Shown here one piece after another: positions 1 through 64,000 of a DNA stretch of 64,000 nucleotides. The position numbers were made by a program, and so were the translations under genes. The stretch comes from Acidobacteriaceae bacterium. GTDB lineage: Bacteria; Acidobacteriota; Terriglobia; Terriglobales; Acidobacteriaceae. Every line of letters begins with the position of its first letter. Within the stretch, counting starts at the first letter, position 1. The notes below the pieces were generated by a model that did not search any database, was not told the DNA's origin, and saw only the letters and a program-made list of their open reading frames with translations. The stretch is from assembly GCA_030041305.1 (NCBI GenBank), contig JASHOC010000280.1, forward strand, positions 1-64,000, in the 5' to 3' direction.

Positions 1-595
1 GCCCTTCCTGGCGCCTGGGATTGGCGCTGGAGCCGTGGTGCTGATCGAACCAAGTCATCGCGCCGATGCCTCCGTCCTTCAGAATGGCGTACGAGGCCAC
101 ACTTCCGCTTCCATAGTTAGCGACAAACAGGATCCTTCCCAACTTATCGATCGCCAGGTGACACGGACCGCTGCCGCCTGAAGACACGCTGTTGAGAAAT
201 TTGAGCGCTCCGGTCTTAGGATCAATGGAATAGCTGCTGATCGTGCCATTTGCCCGATAAGCGTTTGGTCCGCGCTCGGTCATCTCGGTGACAGCATACA
301 AATGCCGGTGAGAGGGATCACTGACCAAAAACGACGGATTCGCAATCTCCGCCGCAAGGCCCAGCGAGGTCATCTGTCCCGCCTTCTCATCGAAGCGATA
401 CAGATAAATGCCCTTGCTGTCGCCGCGGGTATAAGTTCCCACATACACGAAATAGTCGTGAGAACTATGCGCGGGGCTCGCTTGAAGCCTCGCGCTGTAC
501 GTGATGATCCCGATGCTGGCAACAGCCGTCGCGCATACAAACCACCGCCAGCGTCCGGAGCACCATCTTTCGAAACGTCTTCGTTTCCACAACAT
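1..595 (-). CDS. Lactonase family (6-phosphogluconolactonase-like) beta-propeller protein, partial
   Basis: The C-terminal part lies beyond the window start; about 198 residues are visible. Translation from the ATG at 595 gives an Arg-rich N-terminus, a hydrophobic segment (VCATAVASIGIITY) that looks like a signal peptide, then FVYVGTYTRG near residue 45. That is the first-blade motif of the YbhE/Pgl lactonase family, a seven-bladed propeller. Further blade-like segments follow (HLYAVTEM, GPCHLAIDKLGRILFVANY). Family members hydrolyse 6-phosphogluconolactone or related sugar lactones; an exported copy more likely acts on periplasmic sugar lactones, which is inference. It lies downstream of the TonB receptor on the same strand, but a terminator separates them. 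Confidence 0.8.
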   Translation of the reverse strand, partial: MLWKRRRFERWCSGRWRWFVCATAVASIGIITYSARLQASPAHSSHDYFVYVGTYTRGDSKGIYLYRFDEKAGQMTSLGLAAEIANPSFLVSDPSHRHLYAVTEMTERGPNAYRANGTISSYSIDPKTGALKFLNSVSSGGSGPCHLAIDKLGRILFVANYGSGSVASYAILKDGGIGAMTWFDQHHGSSANPRRQEG

Positions 596-697
596 CCTAT
601 TCTCCGGGTAAGTAAACCGAGTTCAAGCAATCAGGGATTATCGAAATTTCCATCAGGCCCAATGTCTCATGAACCCTTCAGGCCTGAAAGTGGATGC

Positions 698-735
698 AAA
701 AAAAACCAACCGGCAAGCCACCGCTCGCCGGCTGG
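698..735 (-). terminator. Rho-independent terminator after the TonB-dependent receptor gene
   Basis: On the minus strand a GC-rich hairpin (CCAGCCGGC paired with GCCGGTTGG, 12-nt loop, one mismatch) is followed at once by a run of eight T. It starts 6 nt after the receptor stop codon, so it fits a terminator for that gene. Confidence 0.75.
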
Positions 736-741
736 TCCACG

Positions 742-3700
742 TCAAAAGACAAATTTGGCCGCGATCTGCATCACTCGTCCGCTGTTCGACGACGTAATGC
801 GCCCGAACGCTGAACTCGAAAACGTGCTGTTCGGATTGGAAAGGTTCGGATGATTGAAGGTGTTAAAGTTTTCCCAACGAAGTTCCATGTGGGTGCTTTC
901 AGAGACCGGTATGGTCTTGAATAAACCCGCATCGAAATTCTCGTAACCCGGCCCATAGATCATGTTCCTGCTGCCCGTGCCGAATGTCCCCAACGCCGGC
1001 AGCGAGAATGCGCTCTTGTCGAAGTATTCGGCAATCTTCGCTGATCTCGACCGCCCATTATATACAGCCACGGGACCGTTCACATTGGCGTTATCTGAGG
1101 CCACCCCGACAAGGCTCCGGTCAATCCCGGCTTTCACGCTGAACGGCAATCCAGTTTGCAAGGTCAGAATTCCGTCCAGCTGCCAGCCACTGGTGATGCT
1201 CTTCACCAGTCCATTTTCGGACCTCAAGCCCGGGATCCGATATACGAACGAAGTTACGAAGCGGTGCTTGAGATCGAAATCGGATGGTCCGTAGTCTAGG
1301 TTCCAGTCGTAGGGATCTCGCGCCTGATTTCCCAATCCGCTGTCTCCATCGTTCGAGGCAATGTCCATAGATTTGGAGTAAACATAGGAGCCCAGCAAGG
1401 TGAACCCCTGCGCGAATCTCCGATTCCACGTGATTTGAAGAGCATTGTAATTGGAATAACCGGCGGCAATGTCGTCGGTAATTGTCTGGAAGTTCGTGTT
1501 CAATCGGCGCGAATTCACATTGCTCGAGGTGGACGCGTTGGGAATGTAGACACCCGGATTCTCCTCCTCAAGCAGGAGAAGGTGAGTACCTTTGCTTCCA
1601 ATATATCCCACGGTCAGGACTGTCTGGTTCCAGATCTCACGCTGAACGTTCAAGTTCCACTGTTGGATGTATCCCGTTGTAAAGTTAGGATCAATGGTGT
1701 TTTCGGTCATGGGCAGATAGAAGACTCTGGCCGCTTTCTGTGCGGCCGTCTTGGGTGGGACATAATTGAGCAGCAGTTGTTGTATTTGCGCATTGCTTCC
1801 TCCATAGGGGTTGGAAAGCAGCGCGTCATATGTGGTCTCACCCAGCGAGAACGGCTGATTCGTCTGGTTCGTGTTGAGTGCCACCGCGCGGAGCGTGTCC
1901 GAGAAGATCCCGTAAGCCGCACGAATGCTTGTCTTCCCATCGCCAAACGGATCGAAAGCAAAGCCAACCCGGGGTGAAACCCGGTCAAAGCGGTCCGGGC
2001 TCACGCCGGGACCGATGCCAGAGTCGCCCGGAAACAGCGCCCCCACAGGCGCCAGTGGATAGATGACCGATTGTTGTCCGGGACGATAAGCGCCGTCATG
2101 CCCAAACCGGTCGCGGGTGGTTATATATGGTTCCCAGCGCGCCCCAAGATTCAGTGTCAATTTCTTCGTCAGGCGCCAGTTGTCCTGGAAAAAAAGAAAT
2201 GGCGTGTACTTATATTGCTCTGAGAAAAGAGGCGTATTCTGATACACCGTAAACGCCGCGCCCTGGAAGAAATCTGCATAGCCATCGCCGTAGTCGCCAG
2301 ATAGGCTTCCATTGAAATTCCAGTCGGTGGAAAATTGATAGTACTCGTGCCCGAGGCGGCGCTCATAGGAATACTCGCCTCCGAACTGAAATAGATGATT
2401 CCCCTTATTCCAGCTCATCGTGTCAATGACCTGATAATTCATCATGTAGCTGCGAAAATTCGTAGGCACCCGAATCGAAAGACCGTTCGCTGCGGCAATC
2501 GCCCAATCCGTGGGGATATTGGGCGGAGCTAGTGGTATGCAAGACTGGCATCCCAGCGCCGCCCAGTTTAATGGACTCGTCAACTGAGGCCCCCGAATGA
2601 AAGTATTTCTCGCGACCATGAACGTAGCCAGATTCACAAGGCCAGGGGTGAATACATGGGTCTCATTGATCGTGCCGTTGTGGGTCGGCCAATCGTTGTT
2701 CGAGTTGAATGCAGGCAGCCCCGCGCTCTGCGCGTTAAAGCTATCGTCGAAGAAATAGCGCATGTTGAATTTGTCCGCCGCCGAAAGAGTCTCGTCGACT
2801 CGCGCTATCGCCTGGTTTTCGCGGGTCGGCAATCCCAGGTTATAAGCGTAGATATTTCCTGGCTCGTTAGGAAGTGGAAGGAACGCATTGGTGAACGCCT
2901 GCGCCACCGGATCGAGATTGCCCTGAGGAATTGTAGCGTTCGGGTACGGAACGCCAATGGGATTCGCCGCTGTAACTGTACTGGGGGGCGCGACCGTGAT
3001 CGGCTGTCCACCCACCGTTGTCTCGGAGAAGTTCCCTTGCCGCTCCAGGCCGGTGGGAACGATGGTTGACGAAACCGTGCTGCCGAGGATCTGTCGTGTC
3101 AGTTCCGCCCCCATGAAAAAAAACGTCTTATCTTTGCCGTTATAGTGCGGCAAAATCACCGGCCCTCCCATAGTTCCACCATATTGATTGCGCCTGAGAG
3201 GAGGAACCACTGTAGCGAAGTAATCCCTGGCGTCCGCATAACTGTTACGGAGAAAATCGTATGCGCTGCCGTGAAACGCATTGGTCCCGGATTTTGTAAT
3301 CATGTTGACCACGGCGCCCGCGTCGCGGCCGTCCACAGCGCTATAGCTGTTTTGCAGAATCGAGAACTCCTGCAACATGTCGGGGTTGGGGAAAGCCGCC
3401 GGAACGTTGTTATACATATCCATATTGAGGCCGCCATCCAAGGTGTAAGCGGATTGATTTGGACGGGCACCATCCACACTAAAAACTAGGTTCGTATTCA
3501 ATGCGATGCCGCTGGCCGCGGACCCGCTGCCCATCTGCACTGATCCGGGAAGCAGAGCCTGCAGGCTGAGGGCATCGCGTCCATTCAGAGGCAGTTCCAC
3601 CATGCGCATCGAATCGACCACGTCCTTGACTGTCGGAGTATAGGTGTCAAGGCTGGTCACATCCGTCTCGACGGTAACTACCTGCTGCGCTTGTCCTACC

Positions 3701-4032
3701 TGGAGGGTTAAATCCACCCTTGCTTTCTGGTCCACCTGGAGCAGAATGTCGGTCCGGTTCACGGTTTCAAAACCAGGCGCCGAACAGGACACGCTGTAAC
3801 TCGCCGCGGCAAGATCCGTAACGATGTAGTTTCCCGTCTGATCCGAAGTCATATGCACGGCCGTCCCCGTCCCCACGTCCGTCACCGTGATAGCCGCGTT
3901 GGGAATCACCGCGTTCTGAGCGTCGGTCACCGTCCCGAAAATGGCGCCTCTTCCCACCTGCCCCCACGCGGTCATGGAAGAAAGCGCGATCACCAAAATC
4001 GCGCCTGAGAATCCTCTGAAATATCGTTGCAT
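742..4032 (-). CDS. Oar-like TonB-dependent receptor with N-terminal carboxypeptidase-regulatory domain
   Basis: Outer-membrane receptor of 1096 aa. The start at 4032 (MQRYFRGFSG) is chosen over an in-frame ATG seven codons upstream because AGGAGG lies 7 nt before it. A signal peptide (residues 1-25) is followed by a CarboxypepD_reg-like domain (about 30-115; GAIFGTVTDAQNAVIPNA), a plug domain (about 120-260) and a long beta-barrel ending in phenylalanine (AAKFVF), as outer-membrane proteins do. This architecture is greatly expanded in Acidobacteriota, where substrates are thought to be oligosaccharides or other large ligands. An SDR gene lies 143 nt upstream on the same strand with a perfect palindrome in the gap, and an IclR regulator diverges beyond it. 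The substrate cannot be told from sequence. Confidence 0.9.
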   Translation of the reverse strand: MQRYFRGFSGAILVIALSSMTAWGQVGRGAIFGTVTDAQNAVIPNAAITVTDVGTGTAVHMTSDQTGNYIVTDLAAASYSVSCSAPGFETVNRTDILLQVDQKARVDLTLQVGQAQQVVTVETDVTSLDTYTPTVKDVVDSMRMVELPLNGRDALSLQALLPGSVQMGSGSAASGIALNTNLVFSVDGARPNQSAYTLDGGLNMDMYNNVPAAFPNPDMLQEFSILQNSYSAVDGRDAGAVVNMITKSGTNAFHGSAYDFLRNSYADARDYFATVVPPLRRNQYGGTMGGPVILPHYNGKDKTFFFMGAELTRQILGSTVSSTIVPTGLERQGNFSETTVGGQPITVAPPSTVTAANPIGVPYPNATIPQGNLDPVAQAFTNAFLPLPNEPGNIYAYNLGLPTRENQAIARVDETLSAADKFNMRYFFDDSFNAQSAGLPAFNSNNDWPTHNGTINETHVFTPGLVNLATFMVARNTFIRGPQLTSPLNWAALGCQSCIPLAPPNIPTDWAIAAANGLSIRVPTNFRSYMMNYQVIDTMSWNKGNHLFQFGGEYSYERRLGHEYYQFSTDWNFNGSLSGDYGDGYADFFQGAAFTVYQNTPLFSEQYKYTPFLFFQDNWRLTKKLTLNLGARWEPYITTRDRFGHDGAYRPGQQSVIYPLAPVGALFPGDSGIGPGVSPDRFDRVSPRVGFAFDPFGDGKTSIRAAYGIFSDTLRAVALNTNQTNQPFSLGETTYDALLSNPYGGSNAQIQQLLLNYVPPKTAAQKAARVFYLPMTENTIDPNFTTGYIQQWNLNVQREIWNQTVLTVGYIGSKGTHLLLLEEENPGVYIPNASTSSNVNSRRLNTNFQTITDDIAAGYSNYNALQITWNRRFAQGFTLLGSYVYSKSMDIASNDGDSGLGNQARDPYDWNLDYGPSDFDLKHRFVTSFVYRIPGLRSENGLVKSITSGWQLDGILTLQTGLPFSVKAGIDRSLVGVASDNANVNGPVAVYNGRSRSAKIAEYFDKSAFSLPALGTFGTGSRNMIYGPGYENFDAGLFKTIPVSESTHMELRWENFNTFNHPNLSNPNSTFSSSAFGRITSSNSGRVMQIAAKFVF

Positions 4033-4131
4033 GGGATCGCCTCCTGTATCCAAAGTTGAAGTTATGCTTCCGTTTACGCCGGGTCCCTAGTCCTGGCAGC
4101 GCAAGGTTCAACTCCACACATTTTTCGGCCC

Positions 4132-4152
4132 TGAACGAACTAAGTTCGTTCA
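4132..4152. promoter_or_regulatory. Perfect 10-1-10 palindrome, candidate operator
   Basis: TGAACGAACT, one central A, then AGTTCGTTCA: a perfect inverted repeat in the 143-nt gap between the SDR stop and the TonB receptor start. No T-run follows on either strand, so a terminator is less likely than a dimeric regulator site. The nearby IclR regulator is the obvious candidate partner, which is inference. Confidence 0.5.
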
Positions 4153-4175
4153 CGCTATTTGTTCTACGGCCAACT

Positions 4176-4955
4176 TCAACTCCGCAAATGCATGAAGCCG
4201 CCGTCGAACGGAATATTTGCTCCAGTCAAAAATCCGCTCCACTCTGAACAGAGAAAGAGCGCCATGGTTGCAACCTCGTCAGGCTTTGCCATTCGGCCAA
4301 TCGGTTGCGCTTGCGATAGCTTGTTGAACATCTCCTGCTCTCTACCCGGATAGCTCTTATGCAGAAAACCATCGACGAAGGGCGTGTGAACACGAGCCGG
4401 AGAAATACAGTTACATCGGATATTCTTCTCTAGAAAGTCCTTGGCCACAGAAAGCGTCATCGACAGCACCGCGCCCTTGCTCATCGAATAGGCAAATCGA
4501 TTGGATATGCCCGCGGTGGCCGCAATGGAGGCGAGATTAACGATGGCGCCGTAGCCTTGATCGACCATGTGCCGCAGCGCACCCTTTATGCACAGATAGG
4601 TTCCCTTCACGTTGACCACGAAAACGCGCTCAAAATCCTCCACATCCGTATCCGCGATCGTTCCCACATGAGCAATGCCGGCTGAGTTCACGAGCGCATC
4701 GATCGGCCCGTCGCCGGCAAGCTGCGAAAAAAACGAATCTACCCTCGCCTGGTCGGTCACGTCACACTGGAAGGCCCGCACGCAGCCGCCCAATTGCTTG
4801 ATTTCCATGGCGGCCTTTTCGGCGGCAGAACCATCAATATCCACTAGGTTCACCCTGGCTCCCGCAGCCGCGAACGAGCAGGCGATCGCTTTCCCGATGC
4901 CGCTCGCCCCGCCGGTGACCACCGCCACCTTGCCCACAAGGCTCAACTCGACCAA
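4176..4955 (-). CDS. SDR family NAD(P)-dependent oxidoreductase
   Basis: Classical short-chain dehydrogenase of 259 aa. The Rossmann cofactor motif TGGASGIG sits near residue 15, followed by LVDIDG (acidic residue after beta-2, suggesting NAD preference), NSAG (usual NNAG), the serine segment LASIAAT and the catalytic YSMSK. The C-terminus (TGANIPFDGGFM) is typical of the family. No ATG fits: the frame stays open upstream past 5400 but carries no family similarity there. A TTG at 4955 preceded by AGAGG at about 8 nt gives the normal family length. It probably works with the downstream TonB receptor under control of the divergent IclR regulator. Substrate unknown; a sugar or sugar acid is likely. 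Confidence 0.85.
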   Translation of the reverse strand: MVELSLVGKVAVVTGGASGIGKAIACSFAAAGARVNLVDIDGSAAEKAAMEIKQLGGCVRAFQCDVTDQARVDSFFSQLAGDGPIDALVNSAGIAHVGTIADTDVEDFERVFVVNVKGTYLCIKGALRHMVDQGYGAIVNLASIAATAGISNRFAYSMSKGAVLSMTLSVAKDFLEKNIRCNCISPARVHTPFVDGFLHKSYPGREQEMFNKLSQAQPIGRMAKPDEVATMALFLCSEWSGFLTGANIPFDGGFMHLRS

Positions 4956-5031
4956 AAAGGCGCCTCTTTGAAGTCGATTCAATGCTTGCAACTCTTCTAC
5001 TGCCCTCGAATAATAAATGTCAAGAAATAAA

Positions 5032-5044
5032 TTGAATATTTCAA
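5032..5044. promoter_or_regulatory. TTGAA-TAT-TTCAA inverted repeat in the divergent SDR/IclR spacer
   Basis: A short AT-rich palindrome lies in the 282-nt divergent region between the SDR start (4955) and the IclR start (5238). Operators of IclR-family regulators are often short AT-rich inverted repeats, so this is a candidate site for the adjacent regulator. The surrounding 4995-5060 is markedly AT-rich, as expected for a promoter. No confident -35/-10 pair could be fixed. Confidence 0.35.
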
Positions 5045-5237
5045 GATGTGAAATCAGTGTTTGGCGACGATAAATGGGCAACGCCAAAATTGATAATTTT
5101 CCACCCGCAGAGCCGAACCTGGAAACTTTCGGGAAGACTTGCGGTGTGCGCAATGATAAGATCGATGCGGCCGTTCCGACGGGAGCGATGCTACTGAACA
5201 TTCTGCGGATTGAGTGGGAAAGAGAGGTCATTAGCGG

Positions 5238-6131
5238 ATGCGAAAGGTGATGTCGAAGTCGAAATCGGCTCCGGTCGGGGTAATCGGAAAAGTATTGCGC
5301 ATATTGGAATTGTTGGATCATTCGCCGTATGGCCTGCAGTTGAAGGACATCGCGGCAATGACGGGCATCAACAAAAGCACCGCCCATCGTTTTTTGAGTC
5401 ATCTTGAGGCGGAGAGCTATCTTTTTCGCGACGCTGCCGGAACATACATGCTTGGAACGAGGCTCGCCCGGCTGGGGTCCGGAGCCAGCTTCCAAGGGAC
5501 TCTTTGCCGGACTTGCCGGCCTATATTGGAGAACCTTCGCTCCGTAACTGGTGAAACCGTGAACCTGGCGATGCTGGAGGGTACAAAAATCGTTTATCTA
5601 GATGTCTTGGAGAGCCAACAAACATTCAAGTACGTTTCGCCCGTAGGAATGCGCCGTCCTGCCCATCGGACCTCGCTCGGAAAGGCAATCCTTGCCAATT
5701 TGCCGGATGCTCAGCAAAAGGAAGAAGTTATCTCGTCCATCGAAGCGACGCCAGACGATGGACAAAAGGCAATCAATGTCTCGCGATTCAGAAAAGAGCT
5801 CCTCAACATTTGTGAGCTGGGGTTTGCGCTTGATGACGAGGAGTCGGCGATCGGCGCACGGTGTGTTGGCGCGGCAATTTTTGACGCTGAAGGAAAGGTC
5901 GTTGGCGGAATCAGCATCTCGGGGCCGATTGTGCGGCTTACAAAAGGGCGGCTGCCCTTTTTCTCTGCTGAAGTGTGCAAGGCGGCGCGGGAGATTTCCT
6001 GGCGCCTTGGCAATCGGGTCCGGAAAGGCGAAAAGTCGATTGGCTTGACGACCGCCGAACCTTCAAAACAATCGCCTTCTGCAAAATTGTCCCGATCCGT
6101 AAGGCAATCGAAAAGCAACGCCTATCTCTGA
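5238..6131 (+). CDS. IclR family transcriptional regulator
   Basis: Protein of 297 aa. The N-terminal winged helix (about 12-75; VIGKVLRILELLDHS, then LKDIAAMTGINKSTAHRFL) is the IclR HTH. A GAF-like effector domain follows (about 90-260) with typical segments such as MRRPAHRTSLGKAIL and SAIGARCVGAAIFD. The C-terminus (about 265-297) is a basic, serine-rich tail. The start at 5238 has GAGAGG about 10 nt upstream; an ATG four codons later is an alternative. Divergent orientation to an SDR dehydrogenase and TonB receptor suggests it controls uptake and oxidation of one carbon source. IclR members usually sense small organic acids or sugar derivatives; the ligand here is unknown. Confidence 0.9.
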   Translation: MRKVMSKSKSAPVGVIGKVLRILELLDHSPYGLQLKDIAAMTGINKSTAHRFLSHLEAESYLFRDAAGTYMLGTRLARLGSGASFQGTLCRTCRPILENLRSVTGETVNLAMLEGTKIVYLDVLESQQTFKYVSPVGMRRPAHRTSLGKAILANLPDAQQKEEVISSIEATPDDGQKAINVSRFRKELLNICELGFALDDEESAIGARCVGAAIFDAEGKVVGGISISGPIVRLTKGRLPFFSAEVCKAAREISWRLGNRVRKGEKSIGLTTAEPSKQSPSAKLSRSVRQSKSNAYL

Positions 6132-6360
6132 TTTCGTAAGCGGGAGAAATCAACGGACAGCTCTGCGCTTGCTTTATCGATTTCCGGAAATTCGATTCAA
6201 CATTGCTTTAATCGTAAGTGACACCCTGCTGTGATGAGCGGCTGGGAAGCTATCGCCTCATGCTTTTGAGGCTCCGGGCCGCACTGTCTACGCCTTTCCA
6301 GCCGAGGGACCGATATTTTCTTCCCTGTATGCGGTGATAATTCGCGAAAAACTCTTCTAA

Positions 6361-7467
6361 CTAGGCTGCATAGGAGCCCGCCTCAGTGTGCGGCACGAAC
6401 CTTCGAAGCAGATCGAGATACTTCCCGCCCATTCGCTGCGAGGTAAATTGAAGCGCTCGCAAGAATGACTTCTTTCTCGCGCGAGCCCGGAAGCGAGAAT
6501 TCTTTCTTGAGCATTTCCAACAAAATCGATAGAGATTTCGAATCTTCAAAGAACAGAGCGGAATCTCCCCACACTTCCCGCAGCGAGGGAATGTCATTAG
6601 CGACGACTACGCACCCACTCAGGCCCGCTTCGATCGGGGCATATCCAAGGGCTCGTAGATAGACGTGCAGATGTAAATCGTGCTTTGCCGAAAAAGCTTG
6701 AGGAGTTCTGCCTGCCCCAGATTCCCTTGGAATCGCAGTCTGGAGGAAGGCGGCGCAACGCCGGACGACTCGCATTCGACCGCTCCGGCCACCAGAATGG
6801 GGATGCTGGAATCGACCTTTTCCAGAATCTTCAGGTTCTTCGCCGCGTCCCACAATCGCCCTGCGGTGACGGCCTGCAATTTGCGCAGTGGTTCAGGCCG
6901 CGCGGACGGCAGCGTGCAGCCGTTTGGGATGAGATAGGTTTCTGAAGGGAGCACGAAACTTGTGGCGAGTGCATTCAACGTCCACTGAGTTGGGGCGACC
7001 ACAGCGTCTGCATGACTGATGCCGGCGCTCACAATCGAAAGATAGTGCTCCAGCCACGCGGATGGCTCCAAACCTTCCGGGCGGCACGCCTTGGCCCAGC
7101 TCAACACATCGCTGTGGGCGACGAGGATGCGCGGCACATCTACCGGCAAAGCGCCCAGGCAGTATTGGCTGCTCAACAGGACCTCCGGCTGAAAATCACG
7201 CATCAGAGACATCACTACCCGTCTAGCAGCGCTGTAAGTCTTGTGGTTGTCCGTCATCCATTCCAGCGGCGCATCCAAAGCGAAAAAGTGAAACCCGTCG
7301 CGCCATCGGTTCGACTGTTGTTCGACCCACTCCTTTTGTTCGGCGCTCGGCAATTGACCAAAGCTTGCAATCGCCACAGCACAATCTCGCTTTAGAAATT
7401 CGGCTGAAAGCTCGCGCGTGAATGTCCAGACGCCGCCGATCGTGTCCGTCGTCATCAGGATGCGCAT
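6361..7467 (-). pseudogene. Glycosyltransferase (GT4-like) with two frameshifts
   Basis: The start at 7467 (MRILMTTDTIGGVWTF) opens a GT-B glycosyltransferase. The first frame runs through the acceptor domain and into the donor domain (YLIPNGC, VTAGRLWDAAKN, ICTSIYEP) and then stops at 6619. Homology continues in a second frame from about 6650 (LGYAPIEAGLSGCVVVAND, the EPxGxxxxEA motif region), which stops at 6383. A third frame from about 6450 gives a normal C-terminus (LQFTSQRMGGKYLDLL) ending at 6361. Each shift is explained by a one-base change. Restored length would be about 365 aa, normal for the family. Two separate shifts suggest gene decay rather than one sequencing error. It overlaps the upstream glycosidase-like gene by 13 nt, so the two were probably an operon. 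Confidence 0.75.
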
Positions 7468-8075
7468 GGGTGCTCTTCCCCCTCCAGTTGCCGGGGCGGC
7501 AACGGGTGCTGTTCCTGAATATCGCCTTCTCCCCAGTGATCGAAGAGATCGAGATTGAACGAGTGCGCGCGCTCCCAAGCGTCGTCGCCGGGCTGCTCGC
7601 CAAAGGTCTCCAGAAATTGAGGACTACCCGGCAAGGGAAACATGGGCACGAGCTCGCTCACCCACACGCCTTTCGACTTCAATTGGCGCTGCCAGTCGGC
7701 AACAGTTTCACCGTCATCGTGCGCGGTCTTAACGAGGTTAGCTTGAACCCCGGGGATGCGCTGCCGGGCATAAATCAACAGCTCGCCGATCCGAGCCGGC
7801 CGGTCATCGATCTGCCAATGATTCCAATCGGGGGGAAACCCGCGAACCCCAACAATGTCGACGTATTCCATCACGCCCAGCGACGACATGAGCCGCAGAA
7901 AATCGCCGTCGCACGCCGAGACTCCTCCCAACACGATCGACAGCTTTGGATGGGCGGCTCGAATTGGAGCCGCCGCTTTGGTCATCTCTGCAAAACGGCT
8001 CCAACCTGCATCGAGGTGAAAATTCCAATGGGAAAGGTTGTTTGGTTCGTTCCAGAGCACGAATGCTTCGATCAT
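7455..8075 (-). CDS. Glycoside hydrolase-like (beta-xylosidase-annotated family) protein, possibly shortened
   Basis: A 206-aa protein starting MIEAFVLWNEPNN. The WNEP segment carries the conserved Asn-Glu pair of clan A glycosidases (acid/base Glu), and VWVSELV later resembles the strand holding the nucleophile Glu. Beta-xylosidase-annotated proteins of this kind are commonly found beside glycosyltransferases in polysaccharide clusters. It is short for a complete TIM barrel, and the last 40 residues show no clear family features, so it may be truncated. Its 3' end overlaps the decaying glycosyltransferase by 13 nt. In view of the decay on both sides, function is doubtful. Confidence 0.5.
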   Translation of the reverse strand: MIEAFVLWNEPNNLSHWNFHLDAGWSRFAEMTKAAAPIRAAHPKLSIVLGGVSACDGDFLRLMSSLGVMEYVDIVGVRGFPPDWNHWQIDDRPARIGELLIYARQRIPGVQANLVKTAHDDGETVADWQRQLKSKGVWVSELVPMFPLPGSPQFLETFGEQPGDDAWERAHSFNLDLFDHWGEGDIQEQHPLPPRQLEGEEHPCAS

Positions 8076-8284
8076 CGTTGTATTCGCCTGTGCATTGCTT
8101 TCACCCCTCGACTGACCGGGAGCCTGGAGTGATTCTGAAGCGAAGAGGATCGTCGGTCCTCACGCCGTCGAGACGGACTACAACCATCGTGTGAATTTCT
8201 CCAAGTTCCATACCACACTTGGGGAAACGTAACTACGGCAAACTCCCCCGAGCCGGCATCTGAGATGCGTGACGGCCATCTCGA

Positions 8285-9105
8285 TTGATGCAAAGGATGA
8301 GAGTGTCTCCTGTCGCAAAAGGCGCCGCAGCGTTTGTTCCGGAAACCAGCGAGCTGGCGGTTCTGCGCGAAGCCGTTCAACAGTGCCACGGTTGTGAGCT
8401 TTACCGGAGGGCCACGCAGGCTGTTTTCGGTGAAATTCTGGAAAGCACAAAGAGCCGTCTCCCCATCCAGATCATGATGGTCGGCGAACAGCCGGGAGAT
8501 AAGGAAGATATCGCTGGCCATCCCTTCGTTGGCCCTGCCGGCAAGCTTCTATCGCAATGCCTAACCCGGCGTAGCCGGAACCCAAAAGGGCATAACATCA
8601 AAAGTTTGAACCCTGCCGACAATGCCATCAAAGGCCCATGAACATTGACGATCATGCATAGGTCGAAACATTTTCTGCGCAAAGTGTGCAGAATTCAAAT
8701 GGATAGGTTCTAAAAGGTGCGAAAATCGACCCGAAACAGGTATACATCACAAATGCGGTCAAGCACTTCAAGTGGGAGCCGAGAGGCAAAATCCGCCTCC
8801 ACAAAAAGCCCAGCCTCACTGAAGTGCGCGCCTGCAAGCCTTGGCTCGAAGCCGAGCTTGATGCAGTCGAACCGAAGCTGATCGTGTGTCTGGGCGCCAC
8901 CGCCGCGTAATCACTCCTGGGATCTGAGTTCCGGGTTTCCAAAAGTCGCGGACACCCACAGCAAATCGAAAGCTATCCTCCCGTCATTGCCACTGTGCAT
9001 TCCGCCTCCATTCTGCGCGCTCAGTCGGACGAGGATCGGCGTCGGCAAACAGACGATTTTATTGCCGACCTTCGTCACGCCAATGAATTCCTCCGCACCA
9101 TCTGA
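8285..9105 (+). pseudogene. Uracil-DNA glycosylase, UdgX type, broken by an insertion and a nonsense codon
   Basis: The first frame gives the family-4 N-terminus: CHGCELYRRATQAVFGE, then the active-site motif GEQPGDKEDIAGHPFVGPAG, up to about 8562. Foreign sequence follows and that frame stops at 8641. Homology resumes at about 8719 in another frame (KIDPKQVYITNAVKHFKWEP, then GKIRLHKKPS). The R-L-H corresponds to the UdgX loop whose histidine forms a covalent bond with uracil in the mycobacterial enzyme. It runs to CLGATAA, where a TAA replaces an expected Gln codon; the frame then stays open (SLLGSEFRVSKSRGHPQQ) to 9105. UdgX enzymes excise uracil and stay covalently bound to the abasic site. 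This copy cannot make a full-length product. Confidence 0.8.
8563..8718. mobile_element. About 155-bp insertion inside the UdgX gene, origin unknown
   Basis: This stretch separates the two halves of the uracil-DNA glycosylase and matches neither. It holds two short inverted repeats: CCGGC-GTA-GCCGG at its left end, and TTCTGC-(9 nt)-GCAGAA at 8671-8691. No long terminal inverted repeats, transposase or clear target duplication could be identified, so the borders are approximate (within about 6 nt). It is unlike the 117-bp and 311-bp elements elsewhere in the window. Confidence 0.45.
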
Positions 9106-9180
9106 TCTCTTCACTCGGCCATCCTGCACTTCCCATCCGCGAACACGCCCTCCGCACTCACCCCGCTCTACAATGGACGC

Positions 9181-9819
9181 ATGGTACTGGAGACATTTCC
9201 GGTGGGGCCGCTGGCGTGCAACTGCACCATTCTCGGCGATGAAGAGGCGCATGAAGCCATCGTCATCGATCCCGGCGACGAGGTGGGCCGCATTCACCGC
9301 CGCCTGACTGAACTCGGTCTTCAGCTCAAGCAAATCCTTATCACCCACGCGCACATCGATCACGTAGGCGGCGCACTCAAACTCAAGCGCCTGACCGGGG
9401 CCCCCATTTTCCTAAATGAAAAAGATCTTCCTCTGCTCAAAATGATGCAGATGCAGGCTGCGTGGCTGGGACTGACCACCCCGGAGACGGCGCCTCCCGA
9501 CGAAACCCTGGCCGAGGGCCAACTGGTCGGCCTCGCGCGATTCCCGGCCCAGGTGCTGCACACGCCCGGGCACACGCAGGGTTCTGTCAGCCTCCACTTC
9601 GCACCGCTCAAACTGCTCGTCGCCGGCGACACGCTTTTTGCCGGCAGCATCGGCCGCACCGACCTGCCCGGCGGCAACTTCGATCAAATCATCGACTCAA
9701 TCCATTCCCGCCTGCTCGCTCTTTCGAACGAAACCAAGGTACTGCCCGGCCATGGACCTGCGACTACCATCGGCGAGGAGCGCGAGAACAATCCGTTTTT
9801 GCAAACTGCACAAAGATGA
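9181..9819 (+). CDS. MBL fold metallo-hydrolase (glyoxalase II-like)
   Basis: Protein of 212 aa with the full metal-binding set of the metallo-beta-lactamase fold: THAHIDHVGG near residue 58, HTPGHTQGSV near 130, AGDTLF near 150 with the bridging Asp, and the final ligand in LPGHGP near 190. The length and FAGSIGRTDLPGG segment match the short glyoxalase II-like subgroup that hydrolyses thioesters such as S-lactoylglutathione; the true substrate is often unknown. It begins 76 nt after the end of the broken UdgX frame and appears intact. Sequence after its stop (9820-9880) is unusually AT-rich with no clear hairpin. Confidence 0.88.
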   Translation: MVLETFPVGPLACNCTILGDEEAHEAIVIDPGDEVGRIHRRLTELGLQLKQILITHAHIDHVGGALKLKRLTGAPIFLNEKDLPLLKMMQMQAAWLGLTTPETAPPDETLAEGQLVGLARFPAQVLHTPGHTQGSVSLHFAPLKLLVAGDTLFAGSIGRTDLPGGNFDQIIDSIHSRLLALSNETKVLPGHGPATTIGEERENNPFLQTAQR

Positions 9820-9880
9820 AAACTTTAACTTTATTATTTTCATAAGTCTATAGCAACTTTATTCATTTATTAATTCATCT

Positions 9881-11062
9881 TTAGCCACGTAATGTTACCG
9901 CCGTGATGCGTTGCCTTAAGTAATCCACCATTTGTATTACCCCGTCCAAGAATTCTCCCTGCGCCGCAAGCAGGCTCACCACCAGCCAGCCAGCCTCCGG
10001 CATGCCGAAAAAGTAGCCGGGATGCACCCAAACGCCTTGCTCCAGCAGAGCCATCACCGTCTCTTCGTCCGGCGCGAGCGCTGGAACCCGTAGAATGGCG
10101 TACCACCCACCCTCGAGCGTCAGCCGGTGCACCGCATGCACACGCGCAATTTGCCGGTCAAGCTCGGCCAGATTTTCAGTGACCCGCCTGCGAATCTGCG
10201 TTTGGATCGCCGCGCGGCCCTCCAGCCATGCCGGCAGCGCGCATTGCACGGGCGCGTTCATCGAAAGAAACGCATCGGCAATCACCTCCAGCCGCTCCAG
10301 AGCCTGCGCCTGCTCCGGCCCGGTGGCCGCGATCCATGCCGCCTTCATCTGCGGCAACCCGGCAATCTTGCTCAATCCACTCACCACATACACGGGCGTT
10401 CCCTCGACGCCGTGGGCGAAACTCCATGCCGAACCCGCAATCCCATAATCGAGAAAGACCTCGTCGACAATCAGCGAAAGGTCGAATGCACGGCACAGGC
10501 GGGCCAGCTCGGCAATTTCCCATGGCTTGGTAAAGTGGCCGGTCGGGTTGTTGGGATGCACCACCACGACCGCCCGCGTCTCTGTCGTGATGGCTTTCCG
10601 CAGCCCTTCGATATCGATCTGCCATCCCCCGTCGTACACCAGCGGCGTAGCTTTGAGCCGGATATTGTCCAGGCCGGCGAGAAAGTCGAAGAGCGGATAG
10701 CCGGGCTGCGGTACAAGAATCTCCGCGCCCGCATCGCAGAGCAGCCGGAAAAGAAAGCTATATGCCTCGCTGGTGCTGGTCGTGAGCACAATGTGCGCCG
10801 GATCGACAAGCACCCCATGGTCCGCGTAGTAGGCGCAAATGGCCTCGCGCGCCCGTAAGCTGCCCTTGGGGTGGGGATCGTAGTCGAACGCCCGCGGATC
10901 GGCGAGCGGCGCCAGCAGTTTGTCGGAGTACGTGAACCCGCAGCGCGTCGGATTCGAAGCCGTCAAATCGGCAATGGGCAAGCCCGCTTCTTTGCGCAGC
11001 CGGTAAGCCCGCGCCAGCTCGCTCTCTTCGGTATTCCAGTTAGTTCGCGCGGCAAAGCGCAT
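9881..11062 (-). CDS. Class I/II pyridoxal phosphate-dependent aminotransferase
   Basis: Fold-type I aminotransferase of 393 aa starting MRFAARTNWNTEESEL. Visible landmarks are DLTASNPTRCGF (N-terminal substrate arm), TTSTSEAYSFLFRLL (cofactor phosphate cup), VVVHPNNPTG (Asn ligand), LIVDEVFLDYG (Asp pairing with the pyridine nitrogen) and SGLSKIAGLPQMK, whose first Lys forms the Schiff base. The open frame extends 27 codons further upstream without family similarity, so the ATG at 11062 is preferred. The HAD hydrolase diverges from it across a 132-nt spacer. The amino-acid substrate cannot be assigned. Confidence 0.9.
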   Translation of the reverse strand: MRFAARTNWNTEESELARAYRLRKEAGLPIADLTASNPTRCGFTYSDKLLAPLADPRAFDYDPHPKGSLRAREAICAYYADHGVLVDPAHIVLTTSTSEAYSFLFRLLCDAGAEILVPQPGYPLFDFLAGLDNIRLKATPLVYDGGWQIDIEGLRKAITTETRAVVVVHPNNPTGHFTKPWEIAELARLCRAFDLSLIVDEVFLDYGIAGSAWSFAHGVEGTPVYVVSGLSKIAGLPQMKAAWIAATGPEQAQALERLEVIADAFLSMNAPVQCALPAWLEGRAAIQTQIRRRVTENLAELDRQIARVHAVHRLTLEGGWYAILRVPALAPDEETVMALLEQGVWVHPGYFFGMPEAGWLVVSLLAAQGEFLDGVIQMVDYLRQRITAVTLRG

Positions 11063-11194
11063 CGATCTCGTCCCCAACTTCGCGACCCCACGTGGACCCT
11101 CGGCCCGCAACCCGCAGCGCGCACCCGCAAAACCGTCGTGCACAATAAAGACAGGCGCCTTTTTCCACCATACACGGGCATCAGGGAGGGCTTA

Positions 11195-11848
11195 TTGGCT
11201 CTGCGCGCAGTTATTTTCGATTATGGAATGGTCTTAACCGGTGTGCCGGACCCCGTCGCTTACGACGCGATCTTGCACATCACCCGGCTCCCGGCGGACC
11301 GGCTCAACAGCCTTTATTGGGCCGATCGCCACGCCTACGACGAAGGCAAGCTCACCGGTGTCGCCTTCTGGCAAAACCTGGCTGCCGAAGCCGGGCTCAG
11401 CTTGAGCCCCGCGGCCATCGACGAGCTCAACGACTGGGACGCCCGCATGTGGACCACGGAAAATCATTCCATGCTGGCCTGGCAGGAGCAAGTCAAGCAG
11501 CGCGGCCTGCGCACCGCCATCCTTTCCAACATGGGTGACAACGTGCACGACCGCATGGAGCGCGAATTCGATTGGCTTGCCCGCTTCGACGTTTTAGTGT
11601 GGAGCTATCAACTCCGCCTCGCCAAGCCCGACCCGGCCATCTATCGTTATACCCTCGAAAAACTCGGCACATCGCCCGCGGAGACGTTCTTCGTCGATGA
11701 CCGGCAAGAGAACATTGACGCTGCGCTGGCCATGGGCATGAAGTGCCATCTCTTCACCACCATCGACCACCTGCGCGATGACCTCCTCGCCCAGCGACTC
11801 GACGCGGAACTCCCGCTCCCGGAGCCGGCGCCGGTGAGCCAGGCGTAA
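11195..11848 (+). CDS. HAD family hydrolase (phosphatase-like)
   Basis: HAD-superfamily protein of 217 aa. Motif I is FDYGMVLTG (nucleophile Asp near residue 9; the second Asp is replaced by Gly, as in the FDFGGVL subgroup of dehalogenase-like phosphatases). Motif II is LSNMG, motif III KPDPAIYRYTLEKL and motif IV FVDDRQENIDAA. No ATG is usable near the conserved N-terminus. The TTG at 11195 sits just after the strong ribosome-binding site AGGGAGGG (11183-11190) and gives the normal family length. It diverges from the aminotransferase gene. The second Asp of motif I is usually the acid/base, so activity may be weak or specialised. Confidence 0.82.
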   Translation: MALRAVIFDYGMVLTGVPDPVAYDAILHITRLPADRLNSLYWADRHAYDEGKLTGVAFWQNLAAEAGLSLSPAAIDELNDWDARMWTTENHSMLAWQEQVKQRGLRTAILSNMGDNVHDRMEREFDWLARFDVLVWSYQLRLAKPDPAIYRYTLEKLGTSPAETFFVDDRQENIDAALAMGMKCHLFTTIDHLRDDLLAQRLDAELPLPEPAPVSQA

Positions 11849-11980
11849 CCGTTGAAAGCGCAGGCGCGGAACTGCCGCGCGCCCGGCAGCCCATGGTCGC
11901 GCTCCGTCGCGCGAACCTTCCCGTGATCTGTCAATCTGGACGATACTGGGAATAGGGATGCGACGGCGCATCCAAACCCT

Positions 11981-12337
11981 ATGCTTCAGGATGGCATCAC
12001 AATTTCGCCGGGTCCGCGGCTGCGCGCCGCGATGATTCTGGCGATTCTTGCCGACGTCTTCCAGTTGGCCGTCTTCCCCCTCTTTGTCGAGGGCGGCGCA
12101 TCGCCCGCCGATGATATCGTCGATCTCTGCGTCGGCGGCACGCTCACGTACCTGCTCGGCTGGCACTGGGAGTTTCTGCCCTCCTTTGCCGCCAAGCTCG
12201 TGCCCGGCGTCGATATGGTTCCTCTGTGGACGCTGGCGGTCGCCAACGTCTACCGGAAATCGAAGCGACTCACGGCGGCCACCATCGATGGCCAAGTCCA
12301 CCGGCGACCATCGGGAAAAGATTCGCAACATCTGTAA
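11981..12337 (+). CDS. Small membrane protein of unknown function
   Basis: Protein of 118 aa. Hydrophobic stretches at about 17-35 (MILAILADVFQLAVFPLFV) and 45-60 (VGGTLTYLLGWHWEF), with a weaker one near 75-88 (MVPLWTLAVANVY), suggest two or three membrane passes. The C-terminal 25 residues are basic and polar. Third-position GC matches neighbouring genes, supporting a real coding region. It follows the HAD gene on the same strand after 132 nt. No family was recognised with confidence. Confidence 0.6.
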   Translation: MLQDGITISPGPRLRAAMILAILADVFQLAVFPLFVEGGASPADDIVDLCVGGTLTYLLGWHWEFLPSFAAKLVPGVDMVPLWTLAVANVYRKSKRLTAATIDGQVHRRPSGKDSQHL

Positions 12338-13241
12338 GCCGGGAGCCCGGCGTCGTCGGCCGTCAAGCCATGACCGTCTCCCGAACGAAGCGACCGCTCG
12401 ATTCTGCGCGAACCCGATTGAACTAAACGAGCCCCTCAGATCTGAGATGGCGAACGGGCTTCTTGCCGGACCTGTCGAAGGTTAGGAAATAACCGCCTCA
12501 CCTGTTTTTGGCCCGTGGATCACCCCCGGCCTTGCTTCTGAGCTTTGCACAAGTATTTGAAAACAAGCTAGTTACGTTTTCAAGGATACACAAGTGTTTG
12601 AAAACATGGCGGTTATCCGTTTGGGACTCACAAGTGTTTGAAAACATGAAAGTTATTCTGTCGTGAAGTCGTAAGTGTTTGAAAATGCGGCGCTTATTTT
12701 TTAATGACCTTGCAAGTGTTTGAAAAAGGGATGGTTGTCCGATCTTCTTCGCCGGTGTGTCAAAAAATGCATGCTACGAACCTCTCCGATCATCGCCGCC
12801 CCTTTTCCGATTCCCGATTCCAGCGTAGCGGAAAGGACGGTAATTACCGGCAAATGGATTCGCGGTGGAAGGGCTTTGCAATGAGCGAGAACGCTTTGGT
12901 CAGGGGTTGACAAAAATGGTTATCCCCGATTTCCGGTTGTTCCTGGCTGGGTTGGGATCGGCGTTTTCCGGCCTGGGAAGCAAGTGATCTCCGCCGCTGA
13001 CCTTCAGCCCTACGGGCGAACGTTGCAATCACTGCCTCGGTGGTCGGTCGATCCTCGCGCGCAGCCCTCTTTCACGCCCTCATTTTGGGACAGACCTTCG
13101 GGACGCGTAAGGCCGCGTGTTTGGCAGCTTTGCGAATTGTCCAGAAACTTACCCTTTTAAGAACAAGAGTCCCGATTCTGCGTCGGAGAGTATACTACTA
13201 GGACTCCAAGATTACGTCCGATCTCGCGCGACCCAGGAATC
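12338..13241. other. Gene-free stretch of about 900 bp holding a 41-bp-period repeat array
   Basis: No open frame here has coding character on either strand. The main content is the repeat array at 12548-12730. A TTGACA at 12907-12912 lacks a convincing -10 box. TATACT at 13190-13195, about 45 nt before the next gene, may be its -10, but no matching -35 was found. No tRNA-like cloverleaf and no terminator with a T-run was seen. Confidence 0.6.
12548..12730 (+). repeat. Five spaced direct repeats with a period of 40-41 bp
   Basis: Repeats begin at 12548, 12589, 12629, 12670 and 12711. The core AAGTGTTTGAAAA is present in all five (copy 1 has one change); the full unit in copies 2 and 3 is CACAAGTGTTTGAAAACATG. 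About 3-4 nt further on, a second weaker element GTTAT or a variant recurs in each period, so the unit is an imperfect tandem repeat of about 41 bp rather than a repeat plus random spacers. The spacing is close to four helical turns, placing the cores on one face of the DNA. It lies in a gene-free region about 510 bp upstream of a membrane-protein gene. Confidence 0.85.
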
Positions 13242-14225
13242 ATGAAGGACTTCGCAGACGCAGTTCAGAGGTTCGTCGATTCGCCGCCCGGGCTGCTAAC
13301 CGCCGGTGGCGTGCTTGCGGGAATCACGTGGAAGTTTTTTGAGAAGGTTGAAAGCATATTGAGCGACCAGACGAAACTCGAGATCGCGGGGTGGCTGCGC
13401 GGCGTTGACGTCGAGAAGAAGGTCGAGCCCTGGCCAGAAACATTTGCTAAGGTCTTTGATCGAGTATTCGGAACGAGGCATTTGTCATGGAGATGCTTTT
13501 GGCGGTCTTCAGTCGCATCGGTATTAAGCGTGGTTCTTGTCTGTCTCTTTCTGTTCGCCCATAATCCAATCTACTTCAAAGTGATATGGGGAAACTTCCT
13601 CGCCTACCCGGTCGTTTGGCTCACTTGCATGGTCGTGGCAAACGTCATCCCAGACTATTTGTCACTACTAGAGACTCGGTGGGTCTTATCAAGGATGCGT
13701 ATTACCTCCATATCTGCGCAACTTGTCAGGTTCGCACGATGGGCGACTCTCTTGCTGTTGCTCGACATCGCCGTGACCTATTTGATCGCTGATCTTGCAA
13801 GTCGGTCTGCGTCGCACTTGACTGGTTGGCTTTACGGTATCGTCAGAAAGCGTTGGGTGGACTCCATCCTTCAGGCTGACGACCGCGCAATCTCCCCAGG
13901 GTTTGTTGGCTTGGTGGTTATTACTGCGTCTTTTAGACTACAAATCATCATTGACTTTTTGGAGAACTATGGTGGACGGATCTGGCTTTGGGTGTATCCA
14001 GCCTTCTTTACTTCGATCTGGCTCTGGCTCTACGTCAGCGCAGGATTTCTGGTCAAGACCGCTCGTCGCTTCCAAATCTGTTTCGACTTCTTCAATCGCA
14101 AAGTCGACATTGAGAAGAAACCGCTGTCCGCAATCGGACTAGTGGCCGGGGCGCTCGTAGCGGTCGCATACTGGGGAGCGTCGGTTGCTTTTTATTTCGT
14201 TGCGAGATGGGCGAAACCCCACTAG
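13242..14225 (+). CDS. Integral membrane protein of unknown function
   Basis: Protein of 327 aa. After a soluble N-terminal region of about 80 residues come several hydrophobic segments: about 88-108 (SVASVLSVVLVCLFLFAHN), 113-135, 165-185 (ATLLLLLDIAVTYLIADLA), 220-240, 245-270 (WLWVYPAFFTSIWLWLYVSAGFLV) and 298-320 (AIGLVAGALVAVAYWGASVAFY). That suggests five or six passes. No enzymatic motif was recognised. Codon use is less GC-biased than in flanking genes and it sits beside a gene-free repeat region, which together hint at horizontal acquisition. A short hairpin (CCCTTTGT-GA-ACAAAGGG, 14258-14275) follows the stop but has no T-run. Confidence 0.65.
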   Translation: MKDFADAVQRFVDSPPGLLTAGGVLAGITWKFFEKVESILSDQTKLEIAGWLRGVDVEKKVEPWPETFAKVFDRVFGTRHLSWRCFWRSSVASVLSVVLVCLFLFAHNPIYFKVIWGNFLAYPVVWLTCMVVANVIPDYLSLLETRWVLSRMRITSISAQLVRFARWATLLLLLDIAVTYLIADLASRSASHLTGWLYGIVRKRWVDSILQADDRAISPGFVGLVVITASFRLQIIIDFLENYGGRIWLWVYPAFFTSIWLWLYVSAGFLVKTARRFQICFDFFNRKVDIEKKPLSAIGLVAGALVAVAYWGASVAFYFVARWAKPH

Positions 14226-14341
14226 CCACAGCCTTGGATAAGCGTTTCACAGAGGACCCTTTGTGAACAAAGGGACGCACCCGACGAGGATTTCACACAG
14301 TTGCGCGGGAGCCCTTATCTTCGACGGCGCCGGAACGGCGG

Positions 14342-15010
14342 CTACTTTGTCATCCAGATCTCGAAGCCCATGCCGTTGCTGTCGATTTCGACGCGGCTGA
14401 ATTGCGCCTGCGCGAACATGCGCTCGAATTCCTGCCGCGTGTAGGCGCTGCGGATCAGCATGGTTCGGAAGGCCATCTTGGTGAGAAAGCGATTCATGGC
14501 CGAGAGACCCATTTCGTCCACGGCGCGACTTACTTCATCGGGGCGCGCATCCCGGCTGAGGTCGATGAGGAGGCCGCGGGCTCCGGGCTTGAGCACCCGG
14601 CGCATCTCTTTGAGCGCGCCCACCGGATCGGCAAAGTTCTTGAAGGCCGCGCGGCACAGAAGGAAGTCGAAGCTGTCGTTGGCAAAGGGCATTTTCGAGG
14701 CGGAACCTTGGGTGAACTGCACGTTCACGCCGGCCGCCGCGGCTTTCTCTGCCGCCATTTTGACGAAGCTGCGGCTCAAATCCAGCCCTGTAATCGCATA
14801 CGAGCCGCGCCTGGCCAATTCGATACAGAAGTATCCGGGGCCGGGCGCCACCTCGAGCACATGGCTCCCTGGGTTGAGCTGGGGCGCGATCCTTGCAGCA
14901 AGATCGACTTACTGCTGCATCATCTCGCCGGTATTGGCGGCGTACCACTTCGCCATCATGCCTTCAATGGGGCGGTCGGGATGCGGCTTGCGCATGGTCA
15001 TTGTGGTCAT
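14342..15010 (-). pseudogene. Class I SAM-dependent methyltransferase with an in-frame stop
   Basis: The original start is the ATG at 15010 (MTTMTMRKPHPDRPIEG), preceded by AAGGAG. After 33 codons a TAA at 14909-14911 interrupts the frame, immediately before VDLAARIAPQLNPGSHVLEV. The rest is a normal methyltransferase: VAPGPGYFCIELARRG (SAM motif I), GLDLSRSFV, SASKMPFANDSFDFLLCRAA (motifs II-III) and a C-terminus at 14342. Restored length would be 222 aa. Restart at the GTG at 14860 would give a 172-aa protein that keeps motif I but loses the N-terminal helix, so residual function cannot be excluded. Confidence 0.7.
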
Positions 15011-15087
15011 CGCATTTCTCCTTTTGACGGTCGTTGAGACACAGGTCTCCTAAGCACGCGGCGCGGCCGTATGCGGATTACGAGCTG

Positions 15088-15366
15088 CTATCGACGGTTG
15101 TGGTTGTTGTCCGGCGCCGAGGCTTGCGCAGCGACGGGCCGGCTAGCTTCCGCATTGCGTTCCGCGTCGCGCCACTCCAGGGTGCGTTTGCGGAGAAACG
15201 CCAGGATGCCTTCCCGGCCGTGCGATTCGAAGGCAGCCCACATTTGCTCGATCTGGGCGTCGGTGGGGTACTCGGGATGTAGATTTTCGATGGGCATTTC
15301 AGGGATGTTCCTGTCTGCGCGCGGCTCCGGGGTACGGATTCCCTGGCCCGGGGCGGCGGCTTTCAT
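15088..15366 (-). CDS. Small protein of unknown function, last gene of the DUF2089 operon
   Basis: Protein of 92 aa, translationally coupled to the SHOCT-like gene by an ATGA overlap at 15363-15366. The centre (about 25-70; IENLHPEYPTDAQIEQMWAA) looks like a folded helical unit; the C-terminus is Ala/Arg-rich and probably disordered. The FESHGREGILAFLRKR stretch is faintly like the C-terminal helix of crotonase-fold proteins, but that is too short to assign. The tight overlap is the main reason to call it real. Confidence 0.55.
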   Translation of the reverse strand: MKAAAPGQGIRTPEPRADRNIPEMPIENLHPEYPTDAQIEQMWAAFESHGREGILAFLRKRTLEWRDAERNAEASRPVAAQASAPDNNHNRR

Positions 15367-15839
15367 TCACAGAAGACGCGGACTTTGGTGGCGTTGCCAT
15401 CTTTGCCGTCGACGTCCACGGTCAGGTCTTCCAGGTGATCGATCAGCTCCTCGAGATTCTCCGGCTTGATCTGCGAGAGGGTCAGCGGAATGCCGTGCCG
15501 GCTCAGGGCCTCGTCCAGATGCTCGTGGGCCTGGGCGGGAATCAGGCTGGCCAGCCGCACGCCCGCGCGCAGCAGTTGCATAGGCACGCGCACGTTTACC
15601 GTGGTCGGGCCTTTCATTCCCGTCATGGACTCGTCAGCCTCGACCAGCACGCGCAGATATTTGGCCCGCGTCTTCACGGCGGCGTCAGCCGGACTGTTTC
15701 TGCCGCCAACGCGGCCTTGAAACTCCCCTACGGGAACGGCCGTATCGGGCTCGAGCGCGGCCAGCAGCCGCTCGGCCTCGTCTACAGTTACTTTGGCCGC
15801 GGCCAGCAAATCCAGAATCTTACGGCGATTCTCGTTCAT
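15363..15839 (-). CDS. SHOCT-like domain protein (YvlB-type N-terminus)
   Basis: Protein of 158 aa. The first 30 residues (RRKILDLLAAAKVTVDEAERLL) match the SHOCT-like helical domain found at the N-terminus of YvlB/DUF4097-type proteins linked to envelope stress operons. The remainder contains segments such as KYLRVLVEADESMTG and LIPAQAHEHLDEALSRHG. The start at 15839 is preferred because GGGAGG lies about 7 nt upstream; the frame is open far upstream but overlaps the next gene. It lies 53 nt after the small membrane protein gene and overlaps the next gene by 4 nt. A role in envelope sensing is inferred from context only. Confidence 0.7.
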   Translation of the reverse strand: MNENRRKILDLLAAAKVTVDEAERLLAALEPDTAVPVGEFQGRVGGRNSPADAAVKTRAKYLRVLVEADESMTGMKGPTTVNVRVPMQLLRAGVRLASLIPAQAHEHLDEALSRHGIPLTLSQIKPENLEELIDHLEDLTVDVDGKDGNATKVRVFCE

Positions 15840-15892
15840 TGCATTTCCTCCCATCTCTTCGGTGAAAGACATTTCTCCTTGAGCCGTCCGCC

Positions 15893-16153
15893 TCACCGAA
15901 TGCGGACCACCACGTTGGCGCCGTTGGCGCTGACATGCACATGGGTCCCCGGCAGACTGCACAAGATGGCCCAGAATGTGGCGATCGCCCGCCATGGATT
16001 CACTCCGCCCGCGAGGCAAGCGCCGATGATCACCAGCAGAATCAGCGGCGAAAGCAGAAGCAAGGGAATCCAGAGCAAAATGAGCGGAATCCACAGCGGA
16101 ATCCTTGGCCAGTGCGGGCTTTCAACGCGAATGACGGCAACGTTGGGAATCAT
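15893..16153 (-). CDS. Small membrane protein in the DUF2089 operon
   Basis: Protein of 86 aa dominated by a long hydrophobic stretch (about 17-65; WIPLILLWIPLLLLSPLILL, then IIGACLAGG and IATFWAILC), enough for two membrane passes. A short hydrophilic C-terminal strand region (VHVSANGANVVVRIR) follows. Its ATG overlaps the stop of the DUF2089 gene by 4 nt (ATGA, 16150-16153), so expression is coupled. With a putative regulator before it and a SHOCT-like protein after, it resembles small envelope-stress operons of the yvl/lia type. Specific function unknown. Confidence 0.65.
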   Translation of the reverse strand: MIPNVAVIRVESPHWPRIPLWIPLILLWIPLLLLSPLILLVIIGACLAGGVNPWRAIATFWAILCSLPGTHVHVSANGANVVVRIR

Positions 16154-16536
16154 TTCAATGCCTCCAGCGCGCGGATGGCTTCCCCGGCGTCGATCTCGCC
16201 GTTCTGGAGCCGCTCCAGCACCTCCGCGCGCGATGGAGACGGGTTGGTGTCCACGAATTCGAGCTGGCTCGCGATCCGATTCAGCCGCGCCTTAATCGTC
16301 GGATAGCTGACCCCGAACACCTGTTCCATCTCCTTGATGGAGCCGTGTGCGCGGACAAAGGCCGCCACGAAGATCTGATCTTCGAGGCTGAGCCGCCCCA
16401 GCTGGGGTAAAGCAAACTCGCCTTCCACCGTCATCTGCCTTTCCACCAGCCGGACTCGCTCAATCACCAGCGTCGAACCGCCGGCCATGCGCAGCAAGTC
16501 CTGCCAGTCGGAAGCGGGTTTGGGCGGGATGGCCAT
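16150..16536 (-). CDS. DUF2089 family protein with helix-turn-helix
   Basis: Protein of 128 aa. The middle (about 45-90; LGRLSLEDQIFVAAFVRAHG, then SIKEMEQVFGVSYPTIKARL) is the characteristic DUF2089 region, with an apparent HTH around the VSYPTIK helix. The zinc-ribbon N-terminus of many DUF2089 proteins is absent here. A C-terminal helical stretch (EVLERLQNGEIDAGEAIRAL) resembles the short SHOCT-like helix pair. It is first in a four-gene operon and probably regulates it. A promoter candidate lies at 16569-16597. Confidence 0.8.
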   Translation of the reverse strand: MAIPPKPASDWQDLLRMAGGSTLVIERVRLVERQMTVEGEFALPQLGRLSLEDQIFVAAFVRAHGSIKEMEQVFGVSYPTIKARLNRIASQLEFVDTNPSPSRAEVLERLQNGEIDAGEAIRALEALK

Positions 16537-16568
16537 GGGCTTTTGTCGATTTCTTGACTACACTCGAG

Positions 16569-16597
16569 AGAATAATCCAGTTTATTAATATTTGCAA
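16569..16597 (-). promoter_or_regulatory. Sigma-70-like promoter candidate for the DUF2089 operon
   Basis: On the minus strand TTGCAA (16597-16592) is followed after exactly 17 nt by TATTCT (16574-16569). The stretch is strikingly AT-rich against a GC-rich background and lies 33 nt upstream of the DUF2089 ATG at 16536. Confidence 0.5.
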
Positions 16598-16713
16598 TAG
16601 ATATTTTCAATTTTGTTGATTTTTTCCGCAGATAGATCAAGGTCCTGGCCCACCAGCCATCCGGCGCTGAACGCCGGGCGAAAAAGGGACAGGAGATTCG
16701 CAAAATGGTCAGA

Positions 16714-17040
16714 TCAAAGGAACGGGTTCGTCACCCGCAGGCTGCTGAATCGCTGACCGTGTTGGAGATCCTCGGTCAAAAGTAGATCGCAACGCGTGTC
16801 CACGGCGGCTGCGATGACGAGCGCGTCATACCAGGAAAGGCTGCCCCACCGTGAAGTTGCAGAGCCTGCAAATAGAGGGCCGAGGACGAGTGAACCGCGA
16901 GGAGGGGTCGAAAAACCAAGCTGAAGTACTGCTCGGCTTCGGCCACGGTCATCGGCGGCGTGAATCGCCGCAGCGCGACGTTGAAGAATTCCTGAACGAT
17001 TTGATGTGAATCGAGATTCCCGCGCCGAGGTCCTGGTCCA
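16714..17040 (-). pseudogene. PIN-domain (VapC-like) toxin remnant
   Basis: Minus-strand translation gives a PIN-domain middle (SHQIVQEFFNVALRRFTPPM) with the conserved Glu after IVQ. In another frame from about 16835 it gives the PIN C-terminus (SWYDALVIAAAVDTRC, then DLLLTEDLQHGQ) with the two later acidic residues, ending FSSLRVTNPFL at 16714. The frames are joined by a one-base shift, and the N-terminal strand carrying the first catalytic Asp is missing. No antitoxin gene lies beside it. It is downstream of the BcsQ-like gene, and its 5' end probably decayed against that gene. Confidence 0.65.
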
Positions 17041-17052
17041 GCTTTGAAGCCG

Positions 17053-18567
17053 TTATCTCTCCGTCCAGCGCACGCCGCGATAGCTGCTGGTTGCCGGCGC
17101 CGCAACACTCTTGAGCCACGCCGCAAGGCTGGCGAAATCTTCCGCCACGGTGGAATTGGGAGCGTAATCGATGACCGTCATGCCTTCCGCCAGCGCCTCG
17201 CTCACCGCAGGGGTGCGGCGCAGCGCAAAAGGCAGCAGCCGATCTCCGAGCTGCTCGAGCAATACCTCGCGCACATCCAGATGGAGCGGCAACGAGGGAT
17301 CAAACTGGTTGAGCACATAGTAGGGGAGCGCAGACGGGCCGGAAATGGTGGCCGCGCGCTCAAAAAATGCGTCAATGGAGCTGACGCTGACCACCGAATT
17401 CATGTCGGGAACCACCGGGACGAGCACCAGAGGGGCCATGCGCAGCAGTTCCCGGGTAAGGCCTCCGGAAGCAGTGGCGAGATCGACAATGACGCGGCTA
17501 ATTCCGCGCGCGTACTTGGCGATCTCGCCGGTGAGCGCCTCCTGACCGCCATTGTCCTGTTCCAGCGACTCCGCATCCAGCGTGATCATCTGCACCGGCG
17601 CGTCGCCCATAGCCGCCGGAGGACTGAAGGTTCGCAATACGCCCATCCGGTGGTCGCGCGCTCCGAAGAAAAAGGGCAACAGTCCAAAAGCCGCCGTATC
17701 CACCAGCAGAACCCGTTCGCCGCGAGCGGAGAGTGCGCGGCCCAGAGTGGCCACGAGGCTGGTTTTTCCCACCCCACCAGCCAGCGAAAATACCGCCAGC
17801 ACCGGAGCGCGCACGGTTACGGGTGACGGCGCCGGTGCAGGCTCCGCGGTGGCGCCGGCAGCCCCAAATAAAGTCTGGAGGGCAAACCACCGCGACGCCA
17901 GCCGGTCGCGCGAACCCTGCAGCGTATCCTCGGGAGCCTTGGGCGCTGCGGCTTGACTGTCGACGCGCTCCTCTGCCAGCCACGCCGGACGCGCCCATGA
18001 ATCGCGCGGCGGCTGTATCGCATTCGTGGTCAAGCGGCCATTCGCGTCTTCGGGGCCAGCGGTGAGACCCTGCGCCGATGGCAGGCCGGACGAACTGGAA
18101 CGAGACCGAGGCGCCGCGAGAAACCCGTGATCAACAGACTGCGCCGGGAAATGGGGCTCGGAAGCCGTTCCGAGACTCGGCCCGTCTTTCTCGGGGAGTG
18201 GTGGTTGCCCCGCGGAATTCTGCGCCGCCCGCGCCTCGAGCGCCGCCTGGGCCTGCGCGGCTGGGCGCGTCGTGAGTTGTGCGCCGCGCCGCGCCCGAAT
18301 CACTTCGTCCTCGCGAGCCCGCTGGTTCTCCGGCGAAACTTCGCCGTTTGGTTGCTCGGCATTGGGCCGATTTTCGTCTATCTCGGCTTGGTGACGGCCC
18401 GCTTCCGCGCCTTCCTGCGCCATCTGGCGCGCCCTATCCCGCGCCTGCGCCCGCGAGGCGGAAAAATCGCGATATTTGACCCCGTGCAAGTTCGCCCAGG
18501 AATAAGGCGTCGACCCCTCCTCGGGCATTTGATTCTCGTCGAAGGGCGCGTTCCGGTCTGTCATCAT
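17053..18567 (-). CDS. BcsQ/YhjQ-like MinD/ParA-family ATPase with long disordered N-terminus
   Basis: Protein of about 504 aa. The C-terminal 260 residues form a deviant-Walker P-loop ATPase: LAVFSLAGGVGKTSLVATLG (Walker A with the signature Lys), LLVDTAAFG, and ISRVIVDLATASG (Walker B). This fits BcsQ (YhjQ), which localises cellulose synthase in Gram-negative bacteria. Residues 1-240 are low-complexity, rich in Ala, Gln, Arg and Pro, after a conserved-looking start (STPYSWANLHGVKYRDFSA). Starts at 18567 and 18564 (MMTDRN) both follow AAGGA. No bcsA or bcsB is adjacent: downstream is a PIN remnant, upstream a divergent TetR. The gene is therefore an orphan or its operon lies elsewhere. Confidence 0.75.
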   Translation of the reverse strand: MMTDRNAPFDENQMPEEGSTPYSWANLHGVKYRDFSASRAQARDRARQMAQEGAEAGRHQAEIDENRPNAEQPNGEVSPENQRAREDEVIRARRGAQLTTRPAAQAQAALEARAAQNSAGQPPLPEKDGPSLGTASEPHFPAQSVDHGFLAAPRSRSSSSGLPSAQGLTAGPEDANGRLTTNAIQPPRDSWARPAWLAEERVDSQAAAPKAPEDTLQGSRDRLASRWFALQTLFGAAGATAEPAPAPSPVTVRAPVLAVFSLAGGVGKTSLVATLGRALSARGERVLLVDTAAFGLLPFFFGARDHRMGVLRTFSPPAAMGDAPVQMITLDAESLEQDNGGQEALTGEIAKYARGISRVIVDLATASGGLTRELLRMAPLVLVPVVPDMNSVVSVSSIDAFFERAATISGPSALPYYVLNQFDPSLPLHLDVREVLLEQLGDRLLPFALRRTPAVSEALAEGMTVIDYAPNSTVAEDFASLAAWLKSVAAPATSSYRGVRWTER

Positions 18568-18983
18568 CGATCCTTGCGATCTTCCGTCATCCTTGCTTGG
18601 CAATCCTTGCTCGTGCTTATTTTTTTCCGCTGCCAAGCCCGGCGTTCAAGCTCTCCTTTTTGCGGAGAGAGCGGAGCGCACACCTCACCCCGCCTCCGTC
18701 GCACAAAAATGATAGCTTACGAATATTGTCCTCATCGATAACACTTGAAGGCAGCCTCCGTAACACTTTTTGGTCAAAAGAATTCCCGGGGTAAACTCCG
18801 ATTTTGCCTGGGGTTTGGCGAACCTCGCTCAAGGCAGATTGCTCCTCCTGCCGGAGTGACCGCCCGCTTCCGGACCTCCCCAGGGGTGTATGCGTTTGGT
18901 CAATACCCTTACCCGTTTGCCGGAAATGACTGGGGCCGGAGAACTTCAAGCCCCGGAAATCCGCCTGTGGAAAAAACTTCCTC
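18568..18983. other. Gene-free spacer between the BcsQ-like gene and tetR
   Basis: About 415 bp without a supportable gene on either strand. It contains a CTTTT-(5 nt)-AAAAG-type inverted repeat near 18765-18780 that could regulate the BcsQ-like gene. No convincing promoter pair was found for that gene. The tetR promoter follows immediately downstream. Confidence 0.5.
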
Positions 18984-19021
18984 TTGAAACCATACCGACC
19001 AGTTGGTACATTCCGTACCAA
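18984..19021 (+). promoter_or_regulatory. tetR promoter with overlapping palindromic operator
   Basis: TTGAAA (18984-18989) and TACATT (19007-19012) are separated by exactly 17 nt. A perfect inverted repeat TTGGTAC-ATTCC-GTACCAA (19003-19021) covers the -10 box. The tetR start is only 16 nt further on, so binding of the TetR protein here would repress its own operon. Confidence 0.75.
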
Positions 19022-19036
19022 CGAGTAGGTATGCCT

Positions 19037-19672
19037 ATGGCAACCACCGCATCCGCCCGCGAATCCAAAACCCGCCTCCTCGACGCCGCCCTCTATATCC
19101 TCCGCGCCAAAGGCTATACAGCCACCACGGTCGACGATATTTGTGAGGCCGCCGGGCTCACCAAGGGAAGCTTCTTTCACCATTTCAAGAGCAAGGAAGA
19201 CCTGGCCGTCGCGGCAGCCGAGCACTTCTCCGCCATGGCCGGCCACGTCTTCGCCTCGGCTCCGTATCGTTCGCTTCCCGATCCCCTCGACCGCCTCCTC
19301 GGCTACGTCAAATTTCGCAAGTCGATCCTCCTGGGCGAGCTACCCCAATTCACTTGCCTGCTCGGAACCATGGTGCAGGAAGCCTACGAAACCCATCCTC
19401 CGATTCGCCAGGCCTGCCAAGCCGCGATGGACTCCCACGCGGCCACGGTAGAAACCGACATTGCCGCCGCCATGGCCAAGTACGGCCCGCGCGGCGATTG
19501 GACCGCCAAAAGTCTCGCCGTGTATACCCAAGCCGTCCTGCAGGGAGCCTTCGTCCTCGCCAAGGCGCACCAAAGCGCCGCCGTCGCCGCCGATTGTCTC
19601 GACCATCTATATCGGTATATCGAGCTGCTGTTTCATCCCACCCCAACCTCACCTGCAAAGGAGACTTCATGA
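19037..19672 (+). CDS. TetR/AcrR family transcriptional regulator
   Basis: Protein of 211 aa. The N-terminal HTH is clear: KTRLLDAALYILRAKGYTAT, VDDICEAAGLTKGSFFHHFK (recognition helix) and SKEDLAVAAAEHF. The helical ligand domain continues with QFTCLLGTMVQEAYETHPPI, typical of the TetR subgroup with a C-terminal domain near 80-180. Of two close ATGs (19031, 19037) the second has AGTAGG at a better distance. It overlaps the GyrI-like gene by 4 nt (ATGA). A perfect 7-5-7 palindrome overlies its promoter, so autoregulation is likely. Confidence 0.92.
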   Translation: MATTASARESKTRLLDAALYILRAKGYTATTVDDICEAAGLTKGSFFHHFKSKEDLAVAAAEHFSAMAGHVFASAPYRSLPDPLDRLLGYVKFRKSILLGELPQFTCLLGTMVQEAYETHPPIRQACQAAMDSHAATVETDIAAAMAKYGPRGDWTAKSLAVYTQAVLQGAFVLAKAHQSAAVAADCLDHLYRYIELLFHPTPTSPAKETS

Positions 19673-20145
19673 TCCCCACGAATCCGGCCATTCAGCTTAC
19701 CGAGGAACCCGAAGTCGTCAACTGGCCCGCCATGCACTATGTCTTCCTCGAGAAGACCGGCCCATTCATGCAGATCGCGCCCCAAGCCTGGCAGGAGTTC
19801 CACAAGCTCACTCCTGCCATTGAGGAGCACAACGCGATCACCGATTACATAAGCCTCTACAAGATAGGCCCGCAAATCTATCGCGCCGGAGTTTCCGTCG
19901 CCGCGCCGCCCGTCAACCTGCCTTCGGGCGTGGCCTACGAAAAATTCTCCGGCGGCAAATACAGCCGCTTCGTTCTCACCGGCGCCTATTCCAATCTGGG
20001 CCCGGCGACGGCGCGCACCGTGGAACTGGTCGCGGAGAAGCAGATCCCCCTGCGCGACGACTACAACATCGAGCATTACGTCAACGACCCGCGCGTCACG
20101 CCGGAAGAAGAGCTGATCACCGAAATTCTCTTTCCCACCGCCTGA
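19669..20145 (+). CDS. GyrI-like small-molecule-binding domain protein
   Basis: Protein of 158 aa. The N-terminal strand VVNWPAMHYVFLEKTGPFMQ is typical of the GyrI-like/AraC effector-binding fold, and YEKFSGGKYSRFVLTGAYSNL of its second half. The fold binds hydrophobic small molecules; some members hydrolyse cyclopropanoids. The ATG overlaps the tetR stop and has an optimal AAAGGAGA upstream. Being second in an autoregulated operon with TetR and followed by DoxX, it may handle the inducer. This is inference. Confidence 0.75.
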   Translation: MIPTNPAIQLTEEPEVVNWPAMHYVFLEKTGPFMQIAPQAWQEFHKLTPAIEEHNAITDYISLYKIGPQIYRAGVSVAAPPVNLPSGVAYEKFSGGKYSRFVLTGAYSNLGPATARTVELVAEKQIPLRDDYNIEHYVNDPRVTPEEELITEILFPTA

Positions 20146-20218
20146 AGCCGAAACTCCCAAGCCAGAGTCCAACTCAAATTGACGGGTGAATCGCCCCAAC
20201 CGCAACGGAGGTCGCACC

Positions 20219-20707
20219 ATGGCAAACGCAACGGCGAACGATCCCTCTCCGCTCTCTTTTCATGATCGGAGAAACGAACCCGCATCGACGCCAGGTCAAC
20301 AGCAAGCCGGCTGTCCCGGCACGGTCCCCAAAGGCCGGCTCTGGACCGGCCGCATGCTCACCACTCTGGCCGTACTCTTCCTGCTTTTCGACGCGGTGGG
20401 CAAGCTGGTCATGCCTGCTTGGGTGGTACAGGCCTTCGTCCAGCTCGGCGTTCCCACTTCGCGGGGCGCAGGCATCGGCATCCTGCTCCTCATCTGCACC
20501 GTGCTTTACGCCATTCCGCGCACGGCCATTCTGGGCGCGGTGCTGCTCACCGGGTTTCTGGGCGGCGCCGTCGCCATTCATATCCGCGCCGGCAGCCCCC
20601 TGTTTGAAACCGATTCCCCTGTCCTCCTCGGACTGCTGGTGTGGGCCGGAATTTACCTGCGCGACGATCGCCTGCGTAAACTCGTACCGTTGCGCTGTCT
20701 TGGCTGA
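20219..20707 (+). CDS. DoxX family membrane protein
   Basis: Protein of 162 aa with a polar N-terminus of about 45 residues, then four hydrophobic helices: about 47-67 (LTTLAVLFLLFDAVGKLV), 82-100 (GAGIGILLLICTVLYAI), 103-120 (AILGAVLLTGFLGGAVAIHI) and 133-148. The FDAVGKL and GAVAIHIRAG segments are DoxX-family hallmarks. GGAGGT lies 6 nt before the ATG at 20219. The family includes quinone-reducing and redox-homeostasis proteins. It lies 73 nt after the GyrI-like gene and probably belongs to the TetR regulon. Confidence 0.85.
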   Translation: MANATANDPSPLSFHDRRNEPASTPGQQQAGCPGTVPKGRLWTGRMLTTLAVLFLLFDAVGKLVMPAWVVQAFVQLGVPTSRGAGIGILLLICTVLYAIPRTAILGAVLLTGFLGGAVAIHIRAGSPLFETDSPVLLGLLVWAGIYLRDDRLRKLVPLRCLG

Positions 20708-20797
20708 CCGCGCCAGACGAAATCAGCCGGCTGACCCCCAAACTCGATTTGCACACCCCGTCGTCTATCCTGAAACTGCGTCCTCGGAGGTCCTCGC

Positions 20798-22231
20798 ATG
20801 GTTTCCCTAGCCATCACCGCCCCCGCATCGCCCACGCCCGTTGAAGAAATCGCAGCCGCTCTGGACCACGTCACACCCTTACAGGGACTTACTTTGGAAG
20901 AGCGCCTCTGGATGGCCCGCCATGGGCAGGAATGGGTCGCGAGCGCCGGCGAAATCCTCTTCGACGAGGGCGCTCCGGCCGAGCACATGGCCATCATTCT
21001 CAAAGGGGAAATTCATGTCCGCCGCCAGCAGGGCGGACCGATGGCCCTGTTCATCGGCCGCGCCGCCCAAATCACCGGCCTCCTGCCCTTCTCGCGCATG
21101 AAGACCTACGGCGGCCAGGGATTCGCCGTCGCGCCCCTTTGGGCTCTCCTCATTCATCGCTCCGTCTTTGCCGAGATGCTCCAAGCCATCCCCTCCATGG
21201 CGCAGCGCATGGTGTCGGTCCTCCTCGATCGCGTCCGCGAGGTTACCCGCATTGAGCAGCAAGCTGAGAAACTGTCCGCCCTCGGCAAGCTGGCCGGCAA
21301 TTTGGCTCACGAACTGAACAACCCCGCCTCCGCCGCACAGCGCGCCGCCGCCACGCTCGTCGCCGCCCTGCGCGCCAACCGCGCCAACCGTTTTAAGCTC
21401 GTCAACGTCCACGTGAATGCGGAGCAAATCGCCGCCATTGACGCCTGGGAGCAGAAGATCCTCGACCGCGGACCCTGCTTTCATGAGTCGAATGCCATCG
21501 ATTTGATCGCGCGCGACGAATCCGTCCGCGCCTGGCTCACGGCTCTCGGGGTCGAAGACGCCTCGGAGGTGGCTCCGCCGCTGGTCGAACAGGGCGTCAC
21601 CATCGCCGACCTCGAGGAGCTGCGCGGTTTTCTCGGCCCTCACGAGATCGCGGTCGACCTGGAATATTTCGCCCGTTTTCTGCGTTCTTCGCGAGCCGCC
21701 GACGCCCTTGTCCATTCCACCGCGCGCATCTTCGACCTCATCGGCGCAGTCAAGGACTACTCCAACATGGACCGCGCCCCGATTCTCGAAGTGGATGTGC
21801 CCGCCGGCCTTGACGCCACTCTGCAGATGTTCGCTTCGCGCATGGACTGCGTCCGGATCGAGCGCGACTACGAGCCCGGCCTGCCCCGCATTAGCGCCTA
21901 TGGCGGCGAGCTCAACCAGGTGTGGACGGCGCTCATCGAAAACGCTCTCGATGCTCTCGGCAATGAGGGCCTTCTGCGCCTTACCTGCCGCCTCGAGGTT
22001 GGTATGCTTCTGGTTGAAATCTGGGACACCGGCCCAGGCATTCCTCAGGAGCTTCAGGAACGCATCTTCGAACCCTTCTTCACCACCAAGACCGGCCGCG
22101 GACTCGGACTCGGACTCGACAACGCTATGCGCATCGTCCGCAAACACCGCGGTCATATCAGCGTCCGCTCGGAGCCCGGATCCACCTGCTTCCGCGTGCG
22201 CCTGCCCCTGGATCAATTGCAGGCATATTGA
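20798..22231 (+). CDS. Sensor histidine kinase with N-terminal cyclic nucleotide-binding domain
   Basis: Protein of 477 aa. Residues about 25-145 form a cNMP-binding/Crp-type beta-roll (GEILFDEGAPAEHMAIILKG). The dimerisation helix carries the H-box in KLAGNLAHELNNPASAAQ (His near 172). The HATPase domain has N-box NQVWTALIENALDALG, G1 box IWDTGPGIP, F box EPFFTTK and G2 box GRGLGLGLDNAMRIV. There is no membrane segment, so it is cytoplasmic. GGAGG lies 7 nt before the ATG. No response regulator is adjacent. Kinases of this arrangement in Acidobacteria often accompany thioredoxin-reductase-like proteins, which are not seen here. Confidence 0.9.
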   Translation: MVSLAITAPASPTPVEEIAAALDHVTPLQGLTLEERLWMARHGQEWVASAGEILFDEGAPAEHMAIILKGEIHVRRQQGGPMALFIGRAAQITGLLPFSRMKTYGGQGFAVAPLWALLIHRSVFAEMLQAIPSMAQRMVSVLLDRVREVTRIEQQAEKLSALGKLAGNLAHELNNPASAAQRAAATLVAALRANRANRFKLVNVHVNAEQIAAIDAWEQKILDRGPCFHESNAIDLIARDESVRAWLTALGVEDASEVAPPLVEQGVTIADLEELRGFLGPHEIAVDLEYFARFLRSSRAADALVHSTARIFDLIGAVKDYSNMDRAPILEVDVPAGLDATLQMFASRMDCVRIERDYEPGLPRISAYGGELNQVWTALIENALDALGNEGLLRLTCRLEVGMLLVEIWDTGPGIPQELQERIFEPFFTTKTGRGLGLGLDNAMRIVRKHRGHISVRSEPGSTCFRVRLPLDQLQAY

Positions 22232-22349
22232 TGAGGTACAGGCCTACTCATGCTTGGGAAGCATAATGCTGTTCGTGGGTAGCACAAATTGCCGCGTCGC
22301 CAGCCGATTCGCAACGGACAAACACCCACTCCGTATTCCCGCGGCGATC

Positions 22350-22466
22350 TATAGCACTTCTCCTTCTGCTCTACGCCGAAGCCGGGGGCTCAAGATGGCG
22401 ATTCCCCAAAGAATCGCTAACTTCAATTGAAGTTGCAAGGGCTACACGTGAAGGAGAAGTGCTCTT
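22350..22466. mobile_element. Diverged 117-bp MITE-like element
   Basis: It begins TATAGCACTTCTCCTTC. A perfect 14-bp inverted repeat AGCACTTCTCCTTC / GAAGGAGAAGTGCT (22353-22366 and 22450-22463) bounds it, and a hairpin GCGATTC-(6 nt)-GAATCGC (22398-22417) lies at its exact midpoint. The length, the TATAGC-xx-TTCTCC terminus and the central hairpin match the three 117-bp MITEs of this window, although the internal sequence differs. It sits 6 nt beyond the AIM24 stop codon. Confidence 0.55.
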
Positions 22467-22471
22467 GCGCA

Positions 22472-23282
22472 TTATTCCGCGGTCGGCATGTGCACATACA
22501 TGGATTGAACGCCAACCCTCCCCGGACCGGTAAAGCGGTTCCACACCAGGTTGCCCGCGCTCGCGAACAAGCCCGTCGTCAGCCGTTGGAACTGCGTTTC
22601 CATTTGCACCGACGGATCTTTGTAGACCCATCCGCCGGGCTCGATGTCGATTTGCTCTCCGGCGCCGAGCGTCACTTCGAAGACGTTTCCGTAACCGTGC
22701 ACCCACACAATGCCCTCTGCATCGAGAGCACGGAAGTGATCGATGAAGAACCCCGTCCCGCCCAGCAGCATATTTGAGACGCCTTTGACACGCGTGAACG
22801 TGTAGTCCACGGTTCCGGTCGCGGCCAGGAACTGATGCTCGCGCATGTCGAGACCTTCGCCCCGATCCAAATGGATGGCGAAGATATGACCAGCCCCGTC
22901 ACGGCTGAAGCCGAGCTGTCCTGGCCCGCTGGCTTCGGTCAGAAAAACGGGCATCCCCGCTAGCACGCGCTTCAGGGCGCCCTTGAGCGGCCTTACGCCG
23001 ATGCGCACATTGAGGTCCTTCCAAAGGAGAATGTAATGCTCGAAGTACACGGGCACGCCGCCTACGGCGGTTCTCCAATTCCCGTGGAGTTTTGAGGGGC
23101 GTGCCAGGTGGCGTTTTCTTGGGAAAAACGCCACACAACGTTCGAGGTTCTGCTCTACACCAATTGGAGAACCGCTATAGTTCGAGATGCAGCACGGGGA
23201 CAAGTTCGCCTTCTACGTGATAGGCGACTCCGGCAAAGGTCTCACCGCGGGCTGCCGTCGGTTTCAGCACAGGGATGGGCAT
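22472..23282 (-). pseudogene. AIM24 family protein gene interrupted by a MITE
   Basis: The original start is the ATG at 23282 (MPIPVLKPTAARG), preceded by TTGGAG. The first 36 codons run to VPVLHLEL, where a 117-bp element (23063-23179) begins with a stop codon (TAG). Beyond it the frame continues as GGVPVYFEHYILLWKD, then EHQFLAATGTVDYTF, VWVHGYGNVFEVTL, EQIDIEPGGWVYKD and NRFTGPGRVG, all typical of the AIM24/TIGR00266 family. Deleting the element and one TA leaves 696 nt, an exact 232-codon frame. AIM24 proteins are beta-helical; the mitochondrial homologue affects cristae structure and bacterial roles are unclear. A shortened product from a downstream start is possible. Confidence 0.85.
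23063..23179. mobile_element. 117-bp MITE, copy A, inside the AIM24 gene
   Basis: Terminal inverted repeats of 18 bp (TACGGCGGTTCTCCAATT and, inverted, TATAGCGGTTCTCCAATT; two mismatches) flank a central hairpin (GTGGCGTTTTC / GAAAAACGCCAC). TA dinucleotides at both ends fit a TA target duplication, as in IS630/Tc1-mariner elements. The predicted empty site joins the AIM24 reading frame exactly. It is nearly identical to copies at 40945-41061 and 56574-56690, with no coding capacity. Confidence 0.9.
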
Positions 23283-23494
23283 TTTGGCTCCAACTTTCGC
23301 AGGAAATTGGGGTGCAACCCATCATCTCCGGTGGGAGGCAATCGCGCAACCCGCCGGCGGCCTGCGAGCCCATGGAAAGACAACCGCGCGCACGAGACGA
23401 ATTTTTGCCCGGCTAGGCGCCGCGCCGCAGATCGAGAAACCCCTGCGAGCCCAGCAGGCGTCAAAGCATATGTTCTGGGTCGGGAGAGAATTAC

Positions 23495-25240
23495 ATGATG
23501 GATGCATCCGATGTTTTGGTGGAACGCATGCTTGCATGGGGAGTGGACACGATCTTTGGCCTTCCGGGCGACGGCATCAATGGAGTCTTCGAGGCCCTGC
23601 GCAGAAAAAAAGACGAAATTCGCTTCATTCACGTCCGCCATGAAGAGGCTGCGGCCTTTATGGCCTGCGCTTACGCCAAGTTCACAGGCCGATTGGGCGT
23701 GTGCGTCGCCACTTCCGGGCCGGGCGGCATTCACCTGTTGAATGGCCTTTATGACGCGAAGATGGATCACGCCCCGGTTCTCGCCATTACCGGGCTGCAA
23801 CATAGCGATCTGATCGGCACTCTGACGCAGCAGGACGTGGCGCTGGATAAGCTCTTTATCGACGTCGCCGTCTACAACGAGCGGGTGATGAGCGGCGCCC
23901 ATATGGAAAGCGTGGCGGACCTGGCGATTCGAACGGCGCTCGCCCTCCGCGGTGTCGCGCACATCACCATTCCGGTCGATGTGCAGGTTCAGGAGATGAA
24001 AAAGGGCCGTTCGCTGCGGAATCCGGTTCACCATACATCGGCTGTTCCTGCCTACTACGACCATATTCCGGCGCGCGTGGAGATGGAGCACGCGGCCGAC
24101 ATCCTCAACCGGGGGAAAAAGATCGCAATCCTCGCGGGGCAAGGCGCTTTGCATGCTACCGAGGAACTGGAGGAGCTTGCGGAAGTTCTTGGCGCTCCCA
24201 TCGTCAAGGCGCTGCTGGGAAAGGCTGCCGTGCCGGATGACAGTCCCTACACAACGGGGGGCGTCGGCCTCCTCGGCACCGAGCCATCGCAAGACGCTCT
24301 CGAACAATGCGACACGCTTCTGATGGTGGGCACATCGTTCCCGTATGTCGAATTCCTGCCTGAGCCCGGGTCGATCAAGTGTGTGCAGATCGACATCGAT
24401 CCGCCGAGAATCAGTCTCCGTCATCCCGCGGATGTGGGGCTCGTTGGAGACGCCAAGTGCACCCTGCGCGCCCTCCTTCCGCTCGTCGAGAAGCATAGCA
24501 AGCGATTCCTCGAAAAAGCGCAAAAAGGCAAGGCTGAGTGGGCGAAGTTAATGGAAGAGCGGGGCAATCTGCGGGCAAAACCGATGAGGCCTCAAGTTGT
24601 AGGTTGGGAGTTGGGCAAGCGCATCCCATCCAACGCGATCGTCACATCCGACTCCGGAACCATCACCACGTGGTGGGCGCGCCACGTTCCCGCCCGGCGC
24701 GGGCAGAAACATAGCTGCTCCGGAAACCTCGCCACCATGGCCTGTGGCCTGCCTTACGCCATTGCCGCCGCCGTCGCCTATCCCGATCGGCCAATCTACT
24801 GCATCATCGGCGATGGCGGTCTCAGCATGTTGCTCGGTGAGCTCATCACGGTTGCCGCGTACAACCTCAACATCAAGATCGTGGTCATCAAAAATAACAC
24901 CCTGGGTCAGATCAAGTGGGAGCAGATGGTCTTTCTCGGAAACCCCGAGTATGGCTGCGATCTTTACCCTGCGGATTTCGTGGCCATCGCGCGCGGGGCG
25001 GGAATCAATGCCATTCAAATTGAGGATCCCGCCACGTGTGGTGAGCAACTCGATAAGGTTGTCGGCGTTCCCGGGCCCGTTCTGATTGAGGCGGTGGTTG
25101 ACCAGTTCACGCCTCCGCTGCCGGCCAAGATCAAGGCTTCCCAGGCGCTCAAACTCGCAGAAGCCCTGGTTCGCGGTGAACCCAATCGTATGGAGATCGT
25201 GCTCACGAGTGCGCACAACAAGGTGCGTGAACTCGTTTAG
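23495..25240 (+). CDS. Thiamine pyrophosphate-requiring enzyme (pyruvate oxidase/acetolactate synthase family)
   Basis: Protein of 581 aa with the three-domain TPP enzyme layout. The N-terminal PYR domain holds the catalytic Glu in HVRHEEAAAFMACAYAKFTG (near residue 50). The middle domain is Rossmann-like (about 190-330). The C-terminal PP domain has the TPP-Mg motif GDGGLSMLLGEL running to KNNTLGQIKWE. The family acts on pyruvate or other 2-keto acids; it most resembles PoxB-like TPP-requiring proteins of soil bacteria, whose substrates are often undefined. No FAD assignment could be made. It opens a run of five same-strand genes to 29864, including sugar-acid-type oxidoreductases, suggesting keto-acid processing. 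Confidence 0.88.
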   Translation: MMDASDVLVERMLAWGVDTIFGLPGDGINGVFEALRRKKDEIRFIHVRHEEAAAFMACAYAKFTGRLGVCVATSGPGGIHLLNGLYDAKMDHAPVLAITGLQHSDLIGTLTQQDVALDKLFIDVAVYNERVMSGAHMESVADLAIRTALALRGVAHITIPVDVQVQEMKKGRSLRNPVHHTSAVPAYYDHIPARVEMEHAADILNRGKKIAILAGQGALHATEELEELAEVLGAPIVKALLGKAAVPDDSPYTTGGVGLLGTEPSQDALEQCDTLLMVGTSFPYVEFLPEPGSIKCVQIDIDPPRISLRHPADVGLVGDAKCTLRALLPLVEKHSKRFLEKAQKGKAEWAKLMEERGNLRAKPMRPQVVGWELGKRIPSNAIVTSDSGTITTWWARHVPARRGQKHSCSGNLATMACGLPYAIAAAVAYPDRPIYCIIGDGGLSMLLGELITVAAYNLNIKIVVIKNNTLGQIKWEQMVFLGNPEYGCDLYPADFVAIARGAGINAIQIEDPATCGEQLDKVVGVPGPVLIEAVVDQFTPPLPAKIKASQALKLAEALVRGEPNRMEIVLTSAHNKVRELV

Positions 25241-25267
25241 CAACATTGCTGGGAAGCCCTCTCCTCA

Positions 25268-26401
25268 ATGAAGCTGTCGGAGAATTCGATAAACCGGGTG
25301 GAGGCATCTGCCTACTCGATCCCCACGGATGCTCCCGAAGGCGACGGAACATTCCAGTGGAACTCCACGACTCTCGTGCTTTGCGAGATTCACGCCGGGA
25401 ACGAGATCGGCCTTGGATACACGTACGGCGCCCAAGCGACCGCCGTGATGGCTGACCAGCTTGCCCAAAAATGTTTGCTCGAGCGGCCGGTTTTCGACAT
25501 TCTCACCTTATATGAGGCGATGGTTGCCGAGGTGCGCAACAATGGCAGCCGCGGAATCGCCTCCATGGCGATTTCGGCGCTCGATGTTGCGCTGTGGGAC
25601 TTGAAGGCGAAGTTGTTGCATTGCTCCGCCGTCGATTTGCTGGGCAGTGCACGGTCGAGTGTCGCCGTCTACGGCAGCGGCGGCTTCACGACCTACACTC
25701 GCGAGCAACTTGCCAAACAATTATCCGGGTGGGTAGCGGAAAGCATCCACAGCGTCAAAATGAAAATTGGCGCTCAGCCAGGCGCAGATCTCGATCGTGT
25801 GCGCGTGGCGCGCGAGGCCATCGGGTCCGCTGCAGAGCTATTTGTCGACGCCAACGGAGCCTTCAACGCGCAACAGGCGATCTGGTTTGCGCAGCATTTT
25901 GTCGACTTCAACGTCTCCTGGTTCGAGGAGCCGGTAAGCTCCGACCGTCTCGCCGACATGCGGAGGGTTCGCGATCACGCTCCAGCCGGCATGGATATTG
26001 CGGCCGGCGAATACGGTTATGATTGTTTCTATTTCCGCCGCATGCTTGAGGCCCAGGCCGTCGACGTTCTGCAGCTCGACGCCACCCGCTGCAAGGGTTT
26101 CACCGGTTTTCTCCAGGGAGCTGCGGTCGCCGCGAGTTTCGGGTGTCCCATCTCAGCCCATTGCGGCCCTTCGCTCCACATGCACGTAGGCTGTGCGTCG
26201 CCGGGTTTTCGCCACGTCGAATATTTCCATGACCACGCGCGCATCGAGCAGATGCTTTTCGATGGTTTTATCGCGCCTGTCGGCGGGCAGTTAACGCCCG
26301 ATAGGTCCCGCCCTGGATTGGGCCTGGTTATCAAGCGAAAGGACGCAGAGCGATTCGCGATCAAGGGCATGCAATTTCGCAGCGTTGCCGGTGCGGGTTG
26401 A
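25268..26401 (+). CDS. Mandelate racemase/muconate lactonizing enzyme family protein (enolase superfamily)
   Basis: Protein of 377 aa, 27 nt after the TPP enzyme. The capping domain (about 1-130) precedes the barrel. SVKMKIG carries the KxK base motif, LFVDANGAF the first metal Asp, WFEEPV the second metal Glu and IAAGEYGYD the third ligand region. LQLDATRCKG and SAHCGPSLHMH supply the Asp-His dyad region. These features fit sugar-acid dehydratases or racemases. Context with a TPP enzyme, a gluconate-dehydrogenase-type subunit and a GMC oxidoreductase supports aldonic acid catabolism. The exact substrate cannot be deduced. Confidence 0.88.
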   Translation: MKLSENSINRVEASAYSIPTDAPEGDGTFQWNSTTLVLCEIHAGNEIGLGYTYGAQATAVMADQLAQKCLLERPVFDILTLYEAMVAEVRNNGSRGIASMAISALDVALWDLKAKLLHCSAVDLLGSARSSVAVYGSGGFTTYTREQLAKQLSGWVAESIHSVKMKIGAQPGADLDRVRVAREAIGSAAELFVDANGAFNAQQAIWFAQHFVDFNVSWFEEPVSSDRLADMRRVRDHAPAGMDIAAGEYGYDCFYFRRMLEAQAVDVLQLDATRCKGFTGFLQGAAVAASFGCPISAHCGPSLHMHVGCASPGFRHVEYFHDHARIEQMLFDGFIAPVGGQLTPDRSRPGLGLVIKRKDAERFAIKGMQFRSVAGAG

Positions 26402-26452
26402 GAAAGCCACCCGGAGTCCGACAAGGCATTGCTTGGGGTGAAGGAGAGAGTC

Positions 26453-27421
26453 GTGAGTTTTGTTCTAACCACCGCGCTTGAGCGTGGCGCCAAACGCAGC
26501 CTTCCGGCGTCTCTGGCTGCGGTCGCGACTTCGATTCTTGAGCACCTGCGCGAAGGCTGCTTTCAACGCAGCCTGTGCTTCGTGGCGGCGACGACCAGCG
26601 TAGTCAGCGGATTGGAAGTTGGCTATGAGCATTACAAAGGCAGCTACAGCAATCCGGTCATGCACACACCGGTTGCCTTGAGCGGCGCGCTTGCAGGATC
26701 GAGTCTGTTTGGAGTCTTCAGCGGCTGGGGCGCCCGCGCCATTCTGCGGTGGGTTAGTGTCGTCAACTTGGCCGATGGAATCGTCGGATTTGGCTTTCAT
26801 GTGCGTGGAGTGGCGCGTAAACCCGGCGGATGGAGCCTTCCCGTCACCAACATCGTCATGGGTCCGCCAATCTTTGCGCCCCTTCTGTTTGGAACCAGCG
26901 CCTATCTCGGCTTGATGGCCTCGTATCTTCGCCGCGAAGAAGAACTGCCTCGCCTGGCCGGAAGAATCAGGGAAATTGCCGAAGAACTCGTCCCCGGACC
27001 CTCCGATTGGCGCACCGATTTACGCTACGGAAGATTTCAAAAGCACCTCGCCAAGGTTACCGTGCTGTGGGCCTTTTTCAGCGGATTCGAAGCCCTCTAT
27101 TCGCACTACAAAACCAATTTTCGCTACACCGCGCAGTGGACCCCCGTCCTGCTGGCGCCGCTGCTGATGGCTTCGGCTGCCGGGGCCACGAAAAGCCGTC
27201 GCGTCGCGAACACTGCCCTTCCCCTTGCTTCCACTCTCGCGCTCATCGATGGCGCCATCGGCTTCTACTATCACGCGCGCGGAATCAAGCGGCGGCCTGG
27301 CGGCCTCAAGAAGCCGCTCTACAACATCCTCTATGGTCCGCCCATCTTTGCCCCGCTCCTGTTCGCCGCCTGCGGATTTTTAGGCCTGATGGCCAGCCTG
27401 CTTCGCCGGGAGCGCAAATGA
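26453..27421 (+). CDS. Membrane protein with internal duplication, unknown function
   Basis: Protein of 322 aa using a GTG start at 26453 with AAGGAGAG 4-5 nt upstream. The two halves (about 35-160 and 195-320) are clearly related: each has an SGxE-xYxHYK segment (SGLEVGYEHYKGS; SGFEALYSHYKTN), a DG-IGF-HxRG segment (GFHVRGVARKPGG; YYHARGIKRRPGG) and ends with GPPIFAPLLF followed by LGLMAS-LRRE. Each half carries about three hydrophobic helices. It overlaps the next gene, encoding a gluconate 2-dehydrogenase subunit 3-like protein, by 4 nt, so it is probably a membrane partner of that oxidoreductase. No known family was recognised. Confidence 0.75.
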   Translation: MSFVLTTALERGAKRSLPASLAAVATSILEHLREGCFQRSLCFVAATTSVVSGLEVGYEHYKGSYSNPVMHTPVALSGALAGSSLFGVFSGWGARAILRWVSVVNLADGIVGFGFHVRGVARKPGGWSLPVTNIVMGPPIFAPLLFGTSAYLGLMASYLRREEELPRLAGRIREIAEELVPGPSDWRTDLRYGRFQKHLAKVTVLWAFFSGFEALYSHYKTNFRYTAQWTPVLLAPLLMASAAGATKSRRVANTALPLASTLALIDGAIGFYYHARGIKRRPGGLKKPLYNILYGPPIFAPLLFAACGFLGLMASLLRRERK

Positions 27422-28170
27422 GCCGCAAATCGTTTCCATTCCGCTCCACCGGCGGCGACCTGCGTGATCTCGATCATCCCGGCTATTACGCCGGCTTGAG
27501 CACCCTGGCCCAGAAAAGGAGCTGGGATGAGGCCACGCGCAGAGCGGTCACCGAACGCGTCGAGAAGACGCCCCCCATCCGCTTCTTTTCCGAACCGGAA
27601 GCAGCACTGCTCGACGCCGTCATCGATCGTTTGCTGCCGCAGGATGATCGCTCCGAGGCGCGGACCATTCCGATTCTCCCCGTCATCGACGAACGGCTGT
27701 TCAAGAACGCGCTCAATGGCTTTCGCTATGAAAACATGCCTCCTGACCAGGAAGCATACCGGCTGGGAATCAAAGCCATCGACGAGATGGCGCGGTCTCG
27801 ATTCAAGCAACATTTCGTGGAGCTCACCGTGCATCGCCAGGAACTGATCCTGAAGTCGCTGCATGATGGACAGCCGGATCCGGAGCATGCCGTCTGGCGC
27901 CGCATCCCGGTGCATCGCTTCTGGGCTTTGTTGATGGAAGACTGCGTCACCGCATATTACGCGCATCCCTGGGCTTGGGACGAAATCGGTTTCGGCGGGC
28001 CGGCCTATCCGCGCGGATACATGCGCCTTGAGAATGGCCTTCCCGAGCCATGGGAGAAACACGAGCAGCGCTACGACTGGAACGCGCCCGCGGATTCACT
28101 TTCAGTGCTCGACGAACAGGGCGCTCCTCCAGAACACGGATCGCTCCATGGTCATGGAGGAAGTCACTGA
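27418..28170 (+). CDS. Gluconate 2-dehydrogenase subunit 3 family protein
   Basis: Protein of 250 aa. The segment FFSEPEAALLDAVIDRLLPQ is the standard N-terminal motif of the GluDH subunit 3 (DUF1059-unrelated, helical) family, followed by FKQHFVELTVHRQELILKSL and the late aromatic region YYAHPWAWDEIGFGGPAYPR. This small subunit assists the flavin-containing GMC subunit in membrane-bound sugar dehydrogenases. No TAT signal is visible, unlike many homologues. The ATG overlaps the preceding membrane-protein stop (ATGA) and its TGA overlaps the GMC start (TGATG), so the three are coupled. Confidence 0.85.
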   Translation: MSRKSFPFRSTGGDLRDLDHPGYYAGLSTLAQKRSWDEATRRAVTERVEKTPPIRFFSEPEAALLDAVIDRLLPQDDRSEARTIPILPVIDERLFKNALNGFRYENMPPDQEAYRLGIKAIDEMARSRFKQHFVELTVHRQELILKSLHDGQPDPEHAVWRRIPVHRFWALLMEDCVTAYYAHPWAWDEIGFGGPAYPRGYMRLENGLPEPWEKHEQRYDWNAPADSLSVLDEQGAPPEHGSLHGHGGSH

Positions 28171-29864
28171 TGCCGCATCGCCTCGGCCCGATGCAGACGC
28201 TTCCTTCGCCCATGCGGCGGTTTGCGGAAAATGAAACCGTCGACTACTGCATCGTCGGTGTCGGCAGCGCAGGTGGAGTCTTGGTCCAGCGGCTAGCTCG
28301 GGCAGGTTTTCGCGTCGTCGCCTTGGAAGCCGGCCCTTTCTGGGATACGGAGAAAGACTGGGTCAGTGACGAAAAGGGCTCCCATGAGCTTTACTGGAAC
28401 GATCTGCGCATTACCGGCGGAACACATCCTCTGGCGCTGGGCTCCAATAACAGCGGCAAAGGCGTCGGTGGAGGCTCCGTTCACTGGGCGGCTTTTGCTC
28501 CGCGTTTTCATCCCTCTGACTTTCGCGTGTACACCGAAGATGGCGTGGGCGCCGATTGGCCGATTTCCTACTGGGACCTGAAACCGTACTATGAATTGCT
28601 CGAGCGCGAAATCCCCATTGCCGGTCCGGCATGGTTTCCCTGGGGCGATCCGCACGGTCACCCCTATGGGCCTCACCCGTTAGGCGGTGTAGGCGATGTG
28701 CTGGTGCGCGGTTGCACAAAACTCGGCATCCGTTCCGTCGCCGGCGGTCCCGTCGCGATCCTCTCGGCCTCGCATGGCGACCGTCCCCATTGCATCTATC
28801 GCGGCTTCTGCCTGCAAGGCTGCAAAGTCGGCGCCAAAGCCAGCACCTTGATTACGCACGTCCCCGACGCCATCACCCATGGAGCGGAAATCCGCGCGCA
28901 TTCCATGGCGTCGCGCATCAGCCTGCGCGATGACGGCCGGGTCGACGGCGTCGTCTACATCGACCGCGACGGCGCCGAGCGTTTTCAAATAAGCCGCGCC
29001 GTCATCGTAGCCGGTTACGCCATTGAGACTCCCCGTTTGCTTCTCAACTCCGCCTGTCCCGGTCACCGGCACGGAATGGCGAATTCCAGCGGAACCGTCG
29101 GCAAATATCTCATGGCGCAGGCTGGTAATGTCGTAGCCGGACGATTCGAGGAATTGATTCGCCTCTATAAAGCGCCGCCGGCGCACGCACTCTCTGAAGA
29201 GTTTTACGAGACCGACAAGCGGCGCGACTTTGCCCGCGGATTTGCCGTCCAGACGGTGGGCCCGCTTCCTGTAGCCTTCGCCAAGCAGATGATTGCGGCC
29301 ATGGGCGCATGGGGATGGGGCTTGCGCAGCGTGATGATGGACTATAACCACTGGGCCACCATCGGAGTGCTCGGAGAGATCCTCCCCTGGGAAGATAACC
29401 GGGTAGAACTGGCGGAAGAGAAGGATCAATTCGGTCTGCGCGTCGCCAGAGTCACCTTCAATCTGCATGACAACGACAAAAAACTGATTGAATTTGGAAA
29501 AAAGAGAGTCACGGAAATCATGTGGGCCGCGGGCGCCCAACAGGTGGTGCAGGAATCCCGGTTTGCGCACCTGGTCGGCGCGGCGCGGATGGGGGCCGAT
29601 CCTGCGACGTCGGTTGTCGACAAGTTCGGCCGAACCCACGACATCCCCAACCTGTTCATCTGCGACGACAGCATTCTGCCCACACAAGGCTCTGCCAATC
29701 CCGGCCTCACCATCCAGGCGCTCGCAGCCCGAACGGCGGACTATCTGATCAGACAAGGTGACGCGATTTTCTTCTCCAACTATCGCGATCTCGCCGAACC
29801 GGGAATCCGTTACGATCTCAGTCCGCCGTACACCCGGTTCAAAGGCATTCCAAGAATCGCTTAG
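28170..29864 (+). CDS. GMC family oxidoreductase (gluconate dehydrogenase flavoprotein-like)
   Basis: Flavoprotein of 564 aa. The ADP-binding motif VDYCIVGVGSAGGVLVQRLA is near residue 22. GSNNSGKGVGGGSVHWAAF follows near 95, and the C-terminal FAD segment DSILPTQGSANPGLTIQAL near 520 contains the usual active-site region (HLVGAARMG). A cysteine-containing segment (CIYRGFCLQGCKVGAK) is typical of the gluconate/sorbosone-type subgroup. It probably oxidises a sugar or sugar acid and passes electrons to the respiratory chain with the subunit 3 gene just upstream (1-nt overlap). No cytochrome c subunit is adjacent, so the electron acceptor is unclear. Confidence 0.9.
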   Translation: MPHRLGPMQTLPSPMRRFAENETVDYCIVGVGSAGGVLVQRLARAGFRVVALEAGPFWDTEKDWVSDEKGSHELYWNDLRITGGTHPLALGSNNSGKGVGGGSVHWAAFAPRFHPSDFRVYTEDGVGADWPISYWDLKPYYELLEREIPIAGPAWFPWGDPHGHPYGPHPLGGVGDVLVRGCTKLGIRSVAGGPVAILSASHGDRPHCIYRGFCLQGCKVGAKASTLITHVPDAITHGAEIRAHSMASRISLRDDGRVDGVVYIDRDGAERFQISRAVIVAGYAIETPRLLLNSACPGHRHGMANSSGTVGKYLMAQAGNVVAGRFEELIRLYKAPPAHALSEEFYETDKRRDFARGFAVQTVGPLPVAFAKQMIAAMGAWGWGLRSVMMDYNHWATIGVLGEILPWEDNRVELAEEKDQFGLRVARVTFNLHDNDKKLIEFGKKRVTEIMWAAGAQQVVQESRFAHLVGAARMGADPATSVVDKFGRTHDIPNLFICDDSILPTQGSANPGLTIQALAARTADYLIRQGDAIFFSNYRDLAEPGIRYDLSPPYTRFKGIPRIA

Positions 29865-30023
29865 GTTGATAATTTCCTGAAGAGGCATCAACGTAGGGCG
29901 TCCGGGGTCTCGCTTTTGAGACCTGGAAAACCGAAATGCCAAAGCACGCATGGCTCGGCGCGACGAAACTCAACCCCGTCACCCCGCGCCAGCCCACTGC
30001 ATCCCAATGGCTTGGAGTCATCG

Positions 30024-30761
30024 ATGCGCCGCTCCGAACGCGACGTGCTGTTGCTTCTGCTGGCCGTGGCCGCGGGTTCAGCCGACGGCTGGAGCTTTTT
30101 CGGCCTCGGGCACGCCTTTGTCGCCAACATGACCGGCAATACCGTCCTTTTGGGCGTCGCCGTGTTCCTTCAAGGCGACCTGCTTCATCCCGGCATTTCG
30201 CTGGTCGGCTATGTAGCGGGCGCGGCGCTCGCGGCCTTCCTCACCCGCAAAGTTCGCGAGGGCAGCGGTTGGCCGCGCGCTGTTTCCTACACGCTGGCGC
30301 TGGAGTCTGCTCTTCTCGTAGCGGCGGCGATTGGCTGGGCGCTGGTTGGCCGCCATGCTGCTCGACCCGGTTCCACACCGGGCCTTAACGTTCTCCTCGG
30401 ATGCGTGGCTCTGGCCATCGGCATCCAGAGCGGAGCCATGCTCCAACTTCAAATTCCCGGCATTGTGACAACCTACATCACGGGCACCTGGACCAACCTG
30501 ACGAGCGGCCTTACCCGCTTTCTCGCACGACAAAAGCGCAGGCCGCGTCAAGAGAGCATCGAGTACGAGGAGCGGCTGATCATGCAGGGCGGAGTCCTTT
30601 GCGCCTACCTGCTCGCAGCCGTCACCACCGGTCTGCTCTTCCGCTTTATCCGGTTTGCGGTGGGGGCATTCCCCGCGATCTCAGTTTCATTGGTTGCTGC
30701 GTATGGCCTCACGCACCGGCCCGCCGTTCATGCCCTCTCCGATAGCGGCCACTTGAAGTAA
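30024..30761 (+). CDS. DUF1275 (YoaK) family membrane protein
   Basis: Protein of 245 aa. GSADGWSFFGLGHAFVANMTGN is the N-terminal signature of DUF1275, and ITGTWTNLTSGLTRFL its middle signature. Six hydrophobic segments can be counted. The start at 30024 has TTGGAG about 7 nt upstream; the frame is open further up but without similarity. Function of the family is unknown. It lies 159 nt after the GMC gene and may be transcribed with it or alone, and converges with sdhB. Confidence 0.85.
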   Translation: MRRSERDVLLLLLAVAAGSADGWSFFGLGHAFVANMTGNTVLLGVAVFLQGDLLHPGISLVGYVAGAALAAFLTRKVREGSGWPRAVSYTLALESALLVAAAIGWALVGRHAARPGSTPGLNVLLGCVALAIGIQSGAMLQLQIPGIVTTYITGTWTNLTSGLTRFLARQKRRPRQESIEYEERLIMQGGVLCAYLLAAVTTGLLFRFIRFAVGAFPAISVSLVAAYGLTHRPAVHALSDSGHLK

Positions 30762-30813
30762 GTTCCCCGTTTCCTTTTCTCTTTTTCCGGATTCGCCATC
30801 CCCGTTCCCAACT

Positions 30814-31563
30814 CTATCCCCGCAGCCAGTCCTTTATCTTCTGCCCCAACACGTCGCGTCCCACGTCGGCAATAGCATTGGTCAGCGGAATCTGCTTCGG
30901 GCACGCCTCCACGCAGTTCTGCGCATAGCCGCACTCCTGGATGCCCCCATCCCCGGCCAACGCCCGCAGTCGGTCTTCCTTAAGAACCTTCCCCGTGGGA
31001 TGGTTGTTGAAGAGTCTCACCTGCGCGATCGTGGCCGCCCCCACGAATCCCGTCGCCTCGTTGAATTGCGGACAAACCTCCATGCAGCAGGTGCACGAAA
31101 TGCAATTCGACAGCGGATAATTCGCTTCCTGCTGCTGCGGATATACGCGCGGCCCCGCGCCCAGATCGTAGGTTCCATCCACCGGGACCCACGCCTTCAC
31201 GCGCATCAGGTTTTCGAAGAGGACGCTCCGGTCTACCTGCAAATCCCGCACCAGGGGAAACTTCGACAGCGGTTCCACACGGATCGGCTGTTCCAGCTTG
31301 TCCACCAGCGCCGAGCACGCCATGCGCGCTCTTCCATTGATCCGCATCGCGCACGAGCCGCAAATCTCTTCCAGGCAATTCGAGTCGTAGGTAATCGGCG
31401 TGGTCGGCTTCCCCTCCGCGGTTACCGGATTGGCGGCAATCTCCATCATCGAAGAGATGACGTTCATCCCCGGCCGCCACTCCAGTTCAAATCGTTCCCA
31501 CACCGCCGGCGCGTCTGGACTCGCCTGCCGCTTGATCTCGAATTGCACCGTTTTGCTCGCCAT
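30814..31563 (-). CDS. sdhB: Succinate dehydrogenase/fumarate reductase iron-sulfur subunit
   Basis: Protein of 249 aa. The N-terminal plant-type ferredoxin domain binds a [2Fe-2S] cluster (SNCLEEICGSCAMRINGRAR, then MAC). The C-terminal domain has CISCTCCMEVCP for the [4Fe-4S] cluster and ECGYAQNCVEACPKQIPL, fitting the [3Fe-4S]/[4Fe-4S] cysteine arrangement. It passes electrons from the flavoprotein to haem and menaquinone in the membrane. It is last in the sdhC-sdhA-sdhB operon; a 146-nt gap to sdhA holds REP-like hairpins. Confidence 0.95.
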   Translation of the reverse strand: MASKTVQFEIKRQASPDAPAVWERFELEWRPGMNVISSMMEIAANPVTAEGKPTTPITYDSNCLEEICGSCAMRINGRARMACSALVDKLEQPIRVEPLSKFPLVRDLQVDRSVLFENLMRVKAWVPVDGTYDLGAGPRVYPQQQEANYPLSNCISCTCCMEVCPQFNEATGFVGAATIAQVRLFNNHPTGKVLKEDRLRALAGDGGIQECGYAQNCVEACPKQIPLTNAIADVGRDVLGQKIKDWLRG

Positions 31564-31608
31564 AGTCCCTTTCCCGGTGGTTCGCCAAATTCCCTCTCCC
31601 GGTGAAGG

Positions 31609-31663
31609 GTACGGGCTTTAGCCCGTACATAGGCCCCACCAAAGATTTCGAGGGCCTTAGCCC
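31609..31663. repeat. REP-like hairpins between sdhA and sdhB
   Basis: GTACGGGC-TTTA-GCCCGTAC (31609-31628) is a perfect 8-bp stem; GGGC-CTTA-GCCC (31652-31663) is a shorter stem with the same TTAGCCC core. Palindromes with a GGGCTTTAGCCC core are widespread in acidobacterial intergenic DNA. Inside an operon they could stabilise or process the mRNA between sdhA and sdhB. Confidence 0.6.
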
Positions 31664-31709
31664 CTGAGGGAGATCTTCCCTGAGCCACCAAATCCACTCT
31701 CGCAGCGCT

Positions 31710-33488
31710 TTATTTCACCGCGTCGTACCGCCGCGGCCGAGGCTTGATGAATTGCGTGTCCACGTCCTCGTACTCGATACGTGGTCCTTGCACACAACCC
31801 GTAAAGCTCGCTTTGCTGGTCTTGAGGAACTGAGCGTCGTTGCGCTCGGGAAACTCCGGCTTGTAATGCGCGCCGCGCGACTCGTCGCGCAGGATCGCGC
31901 CCAGCGTAATCGTCCGCGAAAGCTCCAGCATGTTCTTCAATTGCCGCGTAAACGCGAAGCTCGTATTCGCCCACTGGCTCCGGTCGCTCAGGTTGATCTT
32001 CTTATAGCGGTCCAGCAGCTCCAGAATCTTATCGTCCGCCTGCTTCAACCCCTTATTCTGGCGGATCACCGTCGCGTGCTCGGTCATCGCCGTTCCCAGC
32101 TCGCGCCACAGCCGGAAGGGATTCTCCGTCCCCTCGCTCTTTATCAGCTCGGCGTTGATCCCGCTCTGCCGCGTCAACTCCGCCGCCGCGCCGCCGTCCC
32201 CCTCCACGGCCGGCGCGCTCTTGGCGTACTTCATCGCATTCGGCCCGGCCTGGAAGCCGCCGAAGATGCAGCTCACCAGCGAATTCGCTCCCAACCGGTT
32301 GGCCCCGTGATACTGGTACTCGCACTCCCCGCAGGCGAAAATCCCGGGAATATTCGTCATCTGGTTGAAGTCCACCCACAGCCCGCCCATCGTGTAATGC
32401 ATGCCGGGAAAGATCTTCATTGGCTCCACGTGCGGATCCACGCCCACAAACTTCTCGTAGATCTCCAGGATTCCGCCCAGCTTCCGGTCCAGCGTTTCGC
32501 GGTCGAGATGGGTCAAATCGAGATAGACCATCGGCTGCCGATCCAGCCCCAGCCCTAACTCGTACACCACTTTGTGAATGGCGCGCGTGGCCACGTCGCG
32601 CGGCACCAGGTTGCCGTACTTCGGATACCACTCCTCAAGGAAGTAGAACCGCTCCGAATCCGGAATCTGTTTCGCCAGCCGGTTGTCGCCCTGGGTGCGT
32701 GGCACCCACACCCGGCCGCCCTCGCCGCGCGCCGACTCCGACATCAGCCGCAGCTTGTCTTCGCCGGGAATCGAGGTCGGGTGCACCTGGATAAACTCGC
32801 CGTTGGCGTAGTAAACCCCCTGCTGGAACACTGCCGACTGGGCCGATCCCGTGCACACCACCGAGTTCGTGCTCTTGCCGAAAATCGCTCCAATGCCTCC
32901 GGTGGCCAGAATCACTGCCGAGGCGGCAAACGAGCGCAGCTCCATCGACCGCAGATCGAGCGCCGTAATGCCCCGCGCCACGCCCTTCGCGTCGATCACC
33001 GCCGAGAGAAACTCCCATCCCTCGTATTTCTTGACCCTGCCTTCGGACTCGTACCGGCGCACCTGCTCGTCCAGCGCGTAGAGCAACTGTTGCCCGGTGG
33101 TGGCCCCGGCAAACGCCGTGCGATGATACAGCGTGCCGCCGAAGCGCCGAAAATCCAGAAGGCCTTCGGGCGTGCGGTTAAACGGCACGCCCATCCGGTC
33201 AAGCAGGTCGATAATCGCCGGCGCCGACTCGCACATCCCCTTCACCGGCGTCTGGTTGGCCAAAAAATCGCCGCCGTAAATGGTGTCGTCAAAGTGCTGC
33301 GCGGTGGTGTCGCCTTCACCCTTCAGGTTCTTGGCCGCGTTAATGCCGCCCTGCGCGCACACGGAGTGCGAGCGCTTCACCGGGACAATGGAAAACAGAT
33401 CCACCGTCCCTCCGGCCTCGGCAATCTTGATAACCGCGGCCAGCCCCGCCAACCCTCCACCCACCACGATGATTCTCGGTGTCGCCAT
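31710..33488 (-). CDS. sdhA: Succinate dehydrogenase flavoprotein subunit
   Basis: Protein of 592 aa. IIVVGGGLAGLAAVIKIAEA binds FAD. RSHSVCAQGGINAA supplies the flavin-linking His near residue 40, as in B. subtilis-type SdhA. HPTSIPG and SARGEGGRVWVP carry substrate-binding and proton-shuttle residues, and HGANRLGANSLVSCIFGG closes the FAD site. It oxidises succinate to fumarate in the TCA cycle as part of complex II. It follows sdhC after 44 nt; a heptanucleotide repeat tract spans the sdhC end and this gap. Confidence 0.96.
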   Translation of the reverse strand: MATPRIIVVGGGLAGLAAVIKIAEAGGTVDLFSIVPVKRSHSVCAQGGINAAKNLKGEGDTTAQHFDDTIYGGDFLANQTPVKGMCESAPAIIDLLDRMGVPFNRTPEGLLDFRRFGGTLYHRTAFAGATTGQQLLYALDEQVRRYESEGRVKKYEGWEFLSAVIDAKGVARGITALDLRSMELRSFAASAVILATGGIGAIFGKSTNSVVCTGSAQSAVFQQGVYYANGEFIQVHPTSIPGEDKLRLMSESARGEGGRVWVPRTQGDNRLAKQIPDSERFYFLEEWYPKYGNLVPRDVATRAIHKVVYELGLGLDRQPMVYLDLTHLDRETLDRKLGGILEIYEKFVGVDPHVEPMKIFPGMHYTMGGLWVDFNQMTNIPGIFACGECEYQYHGANRLGANSLVSCIFGGFQAGPNAMKYAKSAPAVEGDGGAAAELTRQSGINAELIKSEGTENPFRLWRELGTAMTEHATVIRQNKGLKQADDKILELLDRYKKINLSDRSQWANTSFAFTRQLKNMLELSRTITLGAILRDESRGAHYKPEFPERNDAQFLKTSKASFTGCVQGPRIEYEDVDTQFIKPRPRRYDAVK

Positions 33489-33506
33489 TCGCCTTCCTTG
33501 AAGAAC

Positions 33507-33541
33507 AGTGGTCAGTGATCAGTGGTCAGTGATCAGCAATC
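33507..33541 (+). repeat. Heptanucleotide repeat tract (AGTGRTC) between sdhC and sdhA
   Basis: Five consecutive 7-bp units (AGTGGTC, AGTGATC, AGTGGTC, AGTGATC, AGCAATC) lie in the sdhC-sdhA gap and run just into the end of the sdhC frame. It is one of several heptad tracts in the window, all at gene ends or in spacers. Confidence 0.8.
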
Positions 33542-34399
33542 CACGCCGGCAGCCAGGCCGACACGAACTGCAATCATTGCGCTTCGCGCTCTGACCCCTG
33601 CTCTCTGATCCTTGATTCCTGCTCTCCGTCCTTTGATCTCTATTCTCTGCTCTCTGTTCTCTGTTTTCTGATAACTCAACAGCGGATTCTCCGGCGCGTT
33701 CGAATATTTCTGGCTCACAAAAGCGTGGATGCTCGCCAGTCCCATCGCCGCCAGCAAAACTCCGCCCACCAGGCACACCCAGGCGAAGCGCCGCCTTGCC
33801 GCTTCGCCCGGCGTGATCCCCCATTTCGCCGCAAACAGCCACACACCGTACGCAAAATGCCAGCACACCGCGATCATGGCCACCACGTAAAAAGCCAGGA
33901 TCCACGGATTCGCCAGCTCATGCTGCACCTTCCAGAACGCCGCTGCCGGATGATTGGGCAAATCCACGCCCATGAACCGCTGCGTCGCCACGTGATAACC
34001 GATATACACAAACGCGAACAGCCCCGTGTACCGTTGCGTCACATACAGCCAGTTGCCCGCCCAGGGATAATAGACCAGATTCGCCTGGCCCCGCAGCCAG
34101 ATGTACACGCCGTAAACGCCGTGATACAGGAGCGGAATGAAAATAAACACCCACTCCAGCACCCGCACCAGCGGCAGGTGGTTCAGAAAATAGACCTGCT
34201 GGCCGTACGCAACCGGCCCCTTGACCGCTTCCCAGTTCGAGACGATGTGTTCAATGAGAAACGCGCCGATCGGAACGATGCCCGAAAGCGAGTGCAACTT
34301 GCGCCAGATAAAGCTGGTTCCCTCACCCGCGCGCAACGGCTGCACGCCGCTGCCGAGATCGTGCGTGGGAGGCGCGGCCGGTGATTGAGCAGTGGCCAT
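33533..34399 (-). CDS. sdhC: Succinate dehydrogenase cytochrome b558 subunit, with repeat-encoded C-terminal tail
   Basis: Protein of 288 aa. Residues about 25-235 are a five-helix di-haem membrane anchor of the B. subtilis type: RKLHSLSGIVPIGAFLIEHI, LYHGVYGVYIWLRG, YTGLFAFVYIGYHV and VVAMIAVCWHFAYGVWLFAA carry the likely haem-ligating histidines. It anchors SdhAB and transfers electrons to menaquinone. The last 50 residues (from about YQKTENREQRIEIKG) are charged, and the first half of them is encoded by a tract of 7-bp repeats (33592-33675), so the natural end of the protein has probably been replaced by repeat DNA. AGGAG lies about 12 nt before the ATG. It is first in the sdhCAB operon. 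Confidence 0.93.
   Translation of the reverse strand: MATAQSPAAPPTHDLGSGVQPLRAGEGTSFIWRKLHSLSGIVPIGAFLIEHIVSNWEAVKGPVAYGQQVYFLNHLPLVRVLEWVFIFIPLLYHGVYGVYIWLRGQANLVYYPWAGNWLYVTQRYTGLFAFVYIGYHVATQRFMGVDLPNHPAAAFWKVQHELANPWILAFYVVAMIAVCWHFAYGVWLFAAKWGITPGEAARRRFAWVCLVGGVLLAAMGLASIHAFVSQKYSNAPENPLLSYQKTENREQRIEIKGRRAGIKDQRAGVRARSAMIAVRVGLAAGVDC
33592..33675 (+). repeat. Heptanucleotide repeat tract (TGNTCTC) overlapping the 3' end of sdhC
   Basis: Twelve successive 7-bp units beginning TGACCCC, TGCTCTC, TGATCCT, TGATTCC, TGCTCTC, with consensus TGNTCTC, and ending TGTTTTC, TGATAAC. The tract encodes, on the minus strand, the Glu/Arg/Gln-rich beginning of the SdhC tail. A similar tract (TGCTCTC, TGATCTC, TGCTTTC, TGTTCCC) lies at 59712-59760 near the CBS gene. 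Confidence 0.85.
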
Positions 34400-34557
34400 G
34401 AATATGTGGCTCCTTGCGCTGGCGATCCGATTCTGTTGGGTTTCGTATTGAGAGACGGAGTCTCGCGCGGACTATCCTCAAGCATTATTCGGAACGCATC
34501 TGGCCATCGTCAAGGCGCGGCAGGCGCGCACACGCCGCATCGGCGCAATGCGCAGCA

Positions 34558-35163
34558 CTAATCGAAAGTGCGCCAGCGGATGGTGAGATTGGACCCGTAA
34601 TCATCGACGATGAGTTTTCCCAGCCGGCCTTTGTGGGTCCGGTACGCAACCACCGTGCCCGCGGGGATGCGATTCGACGGGCCCTCGGTCGCATCGATCT
34701 TCTCGGTCGAGTAGGGAAAGCGTTCCATGTCGGACCATTTCACCGATTCGAACTTAACCTCACCGACAACATAAAACGCGGCGCCGTTCTCTGGCGTCAG
34801 GAACCACGTCTTCATCGTCTGGTGCTCCCACCAGAAATCGGCGCCCGCATCCTGCTCTACGCCGCTATCCAGGTCATAGCGGTAGGTGGCCCGAATGACC
34901 ATGTGTCCGTTGGAGTGCACCGGGTGTTCCGAATCCTGCTTCGGCGGTTCGGGACCCTGAGGGGGTCGTTCGATCCTTTTTGCCGCTGCCGAACCGGACG
35001 TTGTCGAGGAAGCGATCGAAGGCGTCGGCGCGGGAGATCTTTTGGGAAAGATATTGTTCCAGTTCGAAATCAGGGCCGTGGCGACCACGCCCAGCAATCC
35101 GATAAGGGCCACGGTGATCTGGACGCGGCTGGAGGAGTCGCGCGTCTTTTCCGGTTCGGGCAT
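34558..35163 (-). CDS. Membrane-anchored protein of unknown function
   Basis: Protein of 201 aa with one N-terminal membrane helix (about 16-36; ITVALIGLLGVVATALISNW), a proline/serine-rich linker (40-85) and a C-terminal globular domain rich in aromatic residues and strands (VIRATYRYDLDSGVEQDAGA, then FYVVGEVKFESVKW, TVVAYRTHKGRLGKLI). The orientation cannot be decided. No family was recognised. A 311-bp inverted-repeat element begins 36 nt upstream of its start and may have displaced its promoter. Confidence 0.7.
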   Translation of the reverse strand: MPEPEKTRDSSSRVQITVALIGLLGVVATALISNWNNIFPKRSPAPTPSIASSTTSGSAAAKRIERPPQGPEPPKQDSEHPVHSNGHMVIRATYRYDLDSGVEQDAGADFWWEHQTMKTWFLTPENGAAFYVVGEVKFESVKWSDMERFPYSTEKIDATEGPSNRIPAGTVVAYRTHKGRLGKLIVDDYGSNLTIRWRTFD

Positions 35164-35198
35164 GGGGCGTCTTTCCGATCAGTTTCAGTCTGGAAGCT

Positions 35199-35509
35199 TA
35201 GGGTGTATCGACATATACGAGCGGGCAGCGACGGGAGCCATTTTTTCTCAGATCAAGGAGAGAGGAGCGACGCATACCGGGCGTCTGCTAGCGATGAACG
35301 AGACGGAGATGAGGAAAAATGGCCCCGTCCCTCCGGGTTGCGGCGCAAATTGGGCCATACTTCGTTGTCGGCCTCGACCTTGGAGCCACCAAAGCCTTCG
35401 GCCTCCGCCTCCGGGGTCCCCATCGACAGGTCTACGTCGATGGGGTGGGCTTCGTCTGGCCCAATTTTCGCTCGCCACGCTGCCCACCCGTATATGTCGA
35501 TACACCCTA
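35199..35509. mobile_element. 311-bp element with 32-bp terminal inverted repeats
   Basis: Left end 35199-35230 starts TAGGGTGTATCGACATATAC; the right end 35478-35509 is its inverted copy with 2 mismatches in 32 bp. TA at both borders fits a TA target duplication, so the core would be 35201-35507. No transposase is encoded, only short uninformative frames. It is a second non-autonomous element family, unrelated in sequence to the 117-bp MITE. It sits between rdgB and the membrane-anchored protein gene. Confidence 0.85.
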
Positions 35510-35598
35510 GAGCCATCTCGGCGAATGCTGGCAGTATCCTACTTCGACTTTGTGACTGCTGACAAGGAGCGACTTGAGGTCCGGCGCCCGCGACGACA

Positions 35599-36222
35599 CT
35601 ATCTCCCCAGCATTGCCAGCAGCGCCACAATCGCCCTTCCCCGATGGCTCAACCCCAGCTTCGTCTCCAAATCGATCTCCGCCATGGTGCGGTCAAGCTG
35701 AGGCAAATAGAACAGCGGATCGTACCCGAAGCCGCCCGTCCCACGGGGCGCCTCCAGAATCACCCCCTCCACCGAACCCTCCGCGGTCTGGTAAATCGCG
35801 CCCTCTTTGGCGCACGCCAGCACGCAGCGGTAGCGCGCCGCCCGCAGCGGCGCGGGAATCCCCGCCAGCCGCTGCAGCAGCAACGTGTTGTTCCACACGT
35901 CGGTGTTATCGTTGGCGTCTGGCGAGTCCACCAGGCCGGCGTCCGCCGCAAAGCGCGCCGAACGCACCCCTGGCGCTCCGGAAAGCGCATCCACCTCGAG
36001 CCCTGAGTCGTCCGCCAGCACCAGCTCTCCTGGCAAATAGCGCGAGTAATACACCGCCCTGAGCATGGCGTTGGCCTCAAAGGTCGAACCGTTCTCCTCC
36101 GGCGCCGCAATCTCCTCCAATCCCGGCAGAGGGTCGATGCGCACCGCATGCGCCTGCGCCGCAGTGCGAAAATCGCGGAGCTTCCCCTGGCTTGTCGTCG
36201 CGGCAAAAATGCGGAACGCCAT
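35599..36222 (-). CDS. rdgB: Non-canonical purine NTP pyrophosphatase, RdgB/HAM1 family
   Basis: Protein of 207 aa starting MAFRIFAATTSQGKLRDF, where the T-S/N-x-x-K motif contacts nucleotide. ENGSTFEANAMLRA supplies the catalytic Glu and Asn, LVLADDSGLEVDALSGAPGV the metal-binding Asp pair, and GTGGFGYDPLF the base pocket. The enzyme hydrolyses ITP, XTP and dITP to monophosphates and protects DNA. The frame is open upstream but the ATG at 36222 matches the family N-terminus. Ribosome-binding sequence is weak. Divergent from rhaT. Confidence 0.93.
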   Translation of the reverse strand: MAFRIFAATTSQGKLRDFRTAAQAHAVRIDPLPGLEEIAAPEENGSTFEANAMLRAVYYSRYLPGELVLADDSGLEVDALSGAPGVRSARFAADAGLVDSPDANDNTDVWNNTLLLQRLAGIPAPLRAARYRCVLACAKEGAIYQTAEGSVEGVILEAPRGTGGFGYDPLFYLPQLDRTMAEIDLETKLGLSHRGRAIVALLAMLGR

Positions 36223-36348
36223 GCAAAAAGTGTAACTGCCAGGAAGTTCCGGCTCCGCCCAGCCCGGATGATATAGTGGGGAAACTGCGGGACAATTCCA
36301 CGTGATCAAAAGCTTCCGGCACGCCCCTGTTCCGACTGCGAAAAAAGC

Positions 36349-37377
36349 ATGAACGTTGTTGCGGGAATCGGTTGGCACATGGTGGGCGCGGCCTGCGCGG
36401 CCTCGTTCTACGCGCCCATTGAAAAAGTCAGAAAATGGTCCTGGGAAACCACCTGGGCGGTCGCCGGCCTTTTTTCCTGGATCCTCCTGCCCATCGGCGT
36501 CAGCCTTTATTTGCTGCCCAATTTTCACGCCTTCTATGCGGCCTTGAGCCCGGCCTTGATGTGGAGGGTGGCCCTCTTCGGCGCCATGTGGGGCGTCGGC
36601 AACGTGAGCTACGGCCTCACCATGCGCCATCTCGGCATGTCGCTAGGCATCGGCGTCGCCATCGGCATCACGCTCGTAGTCGGCACGCTTGTGCCGCCGC
36701 TCATGCACGGCCAGTATGCTGCCCTCTTCTTGAGCCGCAGCGGCCTCTGGAACATGCTCGGCGTCGTGGTGGCTCTCGTCGGCGTGGCCACCGTCTCCTA
36801 CGCCGGCCATCAAAAGGAAATCCAGCTCGGCAGCGAGGTTCAGGAGTTCAACCTCAAACTCGGACTTCTGCTCGCGGTGCTCTGCGGCATCTTCTCCTCC
36901 GGCATGTCGTTCGCCATTGACGCCGCCACGCCCATCGCCGCTTCCGCGCGCCATCTGGGCGTCAATGCCCTCTACGCGGCCCTCCCCAGCTACGTTCTCA
37001 TCATGGGCGGCGGCGCGGTGGTCAATTTCGCTTATTGCTTCGTTCGCCTCGCCTTCAAAAAAGAGATCTCGCTCACCAACGATCTCGCGCAGCCGCAAAC
37101 CACGCTCGTCAAAAACGGAACCATGGCCGCAGCCGGCGGCATCATGTGGTACCTGCAGTTTTTCTTCTACGCCTGGGGCGCGGCCAACATTCCCCTGCGC
37201 CTCGCCTACGTCAACTGGATGCTCCACATGAGCGGTTACGTCCTCTTCGGCGGCATCGTGGGCCTCGCTTTAGGCGAGTGGATCGGCGTCGGCAGCCGTC
37301 CCGTCCGCCTGCTTTGGGCCGGCATGCTCGTCATCATTGCCGCCGCCAATCTCGTCGGCCTGGGCATGGCCTCATGA
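36349..37377 (+). CDS. rhaT: L-rhamnose/proton symporter RhaT-like
   Basis: Protein of 342 aa, close to the 344 aa of E. coli RhaT, with about ten hydrophobic helices. WHMVGAACAASFYAPIEKVR at the N-terminus and the middle segments WGVGNVSYGLTMRHLGMSLG and FSSGMSFAIDAATPIA match the family. It imports L-rhamnose with protons. No rhamnose catabolic genes are adjacent, so the substrate assignment rests on family likeness alone. A 126-nt divergent spacer separates it from rdgB. Confidence 0.85.
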   Translation: MNVVAGIGWHMVGAACAASFYAPIEKVRKWSWETTWAVAGLFSWILLPIGVSLYLLPNFHAFYAALSPALMWRVALFGAMWGVGNVSYGLTMRHLGMSLGIGVAIGITLVVGTLVPPLMHGQYAALFLSRSGLWNMLGVVVALVGVATVSYAGHQKEIQLGSEVQEFNLKLGLLLAVLCGIFSSGMSFAIDAATPIAASARHLGVNALYAALPSYVLIMGGGAVVNFAYCFVRLAFKKEISLTNDLAQPQTTLVKNGTMAAAGGIMWYLQFFFYAWGAANIPLRLAYVNWMLHMSGYVLFGGIVGLALGEWIGVGSRPVRLLWAGMLVIIAAANLVGLGMAS

Positions 37378-37416
37378 TGCGAAGTGTCAAGCCAATCGCT
37401 CCCTGCGATATCCGGG

Positions 37417-38475
37417 TTATCGCGGCGTGATCGCCTGTGGATTGGCGTAATAACCGTCGCGGGTGCGGACCACCAGTCCCTTTTCGCCCACCCGGACAGC
37501 GATATTGTGATACTCGTTCGGCTCGCCGGTGACGGGCGAGTCGAACGAAATCGCGTACCACGAATGCACGTCGGCCAGGCACTGCGCGATCATTCCCGTG
37601 ACGTCGCTGTTCGACTCCAGCGCCAATCCTCCGCTGTGCACCGCCAGCACCTGAACGCCGAGGTCGCCAATCTGCACCTGCTGGGGCTTGCTCACGCCCT
37701 GGAGAAACGTCCGGTAAAAATCCGCCTGCAGCAGCGACTCCGCGGAGCCCAGCGGGTTGATGTTATAGAGCGTTACATCGGCCTTCCGCATTTGCGCGGA
37801 GATGGAGACAATGTCGTTGAAAATCGCTTGCTGCTGCTTCGAATCGAGATAGATCCTCGGACCGGAGAGCAGCGGCCATCCCGGCGAAATCCACAGGACA
37901 ATCTTGCGCCCCGGCACGGTCGCGGCATAGTCGAGCAGTTGGTGGAACGCGTTCAGCGAAATCTGAAGACGGTCGGAAGCTCCCCAGGAACTGTCGCGCC
38001 TAATCTCCCGCAGCCCAATGGTGAAGTGGTCGAGGCTGTCGGCAACCTCGTTGCCGTTGGTCGAATATCTTTCCGCCATTTCCGGACCTTTGTCCTCGAG
38101 GATGGCGACGGCGGTGGGATCAGCCAATTGTCCCTCGCGCGCGCGCAGAAACTTGTCCACTTCGCCGCGCACATAAGCCATCTTATTGAAATCTGTGTTC
38201 ACGGCGTCCATGAAGATGATCACATGCACCGGCTCTTGCGCCGGGGTCACGACGGCGAAGGACTCGATGGGACGCACCGCTCTGTTGTCCAACACCGTAA
38301 AATCCTGCTGGCTGAGATCGGGAACCAGCGACCCGGATTTTGTCTGCACCACCACATCGAGGGTCACGGTGTGCGTCGCCGATGAAGCAGCTGGTTGGGC
38401 CTTTTGCCCCAGCGCGGCGCCGGGAAAGGAAAAAAACGCCAGAAGCGCATTATAGGCGAGCCGATCCAGAGTCAT
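37417..38475 (-). CDS. VWFA-related acidobacterial domain protein
   Basis: Protein of 352 aa with a probable signal peptide (about 1-24). TLDVVVQTKSGSLVPDLSQQ DF-type text followed by VLDNRAVRPI is the conserved N-terminal unit of this acidobacterial family. A von Willebrand A-like domain follows (HVIIFMDAVNTDFNKM, with an incomplete metal-site DxSxS), ending near GEPNEYHNIAVRV and a C-terminal RTRDGYYA. The family is secreted, of unknown function, and heavily expanded in Acidobacteriota, which makes it a useful taxonomic marker. It is convergent with rhaT. Confidence 0.85.
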   Translation of the reverse strand: MTLDRLAYNALLAFFSFPGAALGQKAQPAASSATHTVTLDVVVQTKSGSLVPDLSQQDFTVLDNRAVRPIESFAVVTPAQEPVHVIIFMDAVNTDFNKMAYVRGEVDKFLRAREGQLADPTAVAILEDKGPEMAERYSTNGNEVADSLDHFTIGLREIRRDSSWGASDRLQISLNAFHQLLDYAATVPGRKIVLWISPGWPLLSGPRIYLDSKQQQAIFNDIVSISAQMRKADVTLYNINPLGSAESLLQADFYRTFLQGVSKPQQVQIGDLGVQVLAVHSGGLALESNSDVTGMIAQCLADVHSWYAISFDSPVTGEPNEYHNIAVRVGEKGLVVRTRDGYYANPQAITPR

Positions 38476-38879
38476 GACAGTTCTCCATTGAAACGCGTGG
38501 CGGCGAAACCGGTTTTATGCGATTGGATCGCCCGGATTCCCTGGTTCTCGATTGTTAGACCTCGGGCGTCAATGATCTAACTGGGCAGATCGGGTTGCGG
38601 TATCCGAACGGCGTCGAGCGGCGCGTCGCGGCAGCACAATCATAAAACATCCCCATCCGGGCAAACAGTATCTTTCTCCCGCTCCGTTTATCGATGGCAA
38701 AATTCAGCAGATTATCGACAGCCTCGACGTAAACCGCCGACTGCAGAAACTGGAAGAGCGGCAGGCGCAGTCAGCCGCCTGACTCGGCGCCGTTGTCTCT
38801 CCTTGGGAACCCCGGAATCGCTCCAAACTCTGCTTTTGTCCCTCCCCTCTCATCCCAGCCCGCTAAAATCGACGTGGCT
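38476..38879. other. Gene-free stretch before hemE with a possible coding remnant
   Basis: Only one piece here has coding character: a plus-strand frame ending at 38782 that reads about 40 residues (YLSPAPFIDGKIQQIIDSLD, then VNRRLQKLEERQAQSAA) without a start codon. It may be the C-terminal remnant of a lost gene. No terminator, tRNA or clear hemE promoter was recognised. Confidence 0.35.
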
Positions 38880-39974
38880 ATGAACCCGCTTCATCAGGCC
38901 CCTGACCTGATCGCCCATCTTCCCGGCCGTAACCGATTCCTACGCGCCTGCGCGCGCCAGCCCGTCGACCGCACGCCGGTTTGGTTTCTCCGTCAGGCCG
39001 GCCGCTATATGCAGGAATACCGCGACGTCCGCAAGCACCACACCCTGGTCGAAATCTGCAAACAGCCCGACCTGGCCGCTGAAGTCACCATCACCGCTGC
39101 GGAAAAACTCGATGTGGACGCGGCCATTATCTTTGCCGATCTTCTCCTGCCGCTTGAACCCATGGGCCTCGATTTCGAGTTCCAGGCCGGCGAAGGACCC
39201 GTCGTCCATCATCCCATCCGCACCGCGGAAGAGGTCCGCGCCCTGCGCACCGACCGCGCCGCGGCGCTCGAATACGTCGGCCTCGCCATCGAAAAAGTAG
39301 CCGCCCACTTCCGCGACCGCCTCGGCGTCATCGGCTTTTGCGGCGCTCCCTATACCCTGGCCAGTTACATGATCGAGGGCGGCGGCTCGCGCAATTACAT
39401 CCACACCAAGCAGCTCATGTATCGCGATCCCACTGCGTGGAGCGGCCTCTTGGACAAACTGGTCGCGGTGTTGACCGCCTACTGCCGGCTGCAAGTCCAG
39501 GCTGGCGCTGAAGTCATCCAGATCTTCGACAGTTGGGTGGGCTCCCTCTCGCTCACCGATTATCGCGAGTACGTCTTCGACGCCTCCAAGCGCCTGGTCC
39601 ACGCCGTCCGGCAGATGGGCGTGCCGGTCATCTACTTCGGCGTCGAGACCACGGGCCTTCTTCAAGCAATGGCCGCCACCGGCGCCGACGTCATCGGCCT
39701 CGATTGGCGTCAGCCGCTAGACGAAGGCTGGGGCGCCGTCGGCCACGCCCACGCCGTGCAGGGTAACCTCGATCCCATCACCCTCTTTGCGCCGCTCGAA
39801 ATCCTGGAACAGCGCGTCCGGGAGATTCTGCGCGCCGCCCAACGCCGTCCCGGCCACATCTTCAATCTCGGTCACGGCATCGTCCCCGGCACTCCCGTCG
39901 AGAACGTGCAGGCCGTGGTGCGCATGGTCCGCGAGTTCGGCCCGCAGCAAGCCCAGGAGATCGCCCATGGCTAA
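38880..39974 (+). CDS. hemE: Uroporphyrinogen decarboxylase
   Basis: Protein of 364 aa, the normal length. WFLRQAGRYMQEYRDVR near residue 35 is the first family signature (Arg residues bind substrate carboxylates). FADLLLPLEPMG contains the catalytic Asp. GFCGAPYTLASYMIEGGGSR is the second signature, and FNLGHGIVPGTPVENVQ the C-terminal one. It removes four carboxyl groups to give coproporphyrinogen III in haem synthesis. It overlaps hemH by 8 nt, so the two are coupled. Confidence 0.96.
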   Translation: MNPLHQAPDLIAHLPGRNRFLRACARQPVDRTPVWFLRQAGRYMQEYRDVRKHHTLVEICKQPDLAAEVTITAAEKLDVDAAIIFADLLLPLEPMGLDFEFQAGEGPVVHHPIRTAEEVRALRTDRAAALEYVGLAIEKVAAHFRDRLGVIGFCGAPYTLASYMIEGGGSRNYIHTKQLMYRDPTAWSGLLDKLVAVLTAYCRLQVQAGAEVIQIFDSWVGSLSLTDYREYVFDASKRLVHAVRQMGVPVIYFGVETTGLLQAMAATGADVIGLDWRQPLDEGWGAVGHAHAVQGNLDPITLFAPLEILEQRVREILRAAQRRPGHIFNLGHGIVPGTPVENVQAVVRMVREFGPQQAQEIAHG

Positions 39975-40977
39975 TGAGGCCGTCCTCCTGCTCGCCCACG
40001 GAACTCCCGAAACCGTCGACCAGATTCCTGAGTATCTGCGCAACGTAGTCAGCGGCCGCCCCATTCCCCAACCGGTCATTGAAGAGATCCAGCATCGCTA
40101 TTCCCTCATCGGCCGCAGCCCGCTCACAGAAATCACCATGGAGCAGGGCCGCCTCGTTGAGGCGGAGCTTGCCGAAGCTGAGCGCGCCGCCGGCGGCCCC
40201 CCGGTTCCGGTGTACGTCGGCATGCGCAACTGGCGTCCTTACATCCCCGAAGTGGTCCGCCGCATGTGCGCCGACGGCGTCCAAGCAGCCGCGGTCCTCT
40301 GCATGGCTCCGCAGAACTCGCGCACCAGTGTCGGCCTTTATCGCCGCGCCGTGCAGGCTGAGGCCGCAAGTCTGCGCATCGACTTTACCGAGGCTTGGGC
40401 CCGCCACCCGCTCCTCGCCGACGCCTTTGCTGAGCGCCTTCGTCCCGCCTGGCAAAAACTCAGCGCGCAGGCCGGTCATTCGGTTCCGGTGCTCTTCACC
40501 GCCCACAGTGTCCCCACGCGCACCGTCGAACCGCCCTCCCCTGATTCCGCCGGAGCACCTCGCCTCTGGCCTGGTGAAGGCGCCGATCCTTATGCCGACG
40601 AGGCTCGCCACACTGCCGAAATGGTCGCGGCGCGGCTCCCTGAAATTCCCCGCTGGTGGTTTGCTTTCCAAAGCCAGGGCGCAAGCGGCGGCCCGTGGCT
40701 CGGGCCCACCGTCGAAGAAACTTTAAGCTCCATCTCAGAAATCGGGTATAAATTTCTGATTCTTCATCCGATAGGCTTTCTCTGCGATCACGTTGAAATC
40801 CTCTACGACGTCGACCATCTCTTCCGCGACTACGCCGCCCGGCTGGGCGTGAAACTGGAGCGTCCTGAATCGCTGAACGCCTCTCCAACCTTGGCCAAGG
40901 CGATTGCCGATCTCGCGCAAAAAGCGCTCGCCCGCCTCCGCCACTACGGCGGTTCTCCAATTCCCGTGGAGTTTTGA
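39967..40977 (+). CDS. hemH: Ferrochelatase with a MITE-derived C-terminus
   Basis: Protein of 336 aa. LLLAHGTPETVDQIPEYLRN opens the class II chelatase fold; VLFTAHSVPTRT contains the catalytic His and LHPIGFLCDHVEILYDVD the Glu region, both in the expected places. It inserts iron into the porphyrin (coproporphyrin or protoporphyrin). The last ten residues (YGGSPIPVEF) are encoded by a 117-bp MITE inserted in the original TAA stop codon: without the element the frame would end RLRH-stop. The catalytic part is intact, so activity is expected. It overlaps hemE by 8 nt. Confidence 0.94.
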   Translation: MANEAVLLLAHGTPETVDQIPEYLRNVVSGRPIPQPVIEEIQHRYSLIGRSPLTEITMEQGRLVEAELAEAERAAGGPPVPVYVGMRNWRPYIPEVVRRMCADGVQAAAVLCMAPQNSRTSVGLYRRAVQAEAASLRIDFTEAWARHPLLADAFAERLRPAWQKLSAQAGHSVPVLFTAHSVPTRTVEPPSPDSAGAPRLWPGEGADPYADEARHTAEMVAARLPEIPRWWFAFQSQGASGGPWLGPTVEETLSSISEIGYKFLILHPIGFLCDHVEILYDVDHLFRDYAARLGVKLERPESLNASPTLAKAIADLAQKALARLRHYGGSPIPVEF

Positions 40978-41061
40978 GGGGCGTGCCAGGTGGCGTTTTC
41001 TTGGGAAAAACGCCACTCAACGTTCGAGGTTGTGCTCTACACCAATTGGAGAACCGCTATA
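40945..41061. mobile_element. 117-bp MITE, copy B, in the hemH stop codon
   Basis: Near-identical to copy A, with the same 18-bp inverted termini and central hairpin. The predicted empty site reads CGC CAC TAA, so the TA target was the first two bases of the hemH stop codon; the next in-frame stop (TGA) lies within the element at 40975-40977. Confidence 0.9.
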
Positions 41062-41309
41062 AACGCATCGCCAGCCTTCCGCACCGGGGGAGCCGTAACA
41101 AGCCGTATTTTTCGCCACCGGATTTCCGCAGATATTTTTTAGCCCTAGGATATTTACCAGGGATTAATATTCGATAGGATGGTTTGAGATTAGCTTCCCT
41201 AGTCTCGTCCTGGTCTTGCTACCCGGCGAGCAATGCATCGAATTTTCCTCGCCGCTGCGCTTGTCACTTGCTTCCTCAAACAGAGGACACATTAGTCCAG
41301 GAGATCAAC

Positions 41310-41561
41310 GTGTCCGTTGGAGATGGAATCCAGACGGCCAAATCAGGATTTGCTGAAAAGGTCGTCGAAAGAGAAGTCGTCTTGTGCCCGTACTGTAGCA
41401 GCCACCGTACTCGGCGCGTCGAGCGCAAAGGTTTTCGCGAGAGACGAATCTATCCTCTCTTCGGCTATTTCCCTTGGAAGTGCGGCCATTGCAGGGCGAA
41501 ATTTTTCTTGAGAAAACGATATCGCAGCCGATCTTCGAAGCCTAAGGACTACGTGGGTTGA
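41310..41561 (+). CDS. Small zinc-ribbon protein, unknown function
   Basis: Protein of 83 aa from a GTG start at 41310 with CCAGGAGA about 6 nt upstream. VVLCPYCSSHRTRR and FPWKCGHCRAKFFLR provide two CxxC pairs 30 residues apart, a zinc-ribbon arrangement, with a basic C-terminus. Similar small CPYC/CxxC proteins occur in Acidobacteria, but no function is known. The frame is open further upstream; the GTG is chosen for its ribosome-binding site. It lies 249 nt after MITE copy B, and converges with the proline dehydrogenase gene. Confidence 0.65.
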   Translation: MSVGDGIQTAKSGFAEKVVEREVVLCPYCSSHRTRRVERKGFRERRIYPLFGYFPWKCGHCRAKFFLRKRYRSRSSKPKDYVG

Positions 41562-41578
41562 TCGCCCCCTGCCTCGAC

Positions 41579-42502
41579 TCACCGGAAGAAATTCCTGGCC
41601 AGGAACAGCACGTTGGCTGGCCGCTCCGCCAGGCGCCGCATAAAATATGGGTACCACTCGCTCCCAAACGGCACATACACACGCACCCGGTAGCCCTCGC
41701 GCACCAGTTTCCGTTGCAAATCGCGTCGCACTCCGTACAACATCTGGAACTCGAACCGGTCCGCCGCCACCCCGTGCTGCTTGGCAAACTCCTTCGCCGC
41801 TCCAATGATGGCTTCATCGTGCGTCGCCAGCGCGTGATGGAGCGGCGAGTCCAGCAGCATTTTGCTCAGCAGAACAAAGTTCCTGTCCACCTGCACCTTG
41901 CGCGGAAAGGCCACCTCCGCCGGCTCCTTGTACGCTCCCTTGCATAGCCGCACCCGGATGCCTTCGGCCAGCAATTGCTCGATGTCCGCCTGCGAGCGGT
42001 AAAGGTAGGCCTGGATCACCACCCCAACCGACCCCCGCAAATCGGCGCACGCGTGCAACCGCCGCACCACGTCCAGCGTCACCTGCGTCAATCGCGACTC
42101 CTCCATGTCGATGCGCACAAAGTTCCCCACCGCGCTGGCGTGGCGCGTCAGGCTGCCCGCAATGCTCTCGGCCATCTCCGCCGATTGCTCCAGCCCCATC
42201 TGCGTCAGCTTCACGCTGATGTTGGCGTCCAGTTTCCGCGCGGCAATGGCGTCCAGAAGCCGGTGATAGACTTCCGCCGCCCGATGCGCCTCGGCTTCTG
42301 AAGTTACGCTTTCACCCAGCGAATCCAGCGTCACCGCCATTCCCTGGCGATTCACCGATTCGGCCGCGCGCAGTGCGTCTTCCAGCGTCAGGCCCGCGAC
42401 AAAGCGCGAACTGATGCGCACGCCCACGCGGGACTGCTCGCAAAAGCGCCGCAGAGCTTGGTTGTGGGAGAGGGTAATAAAGGTGGAACGAAGTACGTCC
42501 AT
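41579..42502 (-). CDS. Proline dehydrogenase family protein
   Basis: Protein of 307 aa, the size of monofunctional PRODH (no aldehyde dehydrogenase domain). RIDMEESRLTQVTLDVVRRL is the strand with FAD/substrate residues, VRLCKGAYKEPAEVAF the diagnostic lysine motif, and VRVYVPFGSEWYPYFMRRLA the C-terminal helix with arginines binding the proline carboxylate. It oxidises proline to pyrroline-5-carboxylate, passing electrons to quinone. The ATG at 42502 is preferred; an in-frame ATG 17 codons upstream is possible. No P5C dehydrogenase gene is nearby. Confidence 0.9.
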   Translation of the reverse strand: MDVLRSTFITLSHNQALRRFCEQSRVGVRISSRFVAGLTLEDALRAAESVNRQGMAVTLDSLGESVTSEAEAHRAAEVYHRLLDAIAARKLDANISVKLTQMGLEQSAEMAESIAGSLTRHASAVGNFVRIDMEESRLTQVTLDVVRRLHACADLRGSVGVVIQAYLYRSQADIEQLLAEGIRVRLCKGAYKEPAEVAFPRKVQVDRNFVLLSKMLLDSPLHHALATHDEAIIGAAKEFAKQHGVAADRFEFQMLYGVRRDLQRKLVREGYRVRVYVPFGSEWYPYFMRRLAERPANVLFLARNFFR

Positions 42503-42640
42503 GGGCCGGTCCTGCCGCAGAGCGCTGGGAGGGGACCCCTCGTTCTCTGACATTCCAGTGTCGCACACCCCGGCCCGGTTAAGAATCCTCGCGCCCCATG
42601 CCAAACTGCAAAACAGGACCCTGCATCACCACCGGCGCGT

Positions 42641-44029
42641 TCACCGCACCTGGTCGACCACGCTCCCGTGCGCCGGCAGCGTCACGCTGATCTCCTTCGA
42701 CTCTTTGGTCTGCGAACCATCCCATGCGCTCTGGGCCGTGTGTTTCTCGCCGTCCAGTCCCAGTTCCTTCCACGTCGCGCGTAGCGTCACCGGCTTGTCG
42801 TCAAGATTGAAAAAGCCAAAGTACTCCGCGTACCCACGCTCTCCGGCCTGGTTGATGGTCGCGCGCCACACCCGCGCATGCGCAAACTCAGCGCCCAGCG
42901 CGCCCGTATTGACCGGCCGGCTGTAAGTCGCGTTCTGGTTCATGAACAGCAGATCTTGGTTGGTCATCAGCGACCGCGACAGCGCATCCAGCCGCGTCAG
43001 GTTTGCGCCCATGATCAGCGGCGAGCGGGAAATTGCCCACAGCGCAAACTCGGTCTTCTGTTCGTCTGCTGTTTCCCGCGTTTGCCGCGCGTCGCCCCAA
43101 CCCGGATGCGGTCCCAGGTAACCCTCCGGCAGCATGTCGGCGTCCGGCCAGTTGCCCGGCCCGGTGTACGTGAACCACTTGGCCAGCAGGTCGAACGCCT
43201 GCCGTATGCCGGAGGGAAAATCTCCCTTGCCCGGCTGATGCTCGAACGTCCATCCATCCCAGTGATCGTCGGAAATGCGCCACATCTGCGCGTATTTGCC
43301 CACTTCGGCCGCATGATCCAGCGCGGTCGGTCCCGGCGACAGGCTCAGCACAATCGGCCGCCCCGTCTTCCGGATCGCCTCGGCAATCTGCCGGATCTCC
43401 GTCGGCCGGTAAGGCCGGTCGGCGATGCAATCCACCTTGAGAAAATCCAGCCCCCACTGCGCGTACAACTTCAGCATCGAATCGTAGTAAGCCTGCCCGG
43501 CGGGATTGTCTTTCATGCCCCAGTTGCTGTCGTCCCAGGGGCAGGGCGAACTCTCATCCGCCGCATCCGTGGCATGAAAGCTCGTCCCCGCGATGGGCAG
43601 ATTCGCCGTCACCGCGTCGCGCGGAATTCCCCGCAGAATGTGAATCCCGAACTTCAGCCCCTGCGCATGAACCCAGTCCGCGAGCGGCTTCAACCCCTCT
43701 TTACTCCCTGACGACGAATAACGCGCCGGATCCGGAAGCAGCAACCCGTGTCCATCGATCTTGTACTTCCGCTCCGCCAGATTGCGGCCCGCCGGGTTTT
43801 GCATGTACCAGCCCTCGTCAATCACCGCATACGTCCAACCAAACTGCTTCATCCCCGCCAGCATTGCGGCATTGGCCTTGAACTGCTCCTCGTCAATCGT
43901 GAACCCGTAGGCGTCCCAGCTATTCCAGCCCATCGGCGGCGTAGGCGCCAGCGTCTGCGTCTGAACGGAGTGTGTCACCATAGCCATCACCACAGGAACT
44001 GCAGCCGCAATCCACCTGTAACCTGACAT
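42641..44029 (-). CDS. Secreted GH27 alpha-galactosidase
   Basis: Protein of 462 aa with a signal peptide (about 1-24). TPPMGWNSWDAYGFTIDE is the conserved GH27 start. DFLKVDCIADRPY has the nucleophile Asp and MWRISDDHWDGW the acid/base Asp. A C-terminal beta domain (from about 370) follows. It removes terminal alpha-galactosyl (or alpha-N-acetylgalactosaminyl) residues from plant polysaccharides. An unusual short insert (DAADESSPCPWDDSNWGMKD) lies between the fourth strand and the nucleophile. Divergent from the metallophosphoesterase gene. Confidence 0.93.
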   Translation of the reverse strand: MSGYRWIAAAVPVVMAMVTHSVQTQTLAPTPPMGWNSWDAYGFTIDEEQFKANAAMLAGMKQFGWTYAVIDEGWYMQNPAGRNLAERKYKIDGHGLLLPDPARYSSSGSKEGLKPLADWVHAQGLKFGIHILRGIPRDAVTANLPIAGTSFHATDAADESSPCPWDDSNWGMKDNPAGQAYYDSMLKLYAQWGLDFLKVDCIADRPYRPTEIRQIAEAIRKTGRPIVLSLSPGPTALDHAAEVGKYAQMWRISDDHWDGWTFEHQPGKGDFPSGIRQAFDLLAKWFTYTGPGNWPDADMLPEGYLGPHPGWGDARQTRETADEQKTEFALWAISRSPLIMGANLTRLDALSRSLMTNQDLLFMNQNATYSRPVNTGALGAEFAHARVWRATINQAGERGYAEYFGFFNLDDKPVTLRATWKELGLDGEKHTAQSAWDGSQTKESKEISVTLPAHGSVVDQVR

Positions 44030-44173
44030 GGCTAGACGTATACCACACCTGAGCCTTCCGCCGCTCTCTCAGTCAACACCCCAAGCCGATCCGCATTGCT
44101 ACGCCTCTTCTCGGCGCCTCCCGGTATATCCTTCCCTTTGCGGGTTGCCCATCTGCTCTCCTGGAGAACCGAA

Positions 44174-45631
44174 GTGATTAACGCCCTGCTTGCCGTTGGC
44201 GCAGCCTGCTTCGTCGTTTGTTGCTTCCCTCTGTGCGCCGCTGCCCAGCCGCGCGCCGCCCAATCCGCGCCCGTCTCAGCGCTCCTCGTGAGCGACATCC
44301 ACTTCGAGCCTTTCTGGGATCCCGCCAAGACCTTGCAAATAGCCGCCGCGCCCATCACCGGTTGGAACCCTATCCTCGCCGAGCCCCCCTCGCCCGATCG
44401 CGCGCAGCGCTTTGCCGCCCTCGAGCAGGGCTGCCACGCCCGCGGCGTAGACACTTCCTACCCTCTGCTCGTATCCAGCCTCCGCGCCATGCAAGCCCAC
44501 GGGTCCGGCGCAACCTTCATCACCGTCAGCGGCGATCTCATCTCCCACGAGTTTTCCTGCAAGTTCGCCGCAGTTTTTCCCCAAGGTTCGCCAGCCGCGC
44601 GCCAGGCCTTCGCCGAAAAAACCATCCAATATGTTCTCGCTCAACTGCGCAACGCATTTCCCGGCGTTCCCGTCTTCGCCGCCCTCGGCAACAACGACTC
44701 CGGCTGCGGCGATTATCAGCTCGATGCGAACAGCAGTTTTCTCGCCGATCTCGCGCCCTCGTTCGTCGCCGACGTTCCCGCATCCCAGCGCCGCGAGGCC
44801 CAGCGCGATTTCGCCGCAGACGGCGATTACAGCGCTTCTCTTCCCACGCCCATCCGCAACACGCGCCTGCTCGTCCTCGACGATCTCTTTATGTCTTCTA
44901 GCTACGCTGCCTGCTCCGGCAAATCCGATCCGGCGCCTGCCGCCGCGCAAATCGCATGGCTCCGCATTCACCTTGCCCAGGCGCGGCGCAACCACGAAAA
45001 CATCTGGTTTATGGCGCACATTCCGCCCGGCGTCGATCCCTTTTCCACGGTGCGCAAGATGCCTGACCTTTGCGGCGGCGAAAATCCGCAAATGTTCCTC
45101 TCCTCGAATGCTCTTACCGAAATCCTCGGCGCCTTCGGCGACGTCGTTCGCCTCGACCTCTTCGCGCACACCCACATGGACGAACTGAGGCTCTTGACCC
45201 CATCGGAGAACCCCAGCCAAAAGCCTCCCTCACCGCAGGGGATCAAGCTCGTCCCGTCCATCTCTCCCGTCGACGGCAATAACCCCTCGTTCACCGTCGC
45301 GCGCGTCGATCCCGCTTCCGCCATCCTCGTTGACTACACCGTCTTCGCAGCCTCCAACCAGACCGGCATCCACACGACATGGGCCGAAGAATACGACTTC
45401 GACCGCGCCTACCAGGAACCGGCCTTCACGCCGGCAACCCTCGCCAACCTCATTGCCGGTTTCGCATCCGATCCTTCCGCGCAAACCCCATCGAGCCAGA
45501 TCTACCTGCGCAACTACTTCGTCGGCAACCGCTCGCTTCCCCTCAAAGCCTTTTGGCCGCAATACGCCTGCGCGCTTTCCAACCTTACCGCAAGCTCGTA
45601 TCGCGCCTGCGTCTGCCACAGCGCTCAATGA
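44174..45631 (+). CDS. Secreted metallophosphoesterase (acid sphingomyelinase-like)
   Basis: Protein of 485 aa from a GTG start (44174) with TGGAGAA upstream; a signal peptide follows (ALLAVGAACFVVCCFPLCAA). All five calcineurin-like metal motifs are present: VSDIHFEPF, VSGDLISHEF, LGNNDSGCGDY, FMAHIPPGV and FAHTHMDEL. The order and spacing resemble sphingomyelin phosphodiesterases. It is probably exported to hydrolyse phosphodiesters outside the cytoplasm. It lies 56 nt before the TAT-exported glycosidase-like gene on the same strand. An upstream ATG at 44096 in the same frame is less likely. Confidence 0.85.
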   Translation: MINALLAVGAACFVVCCFPLCAAAQPRAAQSAPVSALLVSDIHFEPFWDPAKTLQIAAAPITGWNPILAEPPSPDRAQRFAALEQGCHARGVDTSYPLLVSSLRAMQAHGSGATFITVSGDLISHEFSCKFAAVFPQGSPAARQAFAEKTIQYVLAQLRNAFPGVPVFAALGNNDSGCGDYQLDANSSFLADLAPSFVADVPASQRREAQRDFAADGDYSASLPTPIRNTRLLVLDDLFMSSSYAACSGKSDPAPAAAQIAWLRIHLAQARRNHENIWFMAHIPPGVDPFSTVRKMPDLCGGENPQMFLSSNALTEILGAFGDVVRLDLFAHTHMDELRLLTPSENPSQKPPSPQGIKLVPSISPVDGNNPSFTVARVDPASAILVDYTVFAASNQTGIHTTWAEEYDFDRAYQEPAFTPATLANLIAGFASDPSAQTPSSQIYLRNYFVGNRSLPLKAFWPQYACALSNLTASSYRACVCHSAQ

Positions 45632-45687
45632 GCGCCGCGCGCAACGAGCCTTGCCGCTCCCTACCTTCCCCCAACTACAATGCCCGC

Positions 45688-47895
45688 ATGACCCCGTCTT
45701 CCCTCACCCGCCGCGAGTTCCTCCAATCGACCGCCGCCGCCGGCTCCGGCGCGGCCCTCGCGGCCGTCGCTCCCTCCGGCCTCTGGCCTCAAACCGTCGC
45801 TCCCGCGCAACCCGAGGTCCCCGCCTGGGCCACCAGGCCCATGCGCTGGTTCCAGCTCACGCTGGTCGAAAACGATCCCCTCGACTACGACCCGCATTTC
45901 TGGCTCGACTACTTTCAGCGCACGCGCTCTGAGGGCGCCTGCATCAGCGGTGGCGGCTGCGTCGCCTACTATCCCACCCAAATTCCCTTCCACCATCGCA
46001 GCGCCTGGCTCGGCAACCGCGACTGCCTGGGCGATCTCGTCTCCGGCTGCCGCAAACTTGGCATGTCCGTGCTCATCCGCACCGATCCCCACGCCACCTG
46101 GGACGACACCAAGGCCGCCCATCCTGACTGGATCGCCGTCGACGCCGACGGCCAGCCTCGCCCCCATTGGGCCGCGCCCCATATGTGGCTCACCTGCGCC
46201 TACGGCCCTTACAACTTCGAGTTCATGACCGCGGTCCACAAAGAAATCATGACCCGCTACCGTCCCGACGGCCTCTTTCACAACCGCTGGGACGGCGAGG
46301 GCGTCTGCTACTGCGTTCATTGCGTCGACAATTTCCGCGCCGCCACCGGTCTCGACCTGCCGCGCACCACCAAGCCGCAGGACGCCGCCTATCGCGCCTG
46401 GTCCGCCTGGCGCCGCGAGCGCCTCATGCGCCTCGTCGATCTTTGGAACGCGACCATCCGCGCCATCAATCCCGAATCTTCCACGATTCCCAACAGCGGC
46501 GGCGCCCTCGCCAACGTCGATTCCATCGACCTCGGCCATCGCGTTCCCTTACTCGCCGCCGACCGTCAGGGCCGCAGCGGCCTTGCCGCGCCCTGGTTCA
46601 TCGGTAAAACCGCCCGCGAATACCGCGGCTTTTTAGGCGGCGCCAAGCCCGGCATCGGCCTCTTCGGCGTCGGCGTCGAAGACCGCCATCGCTGGAAAGA
46701 CAGCGTCACCAGCAACGCCGAAATCCGCATCTGGGCCCTCGAAGTCGTCGCCAACGGCATGGTCCCCTGGTGTTGCAAGTTTTCCGGCGCCCTTCACGAC
46801 GAGCGCTGGCTCAGCGAGGTCGAAGCCATTTTTCTCTGGACCGAAAAGCACCGCGGCTACCTCGCTGAACGCCAGCCCATCGCCCGCATCGCCATCGTCT
46901 ACTCGCAGCAGACCGCGTGGAACTTCGGCGCCGACGCCCATGCTCAAGTCGAGGACTACGCCCTCGGCTGGTGCCAGGCGCTCATCGAGTCACGCATTCC
47001 CTTCGAGATGATCCACGACCGGCTTCTCGATCCGGCCCACGTCTCCCGCTACAAAACCCTCATCCTGCCCAACATCGCCGTGCTCAGTGACGCGCAATGC
47101 GAGCAGCTTCGCGCCTTTGTCGCCGCCGGCGGCAGCCTCATCGCCACGCACCAAACCAGCCTCTACGATCCCTCCGGCGCGCTGCGCAAAAACCTCGCCC
47201 TCGCCGATCTCTTCGGCGTCGACTGGACGGGCAAGTCCGAAGGGCCGATGCAGAACTCCTACATCCGCCTGGAGCACGAAGCCCTGCCTCACAGCCCGTT
47301 TTTCGCCGGCCTTGAAGACGCGCCCCGCGTCATCAACGGCGTCAGTCGCCTCGAAGTCACGCCCCGCGCGTCTTTCGCCGAAACCCCCTTCACCCTCATT
47401 CCCAGCTATCCCGACCTGCCCATGGAGGAGGTCTATCCGCGCGTCCCTCGCACCAGCATCTCCTGCCTCTATCTCCGCCAGCCCTCGGGCCGCGTCGCCT
47501 ACTTCCCCTTCGACATCGACCGCACCTTTTGGGAAGTCCTCTCGCCCGATCACCTGAAGATGATGCGCAACACCGTCCTCTGGGCCCTCAACGAACCTGC
47601 AGCCGTCGAAGTCGAAGGCCCCGGCCTCCTCGACGTCAACCTCTGGCGCAATCCCTCCTCGATCACCGTCTCCCTCGTCAACCTCACCAACGCCATGACC
47701 ATGAAAGGTCCGTTTCGCGGCTTCTCTCCCATCGGCGGGCAAACCGTCCGCCTCCGCCTGCCGGAGCTTGCCCAGGCCCGCGAGGCCAAACTTCTCGTCG
47801 CCGGTCAGACCGTCCCCATCGACCGCTCTGGTTCAACCTCCAGCCTCACCATCCCCTTGATCCTCGATCACGAAGTCGTCGCCATCGATATCTGA
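45688..47895 (+). CDS. TAT-exported glycoside hydrolase-like protein with GH42-type trimerisation domain
   Basis: Protein of 735 aa. LTRREFLQSTAAAGSGAALA is a TAT signal (RREFLQ). Residues about 50-380 look like a TIM-barrel glycosidase (WLDYFQRTRSEGACISGGGC, DGLFHNRWDGEGVCYC, with a Cys-x-x-Cys pair CYCVHC). Residues about 400-590 resemble the beta-galactosidase trimerisation domain (RIAIVYSQQTAWNFG; YKTLILPNIAVLSDAQCEQL; GGSLIATHQTSLYDPSG). A short beta domain ends the protein. Family members are often annotated hypothetical or beta-galactosidase; substrate unknown. It follows the phosphoesterase by 56 nt. Confidence 0.8.
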   Translation: MTPSSLTRREFLQSTAAAGSGAALAAVAPSGLWPQTVAPAQPEVPAWATRPMRWFQLTLVENDPLDYDPHFWLDYFQRTRSEGACISGGGCVAYYPTQIPFHHRSAWLGNRDCLGDLVSGCRKLGMSVLIRTDPHATWDDTKAAHPDWIAVDADGQPRPHWAAPHMWLTCAYGPYNFEFMTAVHKEIMTRYRPDGLFHNRWDGEGVCYCVHCVDNFRAATGLDLPRTTKPQDAAYRAWSAWRRERLMRLVDLWNATIRAINPESSTIPNSGGALANVDSIDLGHRVPLLAADRQGRSGLAAPWFIGKTAREYRGFLGGAKPGIGLFGVGVEDRHRWKDSVTSNAEIRIWALEVVANGMVPWCCKFSGALHDERWLSEVEAIFLWTEKHRGYLAERQPIARIAIVYSQQTAWNFGADAHAQVEDYALGWCQALIESRIPFEMIHDRLLDPAHVSRYKTLILPNIAVLSDAQCEQLRAFVAAGGSLIATHQTSLYDPSGALRKNLALADLFGVDWTGKSEGPMQNSYIRLEHEALPHSPFFAGLEDAPRVINGVSRLEVTPRASFAETPFTLIPSYPDLPMEEVYPRVPRTSISCLYLRQPSGRVAYFPFDIDRTFWEVLSPDHLKMMRNTVLWALNEPAAVEVEGPGLLDVNLWRNPSSITVSLVNLTNAMTMKGPFRGFSPIGGQTVRLRLPELAQAREAKLLVAGQTVPIDRSGSTSSLTIPLILDHEVVAIDI

Positions 47896-47910
47896 CACCA
47901 AGCCCCGAAC

Positions 47911-47943
47911 CCAAAAAACGCCCGGACCGCAAAGGTCCGGGCG
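47911..47943 (-). terminator. Strong rho-independent terminator for the S53 peptidase gene
   Basis: CGCCCGGACC and GGTCCGGGCG form a perfect 10-bp stem with a 5-nt loop (47919-47943), followed on the minus strand by six T. It lies 47 nt beyond the S53 stop codon and could also limit the convergent glycosidase transcript. Confidence 0.85.
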
Positions 47944-47989
47944 CATGATCGGGAAAGGCCGGCGAACAGACCTCGTCGGTCCCGCGGCC

Positions 47990-50260
47990 TCAATACCGCA
48001 CTTGGAAGGTCAACGTAGTCGTCTTAGTCACGCCTCCGCCGGTTCCGGTGATCGTAATCGGATACGTCCCTGTCGGAGCGTTCCGCGCCACCGTCAAGTT
48101 GAAGTCCGTCGTCCCCGAACCCGGCGCCGGCAGCGAGCTCGGGCTGAAGCTGGCCGTCACGCCGCTGGGCACACCGGTTGCGGAAAAGCTGATCGACGCA
48201 TCAAACCCGCCTGAAACCGCCGTCGTCACCACCGCATACCCGCTCTGGCCCTGGAACAAATATCCCGAGCTGGGCGAAACCGAGATGGTGAACGTGCCGC
48301 TGCTTGCGGTCGTCACGGTGAGCGATACCGAGGTGGTCTCCGTCGTCGCGCCTGACGTCCCGGTCACCGTGATACCGTACGTCCCGGCCGCCACCGTCGA
48401 TGTGACGGTAATGGTCATCGTCGAGCTTCCCGTTCCCGTAATCGAGGTGGGGCTGAAGCTCACGGTTACCCCCGAAGGCTGACCCGACGCCGACAGCGTC
48501 ACCGCCGAATCGAACCCTCCGCTCACCGTGCTCGTAATCGTCACGTTTCCTGAATTTCCCTGCACCACGGAAACCGAGCCGGGCGATGCGGAAAGGCTGA
48601 AGCCTGGCGTCGAACTCGAAGATCCCGCCAGGGCCGCGATCAGGGCCGCCCCGTTGGGACTGCCCCAACCCGTGGCCAAATCGTAGCCAACGGTCGCCGA
48701 GTAGCCGTTGCTCCCGGTCGTCACGTCATGAAAATCCGCGTCGTAGCTCGACCCGTTCCCGATCGAGTACAGCGCGGGATTGACGAACCCCAGCACGCCA
48801 TTCCCGTTGGCCACCGATTGCTGATTCACGAGCGCCAAATAGCCGGCCCACAACGGCGCCGCAAAGCTCGTTCCGCCGTACTCGTTCGCCGTGCACGTAG
48901 TCTGGTCGGCGCAAACGTAGTAAGTAAAGTTGGCGTTGGCTGAAACGTCCGGCCCGTTGCGATAGCTCTTCGAACAACTCGAGCATTCGCTCGCCGTCGC
49001 CGTCTGCCACGACGGCAACGCGAATTCGTCGGGCGATATGCCGCCTCCTCCGTCGGCCCATGCGCTCTCGGATGCCCACGGTCCGGCGGCGCTGCTCGTC
49101 TCCAAGTCTGTCCCGCCCACCGACGTCAGGTACACATCGTCGGCCGGGTAGATTTCGGAACGCGAGGTCCACTTGCCGCTGTCGCCCGCCGCCTGAAACA
49201 AATTTTGTCCCTGAGCGGCGAACTCCTCAAAGTAAGGATTGTCCGTGTTCGGGTCCGCCGGACTCCACGTCCACGACGAACTCAATTGCGCGTTCAGCGG
49301 TTTGGCCGTCGCCATGGCGTTGAAGATCGCCGCGTCCGTCGAGCCCACATACATCACCAGGCTCGACAGCCCCGGCGCCATGCCCAGCGCCTGGGTCATA
49401 TCCAGCGTCTGCTCCGTGTCGTCGCAACTTGGATACACGCAGCTCGTGCTGGTTCCATCGGTCGAATCCAACGTGATGGGCACGTTGTTGGTCTGTCCGG
49501 CGTTCTTGAAGTACGTGTTCAGGTCCGCCAGATCCGTCCCGTAATATTCCAGCAGCCCCAGTGACTGCCCGCTTCCGGTCAGCGCCGTTCCTTCGTAGTA
49601 AGCGGCTCTCATGTCGCTGCCCAGAAACGACGCCGACGGCCCGGAGCCGGTTGTGGCGCTCGGCTGGCCGTTGTGTTTCCCGGCCGGCCGCTTTTCCAGG
49701 CCCGCGGGATGGGGAATGGAAAAGCTGTCCAACCCCTCCAAATGCCACAACGGAAATGGCAAATCCACCGTCGGCTCCCGGTCCAGCGCATAAAACGTCC
49801 GGTTTTCCGTGGGATGTTGATACTCCTGCATCGTCACATGGAAGGCCCTCTCGATATTCCCCACCGTCCCGCTCACATCGACGTTGACCCGATTGCGCGA
49901 CGTGCCCGCCACGGTGAGCCCATTCTGTTCGAGGTAGGCAATTACCGTCTCATAATCTTGCTGCGTGGGGCCGAATTGCGCCGTGAACTGATCGACAGTC
50001 AGAAAATGGTGATAGGAAGCGCTGTTCGGGTTGTAGAGGTCGGCAAGCAAACTGTCCAGCGCAGCCTGATTGCGCAGCGGCAGCACCACCACAAAGCGCA
50101 TCGTTTGGGTTGCGGGCAGCTGGCCTACGGCGCGCGCCTGTCCATTCGCGACCTCCGTTCGAACATGGCGCGTCAGGAAGTTCTGGCCTTGGCAAACCGC
50201 GGTCGTCACGAGCATGAACGCGGCAACTCTGAGCAGGATAGTCCTCGGGGGATGGATCAC
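47990..50260 (-). CDS. Secreted S53 family peptidase (pro-kumamolisin type) with Ig-like repeats
   Basis: Protein of 756 aa from a GTG at 50260 with AGGAGG 4 nt upstream. After a signal peptide (TILLRVAAFMLVTTAVCQG) come the activation propeptide (about 30-190; LPLRNQAALDSLLADLYNPN, HHFLTVDQFTAQFG) and the catalytic domain. DDTEQTLDMTQALGMAPG carries the Glu and Asp of the triad, FQAAGDSGKWT the oxyanion Asp and YGGTSFAAPLWAGY the Ser. Two Ig-like repeats follow (each VSGGFDxxxxxSxxGxPSGV, FSPxSI), probably for surface attachment. Such acid-active endopeptidases fit soil life. A strong terminator follows. Confidence 0.93.
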   Translation of the reverse strand: MIHPPRTILLRVAAFMLVTTAVCQGQNFLTRHVRTEVANGQARAVGQLPATQTMRFVVVLPLRNQAALDSLLADLYNPNSASYHHFLTVDQFTAQFGPTQQDYETVIAYLEQNGLTVAGTSRNRVNVDVSGTVGNIERAFHVTMQEYQHPTENRTFYALDREPTVDLPFPLWHLEGLDSFSIPHPAGLEKRPAGKHNGQPSATTGSGPSASFLGSDMRAAYYEGTALTGSGQSLGLLEYYGTDLADLNTYFKNAGQTNNVPITLDSTDGTSTSCVYPSCDDTEQTLDMTQALGMAPGLSSLVMYVGSTDAAIFNAMATAKPLNAQLSSSWTWSPADPNTDNPYFEEFAAQGQNLFQAAGDSGKWTSRSEIYPADDVYLTSVGGTDLETSSAAGPWASESAWADGGGGISPDEFALPSWQTATASECSSCSKSYRNGPDVSANANFTYYVCADQTTCTANEYGGTSFAAPLWAGYLALVNQQSVANGNGVLGFVNPALYSIGNGSSYDADFHDVTTGSNGYSATVGYDLATGWGSPNGAALIAALAGSSSSTPGFSLSASPGSVSVVQGNSGNVTITSTVSGGFDSAVTLSASGQPSGVTVSFSPTSITGTGSSTMTITVTSTVAAGTYGITVTGTSGATTETTSVSLTVTTASSGTFTISVSPSSGYLFQGQSGYAVVTTAVSGGFDASISFSATGVPSGVTASFSPSSLPAPGSGTTDFNLTVARNAPTGTYPITITGTGGGVTKTTTLTFQVRY

Positions 50261-50443
50261 GTTGCCTCCTGAAATGGCCGATCGTGAGTTCTTGAGTGGG
50301 ATGGGCCTTGGCCGACCATTGTGGGCCAAGCGCAGCACAAAAGTCTAGCGAAAACTGCTGCCCGCCCGCCTCCGCGCCGCTTCCGGCTCTCCGGAGAAAT
50401 GTCCGTTCTCCCGTTGCGGTAAGCTGATGCGAAGGTGTTCTCG

Positions 50444-51826
50444 ATGCTCCGCCCGATCTGCCGACGCGTCGCCTACGCGCCTCTCTTTCTGGCCGCCTCT
50501 CTGGCCGCCCTCCTGGCCATCCCGCGGCCGCCAGCGCAGGCGCCCAGCACGCCTCAACCCTCCGCGGCCGTCGCACCCAACTCCCCCCGCGCCCAGGCCC
50601 AGCACTACGTCATCCTCGTCTCTCTTGACGGCTTCCGTTGGGACTACCCTCAGCGCGACGCCGCCCGCCATCTTCTTGCCCTCGGGAAGCAAGGCGCGTG
50701 GGCGCCACAAGGCATGTTGCCCGGTTATCCCTCGCTCAGTCTTCCCAATCACCTCACCCTCGTCACGGGCCTCTATCCCGGTCACCACGGTCTCATTTCC
50801 GACAGCTTTCTTGATCCCCTGCGCCAGACCCGCTTCAGCGCCTCCGACGATCGCGACATCGCCGACGCCTCCTGGTACACCGGCACGCCCCTCTGGAGTC
50901 TCGCTGAGAGCCAGGGCATGCGCGCTGCCTGCCTGGGCTGGTCCGGTTGCCAGGCCAAAATCGCCGGCTTCGCGCCCGCCTATAATCTCCCAGACGACAG
51001 AAAGCTCACCGGCGAAATCCGCATCCGCCAGGTCCTCGACTGGCTCCGCCTACCCGCCGCTGTCCGCCCTCATTTCATCGCCGTCGACGATCCCGCCCTC
51101 GATGCCGACGCTCGCCGCCTTGGCCCCGAAGTCCCGCAAACCCGCGCCGCCGTTCAACGCTCCGACGCCTTCATCGGCCAGCTCAAGGCCGCTCTCGACG
51201 CCACCCGCCTTCCGATCGATCTCGTCATCGTCAGCGACCGCGGCCTCGCCCAGCCCCACGGCGGCTGGGTTGCCCTCGATCGGTTCGCCAGCCTCGACGG
51301 CTTCGAAACCGTCGGAACCCTCCTCTACGGGAAATCTGAGCCCGATCGCGAGCGCCTCTACAACCAGCTCAAGCACGCCGCCGCGGAATTCGTCGTCTAC
51401 CGCCGCAAAAATCTTCCCGCCAACCTCTACCTCCGCCAGAATCCCCGCATCGGCGATCCCGTCATGATCGCCACCGGCCCTTACGCCCTCCGCGTTCACA
51501 GCGTCATCACCGGGAAGAGCGCCGCGCCCGGAGACCCGCCGGCCACTTCGGCCCCCGCTCCGGGAATCGACGGCCTCGACGCCCGCACCCAGCCCGAAAT
51601 GAAGGCCATCTTTTTCGCCGCCGGACCCGATATAGTGGAAGGAAAGATCCTGGCGCCGTTCGAAAATGTCAATCTTTACCCTTGGCTCGCTCACCTTCTG
51701 GGAATCACCCCGCCCAAAACCGATGGCAGCCTCAATATTCTCTCCGGGACCCTGCGCGACGGCGGTGGCCAGCCCGGCAACTCGAGCAATCCCACTGTGT
51801 TTCTACCGGCAAACCCGCCACACTGA
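50444..51826 (+). CDS. Nucleotide pyrophosphatase/phosphodiesterase-like protein with degenerate active site
   Basis: Secreted or membrane-anchored protein of 460 aa in the alkaline-phosphatase superfamily. ILVSLDGFRWDY is the first metal-site strand; GYPSLSLPNHLTLVTGLYPG aligns with the NPP nucleophile region, where the usual Thr is Ser. The other metal-ligand positions differ: the usual PDxxGH reads ALDADARRLGP, SDHGM reads SDRGLAQ, and GDHGYDN reads GIDGLDA. Histidine ligands are therefore missing at all three sites. The C-terminal segment (MKAIFFAAGPDIVEGKI, then FENVNLYPWLAHLLGI) is intact. The fold is clear, but enzymatic activity is doubtful. ATG at 50444 preferred over an in-frame GTG three codons upstream. 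Confidence 0.8.
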   Translation: MLRPICRRVAYAPLFLAASLAALLAIPRPPAQAPSTPQPSAAVAPNSPRAQAQHYVILVSLDGFRWDYPQRDAARHLLALGKQGAWAPQGMLPGYPSLSLPNHLTLVTGLYPGHHGLISDSFLDPLRQTRFSASDDRDIADASWYTGTPLWSLAESQGMRAACLGWSGCQAKIAGFAPAYNLPDDRKLTGEIRIRQVLDWLRLPAAVRPHFIAVDDPALDADARRLGPEVPQTRAAVQRSDAFIGQLKAALDATRLPIDLVIVSDRGLAQPHGGWVALDRFASLDGFETVGTLLYGKSEPDRERLYNQLKHAAAEFVVYRRKNLPANLYLRQNPRIGDPVMIATGPYALRVHSVITGKSAAPGDPPATSAPAPGIDGLDARTQPEMKAIFFAAGPDIVEGKILAPFENVNLYPWLAHLLGITPPKTDGSLNILSGTLRDGGGQPGNSSNPTVFLPANPPH

Positions 51827-51895
51827 TTGCTGCGTCTCACCAAATTCTGAAAACGGCGCCGGAACTCTGGAACCGCTCTGAAGGAGCAAGCACGC

Positions 51896-52816
51896 ATGAG
51901 CGTGGTTTTGGGAATCGATGGCGGGGGCACTCACACCCGCGCCTCCATCGTGGACAACGGCCGTGTCCTGGCCTTTGCTGAAAATGGATCCATCAAACGC
52001 CTGCGCGTCGGCGCCGAGGCCGCGGAGATCCATCTCCGCGCCCTCCTCCGGGAAGCCTTCAACCAAGCCGGCCTCCACGGCGTCCAGGCCGCCACCTGCG
52101 GCGTCGCCAGCGCGACCATGCCCGGCATTCCCGAGTGGATCACCGCTGTCTTTGACGACTTTGGCGTCCAACGCTCCGAAATCGTCGGCGACGAAGTCAT
52201 CGCCCTCGACGCCGCCTTTCAGGGAGGGCCGGGCATCCTCCAGATCGCCGGCACCGGCACCAACACCATCGGCCGCGCCCCCGACGGCGGCCGCGAGTGC
52301 GCCGGCGGCTGGAGCTCCCGTCTCGGCGACGAAGGTTCCGGCTATTGGATCGGCCTCCACGCCATCCGCCGCGCGCTCAACGCCTATGACCGCGAGGAAC
52401 CACAGCAGGTCCTCAAAAAAGTCGGCGAAATCTGGCAGACGCCCACCCTCGAAGACCTCATCAACCTTGGCGACAGCACTCCCGGCCCGGACTTCGCCGC
52501 CCTCGCCCCCGCCATCAACGAGCTCGCCGAAGCCGGCGACCCAGTTTCGGTCGGGGTTCTTCGCCAGGCCGCCGTCGATCTTGTCGCCTTTGTCCTGCTC
52601 GTCCGCTCCAAGCTCCGCCGCAAACACTCAATCGCCGGCGAAGTCCCCACCGCCTGGACCGGCGGCGTCATTGAAAAAATGCCGATGGTCCGCCAGGCCT
52701 TCTTTGCCGGCCTCCACGACGGAGCGCCCGACATGCCCGTCGGCCTATCCGCCGTCGTTCCTCTCGAAGGCGCCCTCTGGCGCGCCCAGCGCCTCGCTGA
52801 CTCGCAAACTGGCTGA
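51896..52816 (+). CDS. BadF/BadG/BcrA/BcrD ATPase family protein (N-acetylglucosamine kinase-like)
   Basis: Protein of 306 aa with the ASKHA ATPase fold. VVLGIDGGGTHTRASIVD is the phosphate-1 loop. QIAGTGTNTIGRAPDGG is phosphate 2, and GGWSSRLGDEGSGYWIGLHA is the signature of the N-acetylglucosamine kinase subgroup. It phosphorylates amino sugars with ATP in the best studied members. It lies 69 nt after the NPP-like gene on the same strand. CTGAAGGAG lies just before the ATG. Confidence 0.88.
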   Translation: MSVVLGIDGGGTHTRASIVDNGRVLAFAENGSIKRLRVGAEAAEIHLRALLREAFNQAGLHGVQAATCGVASATMPGIPEWITAVFDDFGVQRSEIVGDEVIALDAAFQGGPGILQIAGTGTNTIGRAPDGGRECAGGWSSRLGDEGSGYWIGLHAIRRALNAYDREEPQQVLKKVGEIWQTPTLEDLINLGDSTPGPDFAALAPAINELAEAGDPVSVGVLRQAAVDLVAFVLLVRSKLRRKHSIAGEVPTAWTGGVIEKMPMVRQAFFAGLHDGAPDMPVGLSAVVPLEGALWRAQRLADSQTG

Positions 52817-53043
52817 CTTGCCGACTCGGTCACCCGCCTGCCTACCAAAGTCCGCCAAGCTGTCCGAAATCGGACATGCGCACCTGCCTGTGGACAGTCG
52901 CGTAGCCCACACCTGCAGCTGGCATTTTCGCTATACTTCACGCAGTCGGGAACTTACGCTCACCTGTGCTCTGGCAAACTGCATGCTCCTCTTCAGGGCA
53001 ATACTCTGATTCCCCGAGAGCAACGATTGTAGGGGAGGCGGTG

Positions 53044-55476
53044 ATGGCAGGACTGCTCCACGATTTTCGTTTTGCCTTGCGCCAACTGCGCAAGAACCCG
53101 GGGTTCACGCTCACCGCAACGGCCATGCTGACCATCGCCATCTGCGCCAACAGCACGGTCTTCAGTTGGATCAACGGCACGATGCTGCATCCGATTCCGG
53201 GAGCGGCGCATCCAGGCGAGCTGGTAAGCGTCATGCGGGGGCAGTGGAACATCTCACCTGGCCCGCCGCTTTCGTATCCCGATTACCGCGATCTACGCGA
53301 ACAGAATCACAGCTTCGTCGGGCTCCTCGCCTATCACCACGATTGGATCACGCTGACGCATGCAGGGGCGGAGCCGGAGCGAATTTACATCGCCAACGTG
53401 TCGGCGAACTACTTCGATCTGCTGGGGATCAAGCCGCTGCTGGGGCGCTTCTTCCTGCCCGAAGAAGAGACGCGCCCGGACGCTGTTCCCTATGTCGTGC
53501 TCAGTTACTCGTTATGGAAGACGCGCTACGCCGAAGACCCGGCAGTCGTGGGCAAGACGATTGAAATCGCCCGCCATCCTGTCACCGTTATCGGGGTGGC
53601 GCCGGAGGGATTCATCGGAGCCATGCCGGGCATTCGGCAGGATGTATGGGTCACACTCAATCCCCTCGGCGCCAGCCAGTGGCTGATGACGCATCGCAGT
53701 GGCGATTGGTTAATCGTGGTAGGCCGCCTGCGGCCCGGAGTGAGCCGCCAGCAGGCCACGCAGGATCTTGATACGATCATGCGCCGCATCGTCGCCGCCT
53801 ATCCCGACGATCATCTCGGCGTCAACACCATCACTCTCGATCCGCTGTGGCGATCGCCCTTCGGCGCCAACAATTACCTGGCGTCGACGCTGCCGTTCGT
53901 GCTGGCGATTGCCGGCGTGGTCCTGCTGCTCACCTGCGCCAATGTAGCCGCGCTTACTCTGGTGCGGTTCGTGGCGCGGCGCCGCGAACTTGCGATTCGC
54001 CAATCCCTTGGCGCCGGCCGCATACAACTGGCGCGGCAAATGGTTCTTGAGGGAGTTATGATTTCTGTCGGCGCAGCCGCGGCGGCCTTGCTGCTTACGC
54101 TGTCAACAGCCAAGTCTTTCGCGCGCTTCATTCCGCCCAACGCAAATCCCACAGTACTCAACGGAACCGTGGATCATAACGTGGTCCTCGTGATTGCGGC
54201 TCTGGCGGTTTTCGCCGGCGTGTTATGCGGCGCGTTCCCCGCGTGGCGTTCCTCGCATGTGCCGGCGGCCGAAGTACTCAAAGAGGAGTCCGCCAGTATT
54301 TCCGGTGGTTCGCACCGCCGCCTGCTCGGCGCGCTGGTAGCTGCGCAAATCGCGCTCTCGCTTGCCCTCCTGGTCAGTTCCGGACTCTTTTTGCAAACTC
54401 TACGCAATCTCTCCAACGGCAATCCTGGTTTTGAACAGAATCACGTTCTCACCGCCTCGGTGGGCTTGAATATGGCCGGTTACTCGAATGACGAAGCACG
54501 CATGATCCGTCACAAGATTCTCGATCGCATCGCGGCCTTGCCGGACGTGACCGTAGCCTCGCTCACCGATTGGGTGCCGATGAGCTTCACCCGCAAAACC
54601 TCCGATGCCTATCCGGAGGGGTATGCGCCCCGCCCGCATGAGTCTCTCGAGGTGCAAAGGGCCGACGTGTCCGCGCACTATTTCGAGACCTTGGGCATCC
54701 CTATCCTCGAAGGACGCGCCTTTACCCAGGACGACAACGAAAACGCGCCGCAAGTCTTGGTCGTTGACCAGACCGCCGCAAACCGGTACTGGCCTAAACA
54801 GGAGCCGGTGGGGAGAAAACTCTCCATCTGGGGTCGCCTTTTCACGGTCGTCGGCGTGGCGAAAAACTCCACCCACCTGTTCCTCAATGAGCGCTCCACG
54901 CCCATGATCTACATGAGCTACTTTCAGCACGCCGATAACGAAACCATCGTCCAGGTGAAAACCCGCGGCAATCCCGCGGATATTGCTCCCGCGGTGGAGA
55001 GCGCGATCCACGACATCGACGCGTGGATCCCCGTGTTCGATGTGCGTTCCCTGCGCGAAACCACGGAGATCGCCAGCGTTTTCGCCGTCATGGAGAGCAC
55101 CTTCGCAGGGATCTTCGCCCTCATCACCCTCATTCTCGCCGCTACCGGCATCTATGGCGTCGTCGCCTATCGCACCCAATTGCGCACCCACGAAATCGGC
55201 ATCCGCATGGCTCTGGGCGCTTCGCGCGCCGATGTGCTGCGCCTCGTGCTTCAGCAGGGATTCTGGCTGACCCTCCTCGGCCTCGCGTCCGGTCTTGCGC
55301 TATCCTTCGCGCTCACCCACTTCATCGCGGGTCTGCTCTACGGCGTCGGGGCCAACGATCCGGCCACGGTGATCGCCGTCTGCCTCGTGCTCGGAGCCAT
55401 CTCCCTCATGGCCTGCTATGTTCCCGCCCATCGCGCCATGCGCGTCGACCCCGTAGCCGCCATCCACGAACAGTAA
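53044..55476 (+). CDS. ADOP family ABC transporter permease (MacB/FtsX-like, duplicated)
   Basis: Protein of 810 aa. After the N-terminal segment LHDFRFALRQLRKNPGFTLT comes a first membrane helix, a periplasmic MacB-type domain (SYPDYRDLREQNHSF; LSYSLWKTRYAEDPAVVGKT), three helices near 285-430, a second periplasmic domain (about 460-660) and three final helices ending YVPAHRAMRVDPVAAI. This duplicated arrangement is characteristic of the acidobacterial duplicated orphan permease group. GGGGAGG precedes the ATG by 5 nt. No ABC ATPase gene is adjacent, which is normal for this group. Function: probably tripartite export or mechanotransmission. Confidence 0.9.
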   Translation: MAGLLHDFRFALRQLRKNPGFTLTATAMLTIAICANSTVFSWINGTMLHPIPGAAHPGELVSVMRGQWNISPGPPLSYPDYRDLREQNHSFVGLLAYHHDWITLTHAGAEPERIYIANVSANYFDLLGIKPLLGRFFLPEEETRPDAVPYVVLSYSLWKTRYAEDPAVVGKTIEIARHPVTVIGVAPEGFIGAMPGIRQDVWVTLNPLGASQWLMTHRSGDWLIVVGRLRPGVSRQQATQDLDTIMRRIVAAYPDDHLGVNTITLDPLWRSPFGANNYLASTLPFVLAIAGVVLLLTCANVAALTLVRFVARRRELAIRQSLGAGRIQLARQMVLEGVMISVGAAAAALLLTLSTAKSFARFIPPNANPTVLNGTVDHNVVLVIAALAVFAGVLCGAFPAWRSSHVPAAEVLKEESASISGGSHRRLLGALVAAQIALSLALLVSSGLFLQTLRNLSNGNPGFEQNHVLTASVGLNMAGYSNDEARMIRHKILDRIAALPDVTVASLTDWVPMSFTRKTSDAYPEGYAPRPHESLEVQRADVSAHYFETLGIPILEGRAFTQDDNENAPQVLVVDQTAANRYWPKQEPVGRKLSIWGRLFTVVGVAKNSTHLFLNERSTPMIYMSYFQHADNETIVQVKTRGNPADIAPAVESAIHDIDAWIPVFDVRSLRETTEIASVFAVMESTFAGIFALITLILAATGIYGVVAYRTQLRTHEIGIRMALGASRADVLRLVLQQGFWLTLLGLASGLALSFALTHFIAGLLYGVGANDPATVIAVCLVLGAISLMACYVPAHRAMRVDPVAAIHEQ

Positions 55477-55630
55477 CCATCCGGCCCCGCGCATCGACGC
55501 CCATCCCTCCACAGCGGACCCTCTGTGACGAAAGTCGCTGCGCCTGGAAGGGAACCCGGTATGCTCAGATCATCGGGCCTACGGCTGTCGAATCACACCG
55601 CGCGGTCCGCCAGGTCCTCCAGAGGCAGGC

Positions 55631-56479
55631 ATGCAAACACTCGCGCTGGCCATCCCGGCAAAAGCATCCCGTCGTCCCAAAGCCTATCTTCCGCGCGAGC
55701 ACGGGGCCACGGCGATGCTTCTCACCCCGATTTTCAGCGTCGCCCTCCTGGCCCGAACCTGGCATTGGAGTGAGCTTGCGGTTCTTGTCGCAGCCGTCGC
55801 CGCGCTGTCTGCCAAAGATCCCGCTGTCCTGCTGATCCGGCAACGATGGATGGGGAAACAAAAACCTCCTCAGCCGTCCACTGCCCTTCAATGGCTATTC
55901 GGTTGGAGCGTTGTTCTCATCGCCAGCGTGTCGATCCTTCTCGCGACCTGGCCTCTCAAAGCTTTTTTCGCCGTGGGTGCAGCCATCGCAACTTTTGGCT
56001 GCCTTGTGATTCTGGTCAATCTGAAGAATCGCCAACGTTCCACGCTTTTCCAGATTGCCAGCGCCGCGGCGCTTACCTCGACCTCTCTGGCCACATGCAT
56101 TACTGCGCTTGGGTCTATCGCGTCCTGGTGCTGGTGGTTTTGGGGGTTGATCGCGATGCAGGCAAGCGCGGGAATCCTGGTCGTCCATGCCCGGCTCGAC
56201 GCCCGGATTGCCCTCCGCAAGGCCGTGGCCGCAAGCCAACAGTTTCGTCGCGCCGCCCAGGTCGCTCTGGCGTTGCTCCTCTGCGCGGCGGTCGCAGCCG
56301 TCGTCCTCCGGCGCGCCTCCATCGCTCTGGCTCTCGCGCTCGCCGCCGCCGGCTACGCCTTTGACCTGGTGCGACAGAAGGATTCCATCTCTCTGCAAAT
56401 GCCGCTGACCAAGGTGGGCCAGCAGGCCCTCCTCCTCTCGATCCTCTATTCCGCTCTGCTGATCGCGGGTCTCTGGTAA
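55631..56479 (+). CDS. YwiC-like family membrane protein
   Basis: Protein of 282 aa. YLPREHGATAMLLTPIFSVA near residue 20 is the signature (PREHGxxxML) of the YwiC-like family. About nine hydrophobic segments follow to the C-terminus. A cytoplasmic loop has basic residues (IRQRWMGKQKPPQP). Function is unknown; members are often found near nitrate or anaerobic respiration genes, which are not seen here. A 117-bp MITE follows after 94 nt. Confidence 0.8.
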   Translation: MQTLALAIPAKASRRPKAYLPREHGATAMLLTPIFSVALLARTWHWSELAVLVAAVAALSAKDPAVLLIRQRWMGKQKPPQPSTALQWLFGWSVVLIASVSILLATWPLKAFFAVGAAIATFGCLVILVNLKNRQRSTLFQIASAAALTSTSLATCITALGSIASWCWWFWGLIAMQASAGILVVHARLDARIALRKAVAASQQFRRAAQVALALLLCAAVAAVVLRRASIALALALAAAGYAFDLVRQKDSISLQMPLTKVGQQALLLSILYSALLIAGLW

Positions 56480-56573
56480 GGAGAAATCGACGCCTGCTGG
56501 CGGCTGTATCCGACGCAATTTCCGGTGAGCCCACCGTACCGAACTGGTCTTCGAGCCAGTTGGGTCAACCGTT

Positions 56574-56690
56574 TACGGCGGTTCTCCAATTCCCGTGAAG
56601 TTTTGAGGGGCGTGCCGGGTGGCGTTTTCTTGGGAAAAACGCCACTCAACGTTCGAGGTTCTGCTCTACACCAATTGGAGAACCGCTATA
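56574..56690. mobile_element. 117-bp MITE, copy C, intergenic
   Basis: Near-identical to copies A and B (a few substitutions, such as GTGAAG for GTGGAG), with the same 18-bp termini, TA flanks and central hairpin. It lies between the YwiC-like and bicupin genes and interrupts no recognised gene. Confidence 0.9.
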
Positions 56691-56849
56691 GCAAACGATC
56701 TGGACCTCACGGGTCGCCTGATGGCTCGCGTGTATCATGCAGGTACAATGGGGACCGCACCACCGGCACGTTCGGGGATTCTTGCGCCCTTGGTCGGGCG
56801 TAGGGCGCAATGGTCCAGTTTCTTTACTCCTACATAAAGGATGCCCATC

Positions 56850-57833
56850 ATGCGGTTACCGGCCACCAGCCCATCCACACGCCTCACCCTCTCCGCTGTC
56901 TTGTTCTTTGCCGCCCTGGGAGCGGCTTGCGCGCAATCGGCGAGCCAGAAGGTGTTTTATTTTCCCAAGCCCATCCAGCCCACGCCCTATCGTGCGCCCA
57001 TGCAGCCGTATATCCGGTTTGCGGACTTGACCGCGCGGCACAAGGGGCAGGATAACTGGAGTGAAACCGTAGTCGCCGATGATTACAACCGTGTCGACGT
57101 GATTTCTGCGGCGCCCGGCTCCCAGGTCGGTCTGCATCTGCATGCCGACTCTCCGGAATACTGGTACGTCGAGCAAGGCGAGATCCGGTTTGAGATCGAC
57201 GACCCGCCAGGAGAGCCCCATTCGATCGAAGCGAAACCGGGCTGGCTCGTCTTCTGCCCGGAGCGTATGCTCCACTCGCTCGAGGTCGTCGGCGCCGAGG
57301 CTGCCATCCGCGTACAAGTCACCCTGGCCGAGGCCAGCTCGATTTACGCAGAAAAGCCAGACCAGCCGCCACCCGGCACAAACTATGTACGCGCGACCGT
57401 ATGGACGTATCCCAATCCGGACGATGTGCCCAATCCGCATGGAGAGCCGGACCGTCTGAGCTTTGACTTGGATAAAATGCTCGCCCTGCATGCGCCCAAG
57501 CGCGAGTGGAGCGATCTCGTCATTATGCGCAATCGGGCGCACGCGAATATCATCTGCAGCGATGCCGAAGACGTGAAGCCGAAACCTGGAGACTGGGGGC
57601 ACTTCCATGACTTTCCGGAAACGTGGATCCTGATGCGCGGTCAATACCGGTATACGATCGAGGGCGTGCCGTCCTTCACCGTCGCCGAAGGCGATATCGT
57701 CTATGCGCCTTCGACTCGTTGGCACCAGATGCTTCCGGTGGGTGACGGACCGGCCTGCCGGCTGGCAATGACCCCGTTTCCCGATGGAAATCACTTATTC
57801 GATCCGCCTGGGGGCGCAGCAAGCGGCAAATAG
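56850..57833 (+). CDS. Secreted bicupin protein
   Basis: Protein of 327 aa from the ATG at 56850 (AAAGG 9 nt upstream; another ATG at 56841 is too close to it). A signal peptide ends near CAQSAS. Two cupin barrels follow: VGLHLHADSPEYWYVEQGEI (His-x-His and Glu) near residue 95, and WGHFHDFPETWILMRGQYRY (His-x-His and Glu) near 250, with later GWLVFCPERMLHSLE and YAPSTRWHQML each supplying the third His. Both sites look able to bind a metal. The enzymatic role is unknown; secreted bicupins include sugar isomerases and dioxygenases. Confidence 0.85.
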   Translation: MRLPATSPSTRLTLSAVLFFAALGAACAQSASQKVFYFPKPIQPTPYRAPMQPYIRFADLTARHKGQDNWSETVVADDYNRVDVISAAPGSQVGLHLHADSPEYWYVEQGEIRFEIDDPPGEPHSIEAKPGWLVFCPERMLHSLEVVGAEAAIRVQVTLAEASSIYAEKPDQPPPGTNYVRATVWTYPNPDDVPNPHGEPDRLSFDLDKMLALHAPKREWSDLVIMRNRAHANIICSDAEDVKPKPGDWGHFHDFPETWILMRGQYRYTIEGVPSFTVAEGDIVYAPSTRWHQMLPVGDGPACRLAMTPFPDGNHLFDPPGGAASGK

Positions 57834-58041
57834 ACCGCATTTTCCCAAGACCGGACGGCGAACCGGTCAGCGGATTCGCCGGATTCCTCCCTGAACATCC
57901 GCGCCGGCCGCCTGTGAGAAACTGAAGGTGGGCCGCTCCCCGGTGCGGCCACGTTGAACATCTCATCCCGAGCTCGCTGGCCGGCTGTCGCGGGGCGCCG
58001 CGCCCGGTCGGAGCGCAGAAACCCAGTCGAAAAACGAAAAA

Positions 58042-59640
58042 ATGATCAGTGTCAGCAATGTCACCATGCGCTACGGCTCGAAGGTGCTGTTTGAAGAGGT
58101 CACCACGACCTTCACCTCCGGCCGCCGCTATGGCCTCACCGGCCCCAATGGCGCCGGCAAAACCACCTTTATGAAAATCCTCAGCGGCGAACTCGATGCG
58201 CAGAAGGGCGCAGTCGTCCGTCCCCGCAAAGTCGGCATCCTCCGCCAGGATCAGTTCGCTTTCGACGCCTACCGCGTCCTCGACACCGTCATCATGGGCA
58301 ACGTCGCCCTCTGGAACGCCCTCGCGGAGCGCGACCGCATCTACGAGAAAGCCGAAATGACCGACGAGGACGGCATGCGGCTCGGCGAGCTCGAAGGCGC
58401 CATCGGCGATGAGGACGGCTACACCGCCGAGTCCGACGCCGCCGTGCTTCTCGATGGGCTCGACATTCCCGAAGCCCTCCACGAGCGCAAAATGGGCGAG
58501 CTGCAAGGCGGCCAAAAGGTGCGGGTGTTGCTCGCCCAAGCCCTTTTCGGCAAGCCCGAAGCCCTGCTCCTCGACGAGCCCACCAACTACCTCGATCTCG
58601 ATTCCATTCACTGGCTTCAGGATTTCCTCTTGAGCTACGACGGCACGCTTATCACCATCTCCCATGACCGCCATTTCCTCAACAGCGTCACCACCCACAC
58701 CGCCGACATCGACTACCAGACCATCATCACCTACACCGGCGGCTACGACGACATGGTGATGGCCAAGACCCAGATCCGCTCCCGCCTCGAGGCGGAAAAC
58801 GCGCAACGCGAGAAAAAGATCGCCCAGCTTAACGAATTCATCGCTCGCTTCGCCGCCGGCACGCGCTCCAGCCAGGTCACCAGCCGCCGCAAAGAGGTTG
58901 AGCGCCTCCAAACCAATGAACTCGCGCGCTCCAACATCCAGCGCCCCTATATCCGTTTCGATCAAGCGCGGCCCAGCGGCAAGCATGTGTTGGAGTTCAA
59001 GCAACTCACGAAATTTTACGCCGATCTGAAGGTTCTGGACGGATTCTCCGCCAGCCTCCTGCGCGGCGAAAAAATATGCCTCATGGGCCGCAACGGCGCG
59101 GGCAAGACCACCCTGCTCAAAAGCCTGCTGGCTAATTACCCGGGACTCGCCGACCCCAACTTCACCCTCGACTCCGGCGCTGTTTTCTGGGGACATGAAG
59201 CGCAGGTCGGCTATTTCCCTCAGGACGTGGGCTCAACCATTGAACACGGCCTCACCGTAGCAGAGTGGCTGCATCAATGGAAGCCCGACGCCCACATCGA
59301 AGATATTCGCGGCATCCTCGGCCAGATGCTCTTCAGCGGCGAAGAAGGCGCCAAACCCACTGAGGCGCTTTCCGGCGGTGAGCAGGCCCGGCTGGCCTTT
59401 TGCAAACTCATCCTCACTAAGCCCAACATCCTCATCTTCGACGAGCCCACCAATCACCTCGATCTCGAAGCCATCAACGCCCTCAACATTGCCCTCCAGC
59501 GCTATGAGGGCACGGTCCTGCTGGTCACCCACGACCACGACCTCATCGACGAGGTCGCCACCCGCCTCTGGGTTTTCCATGAACATCAAATTGAGGATTT
59601 TCAAGGACCGTATGAAGAATGGAAAGGTAAACACAACTGA
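58042..59640 (+). CDS. ABC-F family ATPase (YbiT-like)
   Basis: Protein of 532 aa with two ABC domains and no membrane helix. Domain 1: Walker A GPNGAGKTT, signature LQGGQKVRVLLAQALF (lacking the usual first Ser), Walker B LLLDEPTNYLDLDS. A charged linker (about 240-320; AENAQREKKIAQLNEFIARF) separates it from domain 2: GRNGAGKTT, LSGGEQARLAF and LIFDEPTNHLDLEA. ABC-F proteins bind ribosomes and act in translation control or antibiotic resistance; length and linker best fit the YbiT group. The upstream spacer (57834-58041) has GC-rich hairpins but no clear promoter. Confidence 0.93.
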   Translation: MISVSNVTMRYGSKVLFEEVTTTFTSGRRYGLTGPNGAGKTTFMKILSGELDAQKGAVVRPRKVGILRQDQFAFDAYRVLDTVIMGNVALWNALAERDRIYEKAEMTDEDGMRLGELEGAIGDEDGYTAESDAAVLLDGLDIPEALHERKMGELQGGQKVRVLLAQALFGKPEALLLDEPTNYLDLDSIHWLQDFLLSYDGTLITISHDRHFLNSVTTHTADIDYQTIITYTGGYDDMVMAKTQIRSRLEAENAQREKKIAQLNEFIARFAAGTRSSQVTSRRKEVERLQTNELARSNIQRPYIRFDQARPSGKHVLEFKQLTKFYADLKVLDGFSASLLRGEKICLMGRNGAGKTTLLKSLLANYPGLADPNFTLDSGAVFWGHEAQVGYFPQDVGSTIEHGLTVAEWLHQWKPDAHIEDIRGILGQMLFSGEEGAKPTEALSGGEQARLAFCKLILTKPNILIFDEPTNHLDLEAINALNIALQRYEGTVLLVTHDHDLIDEVATRLWVFHEHQIEDFQGPYEEWKGKHN

Positions 59641-59647
59641 ATGCAAG

Positions 59648-59760
59648 TAGTTATCAGTTCTCAGTCGTCGGTTTTCGGGGGTAGAATTAGCGCTCAGCCC
59701 CCATCAGCTGCTGCTCTCTGATCTCTGCTTTCTGTTCCCTGTTCCCTGTCTCTTCACCCC
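59648..59760 (+). repeat. Heptanucleotide repeat tracts between the ABC-F and CBS genes
   Basis: Two tracts. 59648-59675 has four units (AGTTATC, AGTTCTC, AGTCGTC, GGTTTTC). 59712-59760 has seven (TGCTCTC, TGATCTC, TGCTTTC, TGTTCCC, TGTTCCC, TGTCTCT, TCACCCC) and reaches the stop codon of the CBS gene. Period and consensus match the tract at the end of sdhC. Confidence 0.8.
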
Positions 59761-60206
59761 GGATACGTGCCCGTAATGTAGCCCTGCAGCTCCTCAATCG
59801 CCTGCTGCTGCCCCGAAATCACCCATTTCACCAGGTCGCCGATCGAGATAATCCCGACCACGTCCTCGCCCTGCAATACCGGCAGATGGCGAAAATGGTG
59901 CTCCGTCATGATGCCCATGCACTCGTCCACGGTGTGCTGCGGGCTGACATAAAACACCGGACTGGTCATGATCTCCTTCACCAATGTCTCACGGGAATGG
60001 CGGCCCATCAGCACGCCCTTGCGCGCAAAGTCGCGCTCGGAAAAGATGCCCACCAGGCGGCCTGCGGAAAGCACCAGCAAAGCCCCAACGTCGTACTCGG
60101 CCAACATGCCGATAGCCTCATACACCGATTGCTCCGGCTTTACCGAAAGGATCTTGTTCATTGCTTTGCTCTTGAGCACCAATCCAATGGTGTCGGTGAT
60201 CTTCAT
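59754..60206 (-). CDS. Tandem CBS domain protein
   Basis: Protein of 150 aa made of two CBS domains (about 18-75 and 83-140): [20 protein letters not shown] with [11 protein letters not shown], then [20 protein letters not shown] with [11 protein letters not shown]. Such stand-alone pairs bind adenosyl ligands (AMP, ATP, SAM) and sense energy status; partner unknown. A heptad repeat tract ends at its stop codon. Upstream, an inverted repeat CTTGCCGA / TCGGCAAG (60273-60300) with a 12-nt loop may be regulatory. Confidence 0.9.
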
Positions 60207-60370
60207 TTCAAACCTCAGCGCTTTTCCGGCTGCGGAGCGGTCCCGCGACGTTTCTGCAATGCATTCTGCATTCTTGCCGAAAAGCTATAGAATCGGCAAG
60301 CCTCCCCTCGCTTCGAGGGCCGAAATTTTTTGCCCAACGCCCGGCGCTAAGCCAGCTGTGACCGGATGAA

Positions 60371-60796
60371 TCAAAGAGGCGCCTTTTCAAATGAGGTAAT
60401 GAATTGGACTCCCGCGACAGTGACCCCTTGCAGGCGCTCATCGTTGGTCAGAAACAGGTCGCAGCCCGCCGTTCCCGCCGTCGCCAGTTGGATCGCGTCG
60501 GGCGGCTTCACCTTCCCGCCTACGCGAATCCGCGCGAAAACCTCCGCGGCTTGCTCCACAAAGGGCAAGACGGTCATTCCCGGGCTATGGAACAGCCGCC
60601 GATACTGTTGCGCTAAGGCAAAGTCACCTTTCGTCAACGGGGTCACAAGAACCTCTCCCAGGCTCATGACGGAAGTGAAGATTTCGTCTCTGCGCGCGAC
60701 GAAAGCGCGACTCAGATATCGTGCCCGCGCCGCCCGTGGCCCTTCCGCTTCGTACAAGTAGATAAAAAAGTTGGTGTCGAGAAATATGCGGCTCAT
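60371..60796 (-). CDS. PIN domain ribonuclease toxin (VapC-like)
   Basis: Protein of 141 aa. SRIFLDTNFFIYLYEAEG has the first catalytic Asp; SVMSLGEVLVTPL the conserved Glu; KPPDAIQLATA the second Asp, and LFLTNDERL the third. All four acidic residues are present, so it should be active, unlike the PIN remnant at 16714-17040. PIN toxins cleave RNA. The ATG overlaps the stop of the upstream gene by 4 nt (ATGA), the normal arrangement for toxin after antitoxin. Confidence 0.88.
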   Translation of the reverse strand: MSRIFLDTNFFIYLYEAEGPRAARARYLSRAFVARRDEIFTSVMSLGEVLVTPLTKGDFALAQQYRRLFHSPGMTVLPFVEQAAEVFARIRVGGKVKPPDAIQLATAGTAGCDLFLTNDERLQGVTVAGVQFITSFEKAPL

Positions 60797-61359
60797 GCCC
60801 AACCCTCGCGCAACTTGCGCACGAATTCGTCGGGATCGACGCCCTTCCAATACTCCCTCCCCAGCCCTTCCATTTCGAGCAGTCCCTCCAGCCACCCTTG
60901 CGCTGTCTGCTCGACCGGCGTCGCTGACTGATCGGGCGCGGAATTCTGCGTCGAAGCACATATCGGCGCTTCTTTTCGGGCCGCCTCGAAGCGTTGTCTC
61001 GCCCACTGCAGCAGCGGCAGGTACTTCTCCGGGACCTCCCCTGCATCCGGAAATATCTTCCCCGTCCTCCCCGGGTGAACCTCATCGGCCGGCAACAGCA
61101 ACCGCCGCGTATGTTTCCCCGTCGCAAAGAGCATCCGGTGTTTCCCTGGGTTTGGCCCTTTGTTGGCGACACAGTGTTGTGAAGTGTGAACGCTTACCCC
61201 GGAACGCAGTTCTCCGGTAATGTTCTCTCGAGCCGCCCTATTCACGATTTCCTGAATCGTAAACTCCGAGCGTCCAGGTTGCTCTTTGTGCAAAAGCGCC
61301 GTCGCCAGAAACACTTCAACCGCGCAGGAAACTTCAGTGATCACCGAATCTCCGCTCAC
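60793..61359 (-). CDS. Putative antitoxin-like protein coupled to the PIN toxin
   Basis: Protein of 188 aa from a GTG at 61359 with GGAGG 7 nt upstream. The N-terminal 50 residues (VFLATALLHKEQPGRSEFTI, then QEIVNRAAREN) may form a helical DNA-binding unit. The centre (SVHTSQHCVANKGPNPGKHR, then MLFATGKHTRRLLLPADEVH) has conserved-looking His and Cys residues and resembles an uncharacterised domain seen in Acidobacteria and relatives. The C-terminus (QGWLEGLLEMEGLGREYW) could be the part that blocks the PIN active site. It is longer than usual VapB antitoxins. Its role is inferred from the ATGA overlap with the toxin. Confidence 0.65.
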   Translation of the reverse strand: MSGDSVITEVSCAVEVFLATALLHKEQPGRSEFTIQEIVNRAARENITGELRSGVSVHTSQHCVANKGPNPGKHRMLFATGKHTRRLLLPADEVHPGRTGKIFPDAGEVPEKYLPLLQWARQRFEAARKEAPICASTQNSAPDQSATPVEQTAQGWLEGLLEMEGLGREYWKGVDPDEFVRKLREGWA

Positions 61360-61393
61360 AGAATTACCTCCCTCCGTCACACAGGCGGTGGTT

Positions 61394-61585
61394 CTAACGT
61401 TCGTGTCCAATGTGGAATCCGAAGCAATAACGGCACTTGTAAATGACAAGCCCACGAGCACTCAGTCTGCCATCCGAATTCAAGATGCGGCTTATGCGTC
61501 TTACCGCATGCGCGGCGTGACTGAACCGGGTCTTGGCCCTACAAGAGGAACACCAGCGCGCGAAATCGAAGTCTAGATACCCCAT
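61394..61585 (-). CDS. Small two-CxxC protein upstream of the toxin module
   Basis: Protein of 63 aa with an excellent ribosome-binding site (GGAGGTGA just before the ATG at 61585). WCSSCRAKTRFSH and YKCRYCFGFHIGH give two CxxC pairs plus histidines, a compact zinc-binding arrangement. It lies 34 nt before the antitoxin-like gene on the same strand. No family is recognised. It overlaps no other gene. Confidence 0.65.
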   Translation of the reverse strand: MGYLDFDFARWCSSCRAKTRFSHAAHAVRRISRILNSDGRLSARGLVIYKCRYCFGFHIGHER

Positions 61586-61679
61586 CGTCACCTCCGGCCG
61601 AACGAGAAGTTTGGCTATCAGAAGTATACGACGAAAATATGTCCTAGCGACGAATGTTTCGAAATTTAATTCTATATAG

Positions 61680-63137
61680 CTACGCTCTCCGCCGCGCCAC
61701 CTCTTCATAGAGCGTCCCATACTCCCGCGCCGGGGGGCCCCAGCTATAATCCCGCGCCATTCCGTTCCGCATCAAACGCGTCCAAGCTTCTTTGTCCTTG
61801 AAATCTTCGAGCGCGCGATCAATTTCCGCCAACATGTCCTTGGGATCGTAACCATAGAATTTGAATCCCGTCCCGGCCCCGGTTTCCGGGTTCCATTCCT
61901 CGATCGTGTCGTCGAGCCCGCCGGTGGCTCGCACCACCGGCACAGTCCCATATTTCAGCGAATAGATCTGATTCAGCCCGCAAGGCTCGTAATGCGACGG
62001 CATCAGAAACAAATCCGATCCCGCCTCGATCTTGTGCGACACAGCCTCGTCATAGCGAATCTGCACGGCCACATTCGCAGGATGTCGAAACGCCCATCCC
62101 CGCAGGAAGTTCTCGTAAATCGGCTCGCCCGTGCCGATCGCCACCACGGCCACATCCCTCTGCGCGAGCTGATCGGCAATCGCCGCCACCAGGTCGAAGC
62201 CTTTCTGCGTCGCCAACCGCGACACCATCCCGATCACCGGCGTGGTCTCCGCCACTTCCTCCAGCCCAAAAGCATGCAGCAGGTCCATGCGGCAGATGCG
62301 TTTGCCGGCCAAATCCTCCGGCGTGTAGTGGGCGGCCAGGTTTCCGTCCACCGCCGGATTCCAACGCGCGTAGTCCACCCCGTTCAAAATGCCGTGCAGA
62401 TCCGCGGCGCGCCGCCGCAACACGCCCTCAAGCTGCGCCCCGAACTCCGCGGTCTGAATCTCCTCGGCGTACTTGCGGCTCACCGTGGTCAAAATGTCTG
62501 AGAACACCACCCCGCCCTTCAGAAAATTGAAACGATCGAAAAGCTCCAGCTTGTCCATGGTGAACAGTTCCCACGGCAGCAGCAGTTGCTCGATGGTCGC
62601 GGGGGGGAACTTGCCCTGATAGGGCGCGTTATGGATCGTCAGCATGGTCGCCGCCCCGCGCAGCGCAGGATCGGCCGCGTAGACCGTGCGCAGGTAAACC
62701 GGGATCAGTGAGGCTTGCCAGTCGTGGACGTGGAAAACCTGCGGTGCGCCCAAAAGCTTCGACGCCTCCACCACCGCCCGGCAAAACAGTCCGAAGCGCT
62801 CGGCGTTGTCCCCGTACTCGCCCCCCGGCGGACCATAAAGTTCCTGCCTGTCAAAGAGATCTGGACAATCCACAAAGTAAAACTGCACCCCATCCCGTCG
62901 CCCTCCGTCCACGATTCCCACAAAGCGGTTGTAGTAGCGGAATGGAATGGTGATCGACCGCACCGCGTACTTCAGCTCCCCTTGCAACTGCACGCGCACC
63001 CGCGCATAAAAGGGCAGATAGACCGTCACCTCGTGGCCCAGCTTCACCACTTCTCGGGGCAGCGCGCCCACCACCTCCGCCAGCCCGCCGGTCTTCGCAA
63101 AGGGAGCACACTCTGAGGCGGCGAAGACAATGTGCAT
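61680..63137 (-). CDS. glgA: Glycogen synthase (ADP-glucose type)
   Basis: Protein of 485 aa, GT5 family. MHIVFAASECAPFAKTGGLA gives the ADP-glucose-binding KTGGL motif near residue 15. VFHVHDWQASLIPVYL and ILNGVDYARWNPAVD are family landmarks. SDLFLMPSHYEPCGLNQIYS includes the donor-site Glu region. It elongates glycogen chains in the cytoplasm. GAGGT lies about 5 nt before the ATG at 63137; the frame is open upstream but without similarity. No other glg gene is adjacent. Confidence 0.95.
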   Translation of the reverse strand: MHIVFAASECAPFAKTGGLAEVVGALPREVVKLGHEVTVYLPFYARVRVQLQGELKYAVRSITIPFRYYNRFVGIVDGGRRDGVQFYFVDCPDLFDRQELYGPPGGEYGDNAERFGLFCRAVVEASKLLGAPQVFHVHDWQASLIPVYLRTVYAADPALRGAATMLTIHNAPYQGKFPPATIEQLLLPWELFTMDKLELFDRFNFLKGGVVFSDILTTVSRKYAEEIQTAEFGAQLEGVLRRRAADLHGILNGVDYARWNPAVDGNLAAHYTPEDLAGKRICRMDLLHAFGLEEVAETTPVIGMVSRLATQKGFDLVAAIADQLAQRDVAVVAIGTGEPIYENFLRGWAFRHPANVAVQIRYDEAVSHKIEAGSDLFLMPSHYEPCGLNQIYSLKYGTVPVVRATGGLDDTIEEWNPETGAGTGFKFYGYDPKDMLAEIDRALEDFKDKEAWTRLMRNGMARDYSWGPPAREYGTLYEEVARRRA

Positions 63138-63523
63138 GCAAACCTCGAATTGATGAAATTGAAAGACAAACCGGAGCGTGAAACCCATCCATCACGCCGG
63201 TCCGGGCACGGCGGTTCAGGAGCGCACGCCCGGTCCAGAAGCCACTCCAGCGGCGTTCGCGACCCAAGCAGCCAGTCTACTATGTTCATCCGCCGCCTCT
63301 TACCGCGCTCGACCTCGCCCCGAACCGATTCTGCAGCTTGCTTCGCCACGGGAAGGGATGCGCTTCGACCTCGCCCCCGCTCTGCGCGCATCCCCCTCTG
63401 AACGGTTCCCAGGAGGGCGTCAAAGGAGAGAAAATACAGTTGACTAGCAGAAAGGCCGGGCAGCTCTTCGCCAAAAGCGGCCTCAAACTGTTACGTTGAT
63501 TTAGAAGGACTTCATTCGCACTG
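63138..63523. other. Divergent spacer between glgA and nuoA
   Basis: About 386 bp without a supportable gene. TTGACT near 63440 could be a -35 for the nuo operon, but no good -10 was found at 16-18 nt. No hairpin terminator or tRNA was seen. Confidence 0.5.
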
Positions 63524-63895
63524 ATGGTTTCAAGCCCCTATTTTCCCTTGGTGGTTTTATTCGTGGTGGCGTTGGGTTTTGGGCTGGCCCCACTGGGGCT
63601 GGCCTGGCTCTGGGCACGGTTTTTTTCGCCGCGCAAGCCGAATCCGGTCAAGAACTCGATTTACGAATGCGGTTTGGTTTCGAAAGGCGACGCCTGGGTG
63701 CAGTTTCGCTCCGCATACTACTTGTACGCCATCATCTTTTTGATCTTCGACGTGGAAGCCGTGTTCCTGCTTCCCTTCGCGGTAGCCTTCACCGGCCTGA
63801 ACGCCGCCGCCTGCGCGGCCATGCTGGTCTTCGTGCTGCTTCTCGTCGAGGGCCTCGCGTGGGCCTGGGCCAAGGGCGTGTTGACGTGGGCGTGA
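63524..63895 (+). CDS. nuoA: NADH-quinone oxidoreductase subunit A
   Basis: Protein of 123 aa with three membrane helices (about 8-32, 68-88, 95-115). KNSIYECGLVSKGDAWVQFR contains the conserved Y-E-C-G loop, whose Cys lines the quinone site, and YLYAIIFLIFDVEAVFLLPF the conserved FDVE. It is part of the membrane arm of complex I. As in other bacteria it opens a nuo operon; the next gene starts at 63990 after a heptad repeat tract. Confidence 0.94.
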   Translation: MVSSPYFPLVVLFVVALGFGLAPLGLAWLWARFFSPRKPNPVKNSIYECGLVSKGDAWVQFRSAYYLYAIIFLIFDVEAVFLLPFAVAFTGLNAAACAAMLVFVLLLVEGLAWAWAKGVLTWA

Positions 63896-63905
63896 AAACG
63901 ACAGC

Positions 63906-63986
63906 TCGTAGTTCACAGTTCGTCGTTCGCGAGCACACCCCCCCCGACTGTGAACTACGAACTGCGAACTCTGAACTTGGAATCGA
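63906..63986. repeat. Inverted heptanucleotide repeats between nuoA and the next gene
   Basis: On the left are GTAGTTC, ACAGTTC, GTCGTTC; on the right the inverse type GAACTAC, GAACTGC, GAACTCT, GAACTTG. A 14-bp perfect inverted repeat TCGTAGTTCACAGT / ACTGTGAACTACGA results, with a poly-C loop, so the mRNA should form a strong hairpin inside the nuo operon. Confidence 0.8.
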
Positions 63987-63989
63987 ATC

Positions 63990-64000
63990 ATGGCAATTGA
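63990..64000 (+). CDS. Start of the next nuo gene (probably nuoB), cut by the window end
   Basis: An ATG at 63990 opens a frame (Met-Ala-Ile) of which only 11 nt are visible. The position straight after nuoA suggests nuoB; the sequence itself is too short to show it. Confidence 0.35.

Follow-up and report, generated by a model that had tools for sequence, protein, structure and literature searches.

A recent MITE insertion in an acidobacterial AIM24 gene and its family of elements with a largely constant central hairpin and class-specific ends

The window analysed here, 64,000 nucleotides of contig JASHOC010000280.1 (assembly GCA_030041305.1) from a soil bacterium of the Acidobacteriaceae, contains an AIM24 gene split by a short inverted-repeat element. 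The downstream gene fragment (22,472–23,062, reverse strand; 196 aa and a stop; Pfam AIM24, 111 bits) and the upstream, N-terminal fragment (23,180–23,282, reverse strand) flank a MITE that measures 117 bp with the TA at each end (copy 1, 23,063–23,179, forward strand) and has a mobile unit of 113 bp (23,065–23,177). Its left (23,063–23,080, forward) and right (23,162–23,179, reverse) terminal inverted repeats, each including its TA, are identical at 16 of 18 positions, with 14 bp matching perfectly (TACGGCGGTTCTCCAATT / TATAGCGGTTCTCCAATT) and the mismatches at positions 3–4; a 27-nt hairpin core, GTGGC..GCCAC (23,108–23,134, forward), lies 45 nt from either outer end. The upstream part of the gene is cut off after 35 codons by a TAG that the end of the element supplies (CTA TAG), and the open frame of the downstream part continues through the element, starting at TTG, to give 243 aa. 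A preliminary description of this DNA had placed a 117-bp segment with inverted termini and TA ends at 23,063–23,179 and had claimed that its removal restores the frame; the coordinates are right, and leaving out 115 bp (the 113-bp unit and one TA) gives 231 aa and a stop, or 232 codons.

The downstream fragment was used to search 36 genomes of the genus, its own among them; 31 gave matches, mostly distant homologues (26–33% identity), and five besides its own hold close orthologues (83–96% identical). The preliminary description had proposed such a comparison and had named as evidence against an insertion either the same 117 bp in an orthologue or the lack of a TA-flanked empty site in all relatives: all five close orthologues have the empty site, and none has the insert. 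Their alignments close once the 115 bp are omitted, and they read CTC or CTG where the interrupted gene reads CTA. Given these empty orthologues, the nearest of them in G029 (96% identical; an 84% complete MAG with only 2 element matches), the simplest reading is that the insertion took place after the two lineages, this one and G029, had separated. The MITE insertion duplicated its target TA and broke the AIM24 frame.

Two further copies, unmentioned in the preliminary description and carrying 2 and 3 differences respectively, lie in the window. Copy 2 (40,945–41,061, forward) entered an upstream ferrochelatase gene (PF00762, 234 bits) at the TA of its TAA stop codon, and the gene thereby gains 10 codons and a new stop; across the empty site of copy 3 (56,574–56,690, forward) the longest open frame is 107 codons. 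A 14-bp end pattern (up to 2 mismatches) matched six times in the window against a shuffle mean of 0.65, and a 15-bp end pattern (up to 1 mismatch) matched 430 times genome-wide (212 forward, 218 reverse) with none for the reversed-pattern control, counts so far over their controls that chance is excluded. The right-end pattern occurs 217 times in the genome, leaving about 213 left ends by subtraction, so the genome-wide search that the preliminary description had suggested yields about 215 copies. DNA searching of the same genome gave at least 40 listed matches, all of the full 117 bp at 99–100% identity, with 233 first-look candidates, and the exact core pattern occurs 191 times.

We characterized 113 distinct copies, drawn from stretches around 100 listed end matches, 19 earlier loci and the window. 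The length is 117 bp in 111 of them (including L116, which was scored in the wrong orientation), TA stands at both ends in 107, and the target reads Y-TA-R in 110, compared with 119 of the 1,288 TA sites in the window. Since 38 of the 111 are identical to the consensus, the burst appears recent; two sub-lineages are marked at positions 25 and 44. Four ends in the sample were unpaired: one at a contig edge, one belonging to a decayed older element and two chance-like. The older element (L114:1477–1730) has a recent copy at its TA end, and itself has another end class and a worn core. Stop-codon targeting, the situation of copy 2, was considered and rejected (27 of 113 copies lie in stop codons, as do 194 of 703 control Y-TA-R sites, no enrichment). 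Separately, the target is asymmetric with respect to element orientation among the own-genome copies L001–L020 and L109–L183 (TTAG 56, its complement CTAA 16; p = 2.4e-6), a bias for which stop codons do not account. In being under 200 bp, dispersed in many copies and without a transposase, and in having terminal inverted repeats and a TA duplication, the element fits a bacterial MITE.

Turning to the enzyme that might move it, 19 DDE_3 (IS630-type) matches occur in the genome and none on the window's contig, in line with the earlier claim that the window lacks a transposase, which must act from elsewhere. The accompanying claim of a TA-targeting, IS630/Tc1-mariner-type insertion agrees with the TA duplication and the Y-TA-R context over the 113 sampled copies, a CTAG-like context; a preference of IS630 for TA in CTAG is named in the title of a reference listed in PMC2170065. 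From these sequence features we infer that the MITE is moved in trans by an IS630-family transposase reading its ends. An IS630 element with matching termini, which the preliminary description had also proposed to seek, was found only as a relative: a related end agreeing at 23 of 28 positions is present, and an exact match was not found. This end, TAGAGCATTTCTCCTATTGCTGTAGAGC, belongs to an own-genome IS630 type in three copies (C42, C134, C320), of which contig ends truncate two; the 23 positions are shared with the right end of the MITE, and 19 of 28 with the left. Of the type's two overlapping frames, the main one scores 136 bits and the other 45 bits against NF033545 (IS630 transposase; cut-off 100), and G015 holds a relative with both ends. 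Because an IS630 end scan at the loose threshold of 18/28 gave 10 matches in the reversed control sequence too, only high-scoring ends were used. As candidate partners, the 19 own-genome DDE_3 loci were searched with the 14-bp end pattern (up to 3 mismatches); three loci matched, none with the same ends, L029 and L030 at the related IS630 end and L031 as a lone unpaired match. Among the IS630 loci examined in this genome and its relatives, none had a transposase with the MITE's exact ends (CGGCGGTTCTCCAATT). As regards a possible origin of the MITE by internal deletion from an IS630, the exact core pattern was absent from the IS630 loci examined; the true parent IS was not found.

A DDE_3 search of eight relatives found the domain in six; G004 (99% complete) and G010 have 12 and 15 right-end matches yet no DDE_3 match, so that their enzyme has been lost, was missed or is of another kind. 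These two genomes would suit a mover other than IS630, either a different TA-target transposase or a host process, which we nevertheless judge most improbable in view of the TA duplication, the Y-TA-R preference and the related IS630 ends in the same genome as the MITE.

Of 60 genomes, 19 (its own included), all of one genus, have a match to the whole element; among 20 matches from relatives aligned with the consensus, 19 are 115–119 long and one is 126, with the centre kept. The exact core pattern recovered at least 120 stretches from a named genome collection, the 80 matches listed coming from Acidobacteriaceae, Terracidiphilus, Granulicella or Acidobacteria MAGs, and gave 0 matches in viral contigs. 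It is present in 2 of 396 genomes sampled across the phylum (its own and one other of the same family) and in 29 of 398 sampled from the family, representing 7 of 79 genera, with controls at 0 among the matches listed.

Around this core the ends vary. In 122 core matches with full context, the total length is 116–119 in 97 and outside that range in 25, the left arm is 45–47 in 99 and the right arm 44–45 in 103, and the end classes are many, for example GCGGTTCTCCAATT, GCATTTTCGGAATA, GCATTTTCGATTCA, GCGGAACCAGAGTA, GCGGTTCCACAGTA and GCAAAATCGGAGTT. The classes were sorted without a reference; sorting against one reference end (41 of 120) missed other classes. The family has forms of about 117 and about 155 bp. 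The preliminary description stands as regards the MITE insertion, and had not recognised that the element is one of a family whose members share a core while their ends differ. Recombination or gene conversion could have homogenised the core among MITEs and swapped their ends at the same time, and two elements, L243 and L278, seem by eye to have ends of different classes around a core, which makes them candidates for an exchange between MITEs by recombination at the centre they share. They are the only such cases noted among the 122, however; the rest of the 13 elements with poorly matching ends (12 or fewer of 20 positions) look cut or wrongly bounded, and core loops differ among copies within one genome, which leaves this explanation rather unlikely.

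Because the 122 matches had been chosen by their core, we also looked for elements by their ends. Scanning by ends the loci that had been fetched by the core gave 81 elements (reversed control, 0), of which 66 have the exact core and 15 do not. On reading, seven of these 15 have a core-like hairpin (one, L341, in a stretch containing N), seven have a second central hairpin, GGTYGCCGCTC..GCGTCRACT (core B), and one, L328 (90 bp), has neither. End-structure scans of 1.09 Mb from nine relatives (G026, G035, G021, G004, G031, G008, G002, G028 and G016), a looser one over 405 kb (control, 0) and a general one over the whole 1.09 Mb (control, 3), found 10 IS630-type MITEs, nine with the first core (core A) and one with core B. 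All ten come from three genomes (G026 five, G021 two, G004 three), the other six having none. Contigs were taken by number in G026, G035, G021, G008, G028 and G016, and likewise in G031 minus C6 and C7; G002 was represented by evenly spaced stretches and G004 by contigs with earlier matches. Two of the three G004 elements (L388:3615 and L391) were known beforehand from the whole-element search, and without them the tally is seven core A and one core B of eight.

A GC-rich insert occupies the hairpin loop in four of the nine core-A elements from the end scans; it is about 40 nt long in three of them and short in the fourth. More generally, a GC-rich, REP-like palindrome of about 40 nt (CACCCCAGCGACGAAGACCTGTCGCCGGGG-like) occurs in the loop of MITEs with either core, at L343:4019, L347:8477, L354:18758, L259, L262 and L250; insertion of a palindrome into hairpin loops would fit a transposase acting on single strands. 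The other inverted repeats from the general scan were one 243-bp element and, in several relatives, TAGCTNC tandem repeats, which stand in inverted arrangement at L364:990, L390:11677, L394:9339 and L413:1457.

We compared identity segment by segment in a pool of 42 elements, reduced to 29 (406 pairs) by omitting seven with core B, two merged duplicates and four that aligned badly. Only elements with a core-like centre thus entered the set, the 7 of 42 excluded on that ground all being core B; the core was taken to lie where it fitted best, and whole-element BLAST matches or the own consensus make up 17 of the 29. In the 85 pairs whose end identity is below 0.5, the two core arms have identities of 0.83 and 0.89, against 0.35 and 0.39 for the ends and 0.38 (left) and 0.58 (right) for the spacers. 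Restoring the four badly aligned elements gives 0.85 for the core arms over 104 unlike-end pairs, and for the 14 elements not found by BLAST the value is 0.86 in 25 such pairs. When the consensus arms are shuffled and placed identically, identity has a mean of 0.49 and a maximum of 0.73 in 200 trials. These values bear on the main rival reading, in which the element is an ordinary IS630-derived MITE whose core is functionless and shared through common ancestry and recent spread. Consistent with a single lineage, the elements have length and layout in common, and within the samples searched the exact core occurs in a single family. Against ancestry alone stand the core arms at 0.83–0.89 between unlike-end classes whose spacers are at 0.38 and 0.58, since inner sequence under no constraint should diverge at least as fast; it is an account that we regard as credible but short of probable.

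Base pairing in the core was examined in 23 distinct cores, none of them picked by the exact-core pattern although six are neighbours in loci so fetched; they derive from 33 elements after removal of five same-core repeats, four elements with loop inserts and G031. Pairing holds in 90.9% of cells. Stem pair 4 is GC in 19 cores, UA in 2, CG in 1 and other in 1, and pair 6 is UA in 10, GC in 4, AU in 1, CG in 1 and other in 7. The covariation score of 0.140 (0.087 in shuffles) was reached by 1 of 500 shuffles, and the number of cells changed on both sides of the stem was likewise matched by 1 of 500; the numbers of doubly changed pairs (2; shuffles, 1.9; 327/500) and of further pair types (10; shuffles, 9.5; 247/500) are not outstanding. 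Template switching, moreover, can correct one arm of an inverted repeat against the other, and selection is not needed for this. The stem of core B contains a C-G to T-A exchange (nine copies, one at a locus edge).

The core might instead act after insertion, at the RNA level, as a terminator, an RNase site or an mRNA stabiliser, and be kept since copies bearing it harm the host less. Folded as single-stranded RNA, copy 1 is predicted to close into a single extended hairpin that contains an inner stem-loop (0 of 200 dinucleotide shuffles fold as well; z = −6.3), and Rfam gave 0 matches at gathering scores over the whole window. Such a stable hairpin would suit this role, as would the proposal, in the excerpted text of PMC2229807, that Correia/NEMIS elements are processed as RNA, and the under-representation of copies in frames of at least 200 codons (30 of 104 copies, where Y-TA-R control sites give 167 of 337; p = 2e-4). 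Avoidance of genes, however, is expected of any insertion, and no T run follows the hairpin in the sequences aligned; we consider an RNA-level explanation improbable.

Taken together, the locus very probably records a recent IS630/Tc1-mariner-type MITE insertion, by a member of a family that in the sampled relatives has a largely constant length and hairpin and class-specific ends. A non-autonomous MITE jumped into a TA inside AIM24, with duplication of the TA and loss of the frame, as the empty orthologues and the TA duplications demonstrate; an IS630-family transposase, acting in trans on its ends, would be what cuts and pastes it. The central hairpin might act in cis to aid movement of the element by whatever IS630 enzyme fits its ends. 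The length over which DNA is stiff is about 150 bp, longer than the MITE unit; folding back of the DNA at the hairpin, for instance, could let two ends about 115 bp apart pair, and the central position and near-fixed length fit a hairpin that brings the ends together. Alternatively, the hairpin could bind a host factor, as with the IHF site suggested for the longer Correia element in the part of PMC2229807 consulted. That the hairpin helps transposition is a tentative suggestion from comparative sequence data, to which we would give somewhat less than even credence. The broader proposal, likewise tentative, is of an inside-out bacterial MITE superfamily in which a portable central hairpin, constant in size and place, would be conserved by selection and the ends may be exchanged to fit different IS630s, so that one core lineage could change its mover. 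If the middle is kept while the ends change, very short elements would depend on something internal, either for moving or for being tolerated, and as the genome holds some 215 copies and sister species have empty sites, a role of the core is testable with simple donor plasmids.

Among known systems, RUP elements measure about 107 bp. Correia/NEMIS elements have constant ends, whereas the present family varies in its ends and is constant in its hairpin centre. RUP of Streptococcus pneumoniae, with 110 copies in one genome, resembles this MITE in its TA ends, its target duplication and its proposed movement in trans by IS630-Spn1; it belongs to another phylum, and no core constant across families with unlike ends is described for it in the excerpts of the two sources (PMC2229807; PMC3049150). 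The Correia/NEMIS elements of Neisseria likewise have TA ends and two size forms, theirs of about 107 and 155 bp, the longer containing a 50-bp internal sequence with an IHF site (PMC2229807, in part). IS630 and ISY100 share the TA target and its duplication (excerpt of PMC2170065); they differ in being autonomous and about 1 kb long, the present element encoding no transposase. A parallel in pattern comes from CMITE of Acropora corals, whose internal region, as here, differs less from family to family than the terminal repeats do, for which its authors named ascertainment bias and suggested a role in transposition; CMITE is eukaryotic and piggyBac-like, with piggyBac ends, and the excerpted text describes no hairpin core or fixed length (PMC2872659). 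The ascertainment bias raised there is addressed here by the end scans, with their small count. We found no bacterial MITE family with a constant core and varying ends in the open-access literature by title and opening of abstract, a body of text outside which most subscription papers lie, so that one may exist. Ordinary MITEs keep their ends, which alone are thought to be needed; a kept centre with changing ends is the reverse of that usual pattern.
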